Source: an uncultured Candidatus Actinomarina sp.
GTDB taxonomy: Bacteria; Actinomycetota; Acidimicrobiia; Actinomarinales; Actinomarinaceae
Reading direction: 5' to 3'
Assembly (NCBI GenBank): GCA_902615855.1
Contig: CACMQN010000002.1
Location: 62,001-126,000 of the forward strand
DNA: 64,000 bases
Translations under genes and position numbers: made by a program
Part shown: piece after piece, positions 1-64,000 of the stretch
Layout: each line of letters begins with the position of its first letter
How positions within the stretch are numbered: the first letter of the stretch is position 1
The notes under the pieces: model-generated
The model's database searches: none
The model's input: only the letters and a program-made list of their open reading frames with translations
Told to the model about the DNA's origin: nothing

Positions 1-886
1 ACATAACTTCTGTGTGAGAGAGTTCAGGGTATCTGTTAATTAACATTTCAACATTGTATTGGTTTCCTGCATTAATCAAATCATCAGTATGGTGTGACAG
101 TACTCTATCACTTTTTACTCCATTAAAAATAATCATTGGATTTTTTCCTTTAGACACTCCATCCTCAGGGCTCACTTCAGTGATATCTATTCCTTCAAAA
201 AGCAACGCATAATGATTTACTGGTTCATATAGAAATGGAGGAAAGCCTTGGTAAATTAATTCTTCTCTAACAAGTGTTGCAAAATCGAATGGAGTATCAA
301 CAATTGAAAGAGCACTTATATCATCGCTTGCATATTGAGCCATCAAAGCAACCATTGCTCCAAAGGATGAACCATGTAAGCCAATTTTCTCAGACGGTAT
401 ATTTTTTTCATTTATTAGCCAATTTATTGCAGCCTTTACGTCATAGATTTCTTTTTGACCTGCAGAGTGAACGCCATCTTCACAGGTACTTTCACCATGA
501 TCTCTGAAGTCGAATGTTAAATAGTTGAATCCTTCACTAACAAGCATGCCTCCTACGAGTAAAACATCAGGTGAATGCTTACCACTTGTAACACCATGCA
601 AACCTATTACTGTTGGAGCATTTTTATCTGTTTCAATCCACCAACCACTTAAAACAACATCATCATTTGTATTTATTAAAACAGTCTCATAATCTTGAAC
701 AAAATATTTTGATGGATCCCAATCTGCTTTTTCTCCAAGTGAGAAGTTATCAGGCCTATTATCTTTTTCAGATTCTACAATTGAACAGGGGACGGCTACT
801 GATTCTCCATAAACGTAAAAACCAATACCAAAATAGGCAACAATTACAAATACAAATAGACCTATTATTAATTTTTTCAATGTCAT
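1..886 (-). CDS. Membrane-anchored alpha/beta hydrolase (partial, 3' end outside window)
   Basis: This reading frame is not in the ORF track because its stop lies beyond base 1. It begins at an ATG (884-886) and reads MTLKKLIIGLFVFVIVAYFG, an N-terminal membrane anchor. The visible 295 residues show an alpha/beta hydrolase core: the strand and turn VIGLHGVTSGKHSPD near the oxyanion hole, LTFDFRDHGES, and a nucleophile elbow GLHGSSFGAM (GxSxG). A late D (SDR) and H (ELSHTE) are plausible triad partners. Such proteins are usually serine hydrolases of unknown substrate, here facing outward. It is divergent from the SAM hydrolase gene, with about 44 bases between them. Family is clear; substrate is unknown. 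Confidence 0.85.
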   Translation of the reverse strand, partial: MTLKKLIIGLFVFVIVAYFGIGFYVYGESVAVPCSIVESEKDNRPDNFSLGEKADWDPSKYFVQDYETVLINTNDDVVLSGWWIETDKNAPTVIGLHGVTSGKHSPDVLLVGGMLVSEGFNYLTFDFRDHGESTCEDGVHSAGQKEIYDVKAAINWLINEKNIPSEKIGLHGSSFGAMVALMAQYASDDISALSIVDTPFDFATLVREELIYQGFPPFLYEPVNHYALLFEGIDITEVSPEDGVSKGKNPMIIFNGVKSDRVLSHHTDDLINAGNQYNVEMLINRYPELSHTEVM

Positions 887-930
887 CCTTTTATTTAGTT
901 AAGAATTTTACTGCTTATATACTTAGTTTA

Positions 931-1734
931 ATGAAAAGTATTATATCATTCGCTTCAGACTTCGGGATTTCTGATGGATCAGTTGGTGTAGTAAAAGGTG
1001 TAATAAATAGAATTGATCCAGAATTAAAAATTAATGATATTTCTCATGACATTCCAGCACAAAACATAAAATATGGAAGTTTGCTTTTAATGAGAGCAAT
1101 TCAATATATTCCTCAGGGTGTTCTTTTAGCAGTCGTTGATCCAGGCGTGGGGACGGAAAGAAAACCTGTTGCTATTGAAACTGATTGGGGAGTGATGGTA
1201 GGACCTGATAATGGATTATTAAATCTTGCATGCGCAACTGTCGGGGGAGCAAAAAGAGCCTATCTCCTTGAAAATGAAAATTGGATTATTCCAAGTGATG
1301 GAAACACCTTTCACGCTAGAGACATATTTTCTCCTTTTGCTGCTGGTATTGCTTCAGGTCAACTAGATATTAAAGATTGTGGTGAGGAAGTTGATCTTAT
1401 GAATCTTCAACAATATTTAATTCCCTTAACAGAAAAAAAAGATGACGAAGTAAAGGGTGAAGTCTTATGGGTCGATCATTACGGTAATTGTCAGACTAAC
1501 ATTTCACCAGATGAATTGACTGAACTCGGAAAAAGTATCGGAGATGTTTTGAGCATTAAGGTTCAAAATCAAGAAATTAAAATGACCTGGTCTGAAACAT
1601 ATCAAAGCGACGGTGTAAATCAAGTTGGATTAATCACTGACTCATGGGGTATGATTTCAATTTTTGCTAAAAATAAAAATGCTTCAGAAATAATAGGCAT
1701 TGTTGACGGTGAAAAAATAGATATTAAGAAATAA
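931..1734 (+). CDS. SAM hydrolase / SAM hydroxide adenosyltransferase (DUF62 family)
   Basis: The protein converts S-adenosylmethionine and water to adenosine and methionine in characterised DUF62 members. The 267 residues match the family's usual length. Visible signatures are FASDFGISDG at the start, AVVDPGVGT, GPDNGLLN and GNTFHARDIFSPFAA, the last carrying the R-D and H residues that set the hydroxide enzymes apart from the halogenases. The C-terminal barrel includes WVDHYGNCQTN. The ORF track begins at 613, but the first 106 residues are a low-complexity shadow of the hydrolase gene; the ATG at 931 gives the family N-terminus MKSIISFASDFG. The cytoplasmic role may be SAM level control. 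Family confidence is high. Confidence 0.88.
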   Translation: MKSIISFASDFGISDGSVGVVKGVINRIDPELKINDISHDIPAQNIKYGSLLLMRAIQYIPQGVLLAVVDPGVGTERKPVAIETDWGVMVGPDNGLLNLACATVGGAKRAYLLENENWIIPSDGNTFHARDIFSPFAAGIASGQLDIKDCGEEVDLMNLQQYLIPLTEKKDDEVKGEVLWVDHYGNCQTNISPDELTELGKSIGDVLSIKVQNQEIKMTWSETYQSDGVNQVGLITDSWGMISIFAKNKNASEIIGIVDGEKIDIKK

Positions 1735-1810
1735 TATTTAAGACAATCGCACCTGAAACAAAAATAATGACAGCTAATAAAACTATAAATATTAATGTCC
1801 AAGGTCTCAT
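1724..1810 (-). CDS. Possible 28-residue single-pass membrane peptide
   Basis: A short minus-strand frame starts at ATG 1808-1810 and reads MRPWTLIFIVLLAVIIFVSG followed by AIVLNIIS. It is a charged start, one hydrophobic helix and a stop. It is below the ORF track cut-off. It fills the gap between two plus-strand genes and overlaps the SAM hydrolase end by 11 bases. The amphipathic order (MRPW then helix) looks like a real small membrane protein, but AT-rich DNA produces hydrophobic frames by chance. No function is proposed. Confidence 0.3.
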   Translation of the reverse strand: MRPWTLIFIVLLAVIIFVSGAIVLNIIS

Positions 1811-1827
1811 TTGACTATATTAGAGAT

Positions 1828-2085
1828 ATGCCCACTATACGTATTGTTGTTACAGAAAATTGTGAGATATGTGACAAAGGTTTAAAAAGTCTTGGTTATT
1901 TAAATAACCTTTTTACTATTCAAAAAGTTGATGTTGAAGATGGTTATGAAGAATTTTTATTGAGAGTACCTGTGGTTTTATATGGTAAAAAAGTTTTAGA
2001 TGAGGGAATCTTGAGTCAATTTAATATTGTGAAAAATTTTCTAAAATACAATACACTTAAAATCTTATTGCATATGGATATATAA
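1828..2085 (+). CDS. Glutaredoxin-like small thiol protein (DUF836 type)
   Basis: A small cytoplasmic protein with a thioredoxin-like fold. From the ATG at 1828 it reads MPTIRIVVTENCEICDKGLK, with a redox CEIC motif at the end of the first strand, then QKVDVEDGYEEFLLRVPVVL, where the cis-proline (VPVV) of the fold is seen, and YGKKVLDEG. The C-terminal 25 residues match no clear part of the fold. The ORF track start at 1795 adds eleven residues with no family likeness; the later ATG fits better. It is convergent with rimK, with a four-base gap. The substrate is unknown. Confidence 0.7.
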   Translation: MPTIRIVVTENCEICDKGLKSLGYLNNLFTIQKVDVEDGYEEFLLRVPVVLYGKKVLDEGILSQFNIVKNFLKYNTLKILLHMDI

Positions 2086-2089
2086 AAAA

Positions 2090-2992
2090 CTATATATCTA
2101 TTGGCTTTGATTTATCAATGTTTTCTACTTTATCTTCTAAAAATGAAATAATTTCATCTGCAACATCAATATTTGTTGCAGTTTCGATTCCTTCTAATCC
2201 GGGAGAGGAATTTACTTCGAGCACCAAAGGACCTCTATTTGATTGAATTAGATCAACTCCTGCAACATCTAGTTTAAGAATCTTTGATGCTTTAACTGCA
2301 CTCTCTTCCTCTTCAGGAGATATGTCATAATTTTCAACTCTTCCTCCTAAGTGTACATTGGATCTAAATTCTCCAGGTTTTGCGATTCGTTTCATTGAGG
2401 CGACAACTTTATCTCCTACAACGATTGCTCTTATATCTTCACCTTTAGATTCACTGATAAATTCCTGAACAAGAATATTTGCATCGATTTTTTTCATAGT
2501 CTCAATCACGCTTATTGCAGCATCCATTGTTTCGGTAAGGACAACACCTCTTCCCTGAGTTCCCTCAAGTAATTTAATAACAAAGGGTGGTTCACCTACA
2601 CTTTTTAAAACAGCCTCAACGTCTCTTGAAAAATGAACATAACCGGTTATCGGCATCTCTACACCTGTATTTCCAATTAGCTGTAAAGCTCTTAATTTAT
2701 CTCTAGATCTACTAATTCCAGCCGATGAGTTGGCTGAAACAGAACCCATTAATTCAAACTGTCTTACAACGGCCGCACCATAAAATGTCCACGTTGCAGC
2801 AATTCTTGGTATTACAGAATCATAATTTAGTTCACGACCAGCAGAGAATATTCTTGGTTTTGCTTTTGCAATATTCATGTAACATCTTAAATAACTTACA
2901 ACTTCAGTATCATGACCTCTCTTAATTGCCGTATCGTAAAGGCGTTTTGTTGAATATAGCCTTATGTCTTGTGATAAGATCCCTATCTTCAT
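2090..2992 (-). CDS. rimK: RimK-type ATP-grasp alpha-L-glutamate ligase
   Basis: An ATP-grasp ligase of 300 residues, the usual RimK length. RimK adds glutamates to the C-terminus of ribosomal protein S6, but relatives ligate other substrates. It shows the N-terminal pre-ATP domain (MKIGILSQDIRLYSTKRL), the ATP-binding loop VIKLLEGTQGRGVVL, the central strand ANILVQEFISESKGEDIRA, and the metal site GPLVLEVNSSPGLEGIE. It shares a 4-base overlap with the upstream protease gene, so the two are co-translated. This RimB-RimK pairing is known in other bacteria, where the protease partner influences glutamate-tail length. The exact target here is inferred. Confidence 0.9.
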   Translation of the reverse strand: MKIGILSQDIRLYSTKRLYDTAIKRGHDTEVVSYLRCYMNIAKAKPRIFSAGRELNYDSVIPRIAATWTFYGAAVVRQFELMGSVSANSSAGISRSRDKLRALQLIGNTGVEMPITGYVHFSRDVEAVLKSVGEPPFVIKLLEGTQGRGVVLTETMDAAISVIETMKKIDANILVQEFISESKGEDIRAIVVGDKVVASMKRIAKPGEFRSNVHLGGRVENYDISPEEEESAVKASKILKLDVAGVDLIQSNRGPLVLEVNSSPGLEGIETATNIDVADEIISFLEDKVENIDKSKPIDI

Positions 2993-3435
2993 TTTTTATT
3001 TCCTTTGGGTTTTGTCATAAAGCTAATTGAGGGATTTACAATCCATCTTCTTCCCAAAGCTTTTCTACCAATTAACATTGTGTAATCCATGGGGCCTCTG
3101 TCAGTGAGAGTCAACTCAATATTTTTGGTAATTCCATCCATTAAGATATCGGTTTTTATATACGGTCTTTTTTCAACATCTCCGTTAGAACTTCTTATTC
3201 TCTTAAATCCTGCGAGGGGAGCGGAAGTTTTTCTAACGGTGTTGTTTCTTTTTTTAACTGTAAATTTTACATACTTTATATCTTTTCTCGTAACAAACTT
3301 AATATCAGCAGCATCTATTGTTGCTACATTTGCTCCAGTATCAATTTTTGCAATTACACTTTTTATTTTTAAATCAGGTAAAGCAACTTGTTCTTTCCAG
3401 CCAACAACTTTTTTCTCTCGTTTCTTTTTCGCCAT
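2989..3435 (-). CDS. Retropepsin-like zinc-dependent protease, RimB type
   Basis: A 148-residue single-domain aspartic-type protease of the family named ATP-dependent zinc protease (RimB, DUF785). The catalytic DTG is visible in SVIAKIDTGANVATIDA near residue 30, and the flap and second half appear as DRGPMDYTMLIGRKALGRRW. It starts with a lysine-rich MAKKKREKK stretch. Its stop overlaps the rimK start by four bases. In characterised systems the partner trims or limits glutamate chains made by RimK. I see no signal peptide, so it should be cytoplasmic. Confidence 0.85.
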   Translation of the reverse strand: MAKKKREKKVVGWKEQVALPDLKIKSVIAKIDTGANVATIDAADIKFVTRKDIKYVKFTVKKRNNTVRKTSAPLAGFKRIRSSNGDVEKRPYIKTDILMDGITKNIELTLTDRGPMDYTMLIGRKALGRRWIVNPSISFMTKPKGNKK

Positions 3436-3438
3436 AAT

Positions 3439-3510
3439 TTATAAAACAACGTAAAAGAGAACAATGCTAAAAGCGATTAAAAATATATGAATATATATTG
3501 CAGGTAACAT
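3439..3510 (-). CDS. Possible 23-residue hydrophobic leader peptide
   Basis: A minus-strand frame from ATG 3508-3510 reads MLPAIYIHIFLIAFSIVLFY and then VVL before a stop three bases upstream of the protease gene. It could be a small membrane peptide or an upstream reading frame that couples translation to rimB. I see no strong ribosome site, so it may be chance in AT-rich DNA. Confidence 0.18.
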   Translation of the reverse strand: MLPAIYIHIFLIAFSIVLFYVVL

Positions 3511-3607
3511 AAAAAAATAATAGTTTGAATCTTATAACAATCAACCTGAAAATTTAAGTTTGAACCAATTATTTCTTCCAATTAAGGTAAAAGGTGTAGG
3601 AAGAAAT

Positions 3608-6025
3608 ATGAAAAAATATATACTTTTGACACTTATTTTTATGGTTTTCTCTATTTGTGGTGGTGAAGACTCCTCACAAATGACTACCGATGAAAATCAA
3701 ATAACTCAAAATTTACAAAATGAAGATATAAATAATTCTGAAAATGTTACATCAAAAGAACAAGAACCTACCCAGCCACAGCATCAAGAGTCCTCTCAAA
3801 AACAGGAACCTAACCAACCACAGCAACCAGGAGAGCCACCTGATGGACAACCACAGCAGCAAGAACCTCCTCAAAGCCAGCAGCCTAATGAAGACACTGA
3901 TAAAAAAATAGAAAAAGCAATTGGAATAATCAATGCAGCTGATGAAGCAATTTTAGAGTGTATAAGCAATGCATTTGGAGGGGACATATATAAAAAAGTT
4001 GTTGAGGATTTAAATCCTGATGATTTTGAAGCAGGTGTAGTCATTGAGTGTCGAGAAAATCCGGAAACTAATCAAAAAAATGATAATAAAAAAAGTAATG
4101 AAAATAATGTAGATGAAGGTCAGAGTAGAAACTCTTGGTACGATTTGAACATATATTCATATTCACCACAATATAATGCTGCTTCATTGAACAGTTATTC
4201 ATCATTTGGCTTAAACGAAAAAGCAGATATTTTACTATCTGGTTTCGGTTTAAATGATTCTGGTGGAAAGCTCAAAATAAACCATCCCGTCTCAGTATCT
4301 TCAAATGGCGAAAAACTTGCAGTTACAGATAGATTTAATAATAGAATCCTTATTTGGAATTCAATTCCCAATCAAACAACAGCTCCAGTTATCGTGATTG
4401 GTCAAAAAAACTTTAATACACACAATTCTGGAAACGGACTAGATGAACTTGATTTTCCAGGACAGGTTATTATCACTCCAGATGCTAAATTATTGGTTGC
4501 TGATTCAGATAACGATAGAGTTCTTGTTTGGACAAATTTTCCACAAACATCTGGTCAAGCTGCAGATTATGCAATACCAATAACAAATTATGTAAGCATG
4601 AATAATTCTTGGCCTTGGGGAGTCTGGTCAGATGGTAACAAAACTATCGTAACTGCAACTGTTTCTGGAACAATATTAATTTGGAACAGTTTCCCTGGTT
4701 CAAACACACCACCAGATGTTGTATTAACATCGAATCAGATAGGCACACCAAGATCAATATTATCTAACGGAGATTACATAATGATTGGAGATGAAAATGC
4801 TAATGGCGAATGTGTAGGAGTTAATGGAAACAGGTCAACACATGTCTTTACCTCATGGCCAACTGAATCACGAGATCCAGATGCTTGTGTGGACAATTGG
4901 ATTTCAGGAATTATTCATGAAAATAAAATATATTCAATACCTGCTGGAGGTGAGTCGCTCTACTTTTGGGACAATCTTTATACATCAACATCAGAATTAA
5001 AATCAAATGTTAAATTAGCTGAACCAGGTCAAGGTTCAAGATGGATGGGAGGTGATGATGGAGGGGCGGCAGTTGCAGGAAATAAGCTTTTTATTGCCGA
5101 ATATAATGGAAATAGAATTTCTGTTTTTGATTCTTTACCTTCATCTCCATCAACTAAGCCAAATTGGTCATTACTAACTGACAATACTGAAAGTCTTACT
5201 TTGTTAGAAGAAGATTTCATTATCCAAAATCCTGTAATTGAATCTGATGAAAATATATTTGTTGTAAGCTCGGACTTCGATAGGTCATTGTCTGTATGGA
5301 AAAAAATACCAGGATCTACTGGTGCAAAACCAGACATTGTCTTCAGAAGGTTTGAGGAAGGTCCTTGGGATAATACTTTCAATAATAAATCTTTATTCCT
5401 AGCCGCAGGAAAAAAAGTCTTTGGTTGGTTTGATTTTGAAAATAATCTAAATTCAGGTAATTATTCATTTGATATGAATACATCATCAATTGGATCGATT
5501 AATTTTTCATCTTTGAGAGGTGTTGCATATAATGGAGAATTTTTTGCCCTAGGGGAAACTGATAATAAAAATATTTATATTTGGAAAGGAATACCAGGAT
5601 TGAATGATGAACCAGATTATATTATCCAAAATCCTGTTGGCGTTGGAAGAATAGATATGAATGAAGAATGGCTTGTTGTTTCTGCTTATCCAGGTGCAGG
5701 TAGTCCAGTTCATGTAATTAAACTAGCTAATTTAGATTCCGGGATTATGTTGTCAGTACCTGGTAACGACGATTTTCCTCAGGGAGTAAGTATTAATGAG
5801 AAAGGATTTTTTATTGCCTTGCAAGGAAGTAATAAAGTTGTGGGCTGGTCAAGCGTTCAGGATGCTCTAAATGGATCATCCCCAACAATGTCATTTGGTG
5901 GAACAACCAATAAAACAAACTCTGGAACAAAAATGGCCTCAACTGTTCACTGGGATGGATTTCATCTTTGGGTTGGAGAATTTAAATTTTCAAATAGATT
6001 GTTGGGATTTGCTCCTTCAAAATAA
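3608..6025 (+). CDS. Large exported lipoprotein with PQ-rich stalk and beta-propeller (NHL-like) domain
   Basis: The protein is 805 residues from ATG 3608. The ORF track start at 3560 adds 16 residues ahead of a clean lipoprotein signal, MKKYILLTLIFMVFSICGG, with the lipobox cysteine at about residue 18. A low-complexity Q/P/E-rich stalk follows (about residues 30-95), then repeats such as VAVTDRFNNRILIWNSIP-like units: LAVTDRFNNRILIWN, LLVADSDNDRVLVWT, LFIAEYNGNRISVFD, FIALQGSNKVVGWS. These are NHL-type blades, so the body is a beta-propeller displayed outside the membrane. NHL propellers often bind ligands or proteins or act as lyases; no catalytic residues can be assigned. The function is unknown. 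Confidence 0.75.
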   Translation: MKKYILLTLIFMVFSICGGEDSSQMTTDENQITQNLQNEDINNSENVTSKEQEPTQPQHQESSQKQEPNQPQQPGEPPDGQPQQQEPPQSQQPNEDTDKKIEKAIGIINAADEAILECISNAFGGDIYKKVVEDLNPDDFEAGVVIECRENPETNQKNDNKKSNENNVDEGQSRNSWYDLNIYSYSPQYNAASLNSYSSFGLNEKADILLSGFGLNDSGGKLKINHPVSVSSNGEKLAVTDRFNNRILIWNSIPNQTTAPVIVIGQKNFNTHNSGNGLDELDFPGQVIITPDAKLLVADSDNDRVLVWTNFPQTSGQAADYAIPITNYVSMNNSWPWGVWSDGNKTIVTATVSGTILIWNSFPGSNTPPDVVLTSNQIGTPRSILSNGDYIMIGDENANGECVGVNGNRSTHVFTSWPTESRDPDACVDNWISGIIHENKIYSIPAGGESLYFWDNLYTSTSELKSNVKLAEPGQGSRWMGGDDGGAAVAGNKLFIAEYNGNRISVFDSLPSSPSTKPNWSLLTDNTESLTLLEEDFIIQNPVIESDENIFVVSSDFDRSLSVWKKIPGSTGAKPDIVFRRFEEGPWDNTFNNKSLFLAAGKKVFGWFDFENNLNSGNYSFDMNTSSIGSINFSSLRGVAYNGEFFALGETDNKNIYIWKGIPGLNDEPDYIIQNPVGVGRIDMNEEWLVVSAYPGAGSPVHVIKLANLDSGIMLSVPGNDDFPQGVSINEKGFFIALQGSNKVVGWSSVQDALNGSSPTMSFGGTTNKTNSGTKMASTVHWDGFHLWVGEFKFSNRLLGFAPSK

Positions 6026-6064
6026 GATGAAATATTAAAACTATTCCCAATTTATTTAATTGAA

Positions 6065-7015
6065 TTAACCAGTTGACTCCACAGCCTCTGTAGTGACTTC
6101 TTCATCTGTTTCTAGAAGTCCACAGTCTTCGAGTACTTCGTCAGTGTTTCCGCCACCAAATACAACTCTCTCAAAAACCACAACCGCGTAAATCTCATCT
6201 TCAGTAAGTTTTCCTGCAAATCCAGGCATTCCACCTATTGATACTTTATTCTCTGCTCCATACGCCGGTCCAACTTCGGCCTGCCAACCTGCAGAGCCTA
6301 ATTCAATCCACAATGCATGATCACTACAAGTTGGAAAAGTTGTATAAAGTTCTCCACCAGTAAAGGCAGGACCTACTCCTCCACCACCATTTACTCCATG
6401 ACAACCAGCACATGCAGCAGCTCCAGAATAAACTTGTTGTCCAAGGGCAATATAATTTATTGAGCTTGCAGATCCAACACCTTTTCCTTCAAATGCTGAT
6501 CCATCACAGTTCACAGTTAATTGAGTTTTTCGATCAACATCTAAAATTCCACTCTCCCCACATTCTTGTGTGGATGATGTATTGACTATCCCAATAACAA
6601 TAAAAAGGGGAATAAGTACAAAGCTAAAATTTAGCCATCTCGGCAAAGATGTTTCAGCATTTACCTTTATATCCAACGTCTTATTTGCGAAGGATACTTT
6701 TTGTATAATTTTTTTAATATTTGCTTGAGAAGATACTACAGATGAACTTTCCTTTTCATCTTTTACAATTTCTGCAGACTCTTCTTTGGATTCTTCTATA
6801 TCAGCTTTGTCTTCAACAGGTGGCGCCGGTTCTTCAGCAGGAGGTGCTTCTTCAGCAGGTTTTTCTGCAGAAGCTACACTCTCACCTCCAGCCCATGATT
6901 GTAAAACTTCATCAACTGTTCTTCCAGAAGCTTCAGCTCTAGCTTCAGCAGATCGTTGCACCAACGACTCTGGTGCATTTAATAATTCAGCAACTTTACT
7001 TAAGAGTTCACTCAT
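6065..7015 (-). CDS. Membrane-anchored monoheme cytochrome c with N-terminal helical tag domain (CcoP-like)
   Basis: Residues 1-48 form a short helical domain (LLSKVAELLNAPESLVQRSA) that also occurs in the next gene and, diverged, in the subunit IV gene at 11212. An A/P/E-rich linker follows, then a membrane helix WLNFSFVLIPLFIVIGIV and an outer cytochrome c domain with the heme site CAGCH and the likely axial methionine in GGMPGFAGKL. Several extra cysteines flank the heme domain (TQECGES, VNCDGS, EDCGLL). It lies last in a three-gene minus operon after CcoN-like and CcoO-like genes, the place of ccoP in a cbb3 operon; normal CcoP has two hemes, this has one. Its likely role is electron transfer between the bc-type complex and another acceptor. 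Confidence 0.8.
   Translation of the reverse strand: MSELLSKVAELLNAPESLVQRSAEARAEASGRTVDEVLQSWAGGESVASAEKPAEEAPPAEEPAPPVEDKADIEESKEESAEIVKDEKESSSVVSSQANIKKIIQKVSFANKTLDIKVNAETSLPRWLNFSFVLIPLFIVIGIVNTSSTQECGESGILDVDRKTQLTVNCDGSAFEGKGVGSASSINYIALGQQVYSGAAACAGCHGVNGGGGVGPAFTGGELYTTFPTCSDHALWIELGSAGWQAEVGPAYGAENKVSIGGMPGFAGKLTEDEIYAVVVFERVVFGGGNTDEVLEDCGLLETDEEVTTEAVESTG
6818..7015 (-). repeat. 198-bp direct repeat, copy 1
   Basis: This segment encodes the first 66 residues of the cytochrome at 6065-7015. By eye it matches 7623-7820 with only two mismatches in 198 bases, while the rest of the two genes is unrelated. The two copies are in the same orientation about 800 bases apart. Confidence 0.9.
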
Positions 7016-7820
7016 TTGTACTTCCTAAAGATAATAAATAAGTTATTAAATAATCTAAATCTTGATTACTTAGGAAATTTACTGATGGATGAGGTATATC
7101 TTCCTTTACAGAAGATGGATCAATTAAATACTCTTTTAGCCAATCTGCATCGTTTGTTGGTTCTCTTGTTCCAAGAGTTGATAAATCGGGAGCTAACCTC
7201 AAAAGGCCTGTATTTTGAATGAGGTTTTTATTGGCAAATCTATTTTTTAATATTTTTCCATTTTGTGAATCAGGTATGAGAATTCTTACATTCTGTGTAT
7301 GACAGGACTGACAATTTAATTGGTTATAGACAATTGCTCCATTTAATATTTCTTCACTTACCCGAACAGAATTATTTAATGATTGTAAGACCACCTCTTC
7401 ACTTTGTTGTTTTGGTATTGAGAAAGCAAATAGGTATGTAAATATAACTACTCCAATCACACCAGCAATAAAACCTAGAGAGCTTTCTTTCTTTATTTCA
7501 ATGTTTTCTTCTTCAATTAAAACCTCTGTAGACATTTCAGAAATAGTTTCTTCAACTACAATTGATAAATCTTCTGTTGATTCCTCTTCTTCCTCATCTG
7601 ATGTAGTTACAGGTTCATCCGTAGGTGGTGCCGGTTCTTCAGCAGGAGGTGCTTCTTCAGCAGGTTTTTCTGCAGAAGCTACACTCTCACCTCCAGCCCA
7701 TGATTGTAAAACTTCATCAACTGTTCTTCCAGAAGCTTCAGCTCTAGCTTCAGCAGATCGTTGCACCAACGACTCTGGTGCATTTAATAATTCAGCAACT
7801 TTACTTAAGAGTGCACTCAT
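7008..7820 (-). CDS. Membrane-anchored CcoO-like cytochrome c with N-terminal helical tag domain
   Basis: The first 66 residues are nearly identical to those of the neighbouring 6065-7015 product. After an acidic linker comes a membrane helix (SLGFIAGVIGVVIFTYLFAF) and a c-type domain with YNQLNCQSCHTQNVRIL, close to the CcoO pattern YxxxGCxxCHTQxxRP. Later motifs LAPDLSTLG and DWLKEYLIDPSSV also fit CcoO. The distal methionine of CcoO (SxMPxY) is absent: the site reads KEDIPHPSV and no methionine follows the heme motif. It overlaps both neighbours (4 bases upstream, 8 downstream), so the three genes are one translation-coupled unit. Confidence 0.78.
   Translation of the reverse strand: MSALLSKVAELLNAPESLVQRSAEARAEASGRTVDEVLQSWAGGESVASAEKPAEEAPPAEEPAPPTDEPVTTSDEEEEESTEDLSIVVEETISEMSTEVLIEEENIEIKKESSLGFIAGVIGVVIFTYLFAFSIPKQQSEEVVLQSLNNSVRVSEEILNGAIVYNQLNCQSCHTQNVRILIPDSQNGKILKNRFANKNLIQNTGLLRLAPDLSTLGTREPTNDADWLKEYLIDPSSVKEDIPHPSVNFLSNQDLDYLITYLLSLGSTNE
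7623..7820 (-). repeat. 198-bp direct repeat, copy 2
   Basis: Second copy, at the 5' end of the CcoO-like gene. The two differences from copy 1 are one base in the linker and one in codon 3 (Ala versus Glu). Identity includes third codon positions, which points to recent duplication or gene conversion. Confidence 0.9.
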
Positions 7821-9220
7821 ACTGGAAGCTCCTCTTCAGTAAGTTCAATTGTTTCTGCTTCTGTAATTTCTCCATTTACTATCGCCTTGACGACTGAAAT
7901 GAAAAACAACAGAAATGGCAGAAGTAATGTCAAAGATAAAAACATATTTAGCGTTAAAGGAGTACTGATTAGTGACCACAATAAACCGAACCCTTCACCA
8001 TAGATTGTTGGGTTTCCTGCATTGGCACCAGCATTCCATGAGTAACCAGAAATAATTCCGATTAAAGCATTAGAAAATAATGTTAAAGACACCACAAGTT
8101 TTAATAGAAAACTAGTTAAAGATTCAAGCCTTGAAAATTTAACTTCTCTTCCAAAGATTTTAGGAATCAAATAATAAACAAATGAGATAGTAATTAATAT
8201 TGCACTGAAAACATACCCATATCTAATTGCTATCTCAAAATTTGTAAGACTCAATATAGGAATGATATTTGAGAGCGAGGACACTATTTGAAAGATATTT
8301 GTTATAACAAATATTCCAAACGAGAAACTTATAAGACTATAAATAACTTTATTCTCGTCAATTCTCGTTGAAACCGTTCTGAAGAAATTTACAGCTATAG
8401 CAAGCACTGGGAGAGACAAACTTATAGACAAGTAAAGAGATATATTTTCTATCCAATTTGGCAATACAGAACCAAAGTAAAATTTAAAATTTGACCAAGG
8501 AATGAGAAACAAGAATCCCCAAAATCCAATAGATCCCAATGTTTTACTGTACAACGTAGCATTTATACCTTTTGTAATCATGAAATGAAGTAATGATAGA
8601 AATACGAACGAATATCCAACATATATATGTGTTGAAACATACATTGAATTAATGAAAAAATTGTCGCTAAATACGACAAAATCAGCTCTATAAATTAGAA
8701 GTGATATCAAATAAAAAATACTTGCACCAAAAAGATACTGACTACTAACAAAGAGAGAAGCTTCTTTTTTGGCCAATATATTTAGAATAACGAGTCCAAC
8801 AAAGGCAAAAAATATTAAGATTTTAAAAATTAATGTATAACTAGTGTTCCCAAAGAACAAAAAACTATCAGGAAATAATATTCCTAATAATAGATCGAGT
8901 GACTCCAATCCGATAACTCCCAATGCAGTTAGAAAAAAAATTGGGAATATTATTAATTTTCTTCCAAGTGTTTTTGGTAATAAGTAAACAGTCAAAAACA
9001 CAATTAAAAATGAAAGCATCAGATTGTAAGTTATATGGTTATTTAGTTTTTCTAAATATCCACTATTGAGAAAACTATTTTGAGGGAGTATGGCTGCAAA
9101 AATGAAATAAGCTTCTTTTGTTAATGCAACAGTTCCTAAAAGAAGGAAAAAAAGTGGAGTTAAAACAATAAAAAATTTTGAAAACGCTTGTTCATTTTTT
9201 GGAAAAATTTTTATTCTCAT
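7817..9220 (-). CDS. Degenerate heme-copper oxidase subunit I-like membrane protein (CcoN-like, most metal ligands missing)
   Basis: A 467-residue protein with about twelve hydrophobic segments, the size of CcoN. From my memory of CcoN, four landmarks align: NHITYNLMLSF with the low-spin heme helix (H62); MYVSTHIYVGYSFVF with the copper helix carrying the first CuB histidine (H198); PWSNFKFYFGSVLPNW with WAGPHHLHYTALPDW without gaps; and EIAIRYGYVFSA-(...)-VYYLIPKIFGRE with the GHVHSGALGW...YxLIPKxFGRE helix. The two CuB histidines become K246 and F247, and the H-x-H heme ligands become A331 and R333. Only three histidines exist in the whole protein. It should not reduce oxygen. It heads an operon with CcoO- and CcoP-like cytochromes. 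Family assignment is inferred; the loss of histidines is read directly. Confidence 0.65.
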   Translation of the reverse strand: MRIKIFPKNEQAFSKFFIVLTPLFFLLLGTVALTKEAYFIFAAILPQNSFLNSGYLEKLNNHITYNLMLSFLIVFLTVYLLPKTLGRKLIIFPIFFLTALGVIGLESLDLLLGILFPDSFLFFGNTSYTLIFKILIFFAFVGLVILNILAKKEASLFVSSQYLFGASIFYLISLLIYRADFVVFSDNFFINSMYVSTHIYVGYSFVFLSLLHFMITKGINATLYSKTLGSIGFWGFLFLIPWSNFKFYFGSVLPNWIENISLYLSISLSLPVLAIAVNFFRTVSTRIDENKVIYSLISFSFGIFVITNIFQIVSSLSNIIPILSLTNFEIAIRYGYVFSAILITISFVYYLIPKIFGREVKFSRLESLTSFLLKLVVSLTLFSNALIGIISGYSWNAGANAGNPTIYGEGFGLLWSLISTPLTLNMFLSLTLLLPFLLFFISVVKAIVNGEITEAETIELTEEELPV

Positions 9221-9295
9221 TAATTTAAAAAGTAAGTACTCAATTTGACTTTACTATTAAACCATAGAAATTACTCCAATAAAATTAGTAATTTT

Positions 9296-9325
9296 TTGAA
9301 AAAGTTGGGTTATAAAATTTATAAT
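9296..9325 (+). promoter_or_regulatory. Candidate sigma-70 type promoter of the bc-complex operon
   Basis: Within the 169-base divergent gap between the CcoN-like gene and the reductase operon, TTGAAA (9296-9301) and TATAAT (9320-9325) lie 18 bases apart on the plus strand. Transcription would start about 55-60 bases before the TTG start at 9390. It is based on pattern only, in AT-rich DNA where such boxes are frequent. Confidence 0.4.
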
Positions 9326-9389
9326 ATCTGGGTAATCCTTGATAGAATAGATATTGAAGGTTTTGAGTAAATAACGTGTTGAGGGAAAC

Positions 9390-9983
9390 TTGTTAAATTT
9401 TATATTTATTAACCGATACAAAATCGGAGTTGCTTTAATTTTTGCTGGAGTAGGTGGCATAACAATTGGAGTAATTATTGCACATTTCGCTGGATTTCCA
9501 GAAGGCGAAGTAATCGATTATTTTAATTGGATGCCTAGGGGCTGGCTAATGCAAACCATTGGACAACTCATTGCTTTTGGTGCAGGTCAATTTCTATTGA
9601 TTGGAATGGCAATGCTTGCATGGCAAGATTCTGAATTAACTTGGGCTAGAGCAACATATCTGGCATTTCTCAGTTGGATACAATTTGCACTTATATTTGG
9701 TGTATTACCTTCTGAGTGGTTAAACCTTTCTCAAGGACCTCTTGAATGGACAAACCAAAGAGAGTTTATCAACTTTCCTCCAATTTTATTTTTAGGTAAC
9801 GAAATAGGAATGAGCCTCGGAGCTCTGAAAGACATTATTCAACTTGGTATATCAGGTGGAGCATTAGTGACAGCTTTTGTAGTAGGATATCTAATTCAAG
9901 ATATCAACGAAGCAAAAGAAAGAGGAAAAACTAGAGTTTCTGATTACGGAAAACAAGTCGTGAAGGTAGGTGCTGATGGCTAA
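9390..9983 (+). CDS. Membrane protein of the b6f-like reductase operon, function unknown
   Basis: The first gene of the reductase operon encodes 197 residues with about four membrane helices (VALIFAGVGGITIGVIIAHF; LIAFGAGQFLLIGMAML; ATYLAFLSWIQFALIFGVL; LGISGGALVTAFVVGYL) and a charged cytoplasmic tail. The start is TTG at 9390, supported by GAGGG five bases upstream. No cofactor motif is obvious; a loop HFAGFPEGEVIDYFNWMPRG is rich in aromatic residues. It overlaps the ferredoxin gene by eight bases, so the two products are probably made together. I do not recognise the family; it may be an anchoring or quinone-interacting subunit. Confidence 0.75.
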   Translation: MLNFIFINRYKIGVALIFAGVGGITIGVIIAHFAGFPEGEVIDYFNWMPRGWLMQTIGQLIAFGAGQFLLIGMAMLAWQDSELTWARATYLAFLSWIQFALIFGVLPSEWLNLSQGPLEWTNQREFINFPPILFLGNEIGMSLGALKDIIQLGISGGALVTAFVVGYLIQDINEAKERGKTRVSDYGKQVVKVGADG

Positions 9984-10425
9984 ATCAGAAGTACTTATTG
10001 AAATGCCTGAATTTGAAAAAAAATACAATTTAGCCATGGTCGAAGCCGAAAAGGTTTCTTCAAGGGTAAGGCCAAAACAGTTTTTGCATATTGATGAGGC
10101 AGAGTGCATTTTATGTGAAGGATGTGTAGATATCTGTCCATGGAAATGTATACATTACTTATCAACAGAAGCAATAGAAGACTCTATAAACGTTGAAGCT
10201 CCTAACATGGAAGATAATGAAACGGGATTCTTTGTTGTTGATGAAGAAGCTTGTACAAGATGTGCATTATGTGTTGATAGGTGCCCAACAGGGGTTATAT
10301 CGCTTGGTAAGTTTGCTGGATCATTAGCAGATGCGGCAATAAAGAATGGTGTTTATGAATCTCCATGGGATGAAGACTCAGGAGAGAGAAGTGACCGTCA
10401 TGGCTATATATATGGAAGACTTTAA
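9976..10425 (+). CDS. 2[4Fe-4S] ferredoxin of the reductase operon
   Basis: A 149-residue soluble iron-sulfur protein with two complete cluster motifs: CILCEGCVDICPWKC and CTRCALCVDRCPTG. An insertion of about 35 residues (IHYLSTEAIEDSINVEAPN) separates them. ATG 9976 is chosen over the GTG at 9970 because AAGGTAGG lies at correct distance. It overlaps the previous gene by eight bases and its stop shares a base with the cytochrome b start. A ferredoxin in the same operon as a cytochrome b/Rieske complex is unusual; it suggests a low-potential donor or acceptor at the cytoplasmic face. The N-terminal 35 residues do not look like a cluster domain. Confidence 0.9.
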   Translation: MAKSEVLIEMPEFEKKYNLAMVEAEKVSSRVRPKQFLHIDEAECILCEGCVDICPWKCIHYLSTEAIEDSINVEAPNMEDNETGFFVVDEEACTRCALCVDRCPTGVISLGKFAGSLADAAIKNGVYESPWDEDSGERSDRHGYIYGRL

Positions 10426-11204
10426 TGAAAAACGAAAAAATTAAATTTAGAGATCGATTAAAAGATATTAGTTCAGGTCTCGGAGAGTCTTTAAAAGAAA
10501 GTACGCTTTGGGGAAGTATTTTTAGACCAGGATCTCCATTTAGAAAAGGTTATTCAGATAGTCCAAGAAATAGATCATATGTTGTAATGAATAACGTCTT
10601 GTATCATCTCCATCCAGTAAAAGTAAAAAGACATGGTGTCAGATTGTCATATACGCTTTGCTTGGGAGGATTAAGCTTCTTTACATTTATTGTTTTGACT
10701 ATAACTGGTATTTGGTTGATGTTTTATTTTAGACCTACAGAAATGGCATATGTTGATATTCAATCATTACAGACAAGTATTGCGTTTGGATCTCTAGTTA
10801 GAAATATGCACAGGTGGGCTGCGCACATTATGGTGTTAGTAGTGTTTCTTCACATGTCCCGAGTTTTTTATCATGGGGCGTACAAAGCACCTAGAGAGTT
10901 TAACTGGGTGATTGGAGTTATATTACTACTTTTAACACTCCTTCTTTCATTTACTGGTTATCTACTTCCATGGGATCAGTTAGCTATTTGGGCTGTGACA
11001 GTGGGTGGAAATATGGCAGGTTATACTCCCGTTTTTGGTGCTCAAGTTAAGTTTGCGTTATTTGCAGGACTAGAGGCTACTGAAGCAACACTTCTTCGAT
11101 TTTATGTTTTACATGTTCTATTTTTTCCTTTCATCATTGTAATTTTTATGGCAATTCATTTTTGGCGAGTAAGAAAGGATGGAGGAATCTCAGGTCCTCT
11201 ATAG
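10425..11204 (+). CDS. Cytochrome b6-type subunit of quinol-cytochrome c reductase (N-terminal half of cytochrome b)
   Basis: A 259-residue, four-helix cytochrome b of the short b6 type, not the long fused actinobacterial QcrB. Heme ligands sit in MHRWAAHIMVLVVFLHMSRV (H-x13-H) and LHVLFFPFIIVIFMAIHFW (H-x14-H, the b6f spacing). The Qo-region motif GYLLPWDQLAIWAVTVGG is present. In helix A, YTLCLGGLSFFTF aligns with YCLGGIT of cytochrome b6, whose cysteine binds heme c_i covalently; C79 here is at the equivalent spot. About 60 residues precede the first helix. It accepts electrons from menaquinol in the membrane. Start and stop overlap or touch neighbours, so this is one operon. Confidence 0.9.
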   Translation: MKNEKIKFRDRLKDISSGLGESLKESTLWGSIFRPGSPFRKGYSDSPRNRSYVVMNNVLYHLHPVKVKRHGVRLSYTLCLGGLSFFTFIVLTITGIWLMFYFRPTEMAYVDIQSLQTSIAFGSLVRNMHRWAAHIMVLVVFLHMSRVFYHGAYKAPREFNWVIGVILLLLTLLLSFTGYLLPWDQLAIWAVTVGGNMAGYTPVFGAQVKFALFAGLEATEATLLRFYVLHVLFFPFIIVIFMAIHFWRVRKDGGISGPL

Positions 11205-11211
11205 ACATACT

Positions 11212-12036
11212 ATGGTTGATATTCCAGAACATTTATTATTAAAAACTGCTGAAGCAAGAGCCAAGGCCTTAGGTATTTCAGTTGAACAAGCACTGGCAGA
11301 AATGAGAGGTGAAGCTGAGCCTACCAAAATTGAGAAAGAACCAGATGTTATTGAAGTTACTCAAATTGAAGTAGAAGTCAAAGAAACACCGGCACCAGCA
11401 GCTGAAGTCAAAGAAACACCGGCACCAGCAGCTGTAGTAAAAGAAGCACCGGCTCCTGCACCTGAAAAATCAAACGGACAAGTACCTACTGAAGTAGATT
11501 TTGCACCTGAGACAAAAGTAACACAAAGGTTGCTTACGGTCGTCAAAGCAAAGCCAATACAGAAACCAACTTCTGAACCAGTTGATAAAGTAAACACATG
11601 GCCTCATTTAATGTTGCCAGAGTTTATTTCATTAATGGCAATGACAGCATTTTTGATTTTTATAAGTGCAATTTTGCAAGCTCCTTTATTAGAAGAAGCA
11701 AATCCAAACATTACACCAAACCCTGCAAAAGCACCATGGTACTTTTTAGGACTACAAGAATTACTTTCCTATTGGGATCCACAGATCGCAGGTGTGATGA
11801 TACCTCTTCTAATTGGTGTTGCAGCATTTATGGCAATTCCATATATTGATCGAAATAAAGAAAATAAACCTTCAAAAAGAAAATATGCAATAATGTTGTG
11901 GACCTTTTTTCTGGCAGGTGCTGGAACTTTAAGTCTTATCGGTATTTTATTTAGAGGCCCAGGTTGGAACTGGACGTATCCATGGATTGATGGTGTATGG
12001 TTCGATGACTTACTTGACTGGGTCCATTTCGAATGA
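11212..12036 (+). CDS. Cytochrome b subunit IV-type protein with N-terminal helical tag domain and repeat linker
   Basis: The C-terminal ~125 residues hold the second half of cytochrome b (subunit IV/PetD): TWPHLMLPEFISLMAM, then the PEWY-equivalent region KAPWYFLGLQELLSYWDP, and three membrane helices. The N-terminal ~45 residues (DIPEHLLLKTAEARAKALGI) are a helical domain related to the start of the two cytochromes at 6065-7820. The linker carries a tandem repeat EVKETPAPAA. ATG 11212 is preferred because it gives the tag domain its family start (MVDIPEHLL); the ORF track start at 11179 would overlap the previous gene by 26 bases. It completes the quinol-binding site with the b6-type subunit. 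Confidence 0.85.
   Translation: MVDIPEHLLLKTAEARAKALGISVEQALAEMRGEAEPTKIEKEPDVIEVTQIEVEVKETPAPAAEVKETPAPAAVVKEAPAPAPEKSNGQVPTEVDFAPETKVTQRLLTVVKAKPIQKPTSEPVDKVNTWPHLMLPEFISLMAMTAFLIFISAILQAPLLEEANPNITPNPAKAPWYFLGLQELLSYWDPQIAGVMIPLLIGVAAFMAIPYIDRNKENKPSKRKYAIMLWTFFLAGAGTLSLIGILFRGPGWNWTYPWIDGVWFDDLLDWVHFE
11374..11463 (+). repeat. 30-bp tandem repeat in the subunit IV linker
   Basis: Two exact 30-base copies (11374-11403, 11404-11433) encode EVKETPAPAA and a third, diverged copy (11434-11463) encodes VVKEAPAPAP. The Pro-Ala linker probably keeps the N-terminal domain away from the membrane. Copy number could vary among strains. Confidence 0.9.
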
Positions 12037-12911
12037 CTCTTGTTGAGCTTTCATTTATTGCAATTGCATTTATTGGCGTATTTGGTGTGATTGGAATTGC
12101 AGCTGTAGTAACTGGAAGAACCCCAAAAGCTGTAACAAAAAGATTAAATTGGAAAAAGAATTTAGATAAAAAAGCTTTAAAAGTTGATAAATCTCAAACA
12201 AATTTTTTAGCTCCAGATGAACCAGATTTTGAAGAAGAAAACGTATCTGAAGATAATGAACAAGATGAAGAAGAAATTCAAACCGATGGATCCATTGCAA
12301 TAAAAGAAGAAATAATTTATGAAGAAATTTCAGAAGAAGAAGCTGGAATGACTCGTAGACAATTTTTGGGTAAAGCCCTTGGAATCACGTTTGGAGCATT
12401 TGCTGGTATCCAATTAATTTCTTGGCTTGGATTCTTTTATCCAAAAGTTTCCGGAGGTTTTGGATCTAAAATAGATGCTGGAAGAGTTGATGACCTTAAA
12501 GACCAAATTTTCCAATCAGACGGTTCAGTTATACCTGCATTCATTCCAGAAGCAAGAGCTTATGTTTTACCATTTGATGACAATGGTAACTCTCAGTTTT
12601 CTGATAGTGGAACTATTGCAGACGGTTTAGTTGCTGTTTATCAACGATGCGTTCATTTAGGTTGTCGTGTTCCATGGTGCAACACCTCTCAAGGATTTGA
12701 ATGTCCATGTCATGGTTCAAAATACAACATGGTTGGTGAGTATTACGCAGGTCCTGCTCCAAGGAACTTAGATAGGTTTATTGTAAGTGTTTCAGGAGGA
12801 AAATTAATTATCGACACAGGATCAGTTATAGAATCACCTCGAGCTGATGGTATGTCTGTGAAATATCCACAAGGTCTTTCATGTATTACAATCGCTGAGA
12901 CTGAGGAATAA
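12033..12911 (+). CDS. qcrA: Rieske iron-sulfur subunit of the reductase
   Basis: A 292-residue Rieske protein. Cluster ligands are in QRCVHLGCRVPWC (C206, H208) and FECPCHGSKYN (C224, H227), with C211 and C226 placed for the usual disulfide. An N-terminal membrane helix (residues 5-27) is followed by a long acidic linker and then by MTRRQFLGKALGITFGAFAG at about residue 106, a Tat-like signal ahead of the last membrane segment. This combined Sec/Tat topology is known for actinobacterial QcrA. The soluble domain faces outward and passes electrons from quinol to cytochrome c. It overlaps the subunit IV stop by four bases. No insertion or missing ligand is seen. Confidence 0.93.
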   Translation: MTLVELSFIAIAFIGVFGVIGIAAVVTGRTPKAVTKRLNWKKNLDKKALKVDKSQTNFLAPDEPDFEEENVSEDNEQDEEEIQTDGSIAIKEEIIYEEISEEEAGMTRRQFLGKALGITFGAFAGIQLISWLGFFYPKVSGGFGSKIDAGRVDDLKDQIFQSDGSVIPAFIPEARAYVLPFDDNGNSQFSDSGTIADGLVAVYQRCVHLGCRVPWCNTSQGFECPCHGSKYNMVGEYYAGPAPRNLDRFIVSVSGGKLIIDTGSVIESPRADGMSVKYPQGLSCITIAETEE

Positions 12912-12913
12912 AT

Positions 12914-14338
12914 ATGAACAGCTCGTTTTTCATAACATTAATCGCCTTAGCAGTAGTTGGTGCAATTGCTTATTTTTCTGCAGTTGGTTTCCGTGGTGCA
13001 GGAAAAATCAAAAAAGTACCTAGAAATTTACAAAAATATCTTCCAGATGATGAATTAGAAACTACTCATCTTGATAAAACATTATCAATAGCAGTTGTGC
13101 TAGCTTCGTTACTTACAATTATGATTCCACTTTATTATCTCGGCGAACCAGCTAGACAAGAAAGTTTTGTAGAAGAGTTTGATGACGTTTCAGTTGAAAG
13201 AGGGCACCATCTTTACGAAGAGTTTGGGTGCGGAAACTGCCATGGAGTAGATGGAAGTGGTGGAGCTGCTTCATATGTTGAAAAAAGAAGTGGTGTAAGT
13301 GTTACATGGTCAGCCCCTGCAATAAACAATGTGTTTTATAGATATGATGATGAAGAAGTTAGGTATTGGCTAATATACGGTAGAGCAAACTCACCTATGC
13401 CAGCTTGGGGTCTAAAAGGCGGAGGCCCAATGAACGATGGACAGCTTGACGACTTGATAGAGTACTTGCATTATTTTCAAATTCCACAAAATGAAGAACT
13501 TCAACAAATTGAACAAAATATAAACTCATCTTTGCTACGAATTGAAAATTCTGATTTACAGGTTGAAAGTGAAATTGAAAAACAAAATGACCTTATCAAT
13601 GACATTAAGGCAGCTCCAGAAAGATTACCCGTAGCAATTGAAGCCGTTGAAATTGTATCTGCGATACTAGCAAGGCAGAATGGAATCGATACTGATGAAG
13701 ACGGGCTTTTTGATTCAGTAGAAACAGATATATCAGCTTATAGTGAAAGTGTTGCAGATGTTTTGGGTACTGCAATTTTAAATCTAAATCCAGATGAAGA
13801 AGAATCAACTCCAGGAAGAAAAGACGCATCAGTTGTTAGGGGATACCTTTCTGATCTTGAAACGAGTGTTATTAATTTAGGAATCCTTACTGATGGCTAT
13901 GACAAATTTATGGATGAAGCTGAAAAAGGTTTAGCATTTCTTGAAAATGCCTATGAACAAAAATTATGGCTTATTGATTTCCAAAACATTGCTGATTCAA
14001 CCTTTGATGGAGACTATGATAAAGCAACAAGAGCAGTAGGAATATTTAATGCATATTGTGCGAGGTGTCACACTGCTGGTTATTCTGCAGGAGCTGCATA
14101 TACAAAAATCATTGGTTCTGGAGGCTTGGGGCCTGCATTAAAAGGTGGACGAGTAAATATTCAATTTAAAGAGAGAGCCGACTTTGTTGATTTTATTATT
14201 AACGGTTCTGTCAATGGTAAAGGCTATGGAGTCAATGGAGTCGGTGGAGGAAAAATGCCAGGATTTGGTGCGGTACTTCCACAGTCAGATATAGAATTGG
14301 TTATAGATTATTTGAGAGGAATGACACCTGATGCGTGA
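12914..14338 (+). CDS. Membrane-anchored diheme cytochrome c subunit with central coiled-coil insertion
   Basis: A 474-residue protein with two N-terminal membrane helices (about 5-24 and 55-77) and two c-type domains. Heme 1 is GCGNCHGVDGSGG (106-110) with a likely axial Met in SPMPAWG; heme 2 is YCARCHTAGYS (382-386) with GGKMPGFGA. Between them lie about 180 residues of predicted helical, charged sequence (NEELQQIEQNINSSL) holding a calcium-loop-like stretch, DTDEDGLFDSVETD. The role should be that of QcrC or cytochrome c1, taking electrons from the Rieske protein and passing them to an oxidase. The long central insert is not standard for QcrC. Two bases separate it from qcrA. Confidence 0.88.
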   Translation: MNSSFFITLIALAVVGAIAYFSAVGFRGAGKIKKVPRNLQKYLPDDELETTHLDKTLSIAVVLASLLTIMIPLYYLGEPARQESFVEEFDDVSVERGHHLYEEFGCGNCHGVDGSGGAASYVEKRSGVSVTWSAPAINNVFYRYDDEEVRYWLIYGRANSPMPAWGLKGGGPMNDGQLDDLIEYLHYFQIPQNEELQQIEQNINSSLLRIENSDLQVESEIEKQNDLINDIKAAPERLPVAIEAVEIVSAILARQNGIDTDEDGLFDSVETDISAYSESVADVLGTAILNLNPDEEESTPGRKDASVVRGYLSDLETSVINLGILTDGYDKFMDEAEKGLAFLENAYEQKLWLIDFQNIADSTFDGDYDKATRAVGIFNAYCARCHTAGYSAGAAYTKIIGSGGLGPALKGGRVNIQFKERADFVDFIINGSVNGKGYGVNGVGGGKMPGFGAVLPQSDIELVIDYLRGMTPDA

Positions 14339-14699
14339 AATAATGAGAACCCTTTTGTCATCTAATTTGACATTTACTGGAATTTTCCTTTTTGTTTTTT
14401 TTGTTCTCTCATTTTTTGGATCAACTTTTATTTTGAACGCAACAAATTTAGGTAGAAGACTTGGCTTCCTTGTTGTTGGAGCCGCAACTTTTGGATGGCT
14501 AGTTATTAATTCTTTTCTGTTTATACTTTATGCTCCAAGGGGTCCAGCGCCATCCTCAATAGATGGTCTAAATGCTCTAGAAATCAGAATTATTCCAATA
14601 ACTTATTTTGCTGGATCTTTAATACTTTTTATTATGTTCATGCTTGCTTTAAATAGATACGAACAAGAAGAAAAAAACACAGAAGAAACAAATAGTTAA
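14331..14699 (+). CDS. Small three-helix membrane protein at the end of the reductase operon
   Basis: A 122-residue protein with three hydrophobic segments (FTGIFLFVFFVLSFFGSTFIL; LGFLVVGAATFGWLVINSFLF; IPITYFAGSLILFIMFMLAL) and a charged C-terminal tail. It overlaps the diheme cytochrome stop by eight bases. No motif identifies it. Its position suggests an accessory subunit of the reductase. The loop YAPRGPAPSSIDGLNALE between helices 2 and 3 would be outward or cytoplasmic depending on topology. Confidence 0.7.
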   Translation: MREIMRTLLSSNLTFTGIFLFVFFVLSFFGSTFILNATNLGRRLGFLVVGAATFGWLVINSFLFILYAPRGPAPSSIDGLNALEIRIIPITYFAGSLILFIMFMLALNRYEQEEKNTEETNS

Positions 14700-14740
14700 T
14701 CTCGATTAGCGTATATCCCTTTAATGAATAGAATTAAAAC

Positions 14741-15694
14741 ATGGAATTTATAATATCAATTGTAAGAAGCGTAATATTATTCGGCCTTCTGATCTTTATT
14801 GTATTTAGAATATTCAGAATTCTAAGACCATTCGAGAAAGGATTAGTTGAAAGATTTGGTAAGTACAACCGTGAGGCTACAGCAGGACTCAATATTGTAA
14901 TACCAGGGATTGAAAAATTAATCATTGTAGATATGAGGGAACAAGTTATTGACGTTCCACCACAAGAAGTTATTACAAAAGACAACGTCACAATTACTGT
15001 TGACGCTGTGATTTACTACGAACCTACAGATCCAAAAAAACTTGTTTATAACGTTGGAGATTTTATTACCGCGGCTACAAAATTAGCACAAACAAATTTA
15101 AGAAATGTAGTTGGTGACCTTGAATTAGATGCTGCCTTAACCTCTAGAGAGACTATCAATACATCTTTAAAATTGATACTAGACGAAGCAACAGATAAGT
15201 GGGGTACTAGAGTTGTGCGTGTCGAAATTCAAAGAATTGATCCACCTCAAGATGTTCAAGATGCAATGAATAAAGTTATGAAAGCTGAGAGAGACAGAAG
15301 AGCAGCTGTTACAGAAGCTGAAGGTGAAAAAAGAGCTGCAATTTTGACAGCTGAGGGCGAAAGAGAATCTCAAATTCTAAGCGCTCAAGGAGAGGCCGAG
15401 GCATTGAAACAAGTTGCGGACGCAGAAAAATATGAAAGAGTAGTTAATGCAGAAGGTGAAGCTGAAGCCATCAGACAAGTATTCAATGCAATTCACGAAG
15501 GTGACCCAACTAACGACTTAATTGCTATTAAATATCTCGAATCTTTAGAAAAAGTGGCAAATGGAAAAGCAACAAAAATATTTTTACCAGCTGATTTATC
15601 AGCAACTTTGGGAAGTATTGGTGCAATCTCAGAATTATTTAAAGATGATGATGAAAGTTCAAAAGGAAAAAAAAGCACTAAAAAAGAAAAGTAA
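14741..15694 (+). CDS. SPFH/band 7 domain membrane protein (stomatin-like)
   Basis: A 317-residue stomatin/prohibitin-type protein: N-terminal membrane helix ([19 protein letters not shown]), the band 7 domain starting [21 protein letters not shown] with [20 protein letters not shown], and a long alanine/glutamate helical region ([20 protein letters not shown]) that forms the oligomeric coiled coil. The length is typical. Such proteins form large membrane assemblies and often regulate membrane proteases; the usual NfeD partner is not in this window. It follows the reductase operon by 41 bases and could be read through from it. Confidence 0.9.
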
Positions 15695-15696
15695 CA

Positions 15697-15972
15697 TCAC
15701 TTCTCTTTAATGATTTCTGGTATTCCTTGTCTTAATACAACATTTAAATCTTTGTATTCCATAGCTATTTGATGACTAAGAATCACAAGCATTTCTAAAA
15801 TATCATCTTGTTTTCCTGTATTTGATCCAAAAGTTTTTGGTGATTTCATAAATTCTTTTTTTACATTTTCAAAAATTTCAAGGGATTGGGTTTTATTAAA
15901 ATTGTTATTAGATGATACACCAATTATTGATTCAAAACTTTTTCTTTGTCTACGTGGTAAGTTAAATTTCAT
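15697..15972 (-). CDS. Hypothetical protein, 91 residues
   Basis: A short soluble protein with a basic start (MKFNLPRRQRKSFESIIG) and a helical C-terminal half (DDILEMLVILSHQIAMEYKD). No known motif is seen. It is convergent with the SPFH gene with a two-base gap and lies just downstream of the acetyltransferase, in the same direction. Codon use resembles its neighbours, so it is likely to be a real gene. Confidence 0.55.
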   Translation of the reverse strand: MKFNLPRRQRKSFESIIGVSSNNNFNKTQSLEIFENVKKEFMKSPKTFGSNTGKQDDILEMLVILSHQIAMEYKDLNVVLRQGIPEIIKEK

Positions 15973-15992
15973 AATTAAAGTTATTTTACTAT

Positions 15993-16508
15993 TTAAAGAA
16001 TTCGTTTTTGTAGTGAAACTTCATAATCCTCACTATATTTTTTTGTATTGATTTCTTTAAATTGATATTTTGAATGAAACATAAATGATGGCTCATTCTT
16101 TACGGGAAGTAAATTTATTTCTGCAGTTAAATACTCAATGTCCGTTGTAAGACAATAATCAATTAGGATTTCATATAAAGTTGACGCTATTCCATTGTTT
16201 CTATATTTTTCATCCACTGCAATTCGATCTACATACATAAAATTTTTTAATTGATTTCTGAACTCATTAAAATTTTTATGTTTTATTGAATACATAAATG
16301 ATTTAGTTTTATATGAATCCTTGAAACAAATTAAAAACCCTAAAACTTTATTGTCTAAAATGACACATCGATGAAAGTCAGAATTTTGTACTAGAATTTC
16401 AAACTCTTTAAAAGTTGTTGTCCCTACATTAGGAACATTGTTTTCATTTATAGTATGACAATCACCAATATTTGAATCATTAATTGTTAAAAGCTTGATG
16501 TTATCCAT
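15993..16508 (-). CDS. GNAT-family N-acetyltransferase
   Basis: A 171-residue protein with the acetyl-CoA binding signature of the GNAT fold: VDRIAVDEKYRNNGIASTLY (motif A, R-x-x-G-x-A) near residue 112, preceded by the strand VLGFLICF. The end is diverged, with FHSKYQFKEINTKKYSEDYE, typical of motif B. Related proteins acetylate amines, amino acids or protein termini. The substrate cannot be read. It is divergent from the dimethylarginine hydrolase-like gene. Confidence 0.8.
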   Translation of the reverse strand: MDNIKLLTINDSNIGDCHTINENNVPNVGTTTFKEFEILVQNSDFHRCVILDNKVLGFLICFKDSYKTKSFMYSIKHKNFNEFRNQLKNFMYVDRIAVDEKYRNNGIASTLYEILIDYCLTTDIEYLTAEINLLPVKNEPSFMFHSKYQFKEINTKKYSEDYEVSLQKRIL

Positions 16509-16552
16509 CTATGAAAATATACATTTAATGTATAAAATTGTAAACTATTTAC

Positions 16553-17353
16553 ATGCAAAATAGCGTTGTTCTAATGAGTTCTCCAGAGTACTTTAGAATT
16601 GAATACTCAATTAACCCCTGGATGGTTGAGGGTATTGAAGTAAATCTAGAACTTGCAAAAGATCAATGGAGTGGTCTTAAGTCAACTATTGAAAAGTGTG
16701 GCGCAGAAGTAAAAGTTATACCAGGAAACACTGTTTATCCAGACTTAGTATTTACGGCAAACTCCGGCATTATAAAAGACAAATCAGTTCTTATATCAAA
16801 CTTTAAATTTCAAGAAAGACAAGGAGAAGAAATCATTTATGAAAATTGGTTCAAAAAAAATGGTTATGATGTCGCTCGTATTCCTTCAGAACATAAATTT
16901 GAAGGGCGAGGGGATGCTTTTGTTTACGGTGAGTATTTAATTGGATCATACGGTGTAAGAAGTGATAAAGAGGCTTTAATTTACATAGCAGAACAATTTG
17001 AACTGAAACCAAAAATTGTAAAATTAATTGATGAAAAATTTTATCATCTTGATACTTGTTTTCAGAACCTTCCAACAAATAACAACGACGCAATTTTTTA
17101 TCCGGAAGCATTTGAGGACTCTTCATTAAAAGAATTTTCTGATTTATTCAACTTAATTCCTGTGAGTGAAAACGATGCAAACAAACTTGCCTGCAACAGT
17201 GTTGTGATAAATGAATCTGTAATTTTTCCATCTGATGATATAGACATTATTGAAACGGTTGCTGATTTAGGATGCAATATTGAGATATCAGATGTTTCAG
17301 AATTTCTTAAATCTGGTGGTGCGTGTCAGTGTCTTGTAATTACATTACAATAA
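16553..17353 (+). CDS. Dimethylarginine dimethylaminohydrolase-like amidinohydrolase
   Basis: A 266-residue enzyme of the guanidino-modifying (DDAH/arginine deiminase) superfamily. Characteristic features are YPDLVFTANSG, HKFEGRGDAFVYG, the catalytic histidine in KFYHLDTCFQNLP, and the C-terminal nucleophile in LKSGGACQCLVITL. The length fits DDAH and its relatives (dimethylarginine or citrulline hydrolases), which cleave guanidino or ureido carbon-nitrogen bonds. The product could allow use of methylated arginines as a nitrogen source in the ocean; that is inference. It is likely transcribed with the following short gene (four-base gap). Confidence 0.82.
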   Translation: MQNSVVLMSSPEYFRIEYSINPWMVEGIEVNLELAKDQWSGLKSTIEKCGAEVKVIPGNTVYPDLVFTANSGIIKDKSVLISNFKFQERQGEEIIYENWFKKNGYDVARIPSEHKFEGRGDAFVYGEYLIGSYGVRSDKEALIYIAEQFELKPKIVKLIDEKFYHLDTCFQNLPTNNNDAIFYPEAFEDSSLKEFSDLFNLIPVSENDANKLACNSVVINESVIFPSDDIDIIETVADLGCNIEISDVSEFLKSGGACQCLVITLQ

Positions 17354-17357
17354 ATTT

Positions 17358-17795
17358 GTGAGGATAATCAAAGCAATTCTTTGGCCAATTAGAAAAGTAA
17401 TTTTTTTTCCAATTAAAATATTTTTCTACACTTTGATATTATTTCTCGTCATAGTTTTGTTTTTTCAATACAGGACAGACTATGGTGTTGATGTTAGCCC
17501 TCTTTCTGTCAACGAATATGAAAACTGCATCAATGTAATTGAAGATTATGAAGTAACAGTATCACTACTTTCTGAATACGTTGAAAAATTAGATAGTGAA
17601 CAAAAATCTTTTTTAGAGAGAAATTTACCAAATCCATTAAATGTTTTGACCACTCCTCAAGAGATTTCAAATGATGATTTTAGAAATGTTAGAACTTTCT
17701 TAAAATATTATTTACAGGCTGGTAGATTTCCTGGTTTGAACGGTAAAGCTTTCTCCCCACAAGCGGCAAGTTTATGTAGAGATGGATTGAGTTAG
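17358..17795 (+). CDS. Hypothetical single-pass membrane protein
   Basis: A 145-residue protein from a GTG start. One N-terminal membrane helix (FFYTLILFLVIVLFFQYR) follows a basic stretch (RKVIFFPIKI), so the rest should be outside. The outer domain is helical with two cysteines (ENCINVIEDY and ASLCRDGLS). No family is recognised. It starts four bases after the amidinohydrolase stop and runs 24 bases into the convergent YbaK gene. Confidence 0.6.
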   Translation: MRIIKAILWPIRKVIFFPIKIFFYTLILFLVIVLFFQYRTDYGVDVSPLSVNEYENCINVIEDYEVTVSLLSEYVEKLDSEQKSFLERNLPNPLNVLTTPQEISNDDFRNVRTFLKYYLQAGRFPGLNGKAFSPQAASLCRDGLS

Positions 17796-18263
17796 CTTTG
17801 CAACCTCTCCATTAGTTAAATCTTTCAAATCAGAAGGCTTTAGAAAAAATTTACTTACCCTATTACCGCCACCAATAAAGACTTTATTTCTCAACATTAC
17901 ATTCTCATCAATATATACCTTTATTTCCTCTGGTAAGCCGAGAGGACTTATACCTCCGTAAATTTGATTAGTAATTATCTCAGCTTCTTCTCTTGAAGCA
18001 AAACTTACTTTTTTTGCACCTAATAAGCTTTTAGCTTTATGATTGACATCCAATCTGTCTGATCCTAAAACACAAAACAACCCATAAAATTCTTCTGGTT
18101 TTTTTGATTTAAGTAATATTGCATTACAAGAATCTTCAATTTTAAATCCATAATGGTCACAAAAACTTTGTGTATCAGAAAATTCGTCTTTACATTCAAA
18201 AGCATCTAGTTTGTCTTTATTGTTTTCAAATATTTTTTCAATTGTCTTATGTATTTCAATCAT
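17772..18263 (-). CDS. YbaK/aminoacyl-tRNA deacylase domain protein
   Basis: A 163-residue protein of the YbaK/ProX family, which hydrolyse mischarged aminoacyl-tRNAs. Recognisable elements are NAILLKSKKPEEFYGLFCVL, the substrate-loop region GAKKVSFASREEAEIITNQI and the glycine-rich GGISPLGLPEEIKVYIDENV. The length is standard. The C-terminal end overlaps the convergent membrane protein gene. The tRNA specificity (Cys-tRNAPro or others) cannot be read. Confidence 0.85.
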   Translation of the reverse strand: MIEIHKTIEKIFENNKDKLDAFECKDEFSDTQSFCDHYGFKIEDSCNAILLKSKKPEEFYGLFCVLGSDRLDVNHKAKSLLGAKKVSFASREEAEIITNQIYGGISPLGLPEEIKVYIDENVMLRNKVFIGGGNRVSKFFLKPSDLKDLTNGEVAKLTQSIST

Positions 18264-18305
18264 AAAGACAATGATATCGTTATTAAAGTTAGTTACAATC
18301 TTTGT

Positions 18306-19235
18306 ATGAAGCTCAAGACAATTTTATTTTTAATTGTTTTTATAGCTTGTGGAGCAGGTCAAGGAGATGTTGAAGTTACCGAAAATACAACCAGTAACTC
18401 AGATGAACCAACAACAACAACTACAACTACTGAAGAAGTTAATGAAGAGAGTGAAGATTACAGTTCTGAACATGTAATTTCAATTGGTGAAATAGTAACT
18501 GACACATCATTTAGGGATTATCAAAAATATGTTGATGTCGCGGGATTAAGAATTTTTGCTCTTCCTGAAGTCTCTGATGAATATATGTATAAAGTTGCAG
18601 AAACATATTTTCAAATGTTACAACAAGGAGAAAATATAGACAACAGCCTTAGATCAAGATATTTAAATACTGTTAATAATGAAAAGGTTTTTCAAAGAAT
18701 TGGTTTTGAAGGTCCAGAATATTATAATTTTGATTCGCCAAATCCATCTGTAGACTGCTGTCCAGGTAATGGATATGAAGATAACCACACAGATTTTATT
18801 TGGGAATATCAAGATGCAAATACAATTGGCACAGTTGGAGAAGTTGTTGAGCATTTACTACATACAATTACAGGTGCAGGATTGCTCCTAGAGTTTCCTG
18901 AATGGAGCTGGGAAGATACAAACTCTAAAATTCATAAGGCAATGAATGAAGCAGTTGAAAAAAATATCTATGATATTTCTAGTTATGAGGAAATAAAAAA
19001 TAATGGAGACATAGAGGGATATAACAGAGTTACTGTTCAAGAATTTTCTTTTTGGGTAATAGTTACATCTTGGGGTTATGGTGATATATTTGATTTACCT
19101 CATGGTGAATTTGAAATCAGCACAATAAACGAAGTTAGATCAGAACTACCCTTAGCTTTTGAATTGTATGTTGACACTATTGAAAAAATCTTTACAATTC
19201 CTGACAAAGAATTGCTTAAATCTTTATTCTCTTAA
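18306..19235 (+). CDS. Lipoprotein of unknown function
   Basis: From ATG 18306 the product has 309 residues with a lipoprotein signal, MKLKTILFLIVFIACGAG, and a threonine-rich linker (TTTTTTTEEV). The ORF track start at 18249 adds 19 residues before this signal. The mature part includes LRIFALPEVSDEYMYKVAET and an EHLLHTITGAGLLLEFPEW segment with a histidine pair that could bind metal. No family is assigned. It lies 22 bases ahead of the GH57 lipoprotein, so the two are probably co-transcribed and both anchored outside the membrane. Confidence 0.7.
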   Translation: MKLKTILFLIVFIACGAGQGDVEVTENTTSNSDEPTTTTTTTEEVNEESEDYSSEHVISIGEIVTDTSFRDYQKYVDVAGLRIFALPEVSDEYMYKVAETYFQMLQQGENIDNSLRSRYLNTVNNEKVFQRIGFEGPEYYNFDSPNPSVDCCPGNGYEDNHTDFIWEYQDANTIGTVGEVVEHLLHTITGAGLLLEFPEWSWEDTNSKIHKAMNEAVEKNIYDISSYEEIKNNGDIEGYNRVTVQEFSFWVIVTSWGYGDIFDLPHGEFEISTINEVRSELPLAFELYVDTIEKIFTIPDKELLKSLFS

Positions 19236-19257
19236 ATAATTATTTTATAATTGCCAA

Positions 19258-20967
19258 ATGAAAAAGTATTCAATACTGTTAATACTCTTTTTTACTTTTT
19301 GTTCTCAAACTTCAAGTAATGAAACCATAGAAGAAGTGATTACCCCGACAACGGAGTTAATCATTGAAGAAAAAAAAGATACTCCAGAGCTTTATGTGAT
19401 GTTACTTTGGCATCAGCATCAACCCTATTATCCCAAAGACACTGATGGAAATTTTTCAAAGCCATGGGTCCGACTTCACGCAACAAAAGATTATCTTGAT
19501 ATGGTTGAGATGGTACAAGATTTTGAAGGACTTAGGGTTACGTTTAATTTGACACCAACATTAATGAATCAATTAAATGAGCTCTCAAATGGATCACGAG
19601 ATATCTATTGGGTTCATACAGAGGTTGAAGCTGACAAGCTTACAAATGAACAAAAAGATTTTTTAAGAGACAGATTTTTTGATATCAACTCAAGAATCAT
19701 TAATACATATCCTCGCTTTGTTGAACTCAGAAACCTTAGACAAAATCCTCAAGACTGGACCACACAGGACTATATTGATCTTCAAGTTCTATTTAATCTT
19801 GGATGGACTGATCCAAAATATCTATCATTAGACCCATTGAATAAAATTGTAGAAAAAGGTAGTAATTTTTCTGAAGCAGATAAAAAAATAATTCTTGAAA
19901 TTCACAATGAGATCATTGATAAAGTTATACCTGAACATCTTTATGCATATAAAAATAATCACATAGAGCTGATTACGACACCTTTTGCACATCCTATTTT
20001 ACCCTTAATACATAACTCAGATTTGGGAAAAAGAGGAGATACAGTATCAGATTTTCCAAATAATACTTTTAACTTTGAAGATGATGCGAGAGCCCATGTT
20101 AAAAAGGGAAAGGATATCTTCTTTGAAAATTTTGGATTTTTTCCCAATGGCATGTGGCCAGCTGAAGGTGCAGTTGCCCAGGAAGTCCTTCAATATTTCA
20201 ATGATGAAGATATTTCTTGGATAGCAACTGGACAAAACCCTTTAGAGAAATCACTAGATGTAAAAATTCAAAGATGGGTTGGGGGAGTAGCTTCTAAGCC
20301 AGAATTATTATATAGACCCTGGAATACAGTTCTGTCTAATGGTGAAAAAATACCAATATTTTTTAGAGATAATTATCTATCTGACAAAATGTTTGATTAC
20401 TCAGAAAAAAGGTCAGACCTCTCTGTTAAAGAATTTGAAAATACGATTTTAAAATTACGTGAAAAAACTTCCGAGTTAGATTTTGTTCCAGTTGTTTCAA
20501 TAATTGCTGATGGTGAAAATTTTTGGGAGAACTATCCAAATGATGGCATCGACTTTTTAAATGGAATGTATACAGTCCTTACTAAATATGATTGGTTAGA
20601 GACTATAACTCCTAGTGATTATTTAAAAATGTATGGTGACAGTCTTGATACGATCGATGAGCTTTATCCTTCATCATGGTTCCAACCAAATTTTGCAACC
20701 TGGATTGGTGAGACTGATGAAAATCAGGCTTGGGATCTTCTTTATCAAACCAGAATAGATTTTGAAGAAGCAAAAAAATCAGGAGATTACTCTGATGAAC
20801 AAATAAATCAAGCGTACGAATATATGTTGTTAGCGGAGGGATCTGACTGGTTTTGGTGGTATGGATTAGACCAAGACTCTACAGTTGATTATTATTTTGA
20901 CCAAGCATTTAAAGACTTGTTAAGGATGGTCTACCTAAGTCTTGGCTTGGAAGAACCAGGTTTCTAA
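19258..20967 (+). CDS. Exported GH57-family glycoside hydrolase (lipoprotein)
   Basis: A 569-residue enzyme with a lipoprotein signal, [20 protein letters not shown]. The GH57 core begins [14 protein letters not shown], a family start motif, followed by [13 protein letters not shown], the nucleophile region [13 protein letters not shown] and the acid-region motif [15 protein letters not shown]57 enzymes act on alpha-glucans (amylase, amylopullulanase, branching enzyme). Most are cytoplasmic or carry Sec signals; here a lipobox anchors it to the outer face of the membrane. It could release glucose oligomers for the ABC importer at 51-55 kb. Substrate is inferred from the family. Confidence 0.88.
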
Positions 20968-21212
20968 TCCTGTAATTTCTGTTTTTTTAAAGGACTTGTT
21001 CCAGTCTCAACTTTTTCTTTATATGCTTTATCAAATGCTTTACGTTGCCACCCATCCATTCTGTTACGACTTATTTCAATAACTTTTAATTGTTCTTCAT
21101 CGTTATATTTTGACCATTCTTTAATTTCTTTTGATGTTCTTGAACACCCGTAACACAAATCAGTATCTGGATCAGTCACACAAACATTTATACAAGGAGA
21201 GGTAATAGTCAT
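20964..21212 (-). CDS. DUF1289 small protein
   Basis: An 82-residue protein with the DUF1289 pattern [20 protein letters not shown], then [19 protein letters not shown]. Four cysteines in a C-x3-C-x7-C-x2-C arrangement may bind a metal or iron-sulfur cluster. The usual length is 60-90 residues. It is in the same direction as the glycerate kinase, one base after its start region boundary, and convergent with the GH57 gene (four-base overlap). The function of the family is not established. Confidence 0.8.
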
Positions 21213-21213
21213 C

Positions 21214-22254
21214 CTATTTACCTATCTTTTTAGCCAATGTATATGCCGAATCTCTTAATGCTTTTTTTGAATTTTTCATACCTTTATTACCTAATTCAAA
21301 TATATCTGTAAAGATACTCTCATCATTGTAGTCAAACTTGCCACCTAAAAAATAAGTCTGCCCAGTATGAAGCTTTAAAATCTCTCCAAGTACTTTTCCA
21401 CTCATAGATGAAAAATCAAATTTTCCTTCACATAAGATCGCAATTTCAAAATCATTTATTTTACTTGATAGTTTTGTCTCATTCAAAAAGAACTGAGGAC
21501 CTGAGATTATTTCACATCCAAGTACCTCACCCAATGCAAAACTTAAACCACCAGAGGCACCAGTTCCTTCTTTAAATGGATCTAATGAACTAGCCATTTC
21601 ATTAGAAAGTAAATTCAAAATTCTCTCAACATTTTTTTCCAAAAATTTAATTTCACTATTTGCTAACCCTTTTTGAGGTCCAAATACTTTAAAAGCATTG
21701 TTGTCACCAAGTAGTGGAATATTTGTATCGATTAAAACTTTTTTATTAACTTTTTTAAAACTCTCATTAATTTTTATATTGTTTATTAATTTGAAATCTT
21801 TTGGCTTTGGATCTTCTATTACATCTTCATTATTTAGAAAATCAATTCCCATTTTGCTAAGTAAACCTATTCCGGCGTCATTTGTTCTAGAGCCTCCCAT
21901 TGACAAAATATCTACATCCTCAATAATTTTTGCTAGGCATGATGTATTTAGATCTAAAGATAAGTCATTATTGTTTTTGATACCTATGAGCTGAGAGGTT
22001 TCAATATATATATTTTTATTTACTTTCAAAGTCTCTACAGGCAACCATTTGCCAGAAAAATCTTGTTTCATAGACATCTGATGTGTTACAAATCCATATT
22101 CTTTAAATATCTCTGTTGAGTTCTCACCACCATCTGTAACTGGAAAGAACGATGATTTGATATTGTTATATTTAAATATCTTTTTTATCTCACCAATAAC
22201 TTCATCGGATGTAAGTGTTCCAGAAAATTTATCAGCAAATACAGCAATTCTCAT
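21214..22254 (-). CDS. Glycerate kinase (GlxK/GarK type)
   Basis: A 346-residue glycerate kinase that phosphorylates D-glycerate, usually to 2-phosphoglycerate in this family. It begins MRIAVFADKFSGTLTSDEVI and shows SMGGSRTNDAGIGLLSKMG, GPQKGLANSEI, EGTGASGGLSFALGEVLG and the C-terminal EGKFDFSSMSGKVLGEI (family pattern G-x-D-x-Q-S-GKxxxG, here F-S). The length is slightly below the usual 380. With enolase and PPDK it would feed glycerate into central metabolism. It is upstream of the DUF1289 gene and divergent from the transhydrogenase operon. Confidence 0.88.
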   Translation of the reverse strand: MRIAVFADKFSGTLTSDEVIGEIKKIFKYNNIKSSFFPVTDGGENSTEIFKEYGFVTHQMSMKQDFSGKWLPVETLKVNKNIYIETSQLIGIKNNNDLSLDLNTSCLAKIIEDVDILSMGGSRTNDAGIGLLSKMGIDFLNNEDVIEDPKPKDFKLINNIKINESFKKVNKKVLIDTNIPLLGDNNAFKVFGPQKGLANSEIKFLEKNVERILNLLSNEMASSLDPFKEGTGASGGLSFALGEVLGCEIISGPQFFLNETKLSSKINDFEIAILCEGKFDFSSMSGKVLGEILKLHTGQTYFLGGKFDYNDESIFTDIFELGNKGMKNSKKALRDSAYTLAKKIGK

Positions 22255-22302
22255 CTTTTAAGTTTATTTATATATAACTCTTAATAGGAATAAAATAAAA
22301 TA

Positions 22303-23316
22303 ATGAATATTGGGTTTCTAACAGATGTTGATGGATACAGGGCTCCGATACACCCTGAATCTTTTGAGAAATATTCTATGGATCTGCATTTAGAAAAAAA
22401 TATATTTGATTACCTTAATTATCCAGATTCTCAACAAGAAAATGTAAAGACTATTTCTAAATTAAGTGATTTAGATGTTATCGCCTGTGTAGAAAATATT
22501 GAAAATAAAACAATAAAGGATTTAAAAGAAGGAGCAGTCCTTATTGGCATATTTGATTTCAAAAAGATCGAAGAAATTAAAAAATTAAGACCTGATATCA
22601 AGATATTAAGCTTCTTTAAACTTCCTAGGATTTCAAGAGCTCAAAATTTAGATGCTCTTTCTTCTCAAGCTAACTTGCTTGGATACGCATCAGTTTTAAG
22701 AGCTGCAAAAGAGACATCTGATGTAGTACCAATGATGACAACCGCTGCAGGAAATATTCAACCTTCCAAGGTCCTGATTTTAGGAGTTGGGGTTGCAGGC
22801 CTTCAAGCAATTGCAACTGCAAAAAGACTTGGTGCTAGAGTTTGGGCTTTCGATATTAGAAAAGAAGCGAAGGATCAAGTGGAATCTCTGGGTGCTAAAT
22901 TTGTAGAAGCCAGCACTGAAGCACAAGACAGTGTTTATGCGCAAGAGGTCTCTGAAGAAGAAAATCAGAAAATTCAAGAAGCATTAAAGAAACAAGTAAT
23001 TGATAGTGATATTGTTTTAACATTTGCTCAAATACCAGGAAAAAAAGCACCTGTCTTAATCGAAAAGTCAACTATTGAAAAGATGAAAAAAAATTCTGTG
23101 ATTATCGATCTAGCAGCCGGTACTGGTGGAAACTGTGAAGGTACTGTGGTGAATAAAGTTGTTGAATTAAATGGTGTAAAAATAGTTGGTGAAACAGACA
23201 TTCTAAATTCCGTAAAACATGCAGCAACAAAGCTTTACTCGGAGAATGTTAGAAATTTAATCGAACTATACATAGAGAACAGTGATGATGAGATTTTTAC
23301 AGAGATGAGTTCATAA
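22303..23316 (+). CDS. pntAA: NAD(P) transhydrogenase subunit alpha part 1
   Basis: The NAD(H)-binding domain I of the proton-translocating transhydrogenase, 337 residues. It shows the alanine dehydrogenase/PNT fold: nucleotide motif ILGVGVAGLQAIATAKRLGA, then VWAFDIRKEAKDQVESLGAK, and TFAQIPGKKAPVLIEKST. The N-terminal part is a little shorter than usual. It shares a base with the next gene. Together the three genes use the proton gradient to reduce NADP+ by NADH, supplying fatty acid synthesis. Confidence 0.93.
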   Translation: MNIGFLTDVDGYRAPIHPESFEKYSMDLHLEKNIFDYLNYPDSQQENVKTISKLSDLDVIACVENIENKTIKDLKEGAVLIGIFDFKKIEEIKKLRPDIKILSFFKLPRISRAQNLDALSSQANLLGYASVLRAAKETSDVVPMMTTAAGNIQPSKVLILGVGVAGLQAIATAKRLGARVWAFDIRKEAKDQVESLGAKFVEASTEAQDSVYAQEVSEEENQKIQEALKKQVIDSDIVLTFAQIPGKKAPVLIEKSTIEKMKKNSVIIDLAAGTGGNCEGTVVNKVVELNGVKIVGETDILNSVKHAATKLYSENVRNLIELYIENSDDEIFTEMSS

Positions 23317-23603
23317 TGGAAGCAACTTTCTTACTTACATTGTTAATAACTTTTCTAGCAAGCTTTATTGGATACGAACTCATATCTAAAATTCCTCAGA
23401 CACTACACACACCACTTATGTCTGGTTCAAATGCTATTTCTGGAATTACATTAATTGCAGCAATTCTGATATACCCAGAAGTAAGAGAATCACAAATACT
23501 TCAAATTATCGTTTTAATTGCAATATCATTTGCAACCCTCAATATTGTTGGAGGGTTTTCAGTAACTGGCCGAATACTAGAAATGTTTAAGAAAAATGAT
23601 TGA
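23316..23603 (+). CDS. pntAB: NAD(P) transhydrogenase subunit alpha part 2
   Basis: A 95-residue membrane subunit with three helices (LLTLLITFLASFIGYELI; SGSNAISGITLIAAILIY; IIVLIAISFATLNIVGGF). The motif TPLMSGSNAISGI and the C-terminal GGFSVTGRILEMF are typical of PntAB. It overlaps pntB by eight bases. It forms part of the proton channel. Confidence 0.93.
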   Translation: MEATFLLTLLITFLASFIGYELISKIPQTLHTPLMSGSNAISGITLIAAILIYPEVRESQILQIIVLIAISFATLNIVGGFSVTGRILEMFKKND

Positions 23604-24927
23604 AATAATATTATTGATCTCTGCTGTATTGTTTATATTCGCTTTAAAGCTTTTTGGAAGACCATCAACGGCACATAGAGCAAATTTATTTGCAATGCTA
23701 GCTATGGCGTTAGCTGTATTTAGTGCCTTTAACTTTGATTTTTCAAAATATGATTCTGCTTTTTACATCACAATTGTTATTTCAGGACTTCTTGGAGTTT
23801 TAATATCAAAACGAGTTCAAATGACACAAATGCCTGAACTTGTTGGCTTGTTTAATGGTTTTGGCGGAGGCGCTTCTGGTGCAATCGCATATGTTGAGTT
23901 ATCTAATAGCTCCTTACCTTTTAATGATTATTTTGTAGCAATATTTTCAATGGTTATTGGAATGTTTACTTTTTCAGGAAGTCTTATTGCAGTTATGAAA
24001 CTCCGTGGAAAATTAAATAACTTTAGTTCAAAATTTGCCAATATATTTTCAGTATTTCTACCTGCGATTATCTTAATTCCAGCAGTTTTAGAAATCGACA
24101 ATTTTGTAATTGAATTTATTATCCTAGTTGCACTAACTACTGGAGTTATTCGAGTTGCTGTAATTGGTGGTGCAGACATGCCTGTAGTAATTGCTTTTCT
24201 CAACTCACTTTCTGGAATAGCAGCCATGTCAGCTGGATTTATTGTAAATAGTATTATCTTGATCGTAGCTGGTGCCTTAGTAGGTGCATCTGGAATAATT
24301 CTCACGTTGCTCATGTGTGCTGCAATGAATCGTACACTTTTAGATGTTCTTAAAGGTGGCTTTGGTAATACAACGGTTAATAATGAATATGTAAAAGATC
24401 CAATTAGCACCTCTCCAGAAGATGTTGCAATTCAATTAAGCTATGCAGAATCTGTAATTATTGTTCCTGGATACGGAATGGCAGTTGCACAAGCTCAAGC
24501 AGCTGTTAAAGAATTAACAAATACTTTAAAAGATAAAAATATTGAAGTTAAGTTCGCTATACATCCAGTAGCTGGAAGAATGCCTGGGCATATGAATGTT
24601 CTCTTAGCCGAGGTAGACATTGATTATGAAGATATGTTTACTTTAGAAGATATAAATTCTGATTTTTCATCAACGGATGTTGTGCTAGTTTTGGGAGCAA
24701 ACGATGTTGTTAATCCAATGGCTAGAACTGATGAAGATTCTCCAATCTATGGAATGCCAATACTGGATGTAGACCTTGCAAGACAAGTAATTGTTATAAA
24801 AAGATCTATGTCACCTGGTTACGCAGGTATTGCAAACCCACTATTTATTAACGATAATGCAAAGATGCTCTTTACCGATGCAAAAGAAGGTTTAGAAAAT
24901 ATAATCAAATCTTTTGAGCTAGTGTAA
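23596..24927 (+). CDS. pntB: NAD(P) transhydrogenase subunit beta
   Basis: A 443-residue subunit with about eight membrane helices and a C-terminal NADP(H)-binding domain III. Signatures include GLFNGFGGGASGAIAYVE, the domain III start SVIIVPGYGMAVAQAQ, IHPVAGRMPGHMNVLLAEVD, VLGANDVVNPMART and IVIKRSMSPGYAGI, all nearly canonical. Complete and the usual size. It closes the pnt operon. Confidence 0.95.
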   Translation: MIEIILLISAVLFIFALKLFGRPSTAHRANLFAMLAMALAVFSAFNFDFSKYDSAFYITIVISGLLGVLISKRVQMTQMPELVGLFNGFGGGASGAIAYVELSNSSLPFNDYFVAIFSMVIGMFTFSGSLIAVMKLRGKLNNFSSKFANIFSVFLPAIILIPAVLEIDNFVIEFIILVALTTGVIRVAVIGGADMPVVIAFLNSLSGIAAMSAGFIVNSIILIVAGALVGASGIILTLLMCAAMNRTLLDVLKGGFGNTTVNNEYVKDPISTSPEDVAIQLSYAESVIIVPGYGMAVAQAQAAVKELTNTLKDKNIEVKFAIHPVAGRMPGHMNVLLAEVDIDYEDMFTLEDINSDFSSTDVVLVLGANDVVNPMARTDEDSPIYGMPILDVDLARQVIVIKRSMSPGYAGIANPLFINDNAKMLFTDAKEGLENIIKSFELV

Positions 24928-24948
24928 TAAATTACTATAAATGAGATT

Positions 24949-25515
24949 ATGAAAACCCATACCAAAACATCTAAGTTTATACACTGGACATTTTCTTTGT
25001 TATATGCCTATGGAATATTTAAACAAGTAGAAGAATTAGATCAATTGAATAATCCGTCAATACTCATGGTTGAAATTGTCTTTGCTGGAATATTTTTGGG
25101 GATTGTTTTTATTAGATATTTTTATATGAAAGATGTTGATACTTTGTTAGGTGCCAAAGTTGAAATACCAAAAGGACATTTATTCATTGCTAAAACAATC
25201 CATAGGCTTGTTTATTTAACTTTAATTTTATTGCCAACTACAGGTTTGATTATTGCTGCTTTATTTGCATACAGCCTTCCTGGCATTAACTTTGCGGTTG
25301 CAATTCATGAGTTTTCAGCATTCCTCAGTTATGCATTGATCGGCATACATATAGTTGCTTCCATTTATTCACGATTGAAAGGCGAGGGGGTATGGGACGC
25401 TATGGTTCCAATATGGAAAGAGAAAGAAAAAATAGATTCTGAAATTTTATCTAATTTAGAAACGATTGAAAATAAAGTTTATAAAAAAACAGAAGAAATC
25501 TTCAAGATAAAATAA
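24949..25515 (+). CDS. Cytochrome b561-type membrane protein
   Basis: A 188-residue four-helix membrane protein. Histidines in KFIHWTFSLLYAYGIF, AKTIHRLVYLTLILLP, VAIHEFSAFLSYALIGIHIV lie in helices as in bacterial cytochrome b561, which carries two b hemes and moves electrons from quinol or superoxide. A lysine/glutamate-rich tail follows. It starts 21 bases after pntB and may be co-transcribed with it. Partner unknown. Confidence 0.78.
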   Translation: MKTHTKTSKFIHWTFSLLYAYGIFKQVEELDQLNNPSILMVEIVFAGIFLGIVFIRYFYMKDVDTLLGAKVEIPKGHLFIAKTIHRLVYLTLILLPTTGLIIAALFAYSLPGINFAVAIHEFSAFLSYALIGIHIVASIYSRLKGEGVWDAMVPIWKEKEKIDSEILSNLETIENKVYKKTEEIFKIK

Positions 25516-25516
25516 T

Positions 25517-26032
25517 TTACTTTAAAGATTTAGCAAGATTTAGTACTTCATGCATAGTATTTACGATTTCTTCTGGTTTGTAATATTTTATAAATAATAT
25601 TTTCCTGGAATTTACAACAGTATCAGACACTCTTAATCTTCTTAGAGTTTTTTGTGCCTCTTCAACTTTAGAGTCATTTCTTTCTATAAATAATTCTGTG
25701 AGATGCTCGTCATCACCGTCAATTTCACCTTTCCAATTTATTTTGATACCCATATCTAAGCTTCGAGGAAAAAATGCATAGAAAGAAACATACGTTGTTG
25801 AGGAACGACCATGACTTCTTGTAAAAACTTCTATTTCACATCTATAACCATCTATCTCTCCAAATATTTTTTTCTTTCTAAAGATGTTTCCTGGAATATC
25901 AATCTGGAAATTCAAAACTTCTGATGCTTTTTCCAATGCTTTATTTATTTTTTTATTTAACGTAACAATCAACCATATTATTGGCGCTAATACGACTGCA
26001 ATCACAGTAATTATTGATAGGATATCTTCCAC
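25517..26032 (-). CDS. Hypothetical membrane-anchored protein
   Basis: A 171-residue protein with an N-terminal helix (IITVIAVVLAPIIWLIVTL) and a soluble domain of alternating strands (EIDGYRCEIEVFTRSHGRSS). It has no known motif. It ends one base from the convergent cytochrome b561 stop and follows the GAPDH gene by five bases, so it shares that operon. Confidence 0.55.
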   Translation of the reverse strand: MEDILSIITVIAVVLAPIIWLIVTLNKKINKALEKASEVLNFQIDIPGNIFRKKKIFGEIDGYRCEIEVFTRSHGRSSTTYVSFYAFFPRSLDMGIKINWKGEIDGDDEHLTELFIERNDSKVEEAQKTLRRLRVSDTVVNSRKILFIKYYKPEEIVNTMHEVLNLAKSLK

Positions 26033-26037
26033 GACTA

Positions 26038-27081
26038 TTAAATGTTTTTGAATATGTATTTATCGAATACACTCATTTTATCAATCCAGCTATCCTTATA
26101 AAAATAATTTACTGATGCTGCAACAGAGGATAATAATGCATTTCCATCTTGGGGAGTAAAACAGTACCCTGTTAAGTTGTTATTTTTTACATGTAGAGAT
26201 TCCTTTGCAATAATTCCATGTGATAAAAGTCTTCCATGATAACCATGATCTCTACCAAATGAAAAAACTTTATTTGAGGAGAGTTTCTCAGTGGACATTA
26301 AAAATTCACTATTTTCTAAGTCATCTGAAATATTTTCTAGATCAATATTTTCTTCAAATGATAAATTAAACCATAAAGTGTGCATGTATTGAGTTGGTAA
26401 TTTGATTGCTGAAGAAAATAGATTTAAATCTTTTCCTTCTTGTTGAAATAATTCAAAAACATCTCTTGCATGATGAGTTCCAAATTCCTGATTGTCATGT
26501 TTTGTAATTGTTGGAGAAGGTGAAAATGAATCATTTTGGGAGACATCGTTAGCTCTTCTTAAACAGACAAAACGTCCTTCTTTTAGATCCCTACTCTTAT
26601 CTAGGGAAAATGTTTTTATTATGGAGGCAATATTGTGAGTATTACAAGATGCTATAAGATATTTATTCTGTTCATTATTCAAAGAATCATTATTTATGCC
26701 CCATGCAAAGAAAGGACCAAATCTATGTTCTGACCCCTGTGCCATAAATCTTTTTTCACCATTTAGTTTTGAATATATTTCCTCCCAGTTTTTATTACCA
26801 GCTGGGGTACAGTCTATAATTACTTGGCTTTCTTCATAACTTTTTTCAACATCCTCGACAATAAATCCCATAGATTTAAAATCTTTTATTACATCATTGG
26901 TGGTTACAAGATTTGCACCCTTTCGAATTAAAGCTTCAACTTTCCCCTGTTCATCAGTCAGAGGGGTTCTCTTAAAGAAGTTGACGTTATCAATACCTAG
27001 CTCTTCTTTATGCTGAGCAAGAAGGCCAATTAGTGGCTCGCCAATTGTTCCTGTACCAACGATTAATATATTTTTCATCAC
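26038..27081 (-). CDS. Archaeal-type (type II) glyceraldehyde-3-phosphate dehydrogenase-like protein
   Basis: A 347-residue oxidoreductase resembling archaeal type II GAPDH rather than bacterial GapA. It shows the dinucleotide fold ILIVGTGTIGEPLIGLL, DCTPAGNKNWE (archaeal: DGAPKxxGxxN), and catalytic-cysteine motif LIASCNTHNIAS at C146 followed by VCLRRANDVSQND and KLPTQYMHTLWFN, matching the archaeal RRAxDP and PTTLMHMH regions. The gene is divergent from PPDK with 27 bases between. Its direction (NADP or NAD, glycolytic or gluconeogenic) is unknown. The start could be one codon later (MMK). Confidence 0.72.
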   Translation of the reverse strand: MMKNILIVGTGTIGEPLIGLLAQHKEELGIDNVNFFKRTPLTDEQGKVEALIRKGANLVTTNDVIKDFKSMGFIVEDVEKSYEESQVIIDCTPAGNKNWEEIYSKLNGEKRFMAQGSEHRFGPFFAWGINNDSLNNEQNKYLIASCNTHNIASIIKTFSLDKSRDLKEGRFVCLRRANDVSQNDSFSPSPTITKHDNQEFGTHHARDVFELFQQEGKDLNLFSSAIKLPTQYMHTLWFNLSFEENIDLENISDDLENSEFLMSTEKLSSNKVFSFGRDHGYHGRLLSHGIIAKESLHVKNNNLTGYCFTPQDGNALLSSVAASVNYFYKDSWIDKMSVFDKYIFKNI

Positions 27082-27108
27082 TATATTAAGATAAGAATAT
27101 CAAACCTC

Positions 27109-29754
27109 ATGAATAAAAAACTTATTTATCAATTTTCCTCCACCAAAACTGAAGGTGACAGATCTATGCTGGATTTACTTGGAGGTAAAGGAGCAAATTT
27201 AGCAGAGATGTCAACTCTTGGGATTAATGTTCCTCCAGGGTTTACAGTAACAACAGAGGTTTGCAATTATTTTATAGAGAACAAATCTTTTCCAGATAAA
27301 TTTGATAAAGAATTAGAAAAAGCACTCACTAATTTAGAAAAAATAACAAAAAAGAAATTTAATGATGATAAAACACCTCTCTTACTTTCTGTTAGATCGG
27401 GAGGAAAAGTATCAATGCCAGGAATGATGGATTCTATTTTAAATATTGGAATTAATGACAAAAATGTGGACGCTTTAGCATCTAATTTTAATGATGAAAG
27501 ATTTGCTCTTGATTCATATCGTCGCTTAATTCAAATGTATGGAAATGTTGTACTAGAAATTGATATGGACAGGTTTGAAGCCATTATTGATAATAAAAAA
27601 AGGATCGACGGAGTTGAAAAAGATAATGATTTTGATTCCGAACAATTGAGTTGGATAATTGATGCTTTTAAAACCACTGTTGAAAGATTTGCAGGAAACC
27701 CTTTTCCGCAAGATCCTGTTATTCAACTCAAAGGGGCTATTGAGGCAGTATTTAAAAGCTGGCTAAACAAACGAGCTGTTACTTATCGAAAAATTAATAA
27801 TATACCCAACAATTGGGGTACTGGGACAACTGTTCAATCTATGGTTTTTGGAAATTTAAATGAATCTTCAGGAACGGGTGTTGCTTTTACGAGGTTTCCG
27901 TCTACAGGAAAAAACAAATTGTATGGGGAGTATTTAATGAATGCTCAAGGAGAAGATGTAGTTGCAGGAATAAGAACACCCTATCCGATAGGAAAACACG
28001 AAAAGAACACTCAACCTTCTCTTGAGGAAGTAAACCCAGCTCTATTTAATGAAATAAAACTTATTGGAGGTAAATTAGAAAGACACTATAAAGATGCTCA
28101 AGATATTGAGTTTACGATTGAAGATGGAGAATTGTTTATTCTTCAAACTAGAAACGCAAAAAGAACAGCCCAAGCGAGTGTAAAAATTGCAGTTGATATG
28201 CATAATGAAAAAATAATAAGTAAACAAGAAGCAATCAATATGATTGATGCAGATCAGATTACTTCAGTTCTCCACCCCCAGCTTGTTGACTCAACTAGTA
28301 AAAAATTGTTTGAAAAAGGTTTAAATGCCTCACCTGGAGCTGCTGTAGGTGAAATAGTTTTTGACCCAGAAAAAGCGGAGATCGAAGCGGCAAGGGGAAA
28401 GAAAATCATTTTAGTAAGAGATGAAACAAGTCCAGAGGACATAAGTGGAATGTTCGCATCAGTAGGAATATTGACAACAAAAGGTGGCATGACAAGCCAT
28501 GCTGCGGTTGTTGCAAGAGGAATGGGCAAACCTTGCATAGTTGGAGCAGAAAATCTCAAAATTGATAAAGATGATAGAAAAATATCAAATGGTCAAACAA
28601 CTGTTGAAGAAGGTGATTTAATTTCATTAGATGGTTCTACTGGTGAGATTTTTCTTGGGGAAGTTGAGCTAGAGTCTGCAAAATTGACAGATGAATTTAA
28701 TACTTTGATGGCATGGTGTGATGATTTTAAAAAACTTTCAATTAGAGCAAATGCAGAAACAATAAATGATACAGCTAGATCTTTAGAGTTCGGTGCTGAT
28801 GGAATTGGTTTATGCAGAACAGAACATATGTTTTTTGAAGGTGAAAGAATACTTCCTATGAGAGAGATGATTATGGCAAACAATAAGCAAGGTAGAAAAA
28901 GAGCATTAAATAAAATTATTGATTTTCAGATAAATGATTTTGTTGAAATATTTAAGCTTTTAAAAGATAAACCTATAACTGTTCGGTTACTTGATCCACC
29001 AATGCATGAATTTTTACCAAAAAGTGATATTGAAATTACTGAGTTAGCAAGTTCTTTAAGAGTTTCATCAGCATATGCCACTGAAGTTTTATCGAAGATT
29101 AGTGAAAGTAACCCAATGTTAGGTCACCGAGGTGTACGCTTAGGTTTAAGTTATCCAGAAATTTATAAAATGCAAGTTGAGGCAATTTTTAAAGCTAGTT
29201 ATCAAATTTATCAAAAAGAAAAGATCATTATTAAACCAGAAATAATGATTCCTTTAATAATGAATGCAAGTGAATTTACAAAAATGAAAAAAATTATAAC
29301 TAAAAAAATTGAAAGCTTGAAGAAAGAATCAGACTTCAATTTTGATTACCTGTTAGGAACTATGATTGAGTTACCGAGTGCTGCCTTGAATTCATCGAAA
29401 ATTGGAGAATATGCAGATTTCTTTTCCTATGGAACAAATGATTTGACTCAAACAACCCTTGGTTTATCAAGAGATGACGCATCTAAATTTTTAAATGAAT
29501 ATGTTGAAAAAAATATTTTTGATGTTGATCCTTTTGTTTCAATTGATGAAAATACTGTTGGAAAATTAGTTGCTTCATCAGTTGCTGATGGAAGAAAAAT
29601 AAATAAAAATATCAAAATAGGCGTTTGTGGTGAACACGCTGGTGACCCAAAATCAATCAAATTTTTAAACACATTAGATATTGATTATATTTCTTGCTCC
29701 CCATTTAGAATTCCAACGGCTCGATTAGCTGCTGCACAAGCAGAACTATCTTAG
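27109..29754 (+). CDS. ppdK: Pyruvate, phosphate dikinase
   Basis: An 881-residue PPDK of full length, interconverting pyruvate, ATP and Pi with PEP, AMP and PPi. The N-terminal ATP-binding domain shows LLGGKGANLAEMSTLGINVP and SVRSGGKVSMPGMMDSIL; the phosphohistidine domain shows GILTTKGGMTSHAAVVARGM; the TIM barrel ends in the catalytic-cysteine motif GVCGEHAGDPKSIKFL and SPFRIPTARLAAAQAEL. It is divergent from the type II GAPDH gene. In a streamlined cell this reversible, PPi-linked enzyme may replace pyruvate kinase. Confidence 0.95.
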   Translation: MNKKLIYQFSSTKTEGDRSMLDLLGGKGANLAEMSTLGINVPPGFTVTTEVCNYFIENKSFPDKFDKELEKALTNLEKITKKKFNDDKTPLLLSVRSGGKVSMPGMMDSILNIGINDKNVDALASNFNDERFALDSYRRLIQMYGNVVLEIDMDRFEAIIDNKKRIDGVEKDNDFDSEQLSWIIDAFKTTVERFAGNPFPQDPVIQLKGAIEAVFKSWLNKRAVTYRKINNIPNNWGTGTTVQSMVFGNLNESSGTGVAFTRFPSTGKNKLYGEYLMNAQGEDVVAGIRTPYPIGKHEKNTQPSLEEVNPALFNEIKLIGGKLERHYKDAQDIEFTIEDGELFILQTRNAKRTAQASVKIAVDMHNEKIISKQEAINMIDADQITSVLHPQLVDSTSKKLFEKGLNASPGAAVGEIVFDPEKAEIEAARGKKIILVRDETSPEDISGMFASVGILTTKGGMTSHAAVVARGMGKPCIVGAENLKIDKDDRKISNGQTTVEEGDLISLDGSTGEIFLGEVELESAKLTDEFNTLMAWCDDFKKLSIRANAETINDTARSLEFGADGIGLCRTEHMFFEGERILPMREMIMANNKQGRKRALNKIIDFQINDFVEIFKLLKDKPITVRLLDPPMHEFLPKSDIEITELASSLRVSSAYATEVLSKISESNPMLGHRGVRLGLSYPEIYKMQVEAIFKASYQIYQKEKIIIKPEIMIPLIMNASEFTKMKKIITKKIESLKKESDFNFDYLLGTMIELPSAALNSSKIGEYADFFSYGTNDLTQTTLGLSRDDASKFLNEYVEKNIFDVDPFVSIDENTVGKLVASSVADGRKINKNIKIGVCGEHAGDPKSIKFLNTLDIDYISCSPFRIPTARLAAAQAELS

Positions 29755-29800
29755 TTTTTTTTGATTACAAACAAGATTTTCTTAGGATATAATTGCATCT

Positions 29801-30196
29801 ATGAGTTATAAAATAATAAATAAAGTCGATCCTATTATTTACCTTGCATTATCTGTTGTTGGATTTATTGTTCCAGAACTTATTTACAAACTGAATCTTT
29901 TAAATCCTGATGCAGTTTTATCGTCAACAGAAGCCGATATTGTAAGAGCCAATGGTGTCGGAGTAACATTCGCAGCCCTGTTAATTCTTTTACTTGGCAG
30001 TGATGAGGAAAATGCAAGACAGGTAAATATCGTACGATATATAGGCGGTTTACTTTTAATTGGATTTGCTGTATTTACTGAATTTAATGGATTCTTTATA
30101 TTTGGAGTTTCAGAAATCGCTATTGCTTTGTATACAGGTAGACAATTAAGACCATCGTCAGGTAGCGAGAGTTACACTCCAAACGTTGAAGAATAA
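29801..30196 (+). CDS. Hypothetical membrane protein, 131 residues
   Basis: The product has three to four hydrophobic stretches (PIIYLALSVVGFIVPELIY; GVGVTFAALLILLLGS; YIGGLLLIGFAVFTEFNGFF; FGVSEIAIALYTG). No motif is recognised. It lies 46 bases after ppdK and 42 before fabI. Codon use matches its neighbours. Confidence 0.6.
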   Translation: MSYKIINKVDPIIYLALSVVGFIVPELIYKLNLLNPDAVLSSTEADIVRANGVGVTFAALLILLLGSDEENARQVNIVRYIGGLLLIGFAVFTEFNGFFIFGVSEIAIALYTGRQLRPSSGSESYTPNVEE

Positions 30197-30238
30197 AAGA
30201 AATATTCGAAGTTAAAAATCAGCAATTAGTATTGTTAT

Positions 30239-31018
30239 ATGATTTTAAAAGATAAAACGTTACTAATTACTGGAATCTTAACTGATAAGAGTATCGCTTT
30301 TGCCACAGCAAAAATTGCAATAGATAACGGAGCAAAAATAATTGCTACAGGTTTTGGTGATGGACTTCGGATAACTGAACGTGCTATTAAAAGACTTGAT
30401 GATGAAATTGATGTATTAGAGATGGATATTGAAAATACTGTTCAAGTACAAGAAGTAGTAAATGAAATCAAAGATAAATACACAAGCATAGATGGTGCTC
30501 TTCATTCAATTGCATTTTCCCCAACTGAGGCAATGGGTGGTAATTTTTTAAATACAAATGTTGAAGATGCAATTAAATCCTTTGAGGTTTCAGCTTTTTC
30601 ACTAAAAACTTTAACTAATGAATTTTTACCAATATTGAAAGAAGGAGCATCGATAGTAGCAGTCGATTTTGACAACTCTCAGGCATGGCCGGGTTATGAC
30701 TGGCAGGGTGTTGCAAAATCATCATTGCAATCAATTATTAGATATCTTGCATATTATGTTGGTAAAAACAAGGTTAGGGTAAATGCGGTTGCCTCTGGAC
30801 CTCTTTCAACAACAGCAGCAAAAAATATTCCTGGATTTTCAGCGATGAATGAGGAATGGAATGAAAGAGCACCTTTGGGTTGGGATACAAAAAATGCTGA
30901 ACCAGTTGCTAAAGCCATTAATTTCTTACTTTCAGATTATTCTGAAGCCATAACTGGTGAGATAATCCATGTTGATGGTGGAGCTCATGCTATTGGTGGC
31001 TCTATGTTGCCTGAATAA
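30239..31018 (+). CDS. fabI: Enoyl-[acyl-carrier-protein] reductase (NADH)
   Basis: A 259-residue short-chain reductase of the FabI/InhA type, the last step of the fatty acid elongation cycle. It begins MILKDKTLLITGILTDKSIA, with the FabI-style glycine motif, then LHSIAFSPTEAMGGNFLNT, and the catalytic region WPGYDWQGVAKSSLQSIIRY, where the Y-x6-K spacing of FabI is reduced to a W-Q-G-V-A-K context with an upstream tyrosine. The end MSLITGEIIHVDGGAHAIGG-like region (SEAITGEIIHVDGGAHAIGG) is canonical. Convergent with fabF, gap of three bases. Confidence 0.9.
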   Translation: MILKDKTLLITGILTDKSIAFATAKIAIDNGAKIIATGFGDGLRITERAIKRLDDEIDVLEMDIENTVQVQEVVNEIKDKYTSIDGALHSIAFSPTEAMGGNFLNTNVEDAIKSFEVSAFSLKTLTNEFLPILKEGASIVAVDFDNSQAWPGYDWQGVAKSSLQSIIRYLAYYVGKNKVRVNAVASGPLSTTAAKNIPGFSAMNEEWNERAPLGWDTKNAEPVAKAINFLLSDYSEAITGEIIHVDGGAHAIGGSMLPE

Positions 31019-31021
31019 TTT

Positions 31022-32260
31022 TTATTGTTTACTGAATATCAAAACAGCATTATGACCACCAAAACCAAATGAATTAGACATTACGTGGTCTATATTTTTA
31101 TCTACAGAATGATTAGCTGTATAATTTAAATCACAATCCTCATCTGAGTCATTTAGATTTATCGTTGGTGGTATTTGATTATTTTTCATTGCTAGTAATG
31201 ATGCCATTGCTTCAAAAGCTCCGCCACCCCCAAGTAAATGTCCTGTCATTGATTTGGTAGAAGATATGTTAACTTCATATGCGTAGTCATTCATAAGTGA
31301 TTTAATCGCAAGTGTTTCGTTTAAATCATTAGCTGGGGTTGATGTTCCGTGTGCGTTGATATAGTCAATCTTTTTGTTACTTATATCAGCGTTTGAGATT
31401 GCCTTTTCCATTGCTCTTAAAGCACCAACTCCACCCTCTGAAGGAGCAGTTATATGATATGCATCTGTTGAGGATCCATATCCAGAAATATATCCATATA
31501 CTTCTGCATCCCTATCTTTTGCTGAACTTTCACTTTCGAGTATTAAAACTGTAGATCCTTCTGCCATTACAAATCCATCTCTGTTTTTATCAAATGGTTT
31601 ACATGCCTTTTGAGGCTCATCATTCTGTTTTGAAAGTGCTTTTATTTGTGCAAAAGCTCCGATTGTCATTGAAGTTGTACCAGATTCTGTTCCTCCAACA
31701 AGAACTTTGTCGACAATGTTTTGTTCAATCATCCTCTTAGCTTCTCCAATTGCATTTGCAGAAGCTGCGCAAGCAGTTGTAATCGTTAACGAAGGACCTT
31801 GTATTCCGTATTTAATTGCAACTTGACCTGTACTTGAATTGGGCATTAACTGTGTAATAGCAAGAGGACTTATTCTTGTTGAACCTCTTTCATCGTAAAC
31901 TCTAACAGCATCTTCCGTTGCTCCTATTCCACCAATGCCAGTTCCAAATACAATACCAAAATCTTCACCAAGAGGTTTACTTAAGTCAAATCCAGCATCT
32001 TGAATTGCCTCCTCTGCAGCAAAAATAGATAAATGGCCAGACCTATCAAGCTTTCTTGCGTTTTGTTTTCCCATATATTCATTTGCATCGAAATTTTTAA
32101 CTTCTCCTGCAAATGTCACAGGTAAATCTGAAGTATCAAATAAAGTAATATAATCAACTCCAGATACTCCACCAACTAAATTTTTCCATGTATCAGATAC
32201 ATTATTTCCAAGTGGATTTATAGTCCCCAAACCTGTTACAACTACTCGTTGTTTAGTCAT
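31022..32260 (-). CDS. fabF: Beta-ketoacyl-ACP synthase II
   Basis: A 412-residue condensing enzyme. The catalytic triad is clear: cysteine in TITTACAASANAIGEA, histidines in YINAHGTSTPANDLNET and SNSFGFGGHNAVL. The start RVVVTGLGTINPLGN is canonical. It adds malonyl-ACP units to acyl-ACP. It is the last gene of the minus-strand fatty acid operon, three bases after acpP. Confidence 0.96.
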   Translation of the reverse strand: MTKQRVVVTGLGTINPLGNNVSDTWKNLVGGVSGVDYITLFDTSDLPVTFAGEVKNFDANEYMGKQNARKLDRSGHLSIFAAEEAIQDAGFDLSKPLGEDFGIVFGTGIGGIGATEDAVRVYDERGSTRISPLAITQLMPNSSTGQVAIKYGIQGPSLTITTACAASANAIGEAKRMIEQNIVDKVLVGGTESGTTSMTIGAFAQIKALSKQNDEPQKACKPFDKNRDGFVMAEGSTVLILESESSAKDRDAEVYGYISGYGSSTDAYHITAPSEGGVGALRAMEKAISNADISNKKIDYINAHGTSTPANDLNETLAIKSLMNDYAYEVNISSTKSMTGHLLGGGGAFEAMASLLAMKNNQIPPTINLNDSDEDCDLNYTANHSVDKNIDHVMSNSFGFGGHNAVLIFSKQ

Positions 32261-32263
32261 GGT

Positions 32264-32503
32264 TTAGAGTTTTGAATGTAAAAGGTTTACAGCTTGACCA
32301 ACTGTTCCGACATCTGTGAGTTCTTCGTCGTCAATTTCAATCTCAAACTCATCTTCAAATGCCATTACAACTTCAACTATACCTAGTGAGTCAATTTCTA
32401 GATCCTCTTCTAATTTTGCATCCATATTGATTTTTTCAGAATCGATACCTAATTCTTCTTCAAAAAGGGTTTTTACCTTTTCAAAAACTTCATTTACTTC
32501 CAT
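32264..32503 (-). CDS. acpP: Acyl carrier protein
   Basis: A 79-residue acidic carrier. The phosphopantetheine serine is in LEEDLEIDSLGIVEVVMAFE. ATG 32501-32503 is preferred over the ORF track GTG at 32515 since GGGAG lies five bases upstream of it and the protein then starts MEVNEVFEKVKTLFEEELG, the usual ACP length. It is charged by AcpS, encoded four genes upstream in the same operon. Confidence 0.93.
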   Translation of the reverse strand: MEVNEVFEKVKTLFEEELGIDSEKINMDAKLEEDLEIDSLGIVEVVMAFEDEFEIEIDDEELTDVGTVGQAVNLLHSKL

Positions 32504-32514
32504 ATTTACTCCCA

Positions 32515-33243
32515 CTAAGTCGTAAGTCCACCATCTATTGGTATTACTTGCCCTGTTATATATTCTGACTCATCTTTGCATAAAAAAGATACCATATTTG
32601 CAATATCTTCCGGCATACCCATGCGTTTTATTGAAAGTTGTTCTATAATATTTTCTTTATTTTCATCATTAATAAATGATGTCATGTCTGTTTCTATATA
32701 TCCTGGGGCTATGACATTAGACGTAATTTTTCTGCTACCTACTTCTTTACTAATTGATTTTGATAACCCAATCAAACCTGCCTTTGACGCAGCATAATTT
32801 GCTTGGCCTTGATTACCAGATATTCCCACAACAGAAGATATAAAAATTAACCTTCCCCATTTGTTTTTAATCATTTTTTTTATGGCTCTTTGAGTTGTAT
32901 AGAAATTGCCAGTTAGGTTTGTTTGAATAACATCATTCCACTCATCATCCTTCATTCTTGGTAATATATTGTCTTTTGTAATACCTGCATTATTTACCAA
33001 AATATCAACATTTTTGTATGTTTTTTCTATTAAGTTAAACGCCTCATCAACTGAATTTCTATCTGCAATATTTAATTGAACAGCAAGACTTTCACCACCT
33101 AATTTTTTTATTTCTTCTACGACTTCATCAGCCTTATCTTTAGAATTTGAGAATCCCACAATAACTTGATAATTTTTTCCAAGCTCCAAGGCTATAGATT
33201 TTCCAATACCTCTTGAGGCACCTGTTACAAAAACTGTTTTCAT
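32515..33243 (-). CDS. fabG: 3-oxoacyl-ACP reductase
   Basis: A 242-residue short-chain dehydrogenase. Cofactor motif TGASRGIGKSIALELG, NNAGITKDNILPRM, and catalytic tyrosine-lysine in GQANYAASKAGLIGLSKS; the end is EYITGQVIPIDGGLTT. It reduces 3-ketoacyl-ACP with NADPH. Overlaps fabH by four bases. Confidence 0.95.
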   Translation of the reverse strand: MKTVFVTGASRGIGKSIALELGKNYQVIVGFSNSKDKADEVVEEIKKLGGESLAVQLNIADRNSVDEAFNLIEKTYKNVDILVNNAGITKDNILPRMKDDEWNDVIQTNLTGNFYTTQRAIKKMIKNKWGRLIFISSVVGISGNQGQANYAASKAGLIGLSKSISKEVGSRKITSNVIAPGYIETDMTSFINDENKENIIEQLSIKRMGMPEDIANMVSFLCKDESEYITGQVIPIDGGLTT

Positions 33244-34334
33244 ATTTTGTCTAATTTGTCTGGAACTTGATACTCAATAGCTCTTTTAATTGTGTCGGTT
33301 GCAGTTCCGTCAAAATCTGGAAGTTTTGCATCTGATTTGTTTATTGGAGTTACACGATCTCCTAACCGAACCGCACAAGCTCCCCATGCAAGACCAGCTC
33401 CCACAGCTGTAAAGACTGCAATTTCCCCACCTTTTATCTCACCTTCTTCAAGAGCATCTACAAATGCTGTTGGTATAGACGCTGCAGAAGTATTTCCGTA
33501 TCGATGAACTTTTTTAATAGTAGTTGCATTAGGAAGTCCAAGTTTTTTTTCGAGAGCTTCAACTATCCTAATATTTGCTTGATGTGGAATAAAAATGTCT
33601 ACATCTTCTTTTGACAACCCTGATTTTTCTATAGCTTCTGCTGATGCTTGTGCCATTGCTCTAACACCAGATTTAAATATTTCCTGTCCATCAAAAGTCC
33701 AACGCACTCTAGCTGCTTCGTCAGGATTAAACCTATCCATTGCTGAACCAAAATTAGGAATTTCTAAGATTTCTAAATTGTCCGAACTTAAGCCATTTGA
33801 AAAAGAATATATTTCACCATCTGATTCATTTTTACTTTCTTCAATAACCACTGCACCTGCACCATCACCAAAAAGCACAGCGGTGTTTCTATCAGACCAA
33901 TCAAGCAACCAAGTAATATGCTCTGCCCCTATTACCAAAGCTCTTTTATAAAGATTACTTTCAACGAATGCTTTTCCTTGCTCAAGTGCATACAGAAAAC
34001 CTGCACAAGCAGCATTTACGTCATAGACAGAAGCATTTACAGCACCAAGTTTTTTTTGAACGTGAGCTGCTGCAGAGGGAACAATGCTATCTGGAGTACA
34101 TGTAGCTAAGATTACAACATCAATGTCTTTTGGATTTAAACCTGCACAGGCTATTGCATGTTTACCAGCAATTTCAGCCATATCTGATGTGTTTACATGG
34201 CTAAATCTTCGTTCCTTTACACCTGTTCTTTGTTGAATCCACTCATCAGAAGTATCAACAAATTTTGATAAATCATCGTTAGTCATAATGTTATCGGGCG
34301 TGCATTTACCCCATCCTGTTATTGCTGATTTCAA
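33240..34334 (-). CDS. fabH: Beta-ketoacyl-ACP synthase III
   Basis: A 364-residue FabH, slightly longer than the common 320 because of a C-terminal extension (INKSDAKLPDFDGTATDTIK). Catalytic residues: cysteine in YDVNAACAGFLYALEQG, histidine in IFIPHQANIRIVEAL, asparagine in KVHRYGNTSAASIPTA. It starts fatty acid synthesis from acyl-CoA and malonyl-ACP. The operon position beside FabD is standard. Confidence 0.93.
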   Translation of the reverse strand: MKSAITGWGKCTPDNIMTNDDLSKFVDTSDEWIQQRTGVKERRFSHVNTSDMAEIAGKHAIACAGLNPKDIDVVILATCTPDSIVPSAAAHVQKKLGAVNASVYDVNAACAGFLYALEQGKAFVESNLYKRALVIGAEHITWLLDWSDRNTAVLFGDGAGAVVIEESKNESDGEIYSFSNGLSSDNLEILEIPNFGSAMDRFNPDEAARVRWTFDGQEIFKSGVRAMAQASAEAIEKSGLSKEDVDIFIPHQANIRIVEALEKKLGLPNATTIKKVHRYGNTSAASIPTAFVDALEEGEIKGGEIAVFTAVGAGLAWGACAVRLGDRVTPINKSDAKLPDFDGTATDTIKRAIEYQVPDKLDKI

Positions 34335-34343
34335 AATTTCCCC

Positions 34344-35249
34344 TTACTTTGATGATTCTAAAGAGTTTATTACCTTTAAATCCTTATATGATATAGACTT
34401 TCGGACCATTCCTGCAGTTACATTTCCAGGGCCGATATGACACCATAAATCTGGATCTATATCATTGTTTACGAACTCAATTTGTTGGTTAAACAAAACT
34501 GAATTATCTATTTGATTCACAAGATTTTCTTTCAAAGTTGATACTTCAACTTTTTTTGCATCAACGTTCATATATACAGGAATCTTTCCTTCAGAGATAT
34601 CAATTGAATTTAAAGTATCCTCAAGTGGTTTTTTTGCAGAGCTTACAATTTCAGTATGAAATGCTCCTGCTACTTCGAGTGGAATTACTCTTTTTGCGCT
34701 AAGTGCTTTTGGGTTAGACTTTAAGTAGTTCATGTCATCAATGTATGAACTAATTACTATTTGTGAAGGATCATTAAAGTTTGATATCCATATTTGGATT
34801 CCTTGATTATTTAATTTTTCTATTTCTTTAATTGTTGTTTCCAAATCACTTGTTAAAACAGCTGCCATAGTTGTATTGGAATTTTCTACAGCTTTATGCA
34901 TCTCCTCGCCTCTTACTGCTATTACTTTTAATGCATCTTTATAATCTAAATATCCTGATAGACATAAAGCTGTATATTCCCCAAGAGAATGGCCGATAAG
35001 CGCAGCAGGTTTGCCTAAATTATTAATTGCCTCAATTCCGTAACAATAAGAGACTGTGAAAATATAAGGTTGAGCAATATTTGTTTTTTTAATTATCTCA
35101 GGATCTTCCGAATTTATAATATCTTTTAGGCTCCATCCCAAAGTTTCTTCGAAAGTATTTATTAATAGATCGTCATACGTTTCAAGCAGCTCACTACCCA
35201 TTCCTATTTCTTGAGAGCCTTGACCTGGAAACATTCCAACCCACTGCAT
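34344..35249 (-). CDS. fabD: Malonyl-CoA:ACP transacylase
   Basis: A 301-residue transacylase. The start MFPGQGSQEIGMGSELLE and the nucleophile GHSLGEYTALCLSGYL are canonical; the second catalytic histidine is in EVAGAFHTEIVSSAKK. It loads malonate on ACP. Nine bases separate it from fabH and two from acpS. Confidence 0.94.
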   Translation of the reverse strand: MQWVGMFPGQGSQEIGMGSELLETYDDLLINTFEETLGWSLKDIINSEDPEIIKKTNIAQPYIFTVSYCYGIEAINNLGKPAALIGHSLGEYTALCLSGYLDYKDALKVIAVRGEEMHKAVENSNTTMAAVLTSDLETTIKEIEKLNNQGIQIWISNFNDPSQIVISSYIDDMNYLKSNPKALSAKRVIPLEVAGAFHTEIVSSAKKPLEDTLNSIDISEGKIPVYMNVDAKKVEVSTLKENLVNQIDNSVLFNQQIEFVNNDIDPDLWCHIGPGNVTAGMVRKSISYKDLKVINSLESSK

Positions 35250-35251
35250 GA

Positions 35252-35629
35252 TTAATTGTCCTTTTCTGAGATAGCAAATGCTATTGCATTTTCATTCTCA
35301 TGTGAAAGTGATATATGAATATTTGTAATATTTTTTTCTTTTACAGTAGCTGATGCTCTACCAAAGGTGTTAATTGTTGGCTTACCTCCACCCGTAACTT
35401 CTATATCTTTCCAACTTATTTCTCTCCATCCTTTCCCTAAAGATTTCATTACAGCTTCTTTTGCTGCAAACCTTACCCCTAGCCTTTTTGATGGATCTGA
35501 AAATCTTTTTGCATATTTAATTTCTTGTTCAGTAAAACATCTTTTCAAGAATTTATCTTCAGATTTGTTCAATAATCTTTTTACTCTTTTGAGATCAACT
35601 TGGTCTACCCCAATACCATAAATACTCAT
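35252..35629 (-). CDS. acpS: Holo-ACP synthase
   Basis: A 125-residue AcpS that attaches phosphopantetheine to ACP. Motifs: GIGVDQVDLKRVKRLL (metal aspartate) and RFAAKEAVMKSLGKGW (catalytic glutamate and lysine), ending with HISLSHENENAIAFA. Normal length; in operon between the biotin carboxylase and fabD, two bases on each side. Confidence 0.94.
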   Translation of the reverse strand: MSIYGIGVDQVDLKRVKRLLNKSEDKFLKRCFTEQEIKYAKRFSDPSKRLGVRFAAKEAVMKSLGKGWREISWKDIEVTGGGKPTINTFGRASATVKEKNITNIHISLSHENENAIAFAISEKDN

Positions 35630-35631
35630 AT

Positions 35632-37320
35632 CTATCCTATTTCAACCAATATATCGCCCTTATTTACAGGCTGTCCTTTTTTTATATTAAATTCCTTGAT
35701 AACTCCACCAATTGGTGCAGTAACAACATTTTCCATTTTCATAGCTTCTAAAACAAACAAGGAATCTCCTTTTTTTACTTTTTTCCCTTTCTTTGTCATC
35801 GTATCCATAATTGTTCCTTGCATATCTGCTTTGATAATCCCGGGATTTCTTATATTTCCAGTTAGATCCATACCAATTTTTTTAGGTCTTTGGGGTGCCA
35901 GTGATTGACTTTCATTATCGTCAAGAGAAATATTAACCTTACTTGGTCTATCACTAATTATTTCTTCTTCAGAAATATCTTTAATTTTAAAATTTTCTTC
36001 CAAAAATTTAACATGTATCTGACTTTCTTTAAATTCTTTTGTAGATATCACTTGTGAAAGTAAAGAAATTGTCGTTGGTATCCCACCAATTATGTACTCA
36101 TCTAAGCATCGTTTTCCTTTAGAGATAGCTTCTTCTCTAGACACTCCCCAAACAATTAATTTAGAAATTAGATTGTCATAAAAATGTGATATTGATGTAC
36201 CAGTTTTTACCCACCCATCAACCCTTACACCATTGCCCATTGGTTCTCTGTATTCGGTAATTATTCCAGGTGTAGGTAAAAAGTTATTGGCAGGGTCTTC
36301 TGCGTTTATCCTAAACTCTATGCTGTGCCCTCTTGCTTCTGTTTCAAAATCTTCTAAAGAATTACCAAGCGCAATTTTTATTTGTTCTTTAACTAGATCA
36401 ATTCCATATCTCATTTCTGTTACCGTATGCTCAACTTGCAATCTTGTATTCATTTCTAAAAAATAAAAGTTTTCATCATTATCAGCTAAAAATTCTACTG
36501 TACCTGCATTAACGTAATTTGACGACTTAGCAATCATGAGTGTTGCTTTTTTTAACTCTTCTTTTCCAAATTCAGACAACCATACGGGAGGACTTTCTTC
36601 TATTAGTTTTTGGTTCCTTCTTTGCAATGAACAATCTCTTTCACCGAGATAAACATGATTTCCATATTTATCACTTAATATTTGAGTTTCAACATGTCTC
36701 GCTGGTTTTATAAATTTTTCAACATAAATTTGATCTGATCCAAAATATGCTTCGCTTTCACGTTTTACAATCTCATAATTTTGATTTAATTCTTCCTCAT
36801 TATTTACAATTCTTAAACCTTTTCCTCCACCTCCATGAGCTGCTTTTAGCGCAACTGGGTAGCCAAAGGTAGAGGCATCTTTTAATGCTTCTCTTTTTGT
36901 TCTGGATGGTTTCAATTGACCAGGGACAGGCACTAAACCAGCTTTAGAAATTAATTTTCTTGATTCAATTTTGTCTCCCATAGATTTGATTGTTTCTGGA
37001 TTTGGACCTATCCAAATCACATCTTTCTTTTGAACTGCTTTTGCAAAATCAGCATTTTCGGCCAGAAAACCATACCCTGGATGAACCAAGTCTGCTTTTG
37101 TCTCAATTACAGCTTTCATTAAATTTTTTAAGTTTCTGTAGCTATCAGCAGGAAGTGATCCTCCTAAATAAAATGACTCATCAGCACGTTTTACATGCAA
37201 AGAATCAGCATCAATATCTGAATAAACAGCAATTGCGTGCATGTCCATTTCTTTGACCGATCTGATTATTCTTAATGCAATCTCACCACGATTTGCAATT
37301 AGTACTCTTTTTTTAGTCAT
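35632..37320 (-). CDS. Acyl-CoA carboxylase alpha chain (biotin carboxylase fused to biotin carrier)
   Basis: A 562-residue chain with two parts: biotin carboxylase (about 1-445), showing RVLIANRGEIALRIIRSVKE, KAAHGGGGKGLRIV, ERDCSLQRRNQKLIEE and FLEMNTRLQVEHTVTEM; and a C-terminal biotin carrier domain (about 490-562) with the biotinylated lysine in FVLEAMKMENVVTAP. This arrangement is that of actinobacterial AccA3-type chains. With the carboxyltransferase at 37847 it makes malonyl-CoA (or propionyl-CoA products). Same operon as the fab genes and bioY. Confidence 0.94.
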   Translation of the reverse strand: MTKKRVLIANRGEIALRIIRSVKEMDMHAIAVYSDIDADSLHVKRADESFYLGGSLPADSYRNLKNLMKAVIETKADLVHPGYGFLAENADFAKAVQKKDVIWIGPNPETIKSMGDKIESRKLISKAGLVPVPGQLKPSRTKREALKDASTFGYPVALKAAHGGGGKGLRIVNNEEELNQNYEIVKRESEAYFGSDQIYVEKFIKPARHVETQILSDKYGNHVYLGERDCSLQRRNQKLIEESPPVWLSEFGKEELKKATLMIAKSSNYVNAGTVEFLADNDENFYFLEMNTRLQVEHTVTEMRYGIDLVKEQIKIALGNSLEDFETEARGHSIEFRINAEDPANNFLPTPGIITEYREPMGNGVRVDGWVKTGTSISHFYDNLISKLIVWGVSREEAISKGKRCLDEYIIGGIPTTISLLSQVISTKEFKESQIHVKFLEENFKIKDISEEEIISDRPSKVNISLDDNESQSLAPQRPKKIGMDLTGNIRNPGIIKADMQGTIMDTMTKKGKKVKKGDSLFVLEAMKMENVVTAPIGGVIKEFNIKKGQPVNKGDILVEIG

Positions 37321-37326
37321 AAAAAT

Positions 37327-37866
37327 TTATTTTAACTTTTGAGCAATTCCAATTGCTAAACTTGCTTTAATTAAATCTCCAATAATAAATGGAACAACAC
37401 CAATACTGATAGCTTCAACTATGGAAATGTTTAATGTAATCATCAAACCCAGAACTCCACATATATAAATTGCTAGAGTTCCAGTAGCTATACCCACGGT
37501 TGGTTTTTGTGACATATTTCCAATTATTTGTGCAGCAATAAAAAAACCAATTATATAACCAATTGTTGGACTTTTTAATATAGCTAAGCCAGCAACACTT
37601 CCTGAGAAAAAAGGAAAACCTGCAAGACCTGTAAATAAATATAAAATCATACTGAACGAACCAAACCTACTTCCAAGAAGTAAGCCTGATAAAATAACAA
37701 CAAAAGTCTGCGCTGTTATAGGTACTGGAGTAAATGGTAGTTCAAATCTTATCTGTGCACTAAGTGCAGTTAAAATCGCAAAACCAAAAGATAAAAATAA
37801 GTTTCTTGTCAATGAGCCTTTTTCAACCCAAGCTATTGATATATTTTTAGAGGGGAATGTTTCCAT
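37327..37866 (-). CDS. bioY: Biotin transporter BioY
   Basis: A 179-residue six-helix membrane protein, the substrate-binding component of the ECF biotin importer. Features: ARFELPFTPVPITAQTFVV-like motif (ELPFTPVPITAQTFVVILSG), GSRFGSFSMILYLFTGLAGF and SPTIGYIIGFFIAAQIIG. BioY can work alone or with an ECF module not seen here. It overlaps the carboxyltransferase gene by 20 bases and lies in a biotin-dependent operon, matching import of biotin to its use. Confidence 0.94.
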   Translation of the reverse strand: METFPSKNISIAWVEKGSLTRNLFLSFGFAILTALSAQIRFELPFTPVPITAQTFVVILSGLLLGSRFGSFSMILYLFTGLAGFPFFSGSVAGLAILKSPTIGYIIGFFIAAQIIGNMSQKPTVGIATGTLAIYICGVLGLMITLNISIVEAISIGVVPFIIGDLIKASLAIGIAQKLK

Positions 37867-39334
37867 GTTTGTCTCCTACATTTGTTTTATTTACAAGCTC
37901 TTTAAATGCTTCAGTAACAACTTTTCTAGTTTCACTTGGTTTTATTATTTTATCTACTAATCCAAGTTTTGCCGCAATGTCAGGATTACTGAAGTTTTCA
38001 TTGTATTCATCTACAAATTTTTGTTTTAGTTCTTCAGGGTTATCACTATCATTTAATTCTTTTCGATTAATTATATCTACTGCACCCTCTGCACCCATTA
38101 CAGCAATTTCTGCAGTAGGCCATGCGAAAAGTTTGTCTGCTCCTATACCCATCGAATCCATAACTATATAAGCCCCACCATATGCCTTACGTATTACTAC
38201 ACAGACTCTTGGGACAGTAGCTTCAGAGTATGCATATAAAAGTTTTGCCCCACTCCGAATAATTCCTCCATGTTCTTGCTCTACTCCTGGTAAAAATCCA
38301 GGCACATCTACGAGAGTTAGTAGAGGTATGTTAAATGCATCACAAAATCTTACGAATCTTGACGCTTTTATGGATGAATTTATATCTAAAACTCCAGCAA
38401 GTTCCATTGGTTGATTAGCGATCACTCCAACTGTATTTCCGTTTATTCTTACAAATGAAGTGATGATATTTGGGGCATAGTTTGCATGAATTGGATACTG
38501 CTCTCCATCATCGACAATGTTATTAATAATCTCGTTCATATCATATGGCTGATTTCTATGTTCTGGTATTAAGGACTCTAAAGAATCAACATTTCTTGAT
38601 GGATCATCTTCCGTGATAAAATTTGGTGGCTTCTGATCTGATGATTGTGGAAAAAAACTAAGAAGGTATCTAACTTCTTCAAAAGCTTGTTCCTCTGTTT
38701 CGCAAACTTGATGACTCACTCCTGATCGAGTCCCATGTGCTTCAACACCACCAAGTTCTTCATAGGTTACTTCTTCTCCTGTAACAGTTTTTACTACATT
38801 AGGACCGGTTACATAAAGTTGACCAATATCTTTTACTTGGAATATGAAATCAGTTAGTGCTGGACTATAAACTGCTCCGCCAGCTGATGGACCTACAATT
38901 ACAGATATTTGTGGAATTTTTCCAGAAGCTTCGACATTTTTTTTGAATATTTGTGCATAACCATATAAAGAAGAGATTCCTTCTTGAATCCTTGCTCCAC
39001 CTGAATCTTTAATTCCTATTACTGGAGCTTTTGCTTCAAGAGCAAGGTCCATTATTCTTAAAATTTTCTTAGCAACTATTTCGCCAAGGCTTCCACCCAT
39101 GACAGAAAAATCTTCAGAGAAAACATAAACAGGCCTTCCATGAATTGTCCCAGATCCAGTAACTACAGCTTCACCATCAGGATTTTGTTCTGATACAACA
39201 TTTTGATCAATTTCAGAAAAGGAACCTTCATCTAAAACTAAATTAATCCTTTCATAGGCGGTTAATTTTCCTTTTGGATGCTGAATTTTTTTTGCTTTTT
39301 CATTGCGTACGTCAGCTAAATTTTCTTCCAACAT
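37847..39334 (-). CDS. Acyl-CoA carboxylase beta chain (carboxyltransferase)
   Basis: A carboxyltransferase of 495 residues from ATG 39334. The ORF track start at 39433 adds 33 hydrophobic residues unlike the family. Motifs: EDFSVMGGSLGEIVAKKI, KDSGGARIQEGISSLYGYAQ (N-half), and LVDVPGFLPGVEQEHGGII plus VCVVIRKAYGGAYIVMDS (C-half, CoA- and biotin-binding loops). It transfers carboxylate from biotin to acetyl- or propionyl-CoA. It is the first gene of the nine-gene minus operon; birA reads away from it. Confidence 0.94.
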   Translation of the reverse strand: MLEENLADVRNEKAKKIQHPKGKLTAYERINLVLDEGSFSEIDQNVVSEQNPDGEAVVTGSGTIHGRPVYVFSEDFSVMGGSLGEIVAKKILRIMDLALEAKAPVIGIKDSGGARIQEGISSLYGYAQIFKKNVEASGKIPQISVIVGPSAGGAVYSPALTDFIFQVKDIGQLYVTGPNVVKTVTGEEVTYEELGGVEAHGTRSGVSHQVCETEEQAFEEVRYLLSFFPQSSDQKPPNFITEDDPSRNVDSLESLIPEHRNQPYDMNEIINNIVDDGEQYPIHANYAPNIITSFVRINGNTVGVIANQPMELAGVLDINSSIKASRFVRFCDAFNIPLLTLVDVPGFLPGVEQEHGGIIRSGAKLLYAYSEATVPRVCVVIRKAYGGAYIVMDSMGIGADKLFAWPTAEIAVMGAEGAVDIINRKELNDSDNPEELKQKFVDEYNENFSNPDIAAKLGLVDKIIKPSETRKVVTEAFKELVNKTNVGDKHGNIPL

Positions 39335-39398
39335 GCCCAACTTTCTTATTATTATTAATCTATATATTTGACCTATGTATTTGTAAAGAAGTAACACT

Positions 39399-40055
39399 AT
39401 GAAATCTATTTTTTTTGATGAAATTGATAACACTCAAGACTTTGCTATAAAAGAATTTAAAGAAGAGCCACTTTTGATAGCAAGTAAAGCACAGACATCT
39501 GGTCGTGGTACTAATCAAAATAAGTGGAAAAATGCTGATCAAAGTTTGGCAACTTCATTAGTTTTTAATAAACAAATTGTTAATTTTACTAAAACACTTA
39601 TCCCACTGTTGGCTGGCTACTCATATGTTTCCATAATTAAAAATCAAAATCTAAAATTAAAATGGCCTAACGACATAATTTTTAATAATGACAAAGTTGG
39701 TGGAGTCCTTGTGGAAGAAAGCAATGATCTTATTTGCATTGGTTTAGGAATAAATTATTTTTGGAAAAATCCCTCTATACCAGGAGCTAGTGGAATATAC
39801 GAGGAAAAACAAGATAATCAAAAAATTTTTCAAGATGCTGAGGAATGGGGAAGAACAATCTTAAATTATATAATGAATGAGAATTTTAGTCTGAAAAGCT
39901 ATACATCAAAACTCACTACTTTAGGGAAGCTTGTTGAATATCCTGAAGGTAGAGGTTGGGCTAAAGATATAAATTCGGATGGATCATTAATTATAAAAAC
40001 ACCATCAGGTGAACTATTAAATTTAACGTCTCCCTTAATAAGTGAAATAATATAG
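39399..40055 (+). CDS. birA: Biotin--protein ligase (no DNA-binding domain)
   Basis: A 218-residue ligase that attaches biotin to the carrier lysine of the carboxylase. Motifs: KAQTSGRGTNQNKWKNAD (biotin loop), LKLKWPNDIIFNNDKVGGVL and LICIGLGINYFW. The N-terminal winged helix of E. coli BirA is absent, so it should not be a repressor. The C-terminal SH3-like part is LGKLVEYPEGRGWAKDIN. Divergent from the carboxyltransferase with a 64-base gap that should hold both promoters. Confidence 0.93.
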   Translation: MKSIFFDEIDNTQDFAIKEFKEEPLLIASKAQTSGRGTNQNKWKNADQSLATSLVFNKQIVNFTKTLIPLLAGYSYVSIIKNQNLKLKWPNDIIFNNDKVGGVLVEESNDLICIGLGINYFWKNPSIPGASGIYEEKQDNQKIFQDAEEWGRTILNYIMNENFSLKSYTSKLTTLGKLVEYPEGRGWAKDINSDGSLIIKTPSGELLNLTSPLISEII

Positions 40056-40080
40056 TTATCATTAATTCTTGAGAGGTTAA

Positions 40081-42174
40081 ATGAAACAGTTAGTTGTTGA
40101 AATAAATAATCCCGAACCAATATTATGGGAGACTCCAATTCCAAAGCCTGGTCCAGGGGAGATACTTATTAAAAATCATTATTCAGTTGTCTCAACTGGA
40201 ACTGAAATAGCAGCAATTGAATCTGCTAATAAGTCTGTAACTGATAAATTACAAAATTCATCAAACATTGAGAAAGGTATTGAACTTCTTGAAAAAGAAG
40301 GAGTGAGAGCTGTTTGGAATGCTATATTCCCAAAAAATATATTGCCTATTCAACTTGGTTATAGTTCATGTGGAAAAGTTGCAGAAATTGGAGAAAACGT
40401 AAAAAATTTTCATGTTGGTGACATGGTTGTTTCCAACGGTAATCATGCAGAATATGTTGTAGTAAATCAAAACTTATGTTCAAGGATTCCTGAAGACACA
40501 AATGAAAAAGAAGCAGCTTATACAGTCTTAGGTAGTATAGCTCTACATGGTCTACGATTATCAGAAACTTCACTTGGATCAAGAATTGTTGTTGTAGGTT
40601 TGGGCATAGTTGGACAATTAGTATGCAGGTTAGGAGAAGCACAAGGATCAGAAGTCTTTGGTATTGATCCTGACGAAAGTAGAAGGGGAGATAGTAAAAA
40701 CTTTTTTTCTACAATTAATGATCTACCCGTAGACGAAGTAGATTCGATAATTATCACAGCTGCTTCTGACAGCAATGAACCAATTGAAGCTGCAACAAAA
40801 ATTGCAAGGAATAAAGCAAAAATTGTTGTTATTGGAGATATTCCTTTAAATATTTCAAGAAATGAGTTTTACTACAAAGAACTAGAGTTAGTTGTCTCAA
40901 AATCATATGGACCTGGAAGATATGATAAGCAGTATGAAGTTCTAGGAAATGATTATCCAATTGAGTATGTCAGATGGACTGAAAATAGAAATTTTGAAGC
41001 TTTCTTAAAACTTTTATCTCAGGGTCAGATTACTGTTCAAGACTTAATTACTGAGGAAATTGATTTTTCTGAATCTTCTGAGATATACAATTCCTTTAAT
41101 TCTGATCAAAGACCTTTGTCAGTGTTGCTCAGATATAATTTAAAAGCTGAACCAAAAATTCAATTTGAAAAAAATGATATTACTTCTGAAAACAACCAAA
41201 AAATTAAAATTGGAATAATTGGAGCAGGAAACTTTGCCTCAACAACAATTATTCCTTTATTGAAGGAATTAAGAAGGTCTTGTCAGATTTTAGGAGTTTC
41301 ATCATCAGGAGGATTAAGTTCTGAAGTCCTTGCGAAAAATTTTAAAATCAAGAATAAATACTCCACAGAAGACGAAATATTTGAATCAGATGAAATAGAT
41401 GCTGTATTTATTCTTACTCAACATTTCAATCATGCTGATTTAGTTATCAAAGGAATAAACTCTGGTAAAGCTGTTTATGTAGAGAAACCATTGGCAATTG
41501 AAGTTGATTCAATAACAAAAATTGAAGAGGCTATGTACAATGCTGAAGATCCAAAAATTTTTCTTGGTTTTAATAGAAGATTTAGTGAAGCATCTAATTT
41601 TATAAAGGAAAAATTAAATAATTCACCTGCAAATGCGATAAATTTTAGGTTTAGTGTTCCAAAATTAGACAAAGACCACTGGACCAATATAAAGGAGATA
41701 GGTGGGGGAAGAATAGTTGGTGAAGCCATCCATGCAATTGACTTAGGTACATATTTTTTTGACTCTCTACCACAAAGCATATCTTCCTACAGTCCAATAA
41801 ACAAAGAAACTGATGAAGTTTATGACAATCAAGTCTTTATAAATATCAATTACGCAAACGGCTCACATGCATCAGTACAATATTTTTCAGACACAAATTA
41901 CAATTTATCTAAAGAAAGGCTAGAGATTCACGGAAGTGATAATTCATTTATTGTCGAAGATTTTCAACTTATGAGATATTTAATCGGATCAGATGATAAG
42001 AGCAAAGTATTCTCTGACGGTAAAGGTCATAAACAAGCTATTGAAACCTTTATTAGTTATGTTAAAAATGAAATACCAAATCCATTTACATGGTTAGAAA
42101 TTAAATCAGTATCAATTGCTGGTATATATGCTCAAAATTATCTAAATTCTGGATCCCAAAAAAGTATTTTTTAA
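40081..42174 (+). CDS. Two-domain oxidoreductase: zinc-less MDR dehydrogenase fused to Gfo/Idh/MocA domain
   Basis: A 697-residue fusion. Residues about 1-350 form a medium-chain dehydrogenase/reductase (PKPGPGEILIKNHYSVVSTG; nucleotide loop IVVVGLGIVGQLVCRLGEAQ). Residues about 370-697 are a Gfo/Idh/MocA domain (KIGIIGAGNFASTTIIPLLK; VYVEKPLAIEVDSITKIEEA; IGGGRIVGEAIHAIDLGTYF). This bi-domain type is known from polysaccharide and sugar clusters. The classical zinc-binding cysteines are not obvious. Substrate probably a nucleotide or free sugar; unknown. No polysaccharide genes are beside it. It follows birA by 25 bases. Confidence 0.85.
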   Translation: MKQLVVEINNPEPILWETPIPKPGPGEILIKNHYSVVSTGTEIAAIESANKSVTDKLQNSSNIEKGIELLEKEGVRAVWNAIFPKNILPIQLGYSSCGKVAEIGENVKNFHVGDMVVSNGNHAEYVVVNQNLCSRIPEDTNEKEAAYTVLGSIALHGLRLSETSLGSRIVVVGLGIVGQLVCRLGEAQGSEVFGIDPDESRRGDSKNFFSTINDLPVDEVDSIIITAASDSNEPIEAATKIARNKAKIVVIGDIPLNISRNEFYYKELELVVSKSYGPGRYDKQYEVLGNDYPIEYVRWTENRNFEAFLKLLSQGQITVQDLITEEIDFSESSEIYNSFNSDQRPLSVLLRYNLKAEPKIQFEKNDITSENNQKIKIGIIGAGNFASTTIIPLLKELRRSCQILGVSSSGGLSSEVLAKNFKIKNKYSTEDEIFESDEIDAVFILTQHFNHADLVIKGINSGKAVYVEKPLAIEVDSITKIEEAMYNAEDPKIFLGFNRRFSEASNFIKEKLNNSPANAINFRFSVPKLDKDHWTNIKEIGGGRIVGEAIHAIDLGTYFFDSLPQSISSYSPINKETDEVYDNQVFININYANGSHASVQYFSDTNYNLSKERLEIHGSDNSFIVEDFQLMRYLIGSDDKSKVFSDGKGHKQAIETFISYVKNEIPNPFTWLEIKSVSIAGIYAQNYLNSGSQKSIF

Positions 42175-42242
42175 AATTAGCAAACTAAAAAATTAACAAC
42201 GTTACTGTTACTTTGTCGTAAAGATATTACAAAAGGAAATAC

Positions 42243-42440
42243 ATGCCAAAAGGTAAAGTTAAATGGTTTAATAAAACTAAAGGTTATGGTTTTATTGAAC
42301 CTGAAGAAGGCGACAAAGACGTCTTTGTTCATATTTCTGCAGTAAAGAATTCAGGAATGGAAGATCTTGAAGAAGGTCAAGAGCTTGAATTTGAAATTGT
42401 AGAAAATAACGGTAAAACTTCAGCAGAAAATTTAAAGTAA
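42243..42440 (+). CDS. Cold shock protein
   Basis: A 65-residue single cold shock domain. RNA-binding motifs [11 protein letters not shown] (RNP1) and DVFVHISAV (RNP2), and the start [16 protein letters not shown], are canonical. An AAAGGA site lies seven bases before the ATG. It acts as an RNA chaperone. A tRNA gene on the opposite strand follows within ten bases. Confidence 0.95.
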
Positions 42441-42448
42441 AACTCTAG

Positions 42449-42521
42449 CGGCCACGGCAGGATTCGAACCTGCGACACCAGGTTTAGGAAACCTGTGCTC
42501 TATCCCCTGAGCTACGCGGCC
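42449..42521 (-). tRNA. tRNA-Arg(CCT)
   Basis: On the minus strand GGCCGCG pairs with CGTGGCC as the acceptor stem. The D-arm GCTCAGGGGATAGAGC, the anticodon stem CAGGT/ACCTG with loop TTCCTAA (anticodon CCT) and the T-arm GCAGG TTCGAAT CCTGC are complete. Discriminator base is G; CCA is not encoded. Length 73. Confidence 0.95.
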
Positions 42522-42574
42522 ATAAAAAATAGGTTAAACTAATTTCATAAATAACTATATACAAAAGGATTAAG

Positions 42575-43546
42575 TTGCTTGCAGTTAACGTTAATAACAT
42601 AAAAAAAACTTTTGTTACAAAGCAAGAAACAGTTGAGGCTGTAAAAGATGTTAGTTTCCAAGTAGAGCAAGGTGAAATATTCGGATTACTTGGTCCAAAT
42701 GGTGCAGGTAAATCTACAACAATTTTGATGCTTACAACATTATTAAGTGTTACAAGTGGAAAAGCCTCTATATTGGGTCTAGATATTACAACAAAAGATA
42801 AAGAGGTTAGAGAAAAAATTGGGGTAGCTCTTCAAGATACAGGCATAGATAATTTGTTAACAGGAAAAGAATTATTTTTTACAACATGCAGACTTTGGGG
42901 ATATTCAAAAAAAGACTCTGAAAAGAGAACTTTAGAACTTCTGGAACTCGTTGGCTTAACAGAAGCCGCTGATAGACGAGTTAAAACTTATTCTGGGGGA
43001 ATGAAAAGGAGACTTGATCTTGGTTTAAGCCTTGTTCATTCTCCAGAAATTCTTTTTTTAGATGAACCAACAACAGGATTAGACCCAGGTTCTAGGCGAG
43101 TTCTCTGGGAAGAAATAAAAAGACTTCGTGATAATGGAGTGACAATTATTCTTACAACACAATATCTCGAAGAAGCTGATGAGTTAGCAGATCGTTTAGC
43201 AATTATAGATGAAGGTCTTGTTGTAGCTGAGGGAACTTCAGATGAATTAAAAGCAAGCATTGGTGGTGATGTGATTACCTTTTCTTTTGAAAATGATTTA
43301 GATTTAAAAAATGCAAAAAATGTTTTATATGATGCAATTGAAGATAAAGGCCAATTAAGAATTACAGTCGAAGATGGTGCAGCAAAAATTCCAAGTTTTA
43401 TAAATGACTTAAATAAAAATGGGATAATCGTTAGTTCAGTTTCAGCAAGCAAACCAACTTTAGATGATGTTTTTCTTGAGGTGACAGGATATAGGCTTGA
43501 AGGATCAGCTGGAACTGATTCATCAAATGAATTGGAAGTAAAGTAA
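42575..43546 (+). CDS. ABC exporter ATP-binding protein (DrrA type)
   Basis: A 323-residue ATPase. Walker A LLGPNGAGKSTTILMLTTLL, signature YSGGMKRRLDLGLSLV, Walker B EILFLDEPTTGLDPGSRR, and a C-terminal extension of ~80 residues typical of DrrA/daunorubicin-type ATPases. The start is TTG 42575 with AAAGGA ten bases upstream. Its partner permease follows, overlapping by one base. Substrate unknown (drug or lipid). Confidence 0.92.
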   Translation: MLAVNVNNIKKTFVTKQETVEAVKDVSFQVEQGEIFGLLGPNGAGKSTTILMLTTLLSVTSGKASILGLDITTKDKEVREKIGVALQDTGIDNLLTGKELFFTTCRLWGYSKKDSEKRTLELLELVGLTEAADRRVKTYSGGMKRRLDLGLSLVHSPEILFLDEPTTGLDPGSRRVLWEEIKRLRDNGVTIILTTQYLEEADELADRLAIIDEGLVVAEGTSDELKASIGGDVITFSFENDLDLKNAKNVLYDAIEDKGQLRITVEDGAAKIPSFINDLNKNGIIVSSVSASKPTLDDVFLEVTGYRLEGSAGTDSSNELEVK

Positions 43547-44343
43547 TGGAATCAAATAGATCTTTTTTTGTACAACTACAAGTCTTAACAAAAAGAATGG
43601 TTTTACGAGTAGTAAGAAGACCTCTTGCAGAATTGCCTAATTTAATTATTTCAGCATTTTTCTTATTTGTATATGACGGTGCTCTTGGAGGAGTTTTTGG
43701 AGGATCTGCAAGTGGAACGCCCTTTGATTTTGCAAATGGAAATTTCATAAATTTTATTCTCCCAGTATCAATAGTCTCTGCTTCTTTAAGTGGTGCTGCC
43801 TCCGGTATATATTTAGTAGAAGATATTGAATCAGGTGTCTTTAAACGTTATCAAAGTATGCCAATCTCTAGATGGGCTATAATTTTGGCTCCTATGAATG
43901 TTGGAGCTTTAAGAGTTTTATTACAAGCAGGATTGATTTTATTAATAGGAAAATTTATAGGAGCCAATCCCGAAGTTGGTAATGTGGGATTTTTCATTGT
44001 CCTATCACTCGCTTTTATTTGGGGGATGGGTTTTGCTGGTTATTCTGTTGCTGCTGGAGTAAAGTCAGGATCATCTCAGGGCGCACAGGCAGCTACTTTT
44101 TTATTTTTCCCTGCAATATTCTTAGCCCCTACTTTTGTACCTAGAGAACAATTGAAAGGATGGCTAGAAACTGCGGCAGCCTACAACCCTACAACTTACG
44201 TAATTGAAGGAATGAGATCTGTAATGGTTCAAGGTTGGGAACTTGATACATTATTTAGAGGCTATCTATCTGCAACTTCATTTGCAGTGATAACCCTCAC
44301 TCTTGCAGTTATATCAGCAAGAAAAGCAACAGAAAAAGCATAA
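43546..44343 (+). CDS. ABC exporter permease (DrrB/ABC-2 type)
   Basis: A 265-residue permease with about six membrane helices. The ABC-2 pattern is visible in LPVSIVSASLSGAASGIYLV-EDIESGVFKRYQSMPISRWA and in FFPAIFLAPTFVPREQLKGW followed by AAYNPTTYVIEGMR. It pairs with the ATPase before it. Confidence 0.92.
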   Translation: MESNRSFFVQLQVLTKRMVLRVVRRPLAELPNLIISAFFLFVYDGALGGVFGGSASGTPFDFANGNFINFILPVSIVSASLSGAASGIYLVEDIESGVFKRYQSMPISRWAIILAPMNVGALRVLLQAGLILLIGKFIGANPEVGNVGFFIVLSLAFIWGMGFAGYSVAAGVKSGSSQGAQAATFLFFPAIFLAPTFVPREQLKGWLETAAAYNPTTYVIEGMRSVMVQGWELDTLFRGYLSATSFAVITLTLAVISARKATEKA

Positions 44344-44398
44344 ATACTTTTTATATAGAAAATAAAATTAACTACTCTATATAATTCTTAAGGAAATT

Positions 44399-45088
44399 AT
44401 GGAAATTACATTAGAAGCAACAAATAGAGAAAAAACAGGATCTGGAGAGTCAAGAAGATTACGCTCTACAGGATTCATTCCAGCTGTGATGTACGGTCTT
44501 GGAACAGAGCCACAGTCATTATTATTAAATTCAAGAGAATTTAATAACGCACTTAAAACTGAAGCAGGATCAAATGTTATCTTAAATGTCACCGTAGGAA
44601 AAGATTCATTCCCAGCTCTTGCAAGAGAAATTCAACGCCATGCCTTTAAAGATGAGATCGTCCATGTTGATTTAGTAAGAATTGATTTATCTCAAACTGT
44701 TGAAGCAGACGTACAAGTTAACTTCATTGGAACTCCACTTGGAGTCAAAGAAGAAGGTGGTGTCGTTCAAACAGTCAATAATACGATTTCAATTACAGCA
44801 CTTCCTACAAATATTCCATCATCATTGGATGTAGATATTTCACCATTAAATGTTGGAGACAATGTAACAGTAACAGATATTCAATTACCTGAGGGAGTAG
44901 CGTTGGCCTCAGAAGATGACGATTCAATCCTTGTAACAATAACAATTCCTCGAGCTGTTATTGAGGAAGAGGAAGTAATTGATGAGGAACTTGAAGGCGA
45001 AGAGGGTGAAGAAGATGCTGGAGAAGGCGATGAAGACTCTGAAGAAAGTTCAGATGATGCAGAACCAGCAGAAGAAAGTGGAGAATAA
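44399..45088 (+). CDS. rplY: 50S ribosomal protein L25/general stress protein Ctc
   Basis: A 229-residue long-form L25 (CTC type). The N-terminal 5S rRNA-binding domain shows RRLRSTGFIPAVMYGLGTEP and HAFKDEIVHVDLVRIDL; the C-terminal beta domain ends LPEGVALASEDDDSILVTIT. A very acidic 40-residue tail follows (E, D, G, S). An AAGGAAA site lies just before the ATG. pth starts inside its last codons, as in many bacteria where rplY-pth is conserved. Confidence 0.93.
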   Translation: MEITLEATNREKTGSGESRRLRSTGFIPAVMYGLGTEPQSLLLNSREFNNALKTEAGSNVILNVTVGKDSFPALAREIQRHAFKDEIVHVDLVRIDLSQTVEADVQVNFIGTPLGVKEEGGVVQTVNNTISITALPTNIPSSLDVDISPLNVGDNVTVTDIQLPEGVALASEDDDSILVTITIPRAVIEEEEVIDEELEGEEGEEDAGEGDEDSEESSDDAEPAEESGE

Positions 45089-45674
45089 ATCTAACTTTGT
45101 TTTAGTTGGACTTTGGAATCCTCAACCAAAATACATCAATACTCGACATAATATTGGTGCTGATATTCTCTTCTCTTATTGTCAAAAAAAGAATTTAGAA
45201 TTTGAATTAGATAGTTTAGGAAATTTTCAGTCAACTAAATTTGAATTTGAAAATAAATCAGTAAATCTATTAATCCCTATGACCTCAATGAACAAATCAG
45301 GGCAAGGTTTAAAAGCTTTTCTAATGAGTACCGGAATAAAAGATTATGAATTAGTTGTAGTACACGATGATATTGATTTAGCATTTGGTAGATTTCGTAT
45401 TAAAAAGGGAAGTTCAGACGGTGGTCATAATGGTATTAAGTCGATCGATTTATCTTTAGGTCATAACAATTATTGGAGGTTTAAAATTGGTCTTGGAAGA
45501 CCACCCTCATCTTTAGATCCTGCAGAATTTGTTCTATCAAAGTTTAATAATGATGAGGATGAAGAAGTTGAGTTTATAATTGAGGACAGCATGGAAATTA
45601 TTGATACATTTTTAAAAAACTCAGAAAATGGAATAAAAAAAGCATCTGAGCGAAGAATAATTGATGTGATTTAA
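45078..45674 (+). CDS. pth: Peptidyl-tRNA hydrolase
   Basis: Recycles peptidyl-tRNA. The 198-residue product from GTG 45078 starts VENKSNFVLVGLWNPQPKY; the ORF track start at 44979 adds a lysine-rich shadow of the rplY tail. Catalytic histidine is in INTRHNIGADIL; others are TSMNKSGQGLKAFL and VVHDDIDLAFGRFRIKKGSS followed by GGHNGIKSI. It overlaps rplY by 11 bases and pgsA by one base. Confidence 0.92.
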   Translation: MENKSNFVLVGLWNPQPKYINTRHNIGADILFSYCQKKNLEFELDSLGNFQSTKFEFENKSVNLLIPMTSMNKSGQGLKAFLMSTGIKDYELVVVHDDIDLAFGRFRIKKGSSDGGHNGIKSIDLSLGHNNYWRFKIGLGRPPSSLDPAEFVLSKFNNDEDEEVEFIIEDSMEIIDTFLKNSENGIKKASERRIIDVI

Positions 45675-46222
45675 TGAAAAAATATATACCTGATTTACTA
45701 GCAATCTTTCGTATAGCTTCATCACCTCTAATTTTATTTCTTATTTTGGAAGATGGATCAAGCGAAGGTCTGATGTTATTACCTGCAATAATTGCTTTTA
45801 TTGCTGCTTGGACAGACTTTTTTGATGGTAGGTTAGCTAGAAAATGGAATGTATCTTCAAAAGTTGGTGCATTTTTAGATACGATTGCAGATAAAATCTT
45901 CATAACATTTATTTTTGTTGGCTTTACATACATTGATAGAGTAAGTATTTGGGTGACAGTTCTTTTAATTGTTAGAGAGTTTGTGATTACTGGATTAAGA
46001 GGCCTTGCCGGAAATGATGGGATAATGATCCCACCAAGTAAATTTGGAAAAGCAAAAGCAAGTCTTCAATTTTGGGCTGTTGGTTTCGTAATGATGGACT
46101 TTCCTTTATCAATTTTAAGCTTGACCATTGCAGAATTATTTGTGATGCATGCTTTGATATTCTCATATATTTCTGGCTACCAATATATTGTTTCGTACTT
46201 TAAATCTAAGAATGAAATATAA
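45674..46222 (+). CDS. pgsA: CDP-diacylglycerol--glycerol-3-phosphate 3-phosphatidyltransferase
   Basis: A 182-residue CDP-alcohol phosphatidyltransferase. The signature D-x2-DGxxAR-x8-G-x3-D-x3-D is seen as WTDFFDGRLARKWNVSSKVG and AFLDTIADK. About five membrane helices. It makes the phosphatidylglycerol precursor. The following epimerase gene starts inside its end. Confidence 0.9.
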   Translation: MKKYIPDLLAIFRIASSPLILFLILEDGSSEGLMLLPAIIAFIAAWTDFFDGRLARKWNVSSKVGAFLDTIADKIFITFIFVGFTYIDRVSIWVTVLLIVREFVITGLRGLAGNDGIMIPPSKFGKAKASLQFWAVGFVMMDFPLSILSLTIAELFVMHALIFSYISGYQYIVSYFKSKNEI

Positions 46223-47207
46223 AAATATATTCCTTACTGGCTCTACAGGAATTTTAGGAAAGCCATTATTAAGGAAGCTTGTAAATGAAGGGCATACTGT
46301 TTACGCATTATCTAGAAATAAAATACATCATGATTTTCTAAACTCCAATAAGGCAAAAATCATAAATGGTGATTTAATTAGTGACGACATTTATGAACAA
46401 CTTAAAGACAAGTCTATCGAAGCAATATTCCATGTTGCTGGTATTAATAAAAAATGTCAGAAAGATTCTTCAAGTATGTTTAGGACAAACATTGAAGGTA
46501 CAAAACAAATGTTGGAATTAGGTAATAGATTAAGTATTGAAAAGTTTGTATACACTTCCTCTGCAACAACCCTTGGTGAGCAAAAGGGAACTATTGGAAA
46601 TGAGGATTCAATACACAGAGGAACATTTTTATCTGAATATGAAGAATCAAAATATTTGGCAGAACAAGTCGCCTTCGCCTTTAGTAAAGAGTTTGAATTC
46701 GTGTCTATCAATCCGTCTTCTGTTCAAGGACCAGGAAGAAATTCTGGAACTGCAAAAATTTTAATATCAACATTAAATAAAAAATTTCCTCCATTAATTA
46801 AAAGTACTATATCCGTTGTTGATATTGATGATTGTACAGAAGGACATTACCTAGGTTTAATGAAGGGAAAGAATAATGAAAGATATGTACTTAATAGTTT
46901 TAGATTAGATATTGAGACACTAATTCAAAATCTAAAGTTGATTACAAATTGGGATGGTTCTCCAATATATATCTCAAAACAATTTCTTACTGGATTAGGT
47001 CCACTTTTTGATATTTTTGGAAAATTCACTTCCCTAGGGGGAGTTATATGTGGAGAAACAATTAGAGTTCTCACCCATGGACATTTATATGATGGTCAGA
47101 AAGCTAAAAGAGAACTTGGTTTGAGCTACACCTCAATTGAAGATTTTATTTCCAAAACTATTTCTTGGTTAAACACTGAAAAATTAACAAAATTAGATAT
47201 CAATTAA
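46212..47207 (+). CDS. NAD(P)-dependent sugar epimerase/dehydratase-like protein
   Basis: An extended short-chain dehydrogenase of 331 residues. Cofactor motif IFLTGSTGILGKPLLRKLVN, FHVAGINKKCQ, and the Y-x3-K in LSEYEESKYLAEQVAF. The ATG at 46212 gives the normal N-terminus MKYKNIFLTG; the ORF track start at 46188 is a pgsA shadow. It resembles dihydroflavonol reductase-like or sterol-dehydrogenase-like members. Substrate unknown. Confidence 0.82.
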   Translation: MKYKNIFLTGSTGILGKPLLRKLVNEGHTVYALSRNKIHHDFLNSNKAKIINGDLISDDIYEQLKDKSIEAIFHVAGINKKCQKDSSSMFRTNIEGTKQMLELGNRLSIEKFVYTSSATTLGEQKGTIGNEDSIHRGTFLSEYEESKYLAEQVAFAFSKEFEFVSINPSSVQGPGRNSGTAKILISTLNKKFPPLIKSTISVVDIDDCTEGHYLGLMKGKNNERYVLNSFRLDIETLIQNLKLITNWDGSPIYISKQFLTGLGPLFDIFGKFTSLGGVICGETIRVLTHGHLYDGQKAKRELGLSYTSIEDFISKTISWLNTEKLTKLDIN

Positions 47208-47208
47208 T

Positions 47209-47949
47209 ATGAACGATTTCAATAATCTGCTTGATATAGTTTCACAATTAAGAAAAGAATGTCCATGGGACAAAGAGCAAACACATGAAAGCTTGGCAAA
47301 GCATCTGATTGAGGAATCATACGAATTGTTAGATACCTTAACTAATTTAAATGATTCAACTGAATCACTTAATAACTTTAAAGATGAGTTAGGAGATCTT
47401 TTACTCCAAATACTTTTACATTCAGAAATTGCCTCTGAAAATAATTATTTTTCGATAATTGAAGTGATAAATTCTTTACAAAAAAAATTAATACAACGTC
47501 ACCCCCATGTTTTTGACAAAAAAAACTTGAATTCATCTGATGAAGTTGAAAAACAATGGGAGGAAATTAAAAAAGAAGGTAATGATTCTATATTTGATGA
47601 TATCAATACGAAACTTCCTCCATTAAATACAGCATTTAAAGTACAACGAAAAGCAAAGACCCTTAATTTAAGCTACAAAAATTATGATGAGGCTTTGGAT
47701 GATTTGATTTCCGAAATAAATGAACTTAAAGAAGCAACAACCTTAGAAGATAGAAAGTCAGAACTTGGCGATGTATATTTTTCACTAATTAATGTTTCTA
47801 GATATTTAGAGGCTGATCCTGAAATTGAGTTAAAAAAATCTATTCAAACTTTTATAAACAGGGCAAAATATGTTGAAAAACATATGCATAAAGAAACAGA
47901 TATTAGTGCTCTTTGGCAAGAAGCTAAGAAAAATCAAATAGATTCGTAA
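47209..47949 (+). CDS. mazG: Nucleoside triphosphate pyrophosphohydrolase
   Basis: A 246-residue MazG with two MazG-like halves. It starts LLDIVSQLRKECPWDKEQTH and carries HLIEESYELLDTL and DELGDLLLQILLHSEIA (EExxE and ExxD metal sites); a second set is LISEINELKEATTLEDRKSE-LGDVYFSLINV. It hydrolyses NTPs, cleaning up aberrant nucleotides. One base after the epimerase gene and 37 before enolase. Confidence 0.93.
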   Translation: MNDFNNLLDIVSQLRKECPWDKEQTHESLAKHLIEESYELLDTLTNLNDSTESLNNFKDELGDLLLQILLHSEIASENNYFSIIEVINSLQKKLIQRHPHVFDKKNLNSSDEVEKQWEEIKKEGNDSIFDDINTKLPPLNTAFKVQRKAKTLNLSYKNYDEALDDLISEINELKEATTLEDRKSELGDVYFSLINVSRYLEADPEIELKKSIQTFINRAKYVEKHMHKETDISALWQEAKKNQIDS

Positions 47950-47986
47950 AGATTATTTTTTCTGTTAGATTTTAAATAACAGGGTT

Positions 47987-49261
47987 ATGAATAAAAAAAT
48001 TAAAGACATCAATGCTCGCTTTATATTAGATTCAAGAGCAAACCCAACTATTGAAGTTGAAGTAACGACAGGTGACAATACTAAAGGCCGTGCTGCAGTT
48101 CCATCTGGAGCTTCAACTGGAGCGCTTGAGGCTCATGAGTTGAGAGATAGCGATTCATCTTTTAATGGTATGGGAGTAAATAAAGCTATTGAAAATGTTA
48201 AATCAACAATTTCAGATTCTTTAATAGGTATGGATGTAACTGATCAAAGAAGTATTGATAGTAAATTAATCGAATTAGATGGAACTGATAACAAAAATAA
48301 TCTTGGTGCAAATTCAATCCTAGCTGTGTCTATGGCATCAATGAGAGCAAGTGCTAATCAACAAAACAAACAACTTTTTGAACTATTTCCAAATATTTAT
48401 GGTCAACCATCTTTACCTATTCCTTTTATGAATATTCTTAATGGAGGTGCACACGCTGACAACTCTGTTGATATTCAAGAGTTTATGATTGTTCCATTTG
48501 GCTTTGAAACTTTTGATACCGCCTTGAGAGCAGGTGTCGAGATATATCATGTACTTAAAAAAAGACTTAAATCAAACAAGCTTTCAACCAATGTTGGTGA
48601 TGAGGGAGGGTTTGCTCCAAACTTTAATTCTTCAACAGAGATCCTAGACGAAATTATGCAATCCATTTCTGAAGCTGGATACGACCCAGGTGTAAATGTC
48701 TCGTTAGCTCTAGATGTAGCTGCTTCGGAATTTTTTAAAGATGGCTTTTATGAGATTGAGGGTAATAAACTCAATAGGCAAGAAATGGCAGATTATTTGA
48801 TTAATTTAACAACAAATTATCCGATTATATCAATTGAAGATGGACTGGCAGAGGATGATTGGAATGGATGGAAATATCTAACAGAAAAAGTAGGAGACAC
48901 AACCCAGCTTGTTGGTGACGACTTATTTGTAACTCAAGAAAAAATATTACAGAAAGGAGTCGAAGAAAATTGTGCAAATTCAATTTTAGTTAAGGTAAAT
49001 CAAGTTGGTAGCGTAAGTGAAACTATAAAAACGATGACACTCGCCAAAGAAAGCCACTATACCTCACTCGTATCCCATAGATCAGGTGAGACAGAAGATA
49101 CATTTATAAGTCATTTATGTGTGGGTACCTCAAGTGGACAAATAAAAACAGGAGCACCTGCAAGATCAGAAAGAACAGCAAAGTACAATGAGCTACTCCG
49201 GATTGGAGAAAAAATAGGTTTTGAACAATTTAATATTCAAAGCTTTGGGCGTACTCAATGA
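47987..49261 (+). CDS. eno: Enolase
   Basis: A 424-residue enolase, full length. Motifs: DSRANPTIEVEV, GGAHADNSVDIQEFMIVP, NVGDEGGFAPNF, SIEDGLAEDDWNGW, LVKVNQVGSVSETI and the signature SHRSGETEDTFISHL. Interconverts 2-phosphoglycerate and PEP. It overlaps the FtsB-like gene by four bases, an order conserved in actinobacteria. Confidence 0.97.
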   Translation: MNKKIKDINARFILDSRANPTIEVEVTTGDNTKGRAAVPSGASTGALEAHELRDSDSSFNGMGVNKAIENVKSTISDSLIGMDVTDQRSIDSKLIELDGTDNKNNLGANSILAVSMASMRASANQQNKQLFELFPNIYGQPSLPIPFMNILNGGAHADNSVDIQEFMIVPFGFETFDTALRAGVEIYHVLKKRLKSNKLSTNVGDEGGFAPNFNSSTEILDEIMQSISEAGYDPGVNVSLALDVAASEFFKDGFYEIEGNKLNRQEMADYLINLTTNYPIISIEDGLAEDDWNGWKYLTEKVGDTTQLVGDDLFVTQEKILQKGVEENCANSILVKVNQVGSVSETIKTMTLAKESHYTSLVSHRSGETEDTFISHLCVGTSSGQIKTGAPARSERTAKYNELLRIGEKIGFEQFNIQSFGRTQ

Positions 49262-49635
49262 TCAGGCAAAATTTATTTTCAAAAATAATGTTTTTAATCA
49301 CTTCGTTTATTTTTGTATTCTTTATTTTTGATACATGGGAGTTAAGTTTAAGAGATTATCAATCACTACAATCACAGCTTGAAGCAAGACAAGAACACGC
49401 AAATGATTTAAGAAATGAAATTACTTTTATTCAACAAAAAATCGATGATCTTGAAGATCCAGAGAAGTTAGATGTTATATTGCGACAACATGGATACGGC
49501 CTTCCAGGAGAGGATATATATATATTTAAAGTGCCAGAACCTGTGACACCTTTGGAAGAAACTCTTCAAAAAGAAAGATCTAAGGGCCTTTTAGAATATG
49601 TGGTGGAGTTTATTGTCGGAACAAATAGTGACTAG
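49258..49635 (+). CDS. FtsB/DivIC-like septum formation initiator protein
   Basis: A 125-residue bitopic membrane protein. The N-terminal helix (IMFLITSFIFVFFIFDTW) is followed by a coiled coil (LQSQLEARQEHANDLRNEIT) and the DivIC end YGLPGEDIYIFKVP. It acts in the divisome at the outer face. The eno-divIC-DUF501-ppx order is a good marker for actinobacteria. Confidence 0.88.
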   Translation: MIRQNLFSKIMFLITSFIFVFFIFDTWELSLRDYQSLQSQLEARQEHANDLRNEITFIQQKIDDLEDPEKLDVILRQHGYGLPGEDIYIFKVPEPVTPLEETLQKERSKGLLEYVVEFIVGTNSD

Positions 49636-50143
49636 TGAAAAACAAATTGTTGAAATACAACTAAATAGAAATTTAAGAAGTGAAATTAAAGTAGCTGTCA
49701 AGTGTCATTTTGATCTTCCCATCGTAGTTGATGTCCCAAAAAACCTTGATGATGGAACGCCATTTCCAACTATGTTTTGGCTCACATGCCCAATGTATAT
49801 AAAAAAAGTTAGTACTTTAGAGTCTCACGGAATGGTCAAAGAGTTGGACAACCAACTTAATAGCAATAAGAAGCTCAGAAAATTGTGGTCAAAGAGACAA
49901 AAAAGTTATGAAAATGAAAGAAATAGAAAGTATCAAAGTGTAAAAAACACAGTATCTCCAATTGGAGGTGTTGGAGGTACTGTAAATTCTATAAAATGTT
50001 TACATTCTCATTTAGCAGACGAATTAGTAACCGGAAAAAATATTGTAGGACAAATAGTTTTAGAGAATGTTGGAGGTTGCAATTGTAAAGAACCTTGTGT
50101 GTTTGAGGGAAGTAAGAATGATAACTGGCGATCTGAATGGTAG
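49628..50143 (+). CDS. DUF501 family protein
   Basis: A 171-residue protein of the actinobacterial DUF501 family. Recognised by VAVKCHFDLPIVVDVPKNLD, DGTPFPTMFWLTCPMYIKKV and IKCLHSHLADELVTGKNIVG, followed by GGCNCKEPC. The start GTG 49628 overlaps the previous stop by eight bases; the ORF track start at 49598 is unlikely. Cysteines and histidines suggest metal binding. The function is unknown; it always sits between divIC and ppx. Confidence 0.85.
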   Translation: MTSEKQIVEIQLNRNLRSEIKVAVKCHFDLPIVVDVPKNLDDGTPFPTMFWLTCPMYIKKVSTLESHGMVKELDNQLNSNKKLRKLWSKRQKSYENERNRKYQSVKNTVSPIGGVGGTVNSIKCLHSHLADELVTGKNIVGQIVLENVGGCNCKEPCVFEGSKNDNWRSEW

Positions 50144-51033
50144 AAATTGGTGCAATTGACTGTGGTTCAAATTCAACAAGATTGCTCATATCTACAGTTG
50201 AAAATGGAAAGTTAGACAATCTACATAAAGAGCATCATGTTACGAGATTGAGTGACAACATTGATAGAACAGGTACGATTTCAAACGATTCAAAAAAAAG
50301 ATTTTTTAAAGTACTTAGAAAATATATAAGAAAAATTGAAGAATATAAAGTACAACAAGTTTTTTGTATCGGAACTGCAGTATTTAGAAATTCTAAGAAT
50401 TCGGATGATGTTATAGATGAGGTAAAAAAAAGGTTTAATTTAGAAATTAAGATGATTTCTGGAGAAGAGGAAGGGTTACTCACAACTTTAGGAGTACAGT
50501 CATCTTTTGAAAATTTAGAAAATTATTTGATAGTAGATATTGGAGGCCAAAGTACAGAACTTATTACAGATATTGATCATAAGTTAGATATTCAATCTGA
50601 GAATATTGGAGTCGTATCGATGAGTGAAAATTACTTTAATGAAAATCCTATCAATATTGACAAAGAGGAAACTGCAACAAATTTTTTAAATGATATTTTT
50701 CATTATAAAGATTATGGACATAGACAGTTAATTGGTGTCTCTGGAACTTTTACATCTCTTGGTTCTATATATTTAAATCAAAAAATTTATGATGAAAATG
50801 AGATTGATAAAATAATAATTTCTTATGACTCTGTTGAGAATATATATGAAAAATTAAAAACATTGTCAGTACCACAAATAATAAGTACATATCCAAGTCT
50901 TGATCCAAAAAGAGCAGTGACTATAACTTCTGGATTATTTCTAGTAAAAAACTTGTTAAAAAAATATAAAATTACCCAACTAAAAGTTTCAAAAAGTGAT
51001 ATTTTAGAAGGGCTTATTCTAAAATATTTTTAG
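50137..51033 (+). CDS. Ppx/GppA-family phosphatase
   Basis: A 298-residue enzyme of the exopolyphosphatase/pppGpp phosphohydrolase family. ATP-binding-like signatures EIGAIDCGSNSTRLLI, MISGEEEGLLTTLG, and YLIVDIGGQSTELI are present. Short form without the C-terminal HD domain. Overlaps DUF501 by seven bases. It degrades polyphosphate or pppGpp. Confidence 0.92.
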   Translation: MVEIGAIDCGSNSTRLLISTVENGKLDNLHKEHHVTRLSDNIDRTGTISNDSKKRFFKVLRKYIRKIEEYKVQQVFCIGTAVFRNSKNSDDVIDEVKKRFNLEIKMISGEEEGLLTTLGVQSSFENLENYLIVDIGGQSTELITDIDHKLDIQSENIGVVSMSENYFNENPINIDKEETATNFLNDIFHYKDYGHRQLIGVSGTFTSLGSIYLNQKIYDENEIDKIIISYDSVENIYEKLKTLSVPQIISTYPSLDPKRAVTITSGLFLVKNLLKKYKITQLKVSKSDILEGLILKYF

Positions 51034-51040
51034 TTTGGCT

Positions 51041-51124
51041 GCCCGGGTGGCGGAATTGGTAGACGCGACGGACTTAAAATCCGTTATTCGAAAGGATGTG
51101 GGGGTTCGAGTCCCCCCTCGGGCA
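51041..51124 (+). tRNA. tRNA-Leu(TAA)
   Basis: Acceptor GCCCGGG pairs with CTCGGGC, discriminator A. Anticodon stem ACGGA/TCCGT with loop CTTAAAA (anticodon TAA). Variable arm is long, as expected for leucine; T-arm GGGGG TTCGAGT CCCCC. Length 84, CCA not encoded. The family of box II tRNA is clear. Confidence 0.96.
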
Positions 51125-51246
51125 CTTTTTATACATAATATGAATAAAAAAATCAACTTAAATTAAAAAAGTTTCGACTTAATAATAGAATTTTTGGATA
51201 AATTAAATATTCTAAATATTGGCTAAAAGTTATCCTAATTTTTAGC

Positions 51247-51258
51247 ATACGTACGTAT
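51247..51258. promoter_or_regulatory. Perfect 12-bp palindrome ahead of the sugar-uptake operon
   Basis: ATACGTACGTAT, symmetrical about its centre, lies four bases before the ribosome site (AAGGGAG) of the solute-binding protein. It could be an operator for a repressor with two-fold symmetry. No repressor gene is nearby. Confidence 0.35.
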
Positions 51259-51276
51259 AAATAAGGGAGATAAATA

Positions 51277-52596
51277 ATGAGAAAGTCTATTTTTGGACTG
51301 TCTCTTCTTGCCTTAGCTTTAATCGCTGCAGCTTGTGGTGGAGGAAGCTTAGAGGGAGAAGAGGTTCTTGTATTTGGTGCCCCAGCAACTGACGGACCTG
51401 ACGGAAAAGCTATTCAGGAAGTCTTCGATGATTTCACCGAAGAAACTGGAATTATAGCTACTTACGTTGGATCAGAGAACTTCGAATCAGAAGTTCAAGT
51501 TCAACTTGAATCAGGAGATGTTCCTGACATTATCTACTGGCCTCAGCCAGGTGGTGTAGTTGATGCAGCTGAAAGAGGATTACTTACTCCTCTTACAGAT
51601 TTAGGCATTGACTTAGATGAATATGAAGCACGTTACTCACCATATCTTGTGAGTCTAGGTACAGTTGACGGAGTTGCTTATGGAGGCGCTAACGCAGTTA
51701 ACCTTAAGAGTATTGTTTGGTATCAACCAGCAGAATTTGAAAAAAGAGGATATGAAATTCCAGAGACATGGGATGAAATGATAGCTCTTGCAGATCAAAT
51801 TGTTGCTGAAGGTATGAATCCATTCTGTTTTGGAATGTATTCAAACGGTGCTACAGGTTGGCTCGCAACTGACTGGATGGAAGATGTAATGCTTCGAACT
51901 GGTGGTGGAACTACAACATATGATCAATGGGTAAATCATGAAATACCATTTAATGATCCAGCTGTTAAGCTCGCCGCTGAGTACTTGAGTCAGATTATGC
52001 ATACACCTGACTACGTTGTTGGTGGAGTAGATGCAATTGTTTCTACAGCCTTCGGAAGCGCACAGGACCCAATGTTTGAAAAAGATGCAAATGGCAACCC
52101 AGGTTGCTTTATGCATAGACAAGCTTCATTCATTGTTGGTTACTGGCCTGAAGCCGCACAACCAGGAGCAGGAACAGAAACTACTGTATTCCCGTTCCCA
52201 GTAATAGATCCAAGCCTTCCAAAAGCTGCGCTTGGTGGTGGTGACATGTTCGCCGCTACAAATGATAGAGAAGCAACCGCTGCTCTCTTTCAATATCTAT
52301 TACTTGATGATGAAGCATGGACACCTGTTGCAACAAACAGGAATGGACATGGATCAACACGTATCACCGCAAACGTAAATTTCGATACTTCATTGTATGA
52401 ACTAGAAATTACACGTGTTTTAGGTGCTACAATTAACGCTGCCTTAAGTGAAAATGCATTCAGATTTGATGCATCAGACTTAATGCCAGTTGAAGTTGGT
52501 CAAGGTACTTTCTGGTCAGAAATGACAGAATTAGCAACTAATGGTCCAGGTTATATTGATACTGCATTAAGCAATATCGAAAATTCTTGGCCGTAA
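51277..52596 (+). CDS. Carbohydrate ABC transporter substrate-binding lipoprotein
   Basis: A 439-residue family 1 solute-binding protein that captures sugar outside the membrane. The lipobox is LALIAAACGGG. The start of the mature fold reads GKAIQEVFDDFTEETGIIAT, and DIIYWPQPGG follows. It resembles alpha-glucoside-type binding proteins (AglE-like). Base composition and codon use look richer in G+C than the surrounding genes, as for highly expressed genes. A strong AAGGGAGA site precedes it, and a stem-loop follows, so it is likely made in excess over the permeases. Confidence 0.9.
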   Translation: MRKSIFGLSLLALALIAAACGGGSLEGEEVLVFGAPATDGPDGKAIQEVFDDFTEETGIIATYVGSENFESEVQVQLESGDVPDIIYWPQPGGVVDAAERGLLTPLTDLGIDLDEYEARYSPYLVSLGTVDGVAYGGANAVNLKSIVWYQPAEFEKRGYEIPETWDEMIALADQIVAEGMNPFCFGMYSNGATGWLATDWMEDVMLRTGGGTTTYDQWVNHEIPFNDPAVKLAAEYLSQIMHTPDYVVGGVDAIVSTAFGSAQDPMFEKDANGNPGCFMHRQASFIVGYWPEAAQPGAGTETTVFPFPVIDPSLPKAALGGGDMFAATNDREATAALFQYLLLDDEAWTPVATNRNGHGSTRITANVNFDTSLYELEITRVLGATINAALSENAFRFDASDLMPVEVGQGTFWSEMTELATNGPGYIDTALSNIENSWP

Positions 52597-52617
52597 ACCA
52601 AATTAAAAATTAAGATT

Positions 52618-52640
52618 ATAGCCACCTTAAAGGTGGCTAT
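52618..52640 (+). terminator. Stem-loop between substrate-binding protein and permease genes
   Basis: ATAGCCACCTT and AAGGTGGCTAT are exact reverse complements separated by one base; in RNA a nine-pair stem with a short loop. No clear U-run follows. Such intercistronic hairpins in sugar ABC operons raise the level of the upstream mRNA segment relative to the permeases. Confidence 0.6.
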
Positions 52641-52701
52641 ACTCTTTGAAGCGAAAAAATAATCCGTTTAAAATGGTAAGAAATACTTTGAGGGGTTAAA
52701 T

Positions 52702-53934
52702 ATTAAAGACAACAAACTTTTTAACGTTGGGATAAGAGTAATTTCTCTAGGAGTATTTCCACTTTTTTGGTTTTTATCTCAAGCAATTTTATTTAGAGAA
52801 CTTAGTAGAACTTTACCAAGACCTGTTCTTGTAATACTTGCAATTATTATTGGCTCAACTTTCATATTCTTGCTTTACTTGGGAATGAATAAATTGATTA
52901 ATTTTGCACCTGAGCGATATCATGAAGGACTTTATGGTGCAATGTTTGTTGGGCCGGCAATATTTCTTCTTGGATTATTTTTACTATATCCAGCAATCAG
53001 AACTATTTATTTAAGCTTCTTTGATAAAAGAGGCAACAATTTTATTGGATTAGAAAATTATGTATGGTCTTTTTCAGATCGATTAATGTTAATTACAATT
53101 CGCAATCAAATAATCTGGCTTGTTGGTGTTGTTACCTTAGTAATTTTGTTTGGATTAGTTGTGGGATACATTTCTGATAGATTAAAAAGAGGAGAAGCTT
53201 TCTTTAAATCAGTAATATTTATGCCTATGGCTATATCTGCAGTTGGTTCAAGTGCTATATTTAAATTCATTTATGAGTACCGGCCGCCACCTTTAACACA
53301 AATAGGTCTTATTAACGGTATAAGAGTAGGTATTGGTAACGATGTAAATGGAAATGAATGTGGAAACAATGTAATTTTAAACGATGGTTCAAAGTTAGAT
53401 TATGTTAACGATGGTTGCTTAAGGCCAATTGGCTGGATACAACAAAGAGACTTGACTAACCTGCCATCTTTTGAAAATATATCTAGTGGAGACTTCTTTT
53501 TAAATTTATTTGTTAACTTTCCTATCAACACCGTACTTTTAATGCTTGTAATGGTTTGGATGTTTACAGGATTTGCGATGGTAGTTTTCTCTGCAGCAAT
53601 AAAAGCTATTCCTACTGAAATTACTGAAGCTGGACAAATAGATGGGGCATCAGAAGGAAAAATATTTATGTCTATAGTCATCCCATACCTTAAAACAACT
53701 ATTTTGGTCGTTGCTACTTACATGACAGTTTCAGTTCTAAAAGCTTTTGATATTATATATGTAACTACGAGAGGTGATTTCGAAACTAACTTATTAGCAG
53801 TTAAGATGTTAGACGAATTTGCAAAATTTCTTAACCAAGGTAGATCAGCTGCAGTAGCAGTAATAATTTTTATAAGCGTCATACCAATTATTATTTTGAA
53901 TCTAATAAGAAACAGGAGTGAGGCTAAATCATGA
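52702..53934 (+). CDS. Carbohydrate ABC transporter permease 1 (atypical start, probably ATT)
   Basis: The ORF track begins at TTG 52870, but the same frame is open back to 52672 and encodes a membrane helix, ISLGVFPLFWFLSQAILF, and a second, VLVILAIIIGSTFIFLLYLG. No ATG, GTG or TTG lies in that stretch. GAGGGG at 52690-52695 is six bases from ATT 52702, which I take as the start (410 residues). The body has the permease fold, GPAIFLLGLFLLYPAIRTIY, and the EAA loop EITEAGQIDGASEGKIFMSI. The extra N-terminal helices are usual in AglF-type permeases. Confidence 0.8.
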   Translation: MKDNKLFNVGIRVISLGVFPLFWFLSQAILFRELSRTLPRPVLVILAIIIGSTFIFLLYLGMNKLINFAPERYHEGLYGAMFVGPAIFLLGLFLLYPAIRTIYLSFFDKRGNNFIGLENYVWSFSDRLMLITIRNQIIWLVGVVTLVILFGLVVGYISDRLKRGEAFFKSVIFMPMAISAVGSSAIFKFIYEYRPPPLTQIGLINGIRVGIGNDVNGNECGNNVILNDGSKLDYVNDGCLRPIGWIQQRDLTNLPSFENISSGDFFLNLFVNFPINTVLLMLVMVWMFTGFAMVVFSAAIKAIPTEITEAGQIDGASEGKIFMSIVIPYLKTTILVVATYMTVSVLKAFDIIYVTTRGDFETNLLAVKMLDEFAKFLNQGRSAAVAVIIFISVIPIIILNLIRNRSEAKS

Positions 53935-54830
53935 ATTCACAAGTACAAAAATGGTATGATAAACCAATTTCAAAAATAATTCTTGTAACCATAGCGTTAA
54001 CCTGGGTGCTACCTTATTTCGGATTTGTACTTAGTTCATTTAGACCTGGTGACTCAATAAAAAGAACTTCATGGTGGAATTCTGTAGTCACAGGAGATTT
54101 TATCAGAGAATTTACTTTTGAAAATTATACGGAAATACTTTTTGCAGAAAATTTGAGTAGGTCATTTTTTAATTCATTTGCAGTTACTATTCCTTCTACA
54201 ATTATTCCAATTACTATTGCAGCATTTGCAGCATATGCATTTGCTTTTATCGATTTTAAGGGAAAAGATATAGCTTTTTTATTTGTAGTTGCAATGATGA
54301 TTGTTCCTCTTCAAATGTCGTTAATACCATTAATTAAGTTATTTAGTAAAGGTGCAGTACTATTTGGCGTCACTGTAATTCCTGAACTGAGTATTAACGG
54401 AACTTTCGTTGCAGTTTGGTTCGCTCATACGGGTTTTGGATTACCGTTAGCGACATTTTTATTGAGAGATTTTATGATGGGACTACCAAAAAGTGTGATT
54501 GAATCCGCAAAAATCGACGGTGCATCTCATCTAACTACTTTTTTTCGATTAGCGTTACCTTTGTCAGTTGCTGGTATTGCAGCTTTTGCAACTTTTCAGT
54601 TTTTATGGGTTTATAATGATTTCCTTGTAGCGAATGTGTTTTTAGGTATTCGACCTCAAAATATGGTTGTCACATCACATGTAGCACAATTGGCAGTTGG
54701 AGCTTACGGTGAAGCATGGCATTTAAGAACATCGGGTGCCGTAATTTCTATGATTGTACCTTTAATTGTATTTTTTAGCTTGCAAAGATTTTTTATTCGA
54801 GGACTTATTGGAGGAGCAGTAAAGGGTTGA
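53931..54830 (+). CDS. Carbohydrate ABC transporter permease 2
   Basis: A 299-residue six-helix permease. EAA loop: ESAKIDGASHLTTFFRLALP. C-terminal end shows MIVPLIVFFSLQRFFIRGLI. It overlaps permease 1 by four bases. Together they form the membrane pore; the ATPase is on the opposite strand at 56453. Similar to AglG/MalG. Confidence 0.92.
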   Translation: MNSQVQKWYDKPISKIILVTIALTWVLPYFGFVLSSFRPGDSIKRTSWWNSVVTGDFIREFTFENYTEILFAENLSRSFFNSFAVTIPSTIIPITIAAFAAYAFAFIDFKGKDIAFLFVVAMMIVPLQMSLIPLIKLFSKGAVLFGVTVIPELSINGTFVAVWFAHTGFGLPLATFLLRDFMMGLPKSVIESAKIDGASHLTTFFRLALPLSVAGIAAFATFQFLWVYNDFLVANVFLGIRPQNMVVTSHVAQLAVGAYGEAWHLRTSGAVISMIVPLIVFFSLQRFFIRGLIGGAVKG

Positions 54831-55417
54831 AACCCATAAAAATTACATTATTGATTTTTGTATTTTCATTTTGCTCACTCATTCAAACCTATAATTACGA
54901 ATTCAACATCGAAGATGACCCTAATATTTTTGATGGAAGATTATTAATTAATACAACTGAAAGCTCTTTCTCTAATGACACAATAAATTTAGACATTCAA
55001 CTATTTCCAAATAGTCCTGATGTAATTGAGTATTATATTTTAACTTTTGATATGAAGTTTAGAGAAGACTATGAGAGTGATTTTGATGGAGTTTGCATTG
55101 GTCCAACTTGGGAGAGAAATAAACCTGGTGAGTTAAAAATAATATTAACTAAAGAGAATAATTTTAAGTCAAGAATTGATGGGGACCTTCAAGAAGAGTC
55201 ACTAAGAGATGGATGTAATAACTACATATATTATTTAAGATATTTTGAAGCAGTTCTGTCGAATGATAAGAAAATATTATATGGGGTAGCAACAGATTAT
55301 GCAGAACTTTATCCAGATGCACCTAATTACTGGTTGCTAAATAAAAATAATGAAATTGAAAAAATTGGGTCTACTAACATAAAAAAATATAGTTTAAATT
55401 TTGAGTTGAGCAAATAA
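54827..55417 (+). CDS. Hypothetical exported protein in the sugar operon
   Basis: A 196-residue protein with an N-terminal signal or anchor (ITLLIFVFSFCSLIQTY). The start TTG 54827 overlaps the permease stop. The mature part has two cysteines (DGVCIGPTW and RDGCNNYIYY) and looks beta-rich. No family is recognised. Its place between permease and sugar kinase suggests a role in sugar binding or sensing. Confidence 0.6.
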   Translation: MKPIKITLLIFVFSFCSLIQTYNYEFNIEDDPNIFDGRLLINTTESSFSNDTINLDIQLFPNSPDVIEYYILTFDMKFREDYESDFDGVCIGPTWERNKPGELKIILTKENNFKSRIDGDLQEESLRDGCNNYIYYLRYFEAVLSNDKKILYGVATDYAELYPDAPNYWLLNKNNEIEKIGSTNIKKYSLNFELSK

Positions 55418-56311
55418 ATGAAAATTGGTATTGATTGGGGTGGAACAAAAATCGAGGGTATTTCTATTGACCCTATGAATGGGACAGAATTAAATAGAAT
55501 TCGTGTTGACTCTCCTAAAGAGAATTACGAAGAAATTGTCTCAAAGGTTATCGAAGTAATTAAAGAACTATCAAAAGATTCTAAAAATTTTACAGTTGGT
55601 ATTGGTATGCCTGGATCAATTCATCCTGAAACAAATCTTGTTCAAGTATCAAATACTAAAGCCCTTGAAGGTAAACCAGTAAAATCAGATATTGAAACAA
55701 AGCTAGGATATGAAATAAAGATAGCCAACGATGCTGATTGTTTAGCATTATCAGAGGCTGTGGATGGAGCAGGCAAAGATTACAAAAGTGTTTTTGCAGT
55801 AATTCTTGGCACTGGGGTAGGTGCAGGTTATTCCTACGATAAAAAAATAATAGTTGGTCCAAACAAGCTCACTGGAGAGTGGGGCCAGAACCCTATACCT
55901 GGACCAATGGATGAATACGAAAAAAGTGTAAAAAGACATTGCGGAAGAGTTGGAGCAATTGAAGTGTTTTTATCTGGCCCTGGTCTAGAAAATTATTACG
56001 AGTATAAAACTAAATCAAAAATCCCATCTAGAGAAATAGTTTCTCTCTATCAAAAAAAAGATTCAGTTGCAGGAGAAGTAATGAATGTTTATTTTGAAAG
56101 AATTGCGAGATCATTTAGTTCGTTTGTAAACATTTTAGATCCAGATATTATTGTCTGCGGAGGTGGTATGTCTGAAATTGGTGGAATTTATGATGAAGTT
56201 CCTAAGAGAATAATTCCATATATTGCCTCAAATTTTTTCCTAACACCAATTGTGAAAGCAGCTCACGGCTCTTCAAGCGGTGTTAGAGGAGCAGCGCATT
56301 TATGGAATTAA
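55418..56311 (+). CDS. ROK-family sugar kinase (glucokinase-like)
   Basis: A 297-residue ROK kinase. Phosphate motif KIGIDWGGTKIEGISID, VGIGMPGSIHPETNLV, catalytic aspartate in IKIANDADCLALSEA, and a zinc-site fragment HCGRVGAIEVFLSGPGL. The second zinc cysteine pair of typical ROK proteins (C-x-C-G-x2-GC) is reduced to HCG. It phosphorylates imported hexose. It starts one base after the hypothetical gene. Confidence 0.9.
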   Translation: MKIGIDWGGTKIEGISIDPMNGTELNRIRVDSPKENYEEIVSKVIEVIKELSKDSKNFTVGIGMPGSIHPETNLVQVSNTKALEGKPVKSDIETKLGYEIKIANDADCLALSEAVDGAGKDYKSVFAVILGTGVGAGYSYDKKIIVGPNKLTGEWGQNPIPGPMDEYEKSVKRHCGRVGAIEVFLSGPGLENYYEYKTKSKIPSREIVSLYQKKDSVAGEVMNVYFERIARSFSSFVNILDPDIIVCGGGMSEIGGIYDEVPKRIIPYIASNFFLTPIVKAAHGSSSGVRGAAHLWN

Positions 56312-56452
56312 TAGTAAAGAATTTATTTATCCAATTTTAATTCTTACAGCTACAGTCAATTTATGTAATAGATATATCCAAACAGCTTCTTAATTTCTAT
56401 ATTTTTCAAAAACGATTATTAAAAAAAGAAATTAGATAATAAAAAATATTTT

Positions 56453-57628
56453 TTATAAAGCATCTCCAGTTTCAGGATCAAAGAAATGAAGTTTTGATGG
56501 GTCAATTTTAAGTTCTATTTCTTCTCCCTCGATAACTGTTGAGTTTGGATTTATTCTTGCAATAAATTTTGTATTGTCTCCTAAAACAGAAATATCCTCA
56601 CCTTCATCAGCTAAGATTTCCTCAATTGCTTCAGTTTGAACAGGATTTATATCTTTATAAAAATGAATATATGAATCGGAACCAAGTTGTTCTAAAAGAG
56701 AAACACTTACCTTAATACTTGCTGAATACTCGCTTGTATTTGCATAGTTTCCATCTTCAAAAGCTTCTGGCCTAATACCCATTACAATTTCTTTGTTTTC
56801 ATAGGATTTTAATTTTTCTAACTTATCACCTTTATAATCAATTTGATCATTTCCAAAGTTAAGATTAATTAAGTTCTTCTTCACTCCTACATTTGCATAA
56901 ACAAAGTTCATAGAAGGACTACCAATAAATCCTGCTACAAAAATATTCTTAGGATTTAGATAAATCTCTCTTGGAGTATCAATTTGTTGCAACTCACCTT
57001 TTCTAATCACTGCAACTCTATCACCCATAGTCATTGCTTCAACTTGGTCATGAGTAACATATAAAGTTGTTGTTTGTAATTGTGTGTGAAGCTGTCCCAA
57101 TTCTGCTCTCATTTGTACTCTCAATTTTGCATCTAAGTTTGAAAGTGGTTCATCCATGAGGAACGCTTGAGGATTTCTAACAATAGCTCTACCCATTGCC
57201 ACCCTTTGTCTCTGTCCACCTGATAAAGCTTTTGGTTTTCTGTCTAATAACTCACTTATCTCAAGTGTCTTAGCTGCATCTTTAACTTTTTGATCTATTT
57301 CGTCTTTTGGTAATTTCCTTAGTTTTAGAGAAAAAGCCATATTGTCAAAAACTGACATGTGTGGATACAGCGCATAATTTTGAAAAACCATAGCTATATC
57401 ACGATCTTTTGGAGCTACATCGTTGACAGTTTTGTCGCCAATTGAAATTTCACCTTCAGTTATATCCTCAAGACCTGCAACCATTCTAAGTAGAGTAGTT
57501 TTACCACAACCAGAAGGCCCAACAAGAACTACAAACTCTCCATCATTTATAGTGATATTTACATCTTCCAGTGCTCTTGTGCCATTCGGGTAAATTTTCC
57601 CGGCAGATTTGATATCAATTGCTCCCAT
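56453..57628 (-). CDS. Sugar ABC transporter ATP-binding protein (UgpC/MalK type)
   Basis: A 391-residue ATPase with a C-terminal regulatory (TOBE/OB) domain. Walker A GPSGCGKTTLLRMVAGL, signature LSGGQRQRVAMGRAIV, Walker B FLMDEPLSNLDAKLR, switch VTHDQVEAMTM. It probably energises the two sugar permeases, although it is transcribed separately, convergent to the ROK gene with a 141-base AT-rich gap. Such ATPases can serve several importers. Confidence 0.94.
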   Translation of the reverse strand: MGAIDIKSAGKIYPNGTRALEDVNITINDGEFVVLVGPSGCGKTTLLRMVAGLEDITEGEISIGDKTVNDVAPKDRDIAMVFQNYALYPHMSVFDNMAFSLKLRKLPKDEIDQKVKDAAKTLEISELLDRKPKALSGGQRQRVAMGRAIVRNPQAFLMDEPLSNLDAKLRVQMRAELGQLHTQLQTTTLYVTHDQVEAMTMGDRVAVIRKGELQQIDTPREIYLNPKNIFVAGFIGSPSMNFVYANVGVKKNLINLNFGNDQIDYKGDKLEKLKSYENKEIVMGIRPEAFEDGNYANTSEYSASIKVSVSLLEQLGSDSYIHFYKDINPVQTEAIEEILADEGEDISVLGDNTKFIARINPNSTVIEGEEIELKIDPSKLHFFDPETGDAL

Positions 57629-57691
57629 ACAAAAGTAATTTTAACCATATAATTTTCAATTTAAAAATGAATTCAATCTTATAATATTTTT

Positions 57692-59167
57692 ATGATTGAA
57701 GTGCCAATAAATAGAATAACAACACTTAATGATGATCAACCAAATATGGATGCTCCTTATGTTCTTTATTGGATGATTGCATTCAGAAGAGTAAATTATA
57801 ACTTTTCTCTCCAACGTGCAATTGAATGGGCAAACAAACTCTCAAAACCTTTACTTATTTTTGAACCTATGACAATTGATTATCCGATGGCAAGCATTAG
57901 ATTTCACAAATTTGCTATTGAAGGGATGCAAGATATTCAAAAACAAACTGAAAAATCTAAAGCCTTTTATTTTCCTTATGTTGAAGAAAAAAAAGGGGCT
58001 GCTGACAAATTATTAACTGAGTTAGCAAAAAACGCTGCAGTTGTAATTACGGATGATTATCCAACTTATTTTGTTCCTCAAATGACAGCAGAAGCAAAGG
58101 GGAGTATTCAAACAACATATGAATTGGTTGATTCAAATGGCTTACTTCCAATAAGAATTGCAGAAAAAGAATATGTACGTGCTCATGATTTTAGAAGATT
58201 CATGCACAAAAATATTGAAGACTTTTTAGTTGAAGTCCCTGAGAAAAGTCCTCTTGAATATCTAAATTTAAAGTTTGATGAAAAATTATTAGAACCAATT
58301 TTCAAGAAATATGAACTTGTTGATTTTAATAAAGTTAACACTCGAGACTTTTTAAATAACTTAAATGTTGATAAATCTGTAGAGATTAGTGATGTTATTG
58401 GTGGATATAATGCAGCCAAATCAAGATTGGATCTTTTTGCAAAAAAAGGATTTAATGATTACTCAAAACTAAGAAGTCATCCTTCAGAAGATGCAAGTAG
58501 CCAACTTTCACCATATTTTCATTTTGGACACATTTCAACGTATGAAGTCTTTGAAAAAATAATTAGTAATGAGTCCTGGTCAGTTGAGAATATCGATCCA
58601 AATTTTGTAGGTCGTAGAGAAGGATGGTGGGGTGGATCTGCTAATCTTGAAAGTTTTTTTGATGAGCTAATCACTTGGAGAGAGCTTGGATATCATACCT
58701 GTGTAAAACGAGCAAACTATGACCAATATCAATCTTTACCAGACTGGGCAATTAAAACACTAGATGATCATGCCAATGATGAAAGAGAATATATCTATGA
58801 CTTATCAGAATTTACAAACGCTAATACACATGATGAAATTTGGAACGCAGCTCAAAATCAGTTAAAAACTGAAGGTAGAATTCATAATTATTTAAGAATG
58901 TTGTGGGGTAAGAAAATTCTTGAATGGACGCCTAATCCACAAATTGCACTTTCCTATTTGATAGATTTAAATGATCGTTTTGCCTTAGACGGAAGAGATC
59001 CAAATTCATACTCAGGAGTATTTTGGATATTAGGAAGATATGACAGAGCATGGGGTCCAGAGAGGCCAATTTATGGAAAAATTAGGTATATGACCTCAAA
59101 ATCTACAGCGACAAAGTTTAATTTGAAACCATATTTAGAAAAATGGTCTGTCGGATCCACTGTTTAA
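57692..59167 (+). CDS. Deoxyribodipyrimidine photolyase, class II-like
   Basis: A 491-residue photolyase that repairs UV dimers with blue light and FAD. Class II marks: the N-terminal PYVLYWMIAFRRVNYNFSLQ, RAHDFRRFMHKNI, SPYFHFGHISTYEVFEKI, FFDELITWRELGYHTC and the end GPERPIYGKIRYMTSKS. It lies directly upstream of the rhodopsin gene in the same direction, with a separate likely rhodopsin promoter between. The length is normal. Confidence 0.87.
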   Translation: MIEVPINRITTLNDDQPNMDAPYVLYWMIAFRRVNYNFSLQRAIEWANKLSKPLLIFEPMTIDYPMASIRFHKFAIEGMQDIQKQTEKSKAFYFPYVEEKKGAADKLLTELAKNAAVVITDDYPTYFVPQMTAEAKGSIQTTYELVDSNGLLPIRIAEKEYVRAHDFRRFMHKNIEDFLVEVPEKSPLEYLNLKFDEKLLEPIFKKYELVDFNKVNTRDFLNNLNVDKSVEISDVIGGYNAAKSRLDLFAKKGFNDYSKLRSHPSEDASSQLSPYFHFGHISTYEVFEKIISNESWSVENIDPNFVGRREGWWGGSANLESFFDELITWRELGYHTCVKRANYDQYQSLPDWAIKTLDDHANDEREYIYDLSEFTNANTHDEIWNAAQNQLKTEGRIHNYLRMLWGKKILEWTPNPQIALSYLIDLNDRFALDGRDPNSYSGVFWILGRYDRAWGPERPIYGKIRYMTSKSTATKFNLKPYLEKWSVGSTV

Positions 59168-59254
59168 TTACTATTTTTTAAAAATAAAGTTACAAAATTT
59201 ATTAAAAAATTTTCAAATTATTTTAATAATTTCACAAGAATGGTACATTTGTGA

Positions 59255-59269
59255 TGTGAACGTTTCACA
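59255..59269. promoter_or_regulatory. Inverted repeat in the rhodopsin leader region
   Basis: TGTGAA-CGT-TTCACA, six-base arms around three bases, lies about 10 bases before the ribosome site AAAGGAG (59279-59285). It could be a regulator binding site or an mRNA leader hairpin. I see no convincing -35/-10 pair with confidence in this AT-rich gap. Confidence 0.4.
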
Positions 59270-59296
59270 TTAAAGAAAAAAAGGAGTACTTCTAAA

Positions 59297-59959
59297 ATGG
59301 AAGAACTAACATACCGACTTTTCATGGTGGCAACTGTGGGAATGCTTGCAGGAACAGTATTTTTACTTGCTTCATCAAGAGAAGTTAAACCAGAACACAG
59401 ACGTGGTGTTTATATTTCAGCACTTGTCTGTGGTATTGCATGGTATCACTATCAAAAGATGGGTGCATCTTGGGAAAGTGGAGCATACGATACAGGGTTA
59501 AGATACGTTGACTGGGTCTTAACTGTTCCTTTGATGTTCGTCGAAGTCCTTGCAGTTACAAGAAAGGGTGCCGCATACAATGAGGCAGTCCGTAACTGGG
59601 GAATTGCAGCAACAGTAATGATTGGTGCAGGATACTACGGTGAAACATCAGCAGCAGGAAGCAACGAATATTGGACAGGTTTCGTAATTGCTATGGCAAC
59701 TTACGTCTGGCTAATGAGAAATCTTCAAGCTGAAGGAGAAGGTCTTAAAGGTGATGAAGCAGCAGCTTTTGAAAATATTAAGAACCTAATCCTTGTAGGT
59801 TGGATAATTTATCCTTTGGGATACATTGCACCTGTAGTAGGAGACTTTGATGCTATTAGAGAAGTTCTATACACAGTCGCTGACATAATTAATAAGGTCG
59901 GACTTGGTGTACTAGTACTACAAATGGCTCGAGTTAAGTCAGGAGAAAAAGTTTCGTAA
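59297..59959 (+). CDS. Proton-pumping rhodopsin, marine actinobacterial type, green-type tuning residue
   Basis: A 220-residue, seven-helix light-driven proton pump. Helix C reads RYVDWVLTVPLMFVEVL: D72 is the proton acceptor, M80 sits at the colour-tuning site (Met is green-type), E83 is the proton donor. The retinal lysine is K200 in VADIINKVGLG. Helices B and F show GIAWYHYQKM and GWIIYPLGYIAP. The sequence matches the marine actinobacterial clade as I know it. SD AAAGGAG, strong terminator and rich codon use point to high expression. No retinal synthesis genes are in the window. Confidence 0.95.
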   Translation: MEELTYRLFMVATVGMLAGTVFLLASSREVKPEHRRGVYISALVCGIAWYHYQKMGASWESGAYDTGLRYVDWVLTVPLMFVEVLAVTRKGAAYNEAVRNWGIAATVMIGAGYYGETSAAGSNEYWTGFVIAMATYVWLMRNLQAEGEGLKGDEAAAFENIKNLILVGWIIYPLGYIAPVVGDFDAIREVLYTVADIINKVGLGVLVLQMARVKSGEKVS

Positions 59960-59979
59960 CTTTTTCGAATAAAATTTTA

Positions 59980-60012
59980 ATGATAGGCGACAAATGTCGC
60001 CTATCATTTTTT
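59980..60012 (+). terminator. Rho-independent terminator after rhodopsin
   Basis: ATGATAGGCGACA and TGTCGCCTATCAT form a 13-pair stem with a two-base nominal loop, followed by TTTTTT. It isolates rhodopsin from the DsbB gene. Confidence 0.92.
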
Positions 60013-60030
60013 GTAGGTTAAAATTTCAAT

Positions 60031-60549
60031 ATGGATCTCATAATTTTATTTAATACTTTTTTTGGATTCCTTACTTTCATTGCGTGGGCGTCTACAATTG
60101 CAATGCTTTATCTTTATTTTTCAAAAAAAACTTTTAGTAAATTAATAACTGATCAATTTTTAAACTTTGCTATTTCAGTTGCGGTTTTTAGCTCAATTGG
60201 AAGTATTGTATATTCTGAAGTGGTTGGTTTTATACCATGTAGATTCTGCTGGTATCAAAGATACTTAATGTATCCAATAGCAATTGCATTAATAATCTCA
60301 TTATTTAAAAGGCCTTTTTTTAGAGTTGGTTATATAAGTATCATCGGTGTAGCTATTAGTGCATATCATATTTTTCTCCAAAACGGTGGGGGTGGAGGAG
60401 GAACTTGTGCAGTTGACGTTCCATGTGACATGAAATACGTCGATATTTTTGGTTTTATAAGTATTCCAGTAATGGCAGGGACTGGATTTTTAACGATATT
60501 TGTCGCTTTGTTGTATTATGATTTTTCAAGGAAGGAATTAGTTGAATAA
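60031..60549 (+). CDS. Disulfide bond formation protein B (DsbB/BdbC)
   Basis: A 172-residue four-helix membrane protein. The first redox pair is CRFCWYQRYLMYP; the second is in GGTCAVDVPCDMKYVDIFGF. It moves electrons from thiol oxidases to quinone. Its stop overlaps the thioredoxin-like gene by eight bases, so the two are partners. Confidence 0.92.
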   Translation: MDLIILFNTFFGFLTFIAWASTIAMLYLYFSKKTFSKLITDQFLNFAISVAVFSSIGSIVYSEVVGFIPCRFCWYQRYLMYPIAIALIISLFKRPFFRVGYISIIGVAISAYHIFLQNGGGGGGTCAVDVPCDMKYVDIFGFISIPVMAGTGFLTIFVALLYYDFSRKELVE

Positions 60550-61144
60550 AAACTTTATTATCGCTGGTGCTGTAATTTTGGTGTTAGGCCTCGCAATCGC
60601 CATAGGCGTTACCCTAAGTTCTGAACCTGTTGCTGCTGGATTACCAGAAGGTGAAACCACTGTAACTGGAGATTTACTTCCAGAATTTTCTGGAGAAAAT
60701 GATGACAACATAGCTTTGGGCCTTGCTGCTCCTATATTTTCTGCTCCGAATGAAAACTCTGAGATAGTAACTTTAGAAAAAAATGGTAATGCAAAAGCTT
60801 TATTATTCCTTGCACACTGGTGTGGATATTGTCAAAAAGAAGTGCCAATTGTACAGCGCGTTATTAATACAATAGGCGTTCCCGATGGTGTAGAAGTTAT
60901 TGCAATAGCAACATCCATTGATCGGGGAAGAGAAAACTATCCGCCACAAAAATGGTTAGATGAAGAGGGATGGAGCGAGACACAACTTTATGATCTAGAT
61001 AAAGAAATTGGTAGTGCTTACGGCCTAAATGCATTTCCCTATTGGGTATTTTTAGATAAAGACTTAAATGTAATCGCAAGAAGGACAGGAAATCTTCCAG
61101 AGGAGACAGTAGGCGGTCTTTTACTTCAACTAGCAAATCAATAA
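60542..61144 (+). CDS. Membrane-anchored thioredoxin-like disulfide oxidoreductase (TlpA/DsbA-like)
   Basis: A 200-residue protein with an N-terminal membrane helix (IIAGAVILVLGLAIAIGVTL) and an outward thioredoxin domain with the redox site AHWCGYCQKEVP. The cis-proline region is NAFPYWVFLDK. The start is TTG. Paired with DsbB, it probably makes or reshuffles disulfides, or helps cytochrome c maturation, in the outer space. Terminal part looks complete. Confidence 0.88.
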   Translation: MNKNFIIAGAVILVLGLAIAIGVTLSSEPVAAGLPEGETTVTGDLLPEFSGENDDNIALGLAAPIFSAPNENSEIVTLEKNGNAKALLFLAHWCGYCQKEVPIVQRVINTIGVPDGVEVIAIATSIDRGRENYPPQKWLDEEGWSETQLYDLDKEIGSAYGLNAFPYWVFLDKDLNVIARRTGNLPEETVGGLLLQLANQ

Positions 61145-61242
61145 ATTTTTCTTATTTCTATGTTTAATTTTGATGATTTGATTTGGCTCAACAACGATAA
61201 TTGATGAGGCTGTCCAATCATAATCCACTTATGATATGGAAG

Positions 61243-61872
61243 TTAATGTTGCTTTGTAAATTCTGCTAGATATACAAAATCAAATAAGCCAATTCTTTTA
61301 ATAGTAAGATTTGCGTAATTATTTTTAGACAAATGAACTTCAGGTTGAGGATAAAAATCAAGAGACTTATATAAAAACCTATATTCCTTAAAGTTCGATG
61401 TTATGAGACCAACAAAGTGCAACAAAATATATGTCCCAATTTTATGAATAAGTCTTAACAAAGTATTTTTTGGTCTTGTCATATCTAACAATATAAACTT
61501 ACCTCCAGGCTTGAGTACTCGATAGACTTCACTCATGGCTTTTTCTGTATCATCAACATTTCTCCATACGAAACAACATAAAACATTATCAAATGAATTT
61601 TCATTAAAAGGTAGCTCTTCAACTTTGCCGACAACTTTCTTCTCAAAGTTATTTAATGAGAGCATTTGCTCATCAGGATCAAGTGCTGTTACATCAAAAT
61701 TTTTAAGGTCGTAATATGAAGCTCCAGTTCCACTTCCCAGATCAAGAACATTTCCAGGGTTTAATTTTGCAGCAGCTTGTTTTCGCCATGATTTATCAAA
61801 ACCTAATGTAGTTAATGAATTTATAAAGTCGTAAAATTTATGAATATTAGAAAAATTTGCTGATTCGTTCAA
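61243..61872 (-). CDS. Demethylmenaquinone methyltransferase-like (UbiE/MenG family)
   Basis: A 209-residue SAM methyltransferase. Motif I VLDLGSGTGASYYDL, motif II VTALDPDEQML, then NVLCCFVWRNVDDTEKAMSE, VYRVLKPGGKFILLDMTRP. The pattern fits MenG, last step of menaquinone synthesis. One base after menA, in the same operon. Slightly shorter than usual (230), so a related small-molecule methyltransferase cannot be excluded. Confidence 0.8.
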   Translation of the reverse strand: MNESANFSNIHKFYDFINSLTTLGFDKSWRKQAAAKLNPGNVLDLGSGTGASYYDLKNFDVTALDPDEQMLSLNNFEKKVVGKVEELPFNENSFDNVLCCFVWRNVDDTEKAMSEVYRVLKPGGKFILLDMTRPKNTLLRLIHKIGTYILLHFVGLITSNFKEYRFLYKSLDFYPQPEVHLSKNNYANLTIKRIGLFDFVYLAEFTKQH

Positions 61873-63390
61873 TTAGATGAAATAAGCAACAGCAAGAAGT
61901 ATTCCTGTTAAAAAATGAATTCCAATAGTTGATACATTTACAAGAAGGAGTTCATAGGGCACTTTTTGACGATCTGCTTCAGGATCGTTCCATTTAAGCA
62001 TCCAATCATCCGCCATTTTGAATGCTTTCCATACTAACCCCAATGGAATTAGTGCTATGAATGCATAAACTGTTCCAAAATCAGTAAAGAAACTTAAAAT
62101 ACCTATCAACGCCACAGAGGCAAAAGCCTCAATCATAAATTGTTTGTAAAGGGATAGAGGCTTTTCTAACCTCATCCAGCCATCATTAACAGCTGTTCGA
62201 ACAACCCAAGTGTTCTTACCAACAGCAGCATCAGAAGGGGCGTCTTGGAATTGATTTATCCAAACGATAAGCATTACTAACAATGCAATTGGTACTGATG
62301 CAATTGAAGCTTCTGCCCAGTTCCAAAGAGACAAATCATTATTATGTATTGGTGCAGTAAGAACATAATGTGCACCCATTACCATTACAGGGCCAAAACC
62401 TAAAGCTATTGCGATTTCTCCAAAACCCTTATATCCAAGCCTTATGGGATCACCCGTATACCCTAGTGCTAAAAAGGTTCCAATTATTCCAGTCCAAAGA
62501 ATTGGTGTGTTGCCAAAAACAAAACCACTAATTTGTTGGTTAATATATAAGCCAATAATAACTGTTCCAATAATACTCACCAATGCAGTTAGAAGTACTT
62601 GCCCAGGAGTCATTAAACCAACCTGAATTACTCTACTTCCTCCATTAAAAGGACTTGCGACTTTATTTATCTCATCAGCATTTGAAGTATGATCAAAATA
62701 ATCATTTGATGCATTTGTTGCTATCTGTGCAAGACAGGCACCACCTAACACAAGCCAAAACATATTCCATGACCACGCACTGTTTAAATTTTCTGATTTT
62801 AGATCACTCCATGCCACTGACGCACCAATCAATATTGGTGCAATAGTAGCTGTTAGAAAGGGGGCTCTAACAGTACGTAGCCACAGTCCAACTCTTTTTA
62901 ACGCTAATTTAAAAGCGAACTTCACAGCCGAAGTTCTATTAGCTGGATATGTTTTCCACTCAAATTGCTCTTCCTGATAAAAGTCGACATATTTTACAGT
63001 TGTTGGTTTGATTCTGTAATAACCAACAACATCATTTTTCTTTAAAAATTCATCTTCCATATATTCTTTAAAAGCTTCAGTAGTTGAGAGAACCATTTCA
63101 TAAGCTTTTTCTTTTTCATCCTCATCTTTGATTTTGTAACATTCTCCATCTATTTGTAAACCCCTAATGCCTTCTTGTCCTTTTGGCCATATGACAACAT
63201 GAACTCTTGGATTTAGACGGATTTGTTCAGCTTTTCTTGTTGGATTAAATGTGAAGAATACAAGATCTTCTCCATCCCGAGCATAGAAAACTGAAGCACC
63301 AGATGAGTTTCCACCAACACTTGTCGCTATAAACATTCTGTCAGCGGAATCTAAAACATCTTCAATTTTTTTATCTAATACATCGTTCAT
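61873..63390 (-). CDS. menA: MenA-type prenyltransferase fused to N-terminal flavin-binding split-barrel domain
   Basis: From ATG 63390 the product has 505 residues. Residues about 1-150 form a pyridoxamine-phosphate-oxidase-like split barrel (MFIATSVGGNSSGASVFYAR; VFFTFNPTRKAEQIRLNPRV). Residues about 175-505 form a UbiA prenyltransferase with the first metal motif NASNDYFDHTSNADE and a second in NQFQDAPSDAAVGKN, eight to nine helices. MenA attaches the prenyl chain to 1,4-dihydroxy-2-naphthoate. The ORF track start at 63426 adds 12 residues. The split barrel might bind FMN or F420; the fusion is not usual for MenA. Confidence 0.86.
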   Translation of the reverse strand: MNDVLDKKIEDVLDSADRMFIATSVGGNSSGASVFYARDGEDLVFFTFNPTRKAEQIRLNPRVHVVIWPKGQEGIRGLQIDGECYKIKDEDEKEKAYEMVLSTTEAFKEYMEDEFLKKNDVVGYYRIKPTTVKYVDFYQEEQFEWKTYPANRTSAVKFAFKLALKRVGLWLRTVRAPFLTATIAPILIGASVAWSDLKSENLNSAWSWNMFWLVLGGACLAQIATNASNDYFDHTSNADEINKVASPFNGGSRVIQVGLMTPGQVLLTALVSIIGTVIIGLYINQQISGFVFGNTPILWTGIIGTFLALGYTGDPIRLGYKGFGEIAIALGFGPVMVMGAHYVLTAPIHNNDLSLWNWAEASIASVPIALLVMLIVWINQFQDAPSDAAVGKNTWVVRTAVNDGWMRLEKPLSLYKQFMIEAFASVALIGILSFFTDFGTVYAFIALIPLGLVWKAFKMADDWMLKWNDPEADRQKVPYELLLVNVSTIGIHFLTGILLAVAYFI

Positions 63391-63470
63391 TAATTTGAAC
63401 TCTAATATGCTTGTGAAATAATACACAAAGTCCTTAGTGTTTATTTCTTAGGCATTTATTATTAAAAAGT

Positions 63471-64000
63471 ATGTTTGATGTCTTCAAAACCGCTGAATTT
63501 AAAAGAGCTCTTACCTTTTATGTTCAGGAAGTAAAAAATAATCGTAAACACTTTTTAATTTCAATGTCGTCTGCGGTGATTTGGTGTTTCCTTGTTGTTT
63601 TGCATCCTTATCTAATAAAAAGAATTGTTGATGATGGTATTGTTGCTAATAATCGCCAAATAATTGTTGTCTTCATATCTTTTCTTATTGTTATTGGTTA
63701 TATAAGAGCAGCTTCAATAGGCATAAGAAGGTACTTTAGTATGTCTGTTTCATTCAATGTTGAAGCAGAGATTCGAAATAGCATCTTTGGTCATATGCAA
63801 AAACTTGCATTTAAATACCATGATAAAGTGCCAACAGGTGAATTAATGGCAAGGGCATCAAGTGATGCATCACAAGTAAGGCTTGCTTTTGCAATTGCAC
63901 CATTGGCAACCGCTAATGTTTTTCTTCTTCTTATACTTAGCATTACTCTTGTATCGATAAGTTTTACTCTAGGAGTTATTGTTCTATTATCAATTCCGCT
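63471..64000 (+). CDS. ABC exporter, fused permease-ATPase (partial, 3' end outside window)
   Basis: The frame is open from ATG 63471 to the window end and is not in the ORF track. The 176 visible residues are the first half of a six-helix ABC exporter membrane domain: SSAVIWCFLVVLHPYLIKRI, and the typical coupling region FGHMQKLAFKYHDKVPTGEL followed by MARASSDASQVR. The ATPase half lies beyond. Start is ATG; a weak AAAAAG precedes it. Probably a multidrug or lipid exporter. Confidence 0.85.
   Translation, partial: MFDVFKTAEFKRALTFYVQEVKNNRKHFLISMSSAVIWCFLVVLHPYLIKRIVDDGIVANNRQIIVVFISFLIVIGYIRAASIGIRRYFSMSVSFNVEAEIRNSIFGHMQKLAFKYHDKVPTGELMARASSDASQVRLAFAIAPLATANVFLLLILSITLVSISFTLGVIVLLSIP

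Follow-up and report, generated by a model that had tools for sequence, protein, structure and literature searches.

A cbb3-type oxidase subunit I homolog without the known metal ligands is conserved beside a ferredoxin-bearing bc cluster in Acidimicrobiia

INTRODUCTION

Few membrane enzymes have been studied as intensively as subunit I of the heme-copper oxidases, which is treated as being defined by its metal ligands. The stretch of DNA analyzed here (64,000 nucleotides, referred to as the window), from an uncultured Candidatus Actinomarina sp., carries a gene whose product resembles CcoN, the catalytic subunit of cbb3 oxidases, and for which an initial annotation, made without database searches, proposed that the oxygen-reducing site had been lost. 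The questions raised by this locus are whether this protein, designated CcoN*, is indeed a relative of CcoN, which cofactors, if any, it could still bind, and what function it may serve. The draft genome from which the window derives comprises 1.07 Mb in 20 contigs and is 83% complete; the window has a G+C content of 33.6%, and its locus shares 96 to 98% protein identity with Candidatus Actinomarina single-cell genomes and metagenome-assembled genomes. CcoN* and the two cytochrome genes beside it are as follows.

7817 to 9220, minus strand: CcoN*, 467 amino acids, a cbb3 subunit I homolog with 12 transmembrane helices in which the six heme/CuB histidines and the cross-link tyrosine are replaced
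7008 to 7820, minus strand: CcoO*, a mono-heme cytochrome c with one transmembrane helix, related to CcoO/FixO; CxxCH is kept and the axial methionine is replaced by histidine (IPHPSV)
6065 to 7015, minus strand: CcoP-like partner cytochrome c, membrane anchored and mono-heme, with CxxCH and GGMP kept

RESULTS AND DISCUSSION

CcoN* is a homolog of CcoN

The initial annotation had recommended a profile search and a structural overlay on a cbb3 oxidase, and had named a fold other than that of the heme-copper oxidases, or a much better match to another family, as grounds for refutation; neither was encountered. The Pfam COX1 profile (PF00115) matched CcoN* at 42.5 bits, above its cutoff of 34.8, and the CcoN profile TIGR00780 matched at 42 bits, far below its cutoff of 583, which was not reached in any of 395 Acidimicrobiia genomes; the protein is, therefore, to be regarded as a homolog of CcoN and not as an annotated CcoN. 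In a phmmer search, the only PDB matches were CcoN chains (3mk7 and others), and a family profile built from 66 relatives, A2, matched CcoN chains over their full length with an E value of 1e-79, with NorB second at 8e-13, in agreement with the annotated alignment to CcoN across all 467 residues. The AlphaFold2 model (pLDDT, 90.6; pTM, 0.92) retrieved CcoN as the top Foldseek match at TM scores of 0.81 to 0.85, followed by ba3, NOR, and aa3 structures. On the strength of the profile matches, the model, and the Foldseek ranking, kinship with CcoN and the heme-copper superfamily fold, as defined by a subunit I fold of 12 transmembrane helices and a significant profile match, are established, the fold resting on a predicted structure. 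Other families were ruled out as better matches, CcoN being first in both the profile and the Foldseek searches.

The ligands of both hemes and of CuB are replaced

To assess the metal-binding positions, 97 distinct CcoN* relatives (33 from Actinomarina and 64 from other Acidimicrobiia) were aligned with two annotated rhizobial CcoN sequences (L142 and L143), and positions are given in Pseudomonas stutzeri numbering. H207, H257, and H258 have been reported as ligands (PMC3578206); H60, H347, and H349 are the remaining ligand positions, and Y251 is the cross-link position. In the window, the corresponding residues are N60 (H60), S196 (H207), I240 (Y251), K246 (H257), F247 (H258), I332 (H347), and Y334 (H349). 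No histidine was present at the positions of H60, H207, H258, H347, or H349 in any of the 97 sequences, and a single isolated histidine was found at that of H257. Consequently, neither the two histidines needed for a low-spin heme (H60 and H349) nor the histidine needed for a high-spin heme (H347) is available, and, that one H257 histidine aside, the three histidines and the tyrosine of a CuB site are likewise replaced, Y251 being replaced in the family. An inspection of all columns for a conserved histidine, cysteine, or methionine that might act as a substitute ligand yielded none in the 64 non-Actinomarina sequences.

The alignment with rhizobial CcoN bears out the annotated placement of K246 and F247 at both CuB histidine sites, the loss of the H-x-H motif in the last heme helix, and the retention of the flanking LIPKxFGRE. 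The loss of these histidines in homologs, which had been put forward as a check, extends to all 97 sequences but for the isolated one. The proposal that H62 and H198 remain at the low-spin heme and first copper positions did not hold; both are offset by two residues from the ligand sites, with some uncertainty in local gap placement, H62 being a glutamine in other Actinomarina lineages and H198 being invariant in Actinomarina and absent from the rest of the class. The conclusion that heme b3 and CuB cannot be held was thus upheld and extends further. As the low-spin heme ligands are also lost, the known sites of CcoN* are probably occupied by neither heme nor copper, and the absence of the low-spin heme, the high-spin heme, and CuB is likely, although this is a prediction made from sequence alone.

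It remains possible, though not likely, that CcoN* is redox active through a non-canonical cofactor housed in the emptied pockets, most plausibly menaquinone or a heme whose ligation varies by lineage. The emptied fold could leave cavities, the motifs G-x-x-x-G-Y-S-W-x-A-G-x-N and G-E-G-F are conserved, and H198 is fixed in Actinomarina; against this, no histidine, cysteine, or methionine column is conserved class-wide, and the retained motifs consist chiefly of glycine, tryptophan, and aromatic residues, in part at structural positions of CcoN. A second alternative, that the oxidase fold serves as a proton or ion channel without redox chemistry, draws on the presence of proton paths in heme-copper oxidases, but is very improbable, since neither the cross-link tyrosine nor a counterpart of the channel-entry glutamate is retained, the substitutes being mostly hydrophobic residues.

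CcoN* is an ancient family under purifying selection

When ccoN* of the window was compared pairwise with that of eight Actinomarina relatives for which dS was usable, dN/dS values were 0.04 to 0.13, within the range of the adjoining cytochromes and somewhat higher than that of qcrB, and the gene is therefore not decaying. Dozens of genomes and single cells, obtained independently, carry the gene with an intact frame at the same locus. The long Actinomarina stem in the tree (3.1) might be read as a sign of a decaying pseudogene; that explanation, along with a frameshift or a mis-assembled contig, is all but excluded by these observations.

Where the initial annotation described a single case, a class survey of 246 Acidimicrobiia genomes, each at least 80% complete, identified CcoN* in 92, and a draw across the phylum Actinomycetota returned ten strongly matching genomes outside the class, of which five were ligand-free (f66, f70, and f96) and five ligand-bearing (f76, f77, and f85). 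CcoN* is thus a family conserved in Acidimicrobiia that also extends to a few other members of the Actinomycetota. The ligand-free sequences fall on one side of a single branch of the tree (support, 100/99; present in 100% of bootstrap trees), and the simplest history is one in which the ligands were lost once and anciently. With purifying selection in the absence of catalytic residues, and one ancient loss, CcoN* meets the definition of a pseudo-enzyme.

A seemingly intact CcoN from the class (L084/L094, genome G150) proved to have a canonical N terminus that runs on into unrelated sequence, and its contig is short; it was treated as contamination and excluded. A contig assigned to Bacteroidetes, L006, bears the locus of Actinomarina at an identity of 87%, in all likelihood because it was wrongly binned.

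CcoO* retains its heme motif and is frequently fused to CcoN*

CcoO* retains CxxCH-TQ-x-VR and GPDL. Its axial ligand is histidine in all 14 distinct Actinomarina sequences; among 59 sequences from outside Actinomarina, methionine (32), histidine (24), and glutamine (3) are found. The ligand switches by lineage, being methionine in the fused forms described below and histidine (or glutamine) in most unfused forms. The change from methionine to histidine may indicate that the potential of CcoO* has been tuned, which is an inference from sequence alone.

In 22 lineages, CcoN* and CcoO* are encoded as a single open reading frame in which the CcoO heme motifs are invariant, and NCBIfam assigns these fusions to a fused subunit I/II architecture. 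The presence of a mono-heme CcoO subunit beside or fused to subunit I, a criterion for cbb3 oxidases, is therefore satisfied. Because the CcoO* part of a modeled fusion was of low confidence, the placement of CcoO* on CcoN* is not shown.

The starts of the two cytochrome genes are near-identical:

7620 to 7820, minus strand: repeated N-terminal coding stretch of CcoO*, matching the beginning of the cytochrome c gene (6815 to 7015) at 196 of 201 bases

Such identity could reflect gene conversion. In L008, L010, L018, and L028, both genes seem to be merged across this repeat, with ccoO* missing, which might represent either a real deletion or an assembly collapse. A short N-terminal domain with the pattern xPExLLxRSAEARAxAxG is common to CcoO*, the cytochrome c, the C-terminal half of the cytochrome b described below, and a protein with seven transmembrane helices of unknown family, encoded downstream of the caa3 oxidase cluster (L183, 13173 to 14264). 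This domain may act as an assembly or docking tag.

CcoN* is linked to a ferredoxin-bearing bc cluster

In Actinomarina and in distant families, ccoN*, ccoO*, and the cytochrome c gene occupy one strand, with a bc cluster divergently oriented in the order given here for the window.

9390 to 9983, plus strand: m9390, a bc-cluster membrane protein with no Pfam family above cutoff
9970 to 10425, plus strand: ferredoxin subunit carrying two 4Fe-4S motifs, without a visible signal peptide
10425 to 11204, plus strand: cytochrome b, N-terminal half, b6-like/ExtP-like
11179 to 12036, plus strand: cytochrome b, C-terminal half, extended at its N terminus by a segment bearing the shared domain
12033 to 12911, plus strand: Rieske iron-sulfur protein, b6f-like
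12914 to 14338, plus strand: di-heme cytochrome c with two CxxCH motifs, QcrC/CcoP-like
14331 to 14699, plus strand: small membrane protein of approximately three transmembrane helices, a conserved member of the bc cluster

The annotated proximity of CcoO- and CcoP-like cytochromes and of a quinol reductase, here the bc complex, was thus confirmed. Two loci (L092 and L126) depart from this order, the CcoN* and bc genes lying a few kilobases apart and m9390 not being found. The bc complex of the window is b6-like (cytochrome b6 E value, 8e-45), with an ExtP-like score of 287.8 bits against a cutoff of 290. A gene for a ferredoxin with two [4Fe-4S] clusters accompanies the bc complex in nearly all related loci, including those outside the class; such a ferredoxin-bc complex has, to our knowledge, not been described in these bacteria.

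A long form of m9390, defined by a score of at least 196 bits, was present in 93 of the 246 genomes surveyed, co-occurring with CcoN* in 90, with neither found in 151; the two are, therefore, together in 90 of the 95 genomes having either (Fisher P = 7e-61, uncorrected for shared ancestry, which partly accounts for it). Among the exceptions, CcoN* occurs without long m9390 in G006 and G012, and long m9390 without CcoN* in G070, G073, and G254, where the contigs end at or near m9390 on the side on which CcoN* would be expected. In all six CcoN*-free genomes inspected, a short m9390 accompanies the ferredoxin-bc genes, and a lone cytochrome c gene occupies the divergent position in most of these loci. 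As the short forms lack, in most genomes, the first 40 to 55 profile positions, the extra N-terminal membrane segment of long m9390 is a candidate docking site for CcoN*, a tentative inference for which there are no interaction data.

A separate caa3 oxidase is encoded

The genome encodes an intact caa3 oxidase, thereby meeting the suggestion that a second, intact oxidase be sought. Its CtaC carries a CuA motif and a CxxCH domain, CtaD retains HPEVY, WAHH, and HFH, and CtaE and CtaG are also present. No intact cbb3 oxidase was detected in the draft genome, PF00115 matching only the caa3 COX1 and CcoN*. Given these caa3 genes, oxygen reduction does not need CcoN*. The adjoining CcoO- and cytochrome c-like genes, arranged as in cbb3 operons, might suggest that CcoN* is still an oxidase or a nitric oxide reductase with unusual ligands. 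This is very unlikely, as the family has retained neither the tyrosine nor the histidines at the six positions and shows no conserved histidine, cysteine, or methionine in their stead, and the second oxidase accounts for respiration.

Proposed role of CcoN*

We propose, with a confidence only slightly better than even (approximately 0.55), that CcoN* functions as a cofactor-free scaffold which holds a relay of c-type cytochromes on the bc complex. The basis of this inferred function is that the fold, the partner cytochrome, and the linkage to the bc cluster are kept, with the metal ligands and the examined channel-linked residues lost. In this scenario, a cbb3-like NO(P) module would have been present in an ancestor shared by Acidimicrobiia and a small number of related Actinomycetota, and from this module all heme b, heme b3, and CuB ligands were lost in a single event, the fold of 12 transmembrane helices and the cytochrome partner being retained. 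Devoid of redox cofactors, CcoN* would then serve as a membrane platform, docking on long m9390 and keeping CcoO* and the membrane-anchored cytochrome c up against the b6-like bc complex that contains the ferredoxin. Electrons would pass from the Rieske protein and the di-heme cytochrome of the bc complex, via the fixed c-type hemes, to the CuA/cytochrome c domain of the caa3 oxidase.

Alternatively, CcoN*O* may not be a stable subunit but a factor for the assembly or maturation of the caa3 oxidase or of c-type cytochromes. In favor of this, the genome retains a caa3 oxidase, functional as judged by its genes, that requires assembly, and the shared N-terminal domain occurs on proteins of both clusters. 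However, the presence of CcoN* tracks the long-form bc cluster, the caa3 cluster has its own CtaG, and in the CcoN*-CcoO* fusions the heme c motif and CcoN* share one polypeptide, an indication of a stoichiometric redox subunit. On account of these fusions and of the co-occurrence with a bc-cluster protein, a stable subunit is favored, and an assembly role is considered unlikely. The annotated suggestion of a repurposed electron-transfer or assembly subunit was, therefore, in the right direction, a permanent subunit being the preferred form of it; that of an undescribed complex is consistent with the open-access literature searched, the coverage of which was incomplete and in which no description of the CcoN* family was found.

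Several considerations weigh against the scaffold-and-relay reading. There is no biochemical evidence for the complex or for the electron path, which are inferred from gene order and co-occurrence. As CcoN*O* is absent from most Acidimicrobiia, a bc-caa3 chain in itself does not require the relay, and what the chain would gain from it is unexplained. Moreover, the axial methionine is replaced by histidine in many CcoO* proteins, which should lower their potential, an unexpected property in a relay running downhill to the caa3 oxidase. A bolder reading, which we regard as unlikely, is that the ferredoxin-bc complex, CcoN*O*, and the cytochrome c form a distinct respiratory complex and not a mere relay to the caa3 oxidase, CcoN* leaving space for a separate branch in which a low-potential, bis-histidine heme c in CcoO* exchanges electrons with the bc complex. 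If true, this would permit electrons to branch or to flow in reverse in a ferredoxin- or menaquinol-linked manner.

Comparison with known systems

CcoN* resembles the CcoN/FixN subunit of cbb3 oxidases (3mk7, 8smr, and 6xkw) in its full-length profile match, its fold of 12 transmembrane helices, and the CcoO-type mono-heme cytochrome next to it, and differs in lacking the heme b, heme b3, and CuB ligands and the cross-link tyrosine. No canonical CcoP/CcoQ/CcoS set was seen adjoining it, and it lies next to a bc complex. The bc1-cbb3 supercomplexes of Rhodobacter capsulatus and Pseudomonas aeruginosa (6xkw and 8smr; PMC7876108) similarly combine a bc complex, a CcoN-type subunit, and membrane c cytochromes, but their CcoN is a working oxidase, which CcoN* cannot be by its residues, and here a separate caa3 oxidase is present. 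In the actinobacterial bcc-aa3 supercomplex (QcrCAB and CtaCDEF), membrane c hemes fix the path from the bc complex to an A-type oxidase; in contrast, the cytochrome b of the window is split and b6/ExtP-like, and a ferredoxin subunit and the CcoN*O* module are added. The cbb3-like oxidase of Nitrospina gracilis has unusual residues near CuB with most binding sites kept (PMC3578206), whereas all ligand positions are replaced in the CcoN* of the window.

The nearest ligand-bearing relatives in the phylum search with profile A2 are the cbb3-like proteins of other Actinomycetota, f76, f77, and f85 (L155 to L158 and L160), which, unlike CcoN*, have all histidines present. The next gene encodes a FixO-cytochrome fusion with five CxxCH motifs in f76 and f77 and a cytochrome with two in f85, and no ferredoxin-bc cluster was found in the stretch inspected. 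In L169 to L172, the FixO-type subunit of ligand-bearing cbb3-like enzymes of other Actinomycetota forms a fusion with multiple cytochrome c domains, with five CxxCH motifs.

The loss of the ligands with retention of the fold would imply that a subunit once catalytic can take on a structural or docking role in respiration, a function that is inferred here and a fate which is surprising for a respiratory enzyme, and CcoN* is kept even in Actinomarina, with a genome of near 1.1 Mb. The family offers a natural ligand-free control for the function of the fold apart from catalysis, calls for caution before ccoN*-like genes are annotated as terminal oxidases, and draws attention to a ferredoxin-bearing bc-type complex of abundant marine bacteria that is apparently uncharacterized. 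Elsewhere in the window, a rhodopsin gene is located at positions 59297 to 59959 (Pfam Bac_rhodopsin E value, 4e-31), as is expected for marine Actinomarina.
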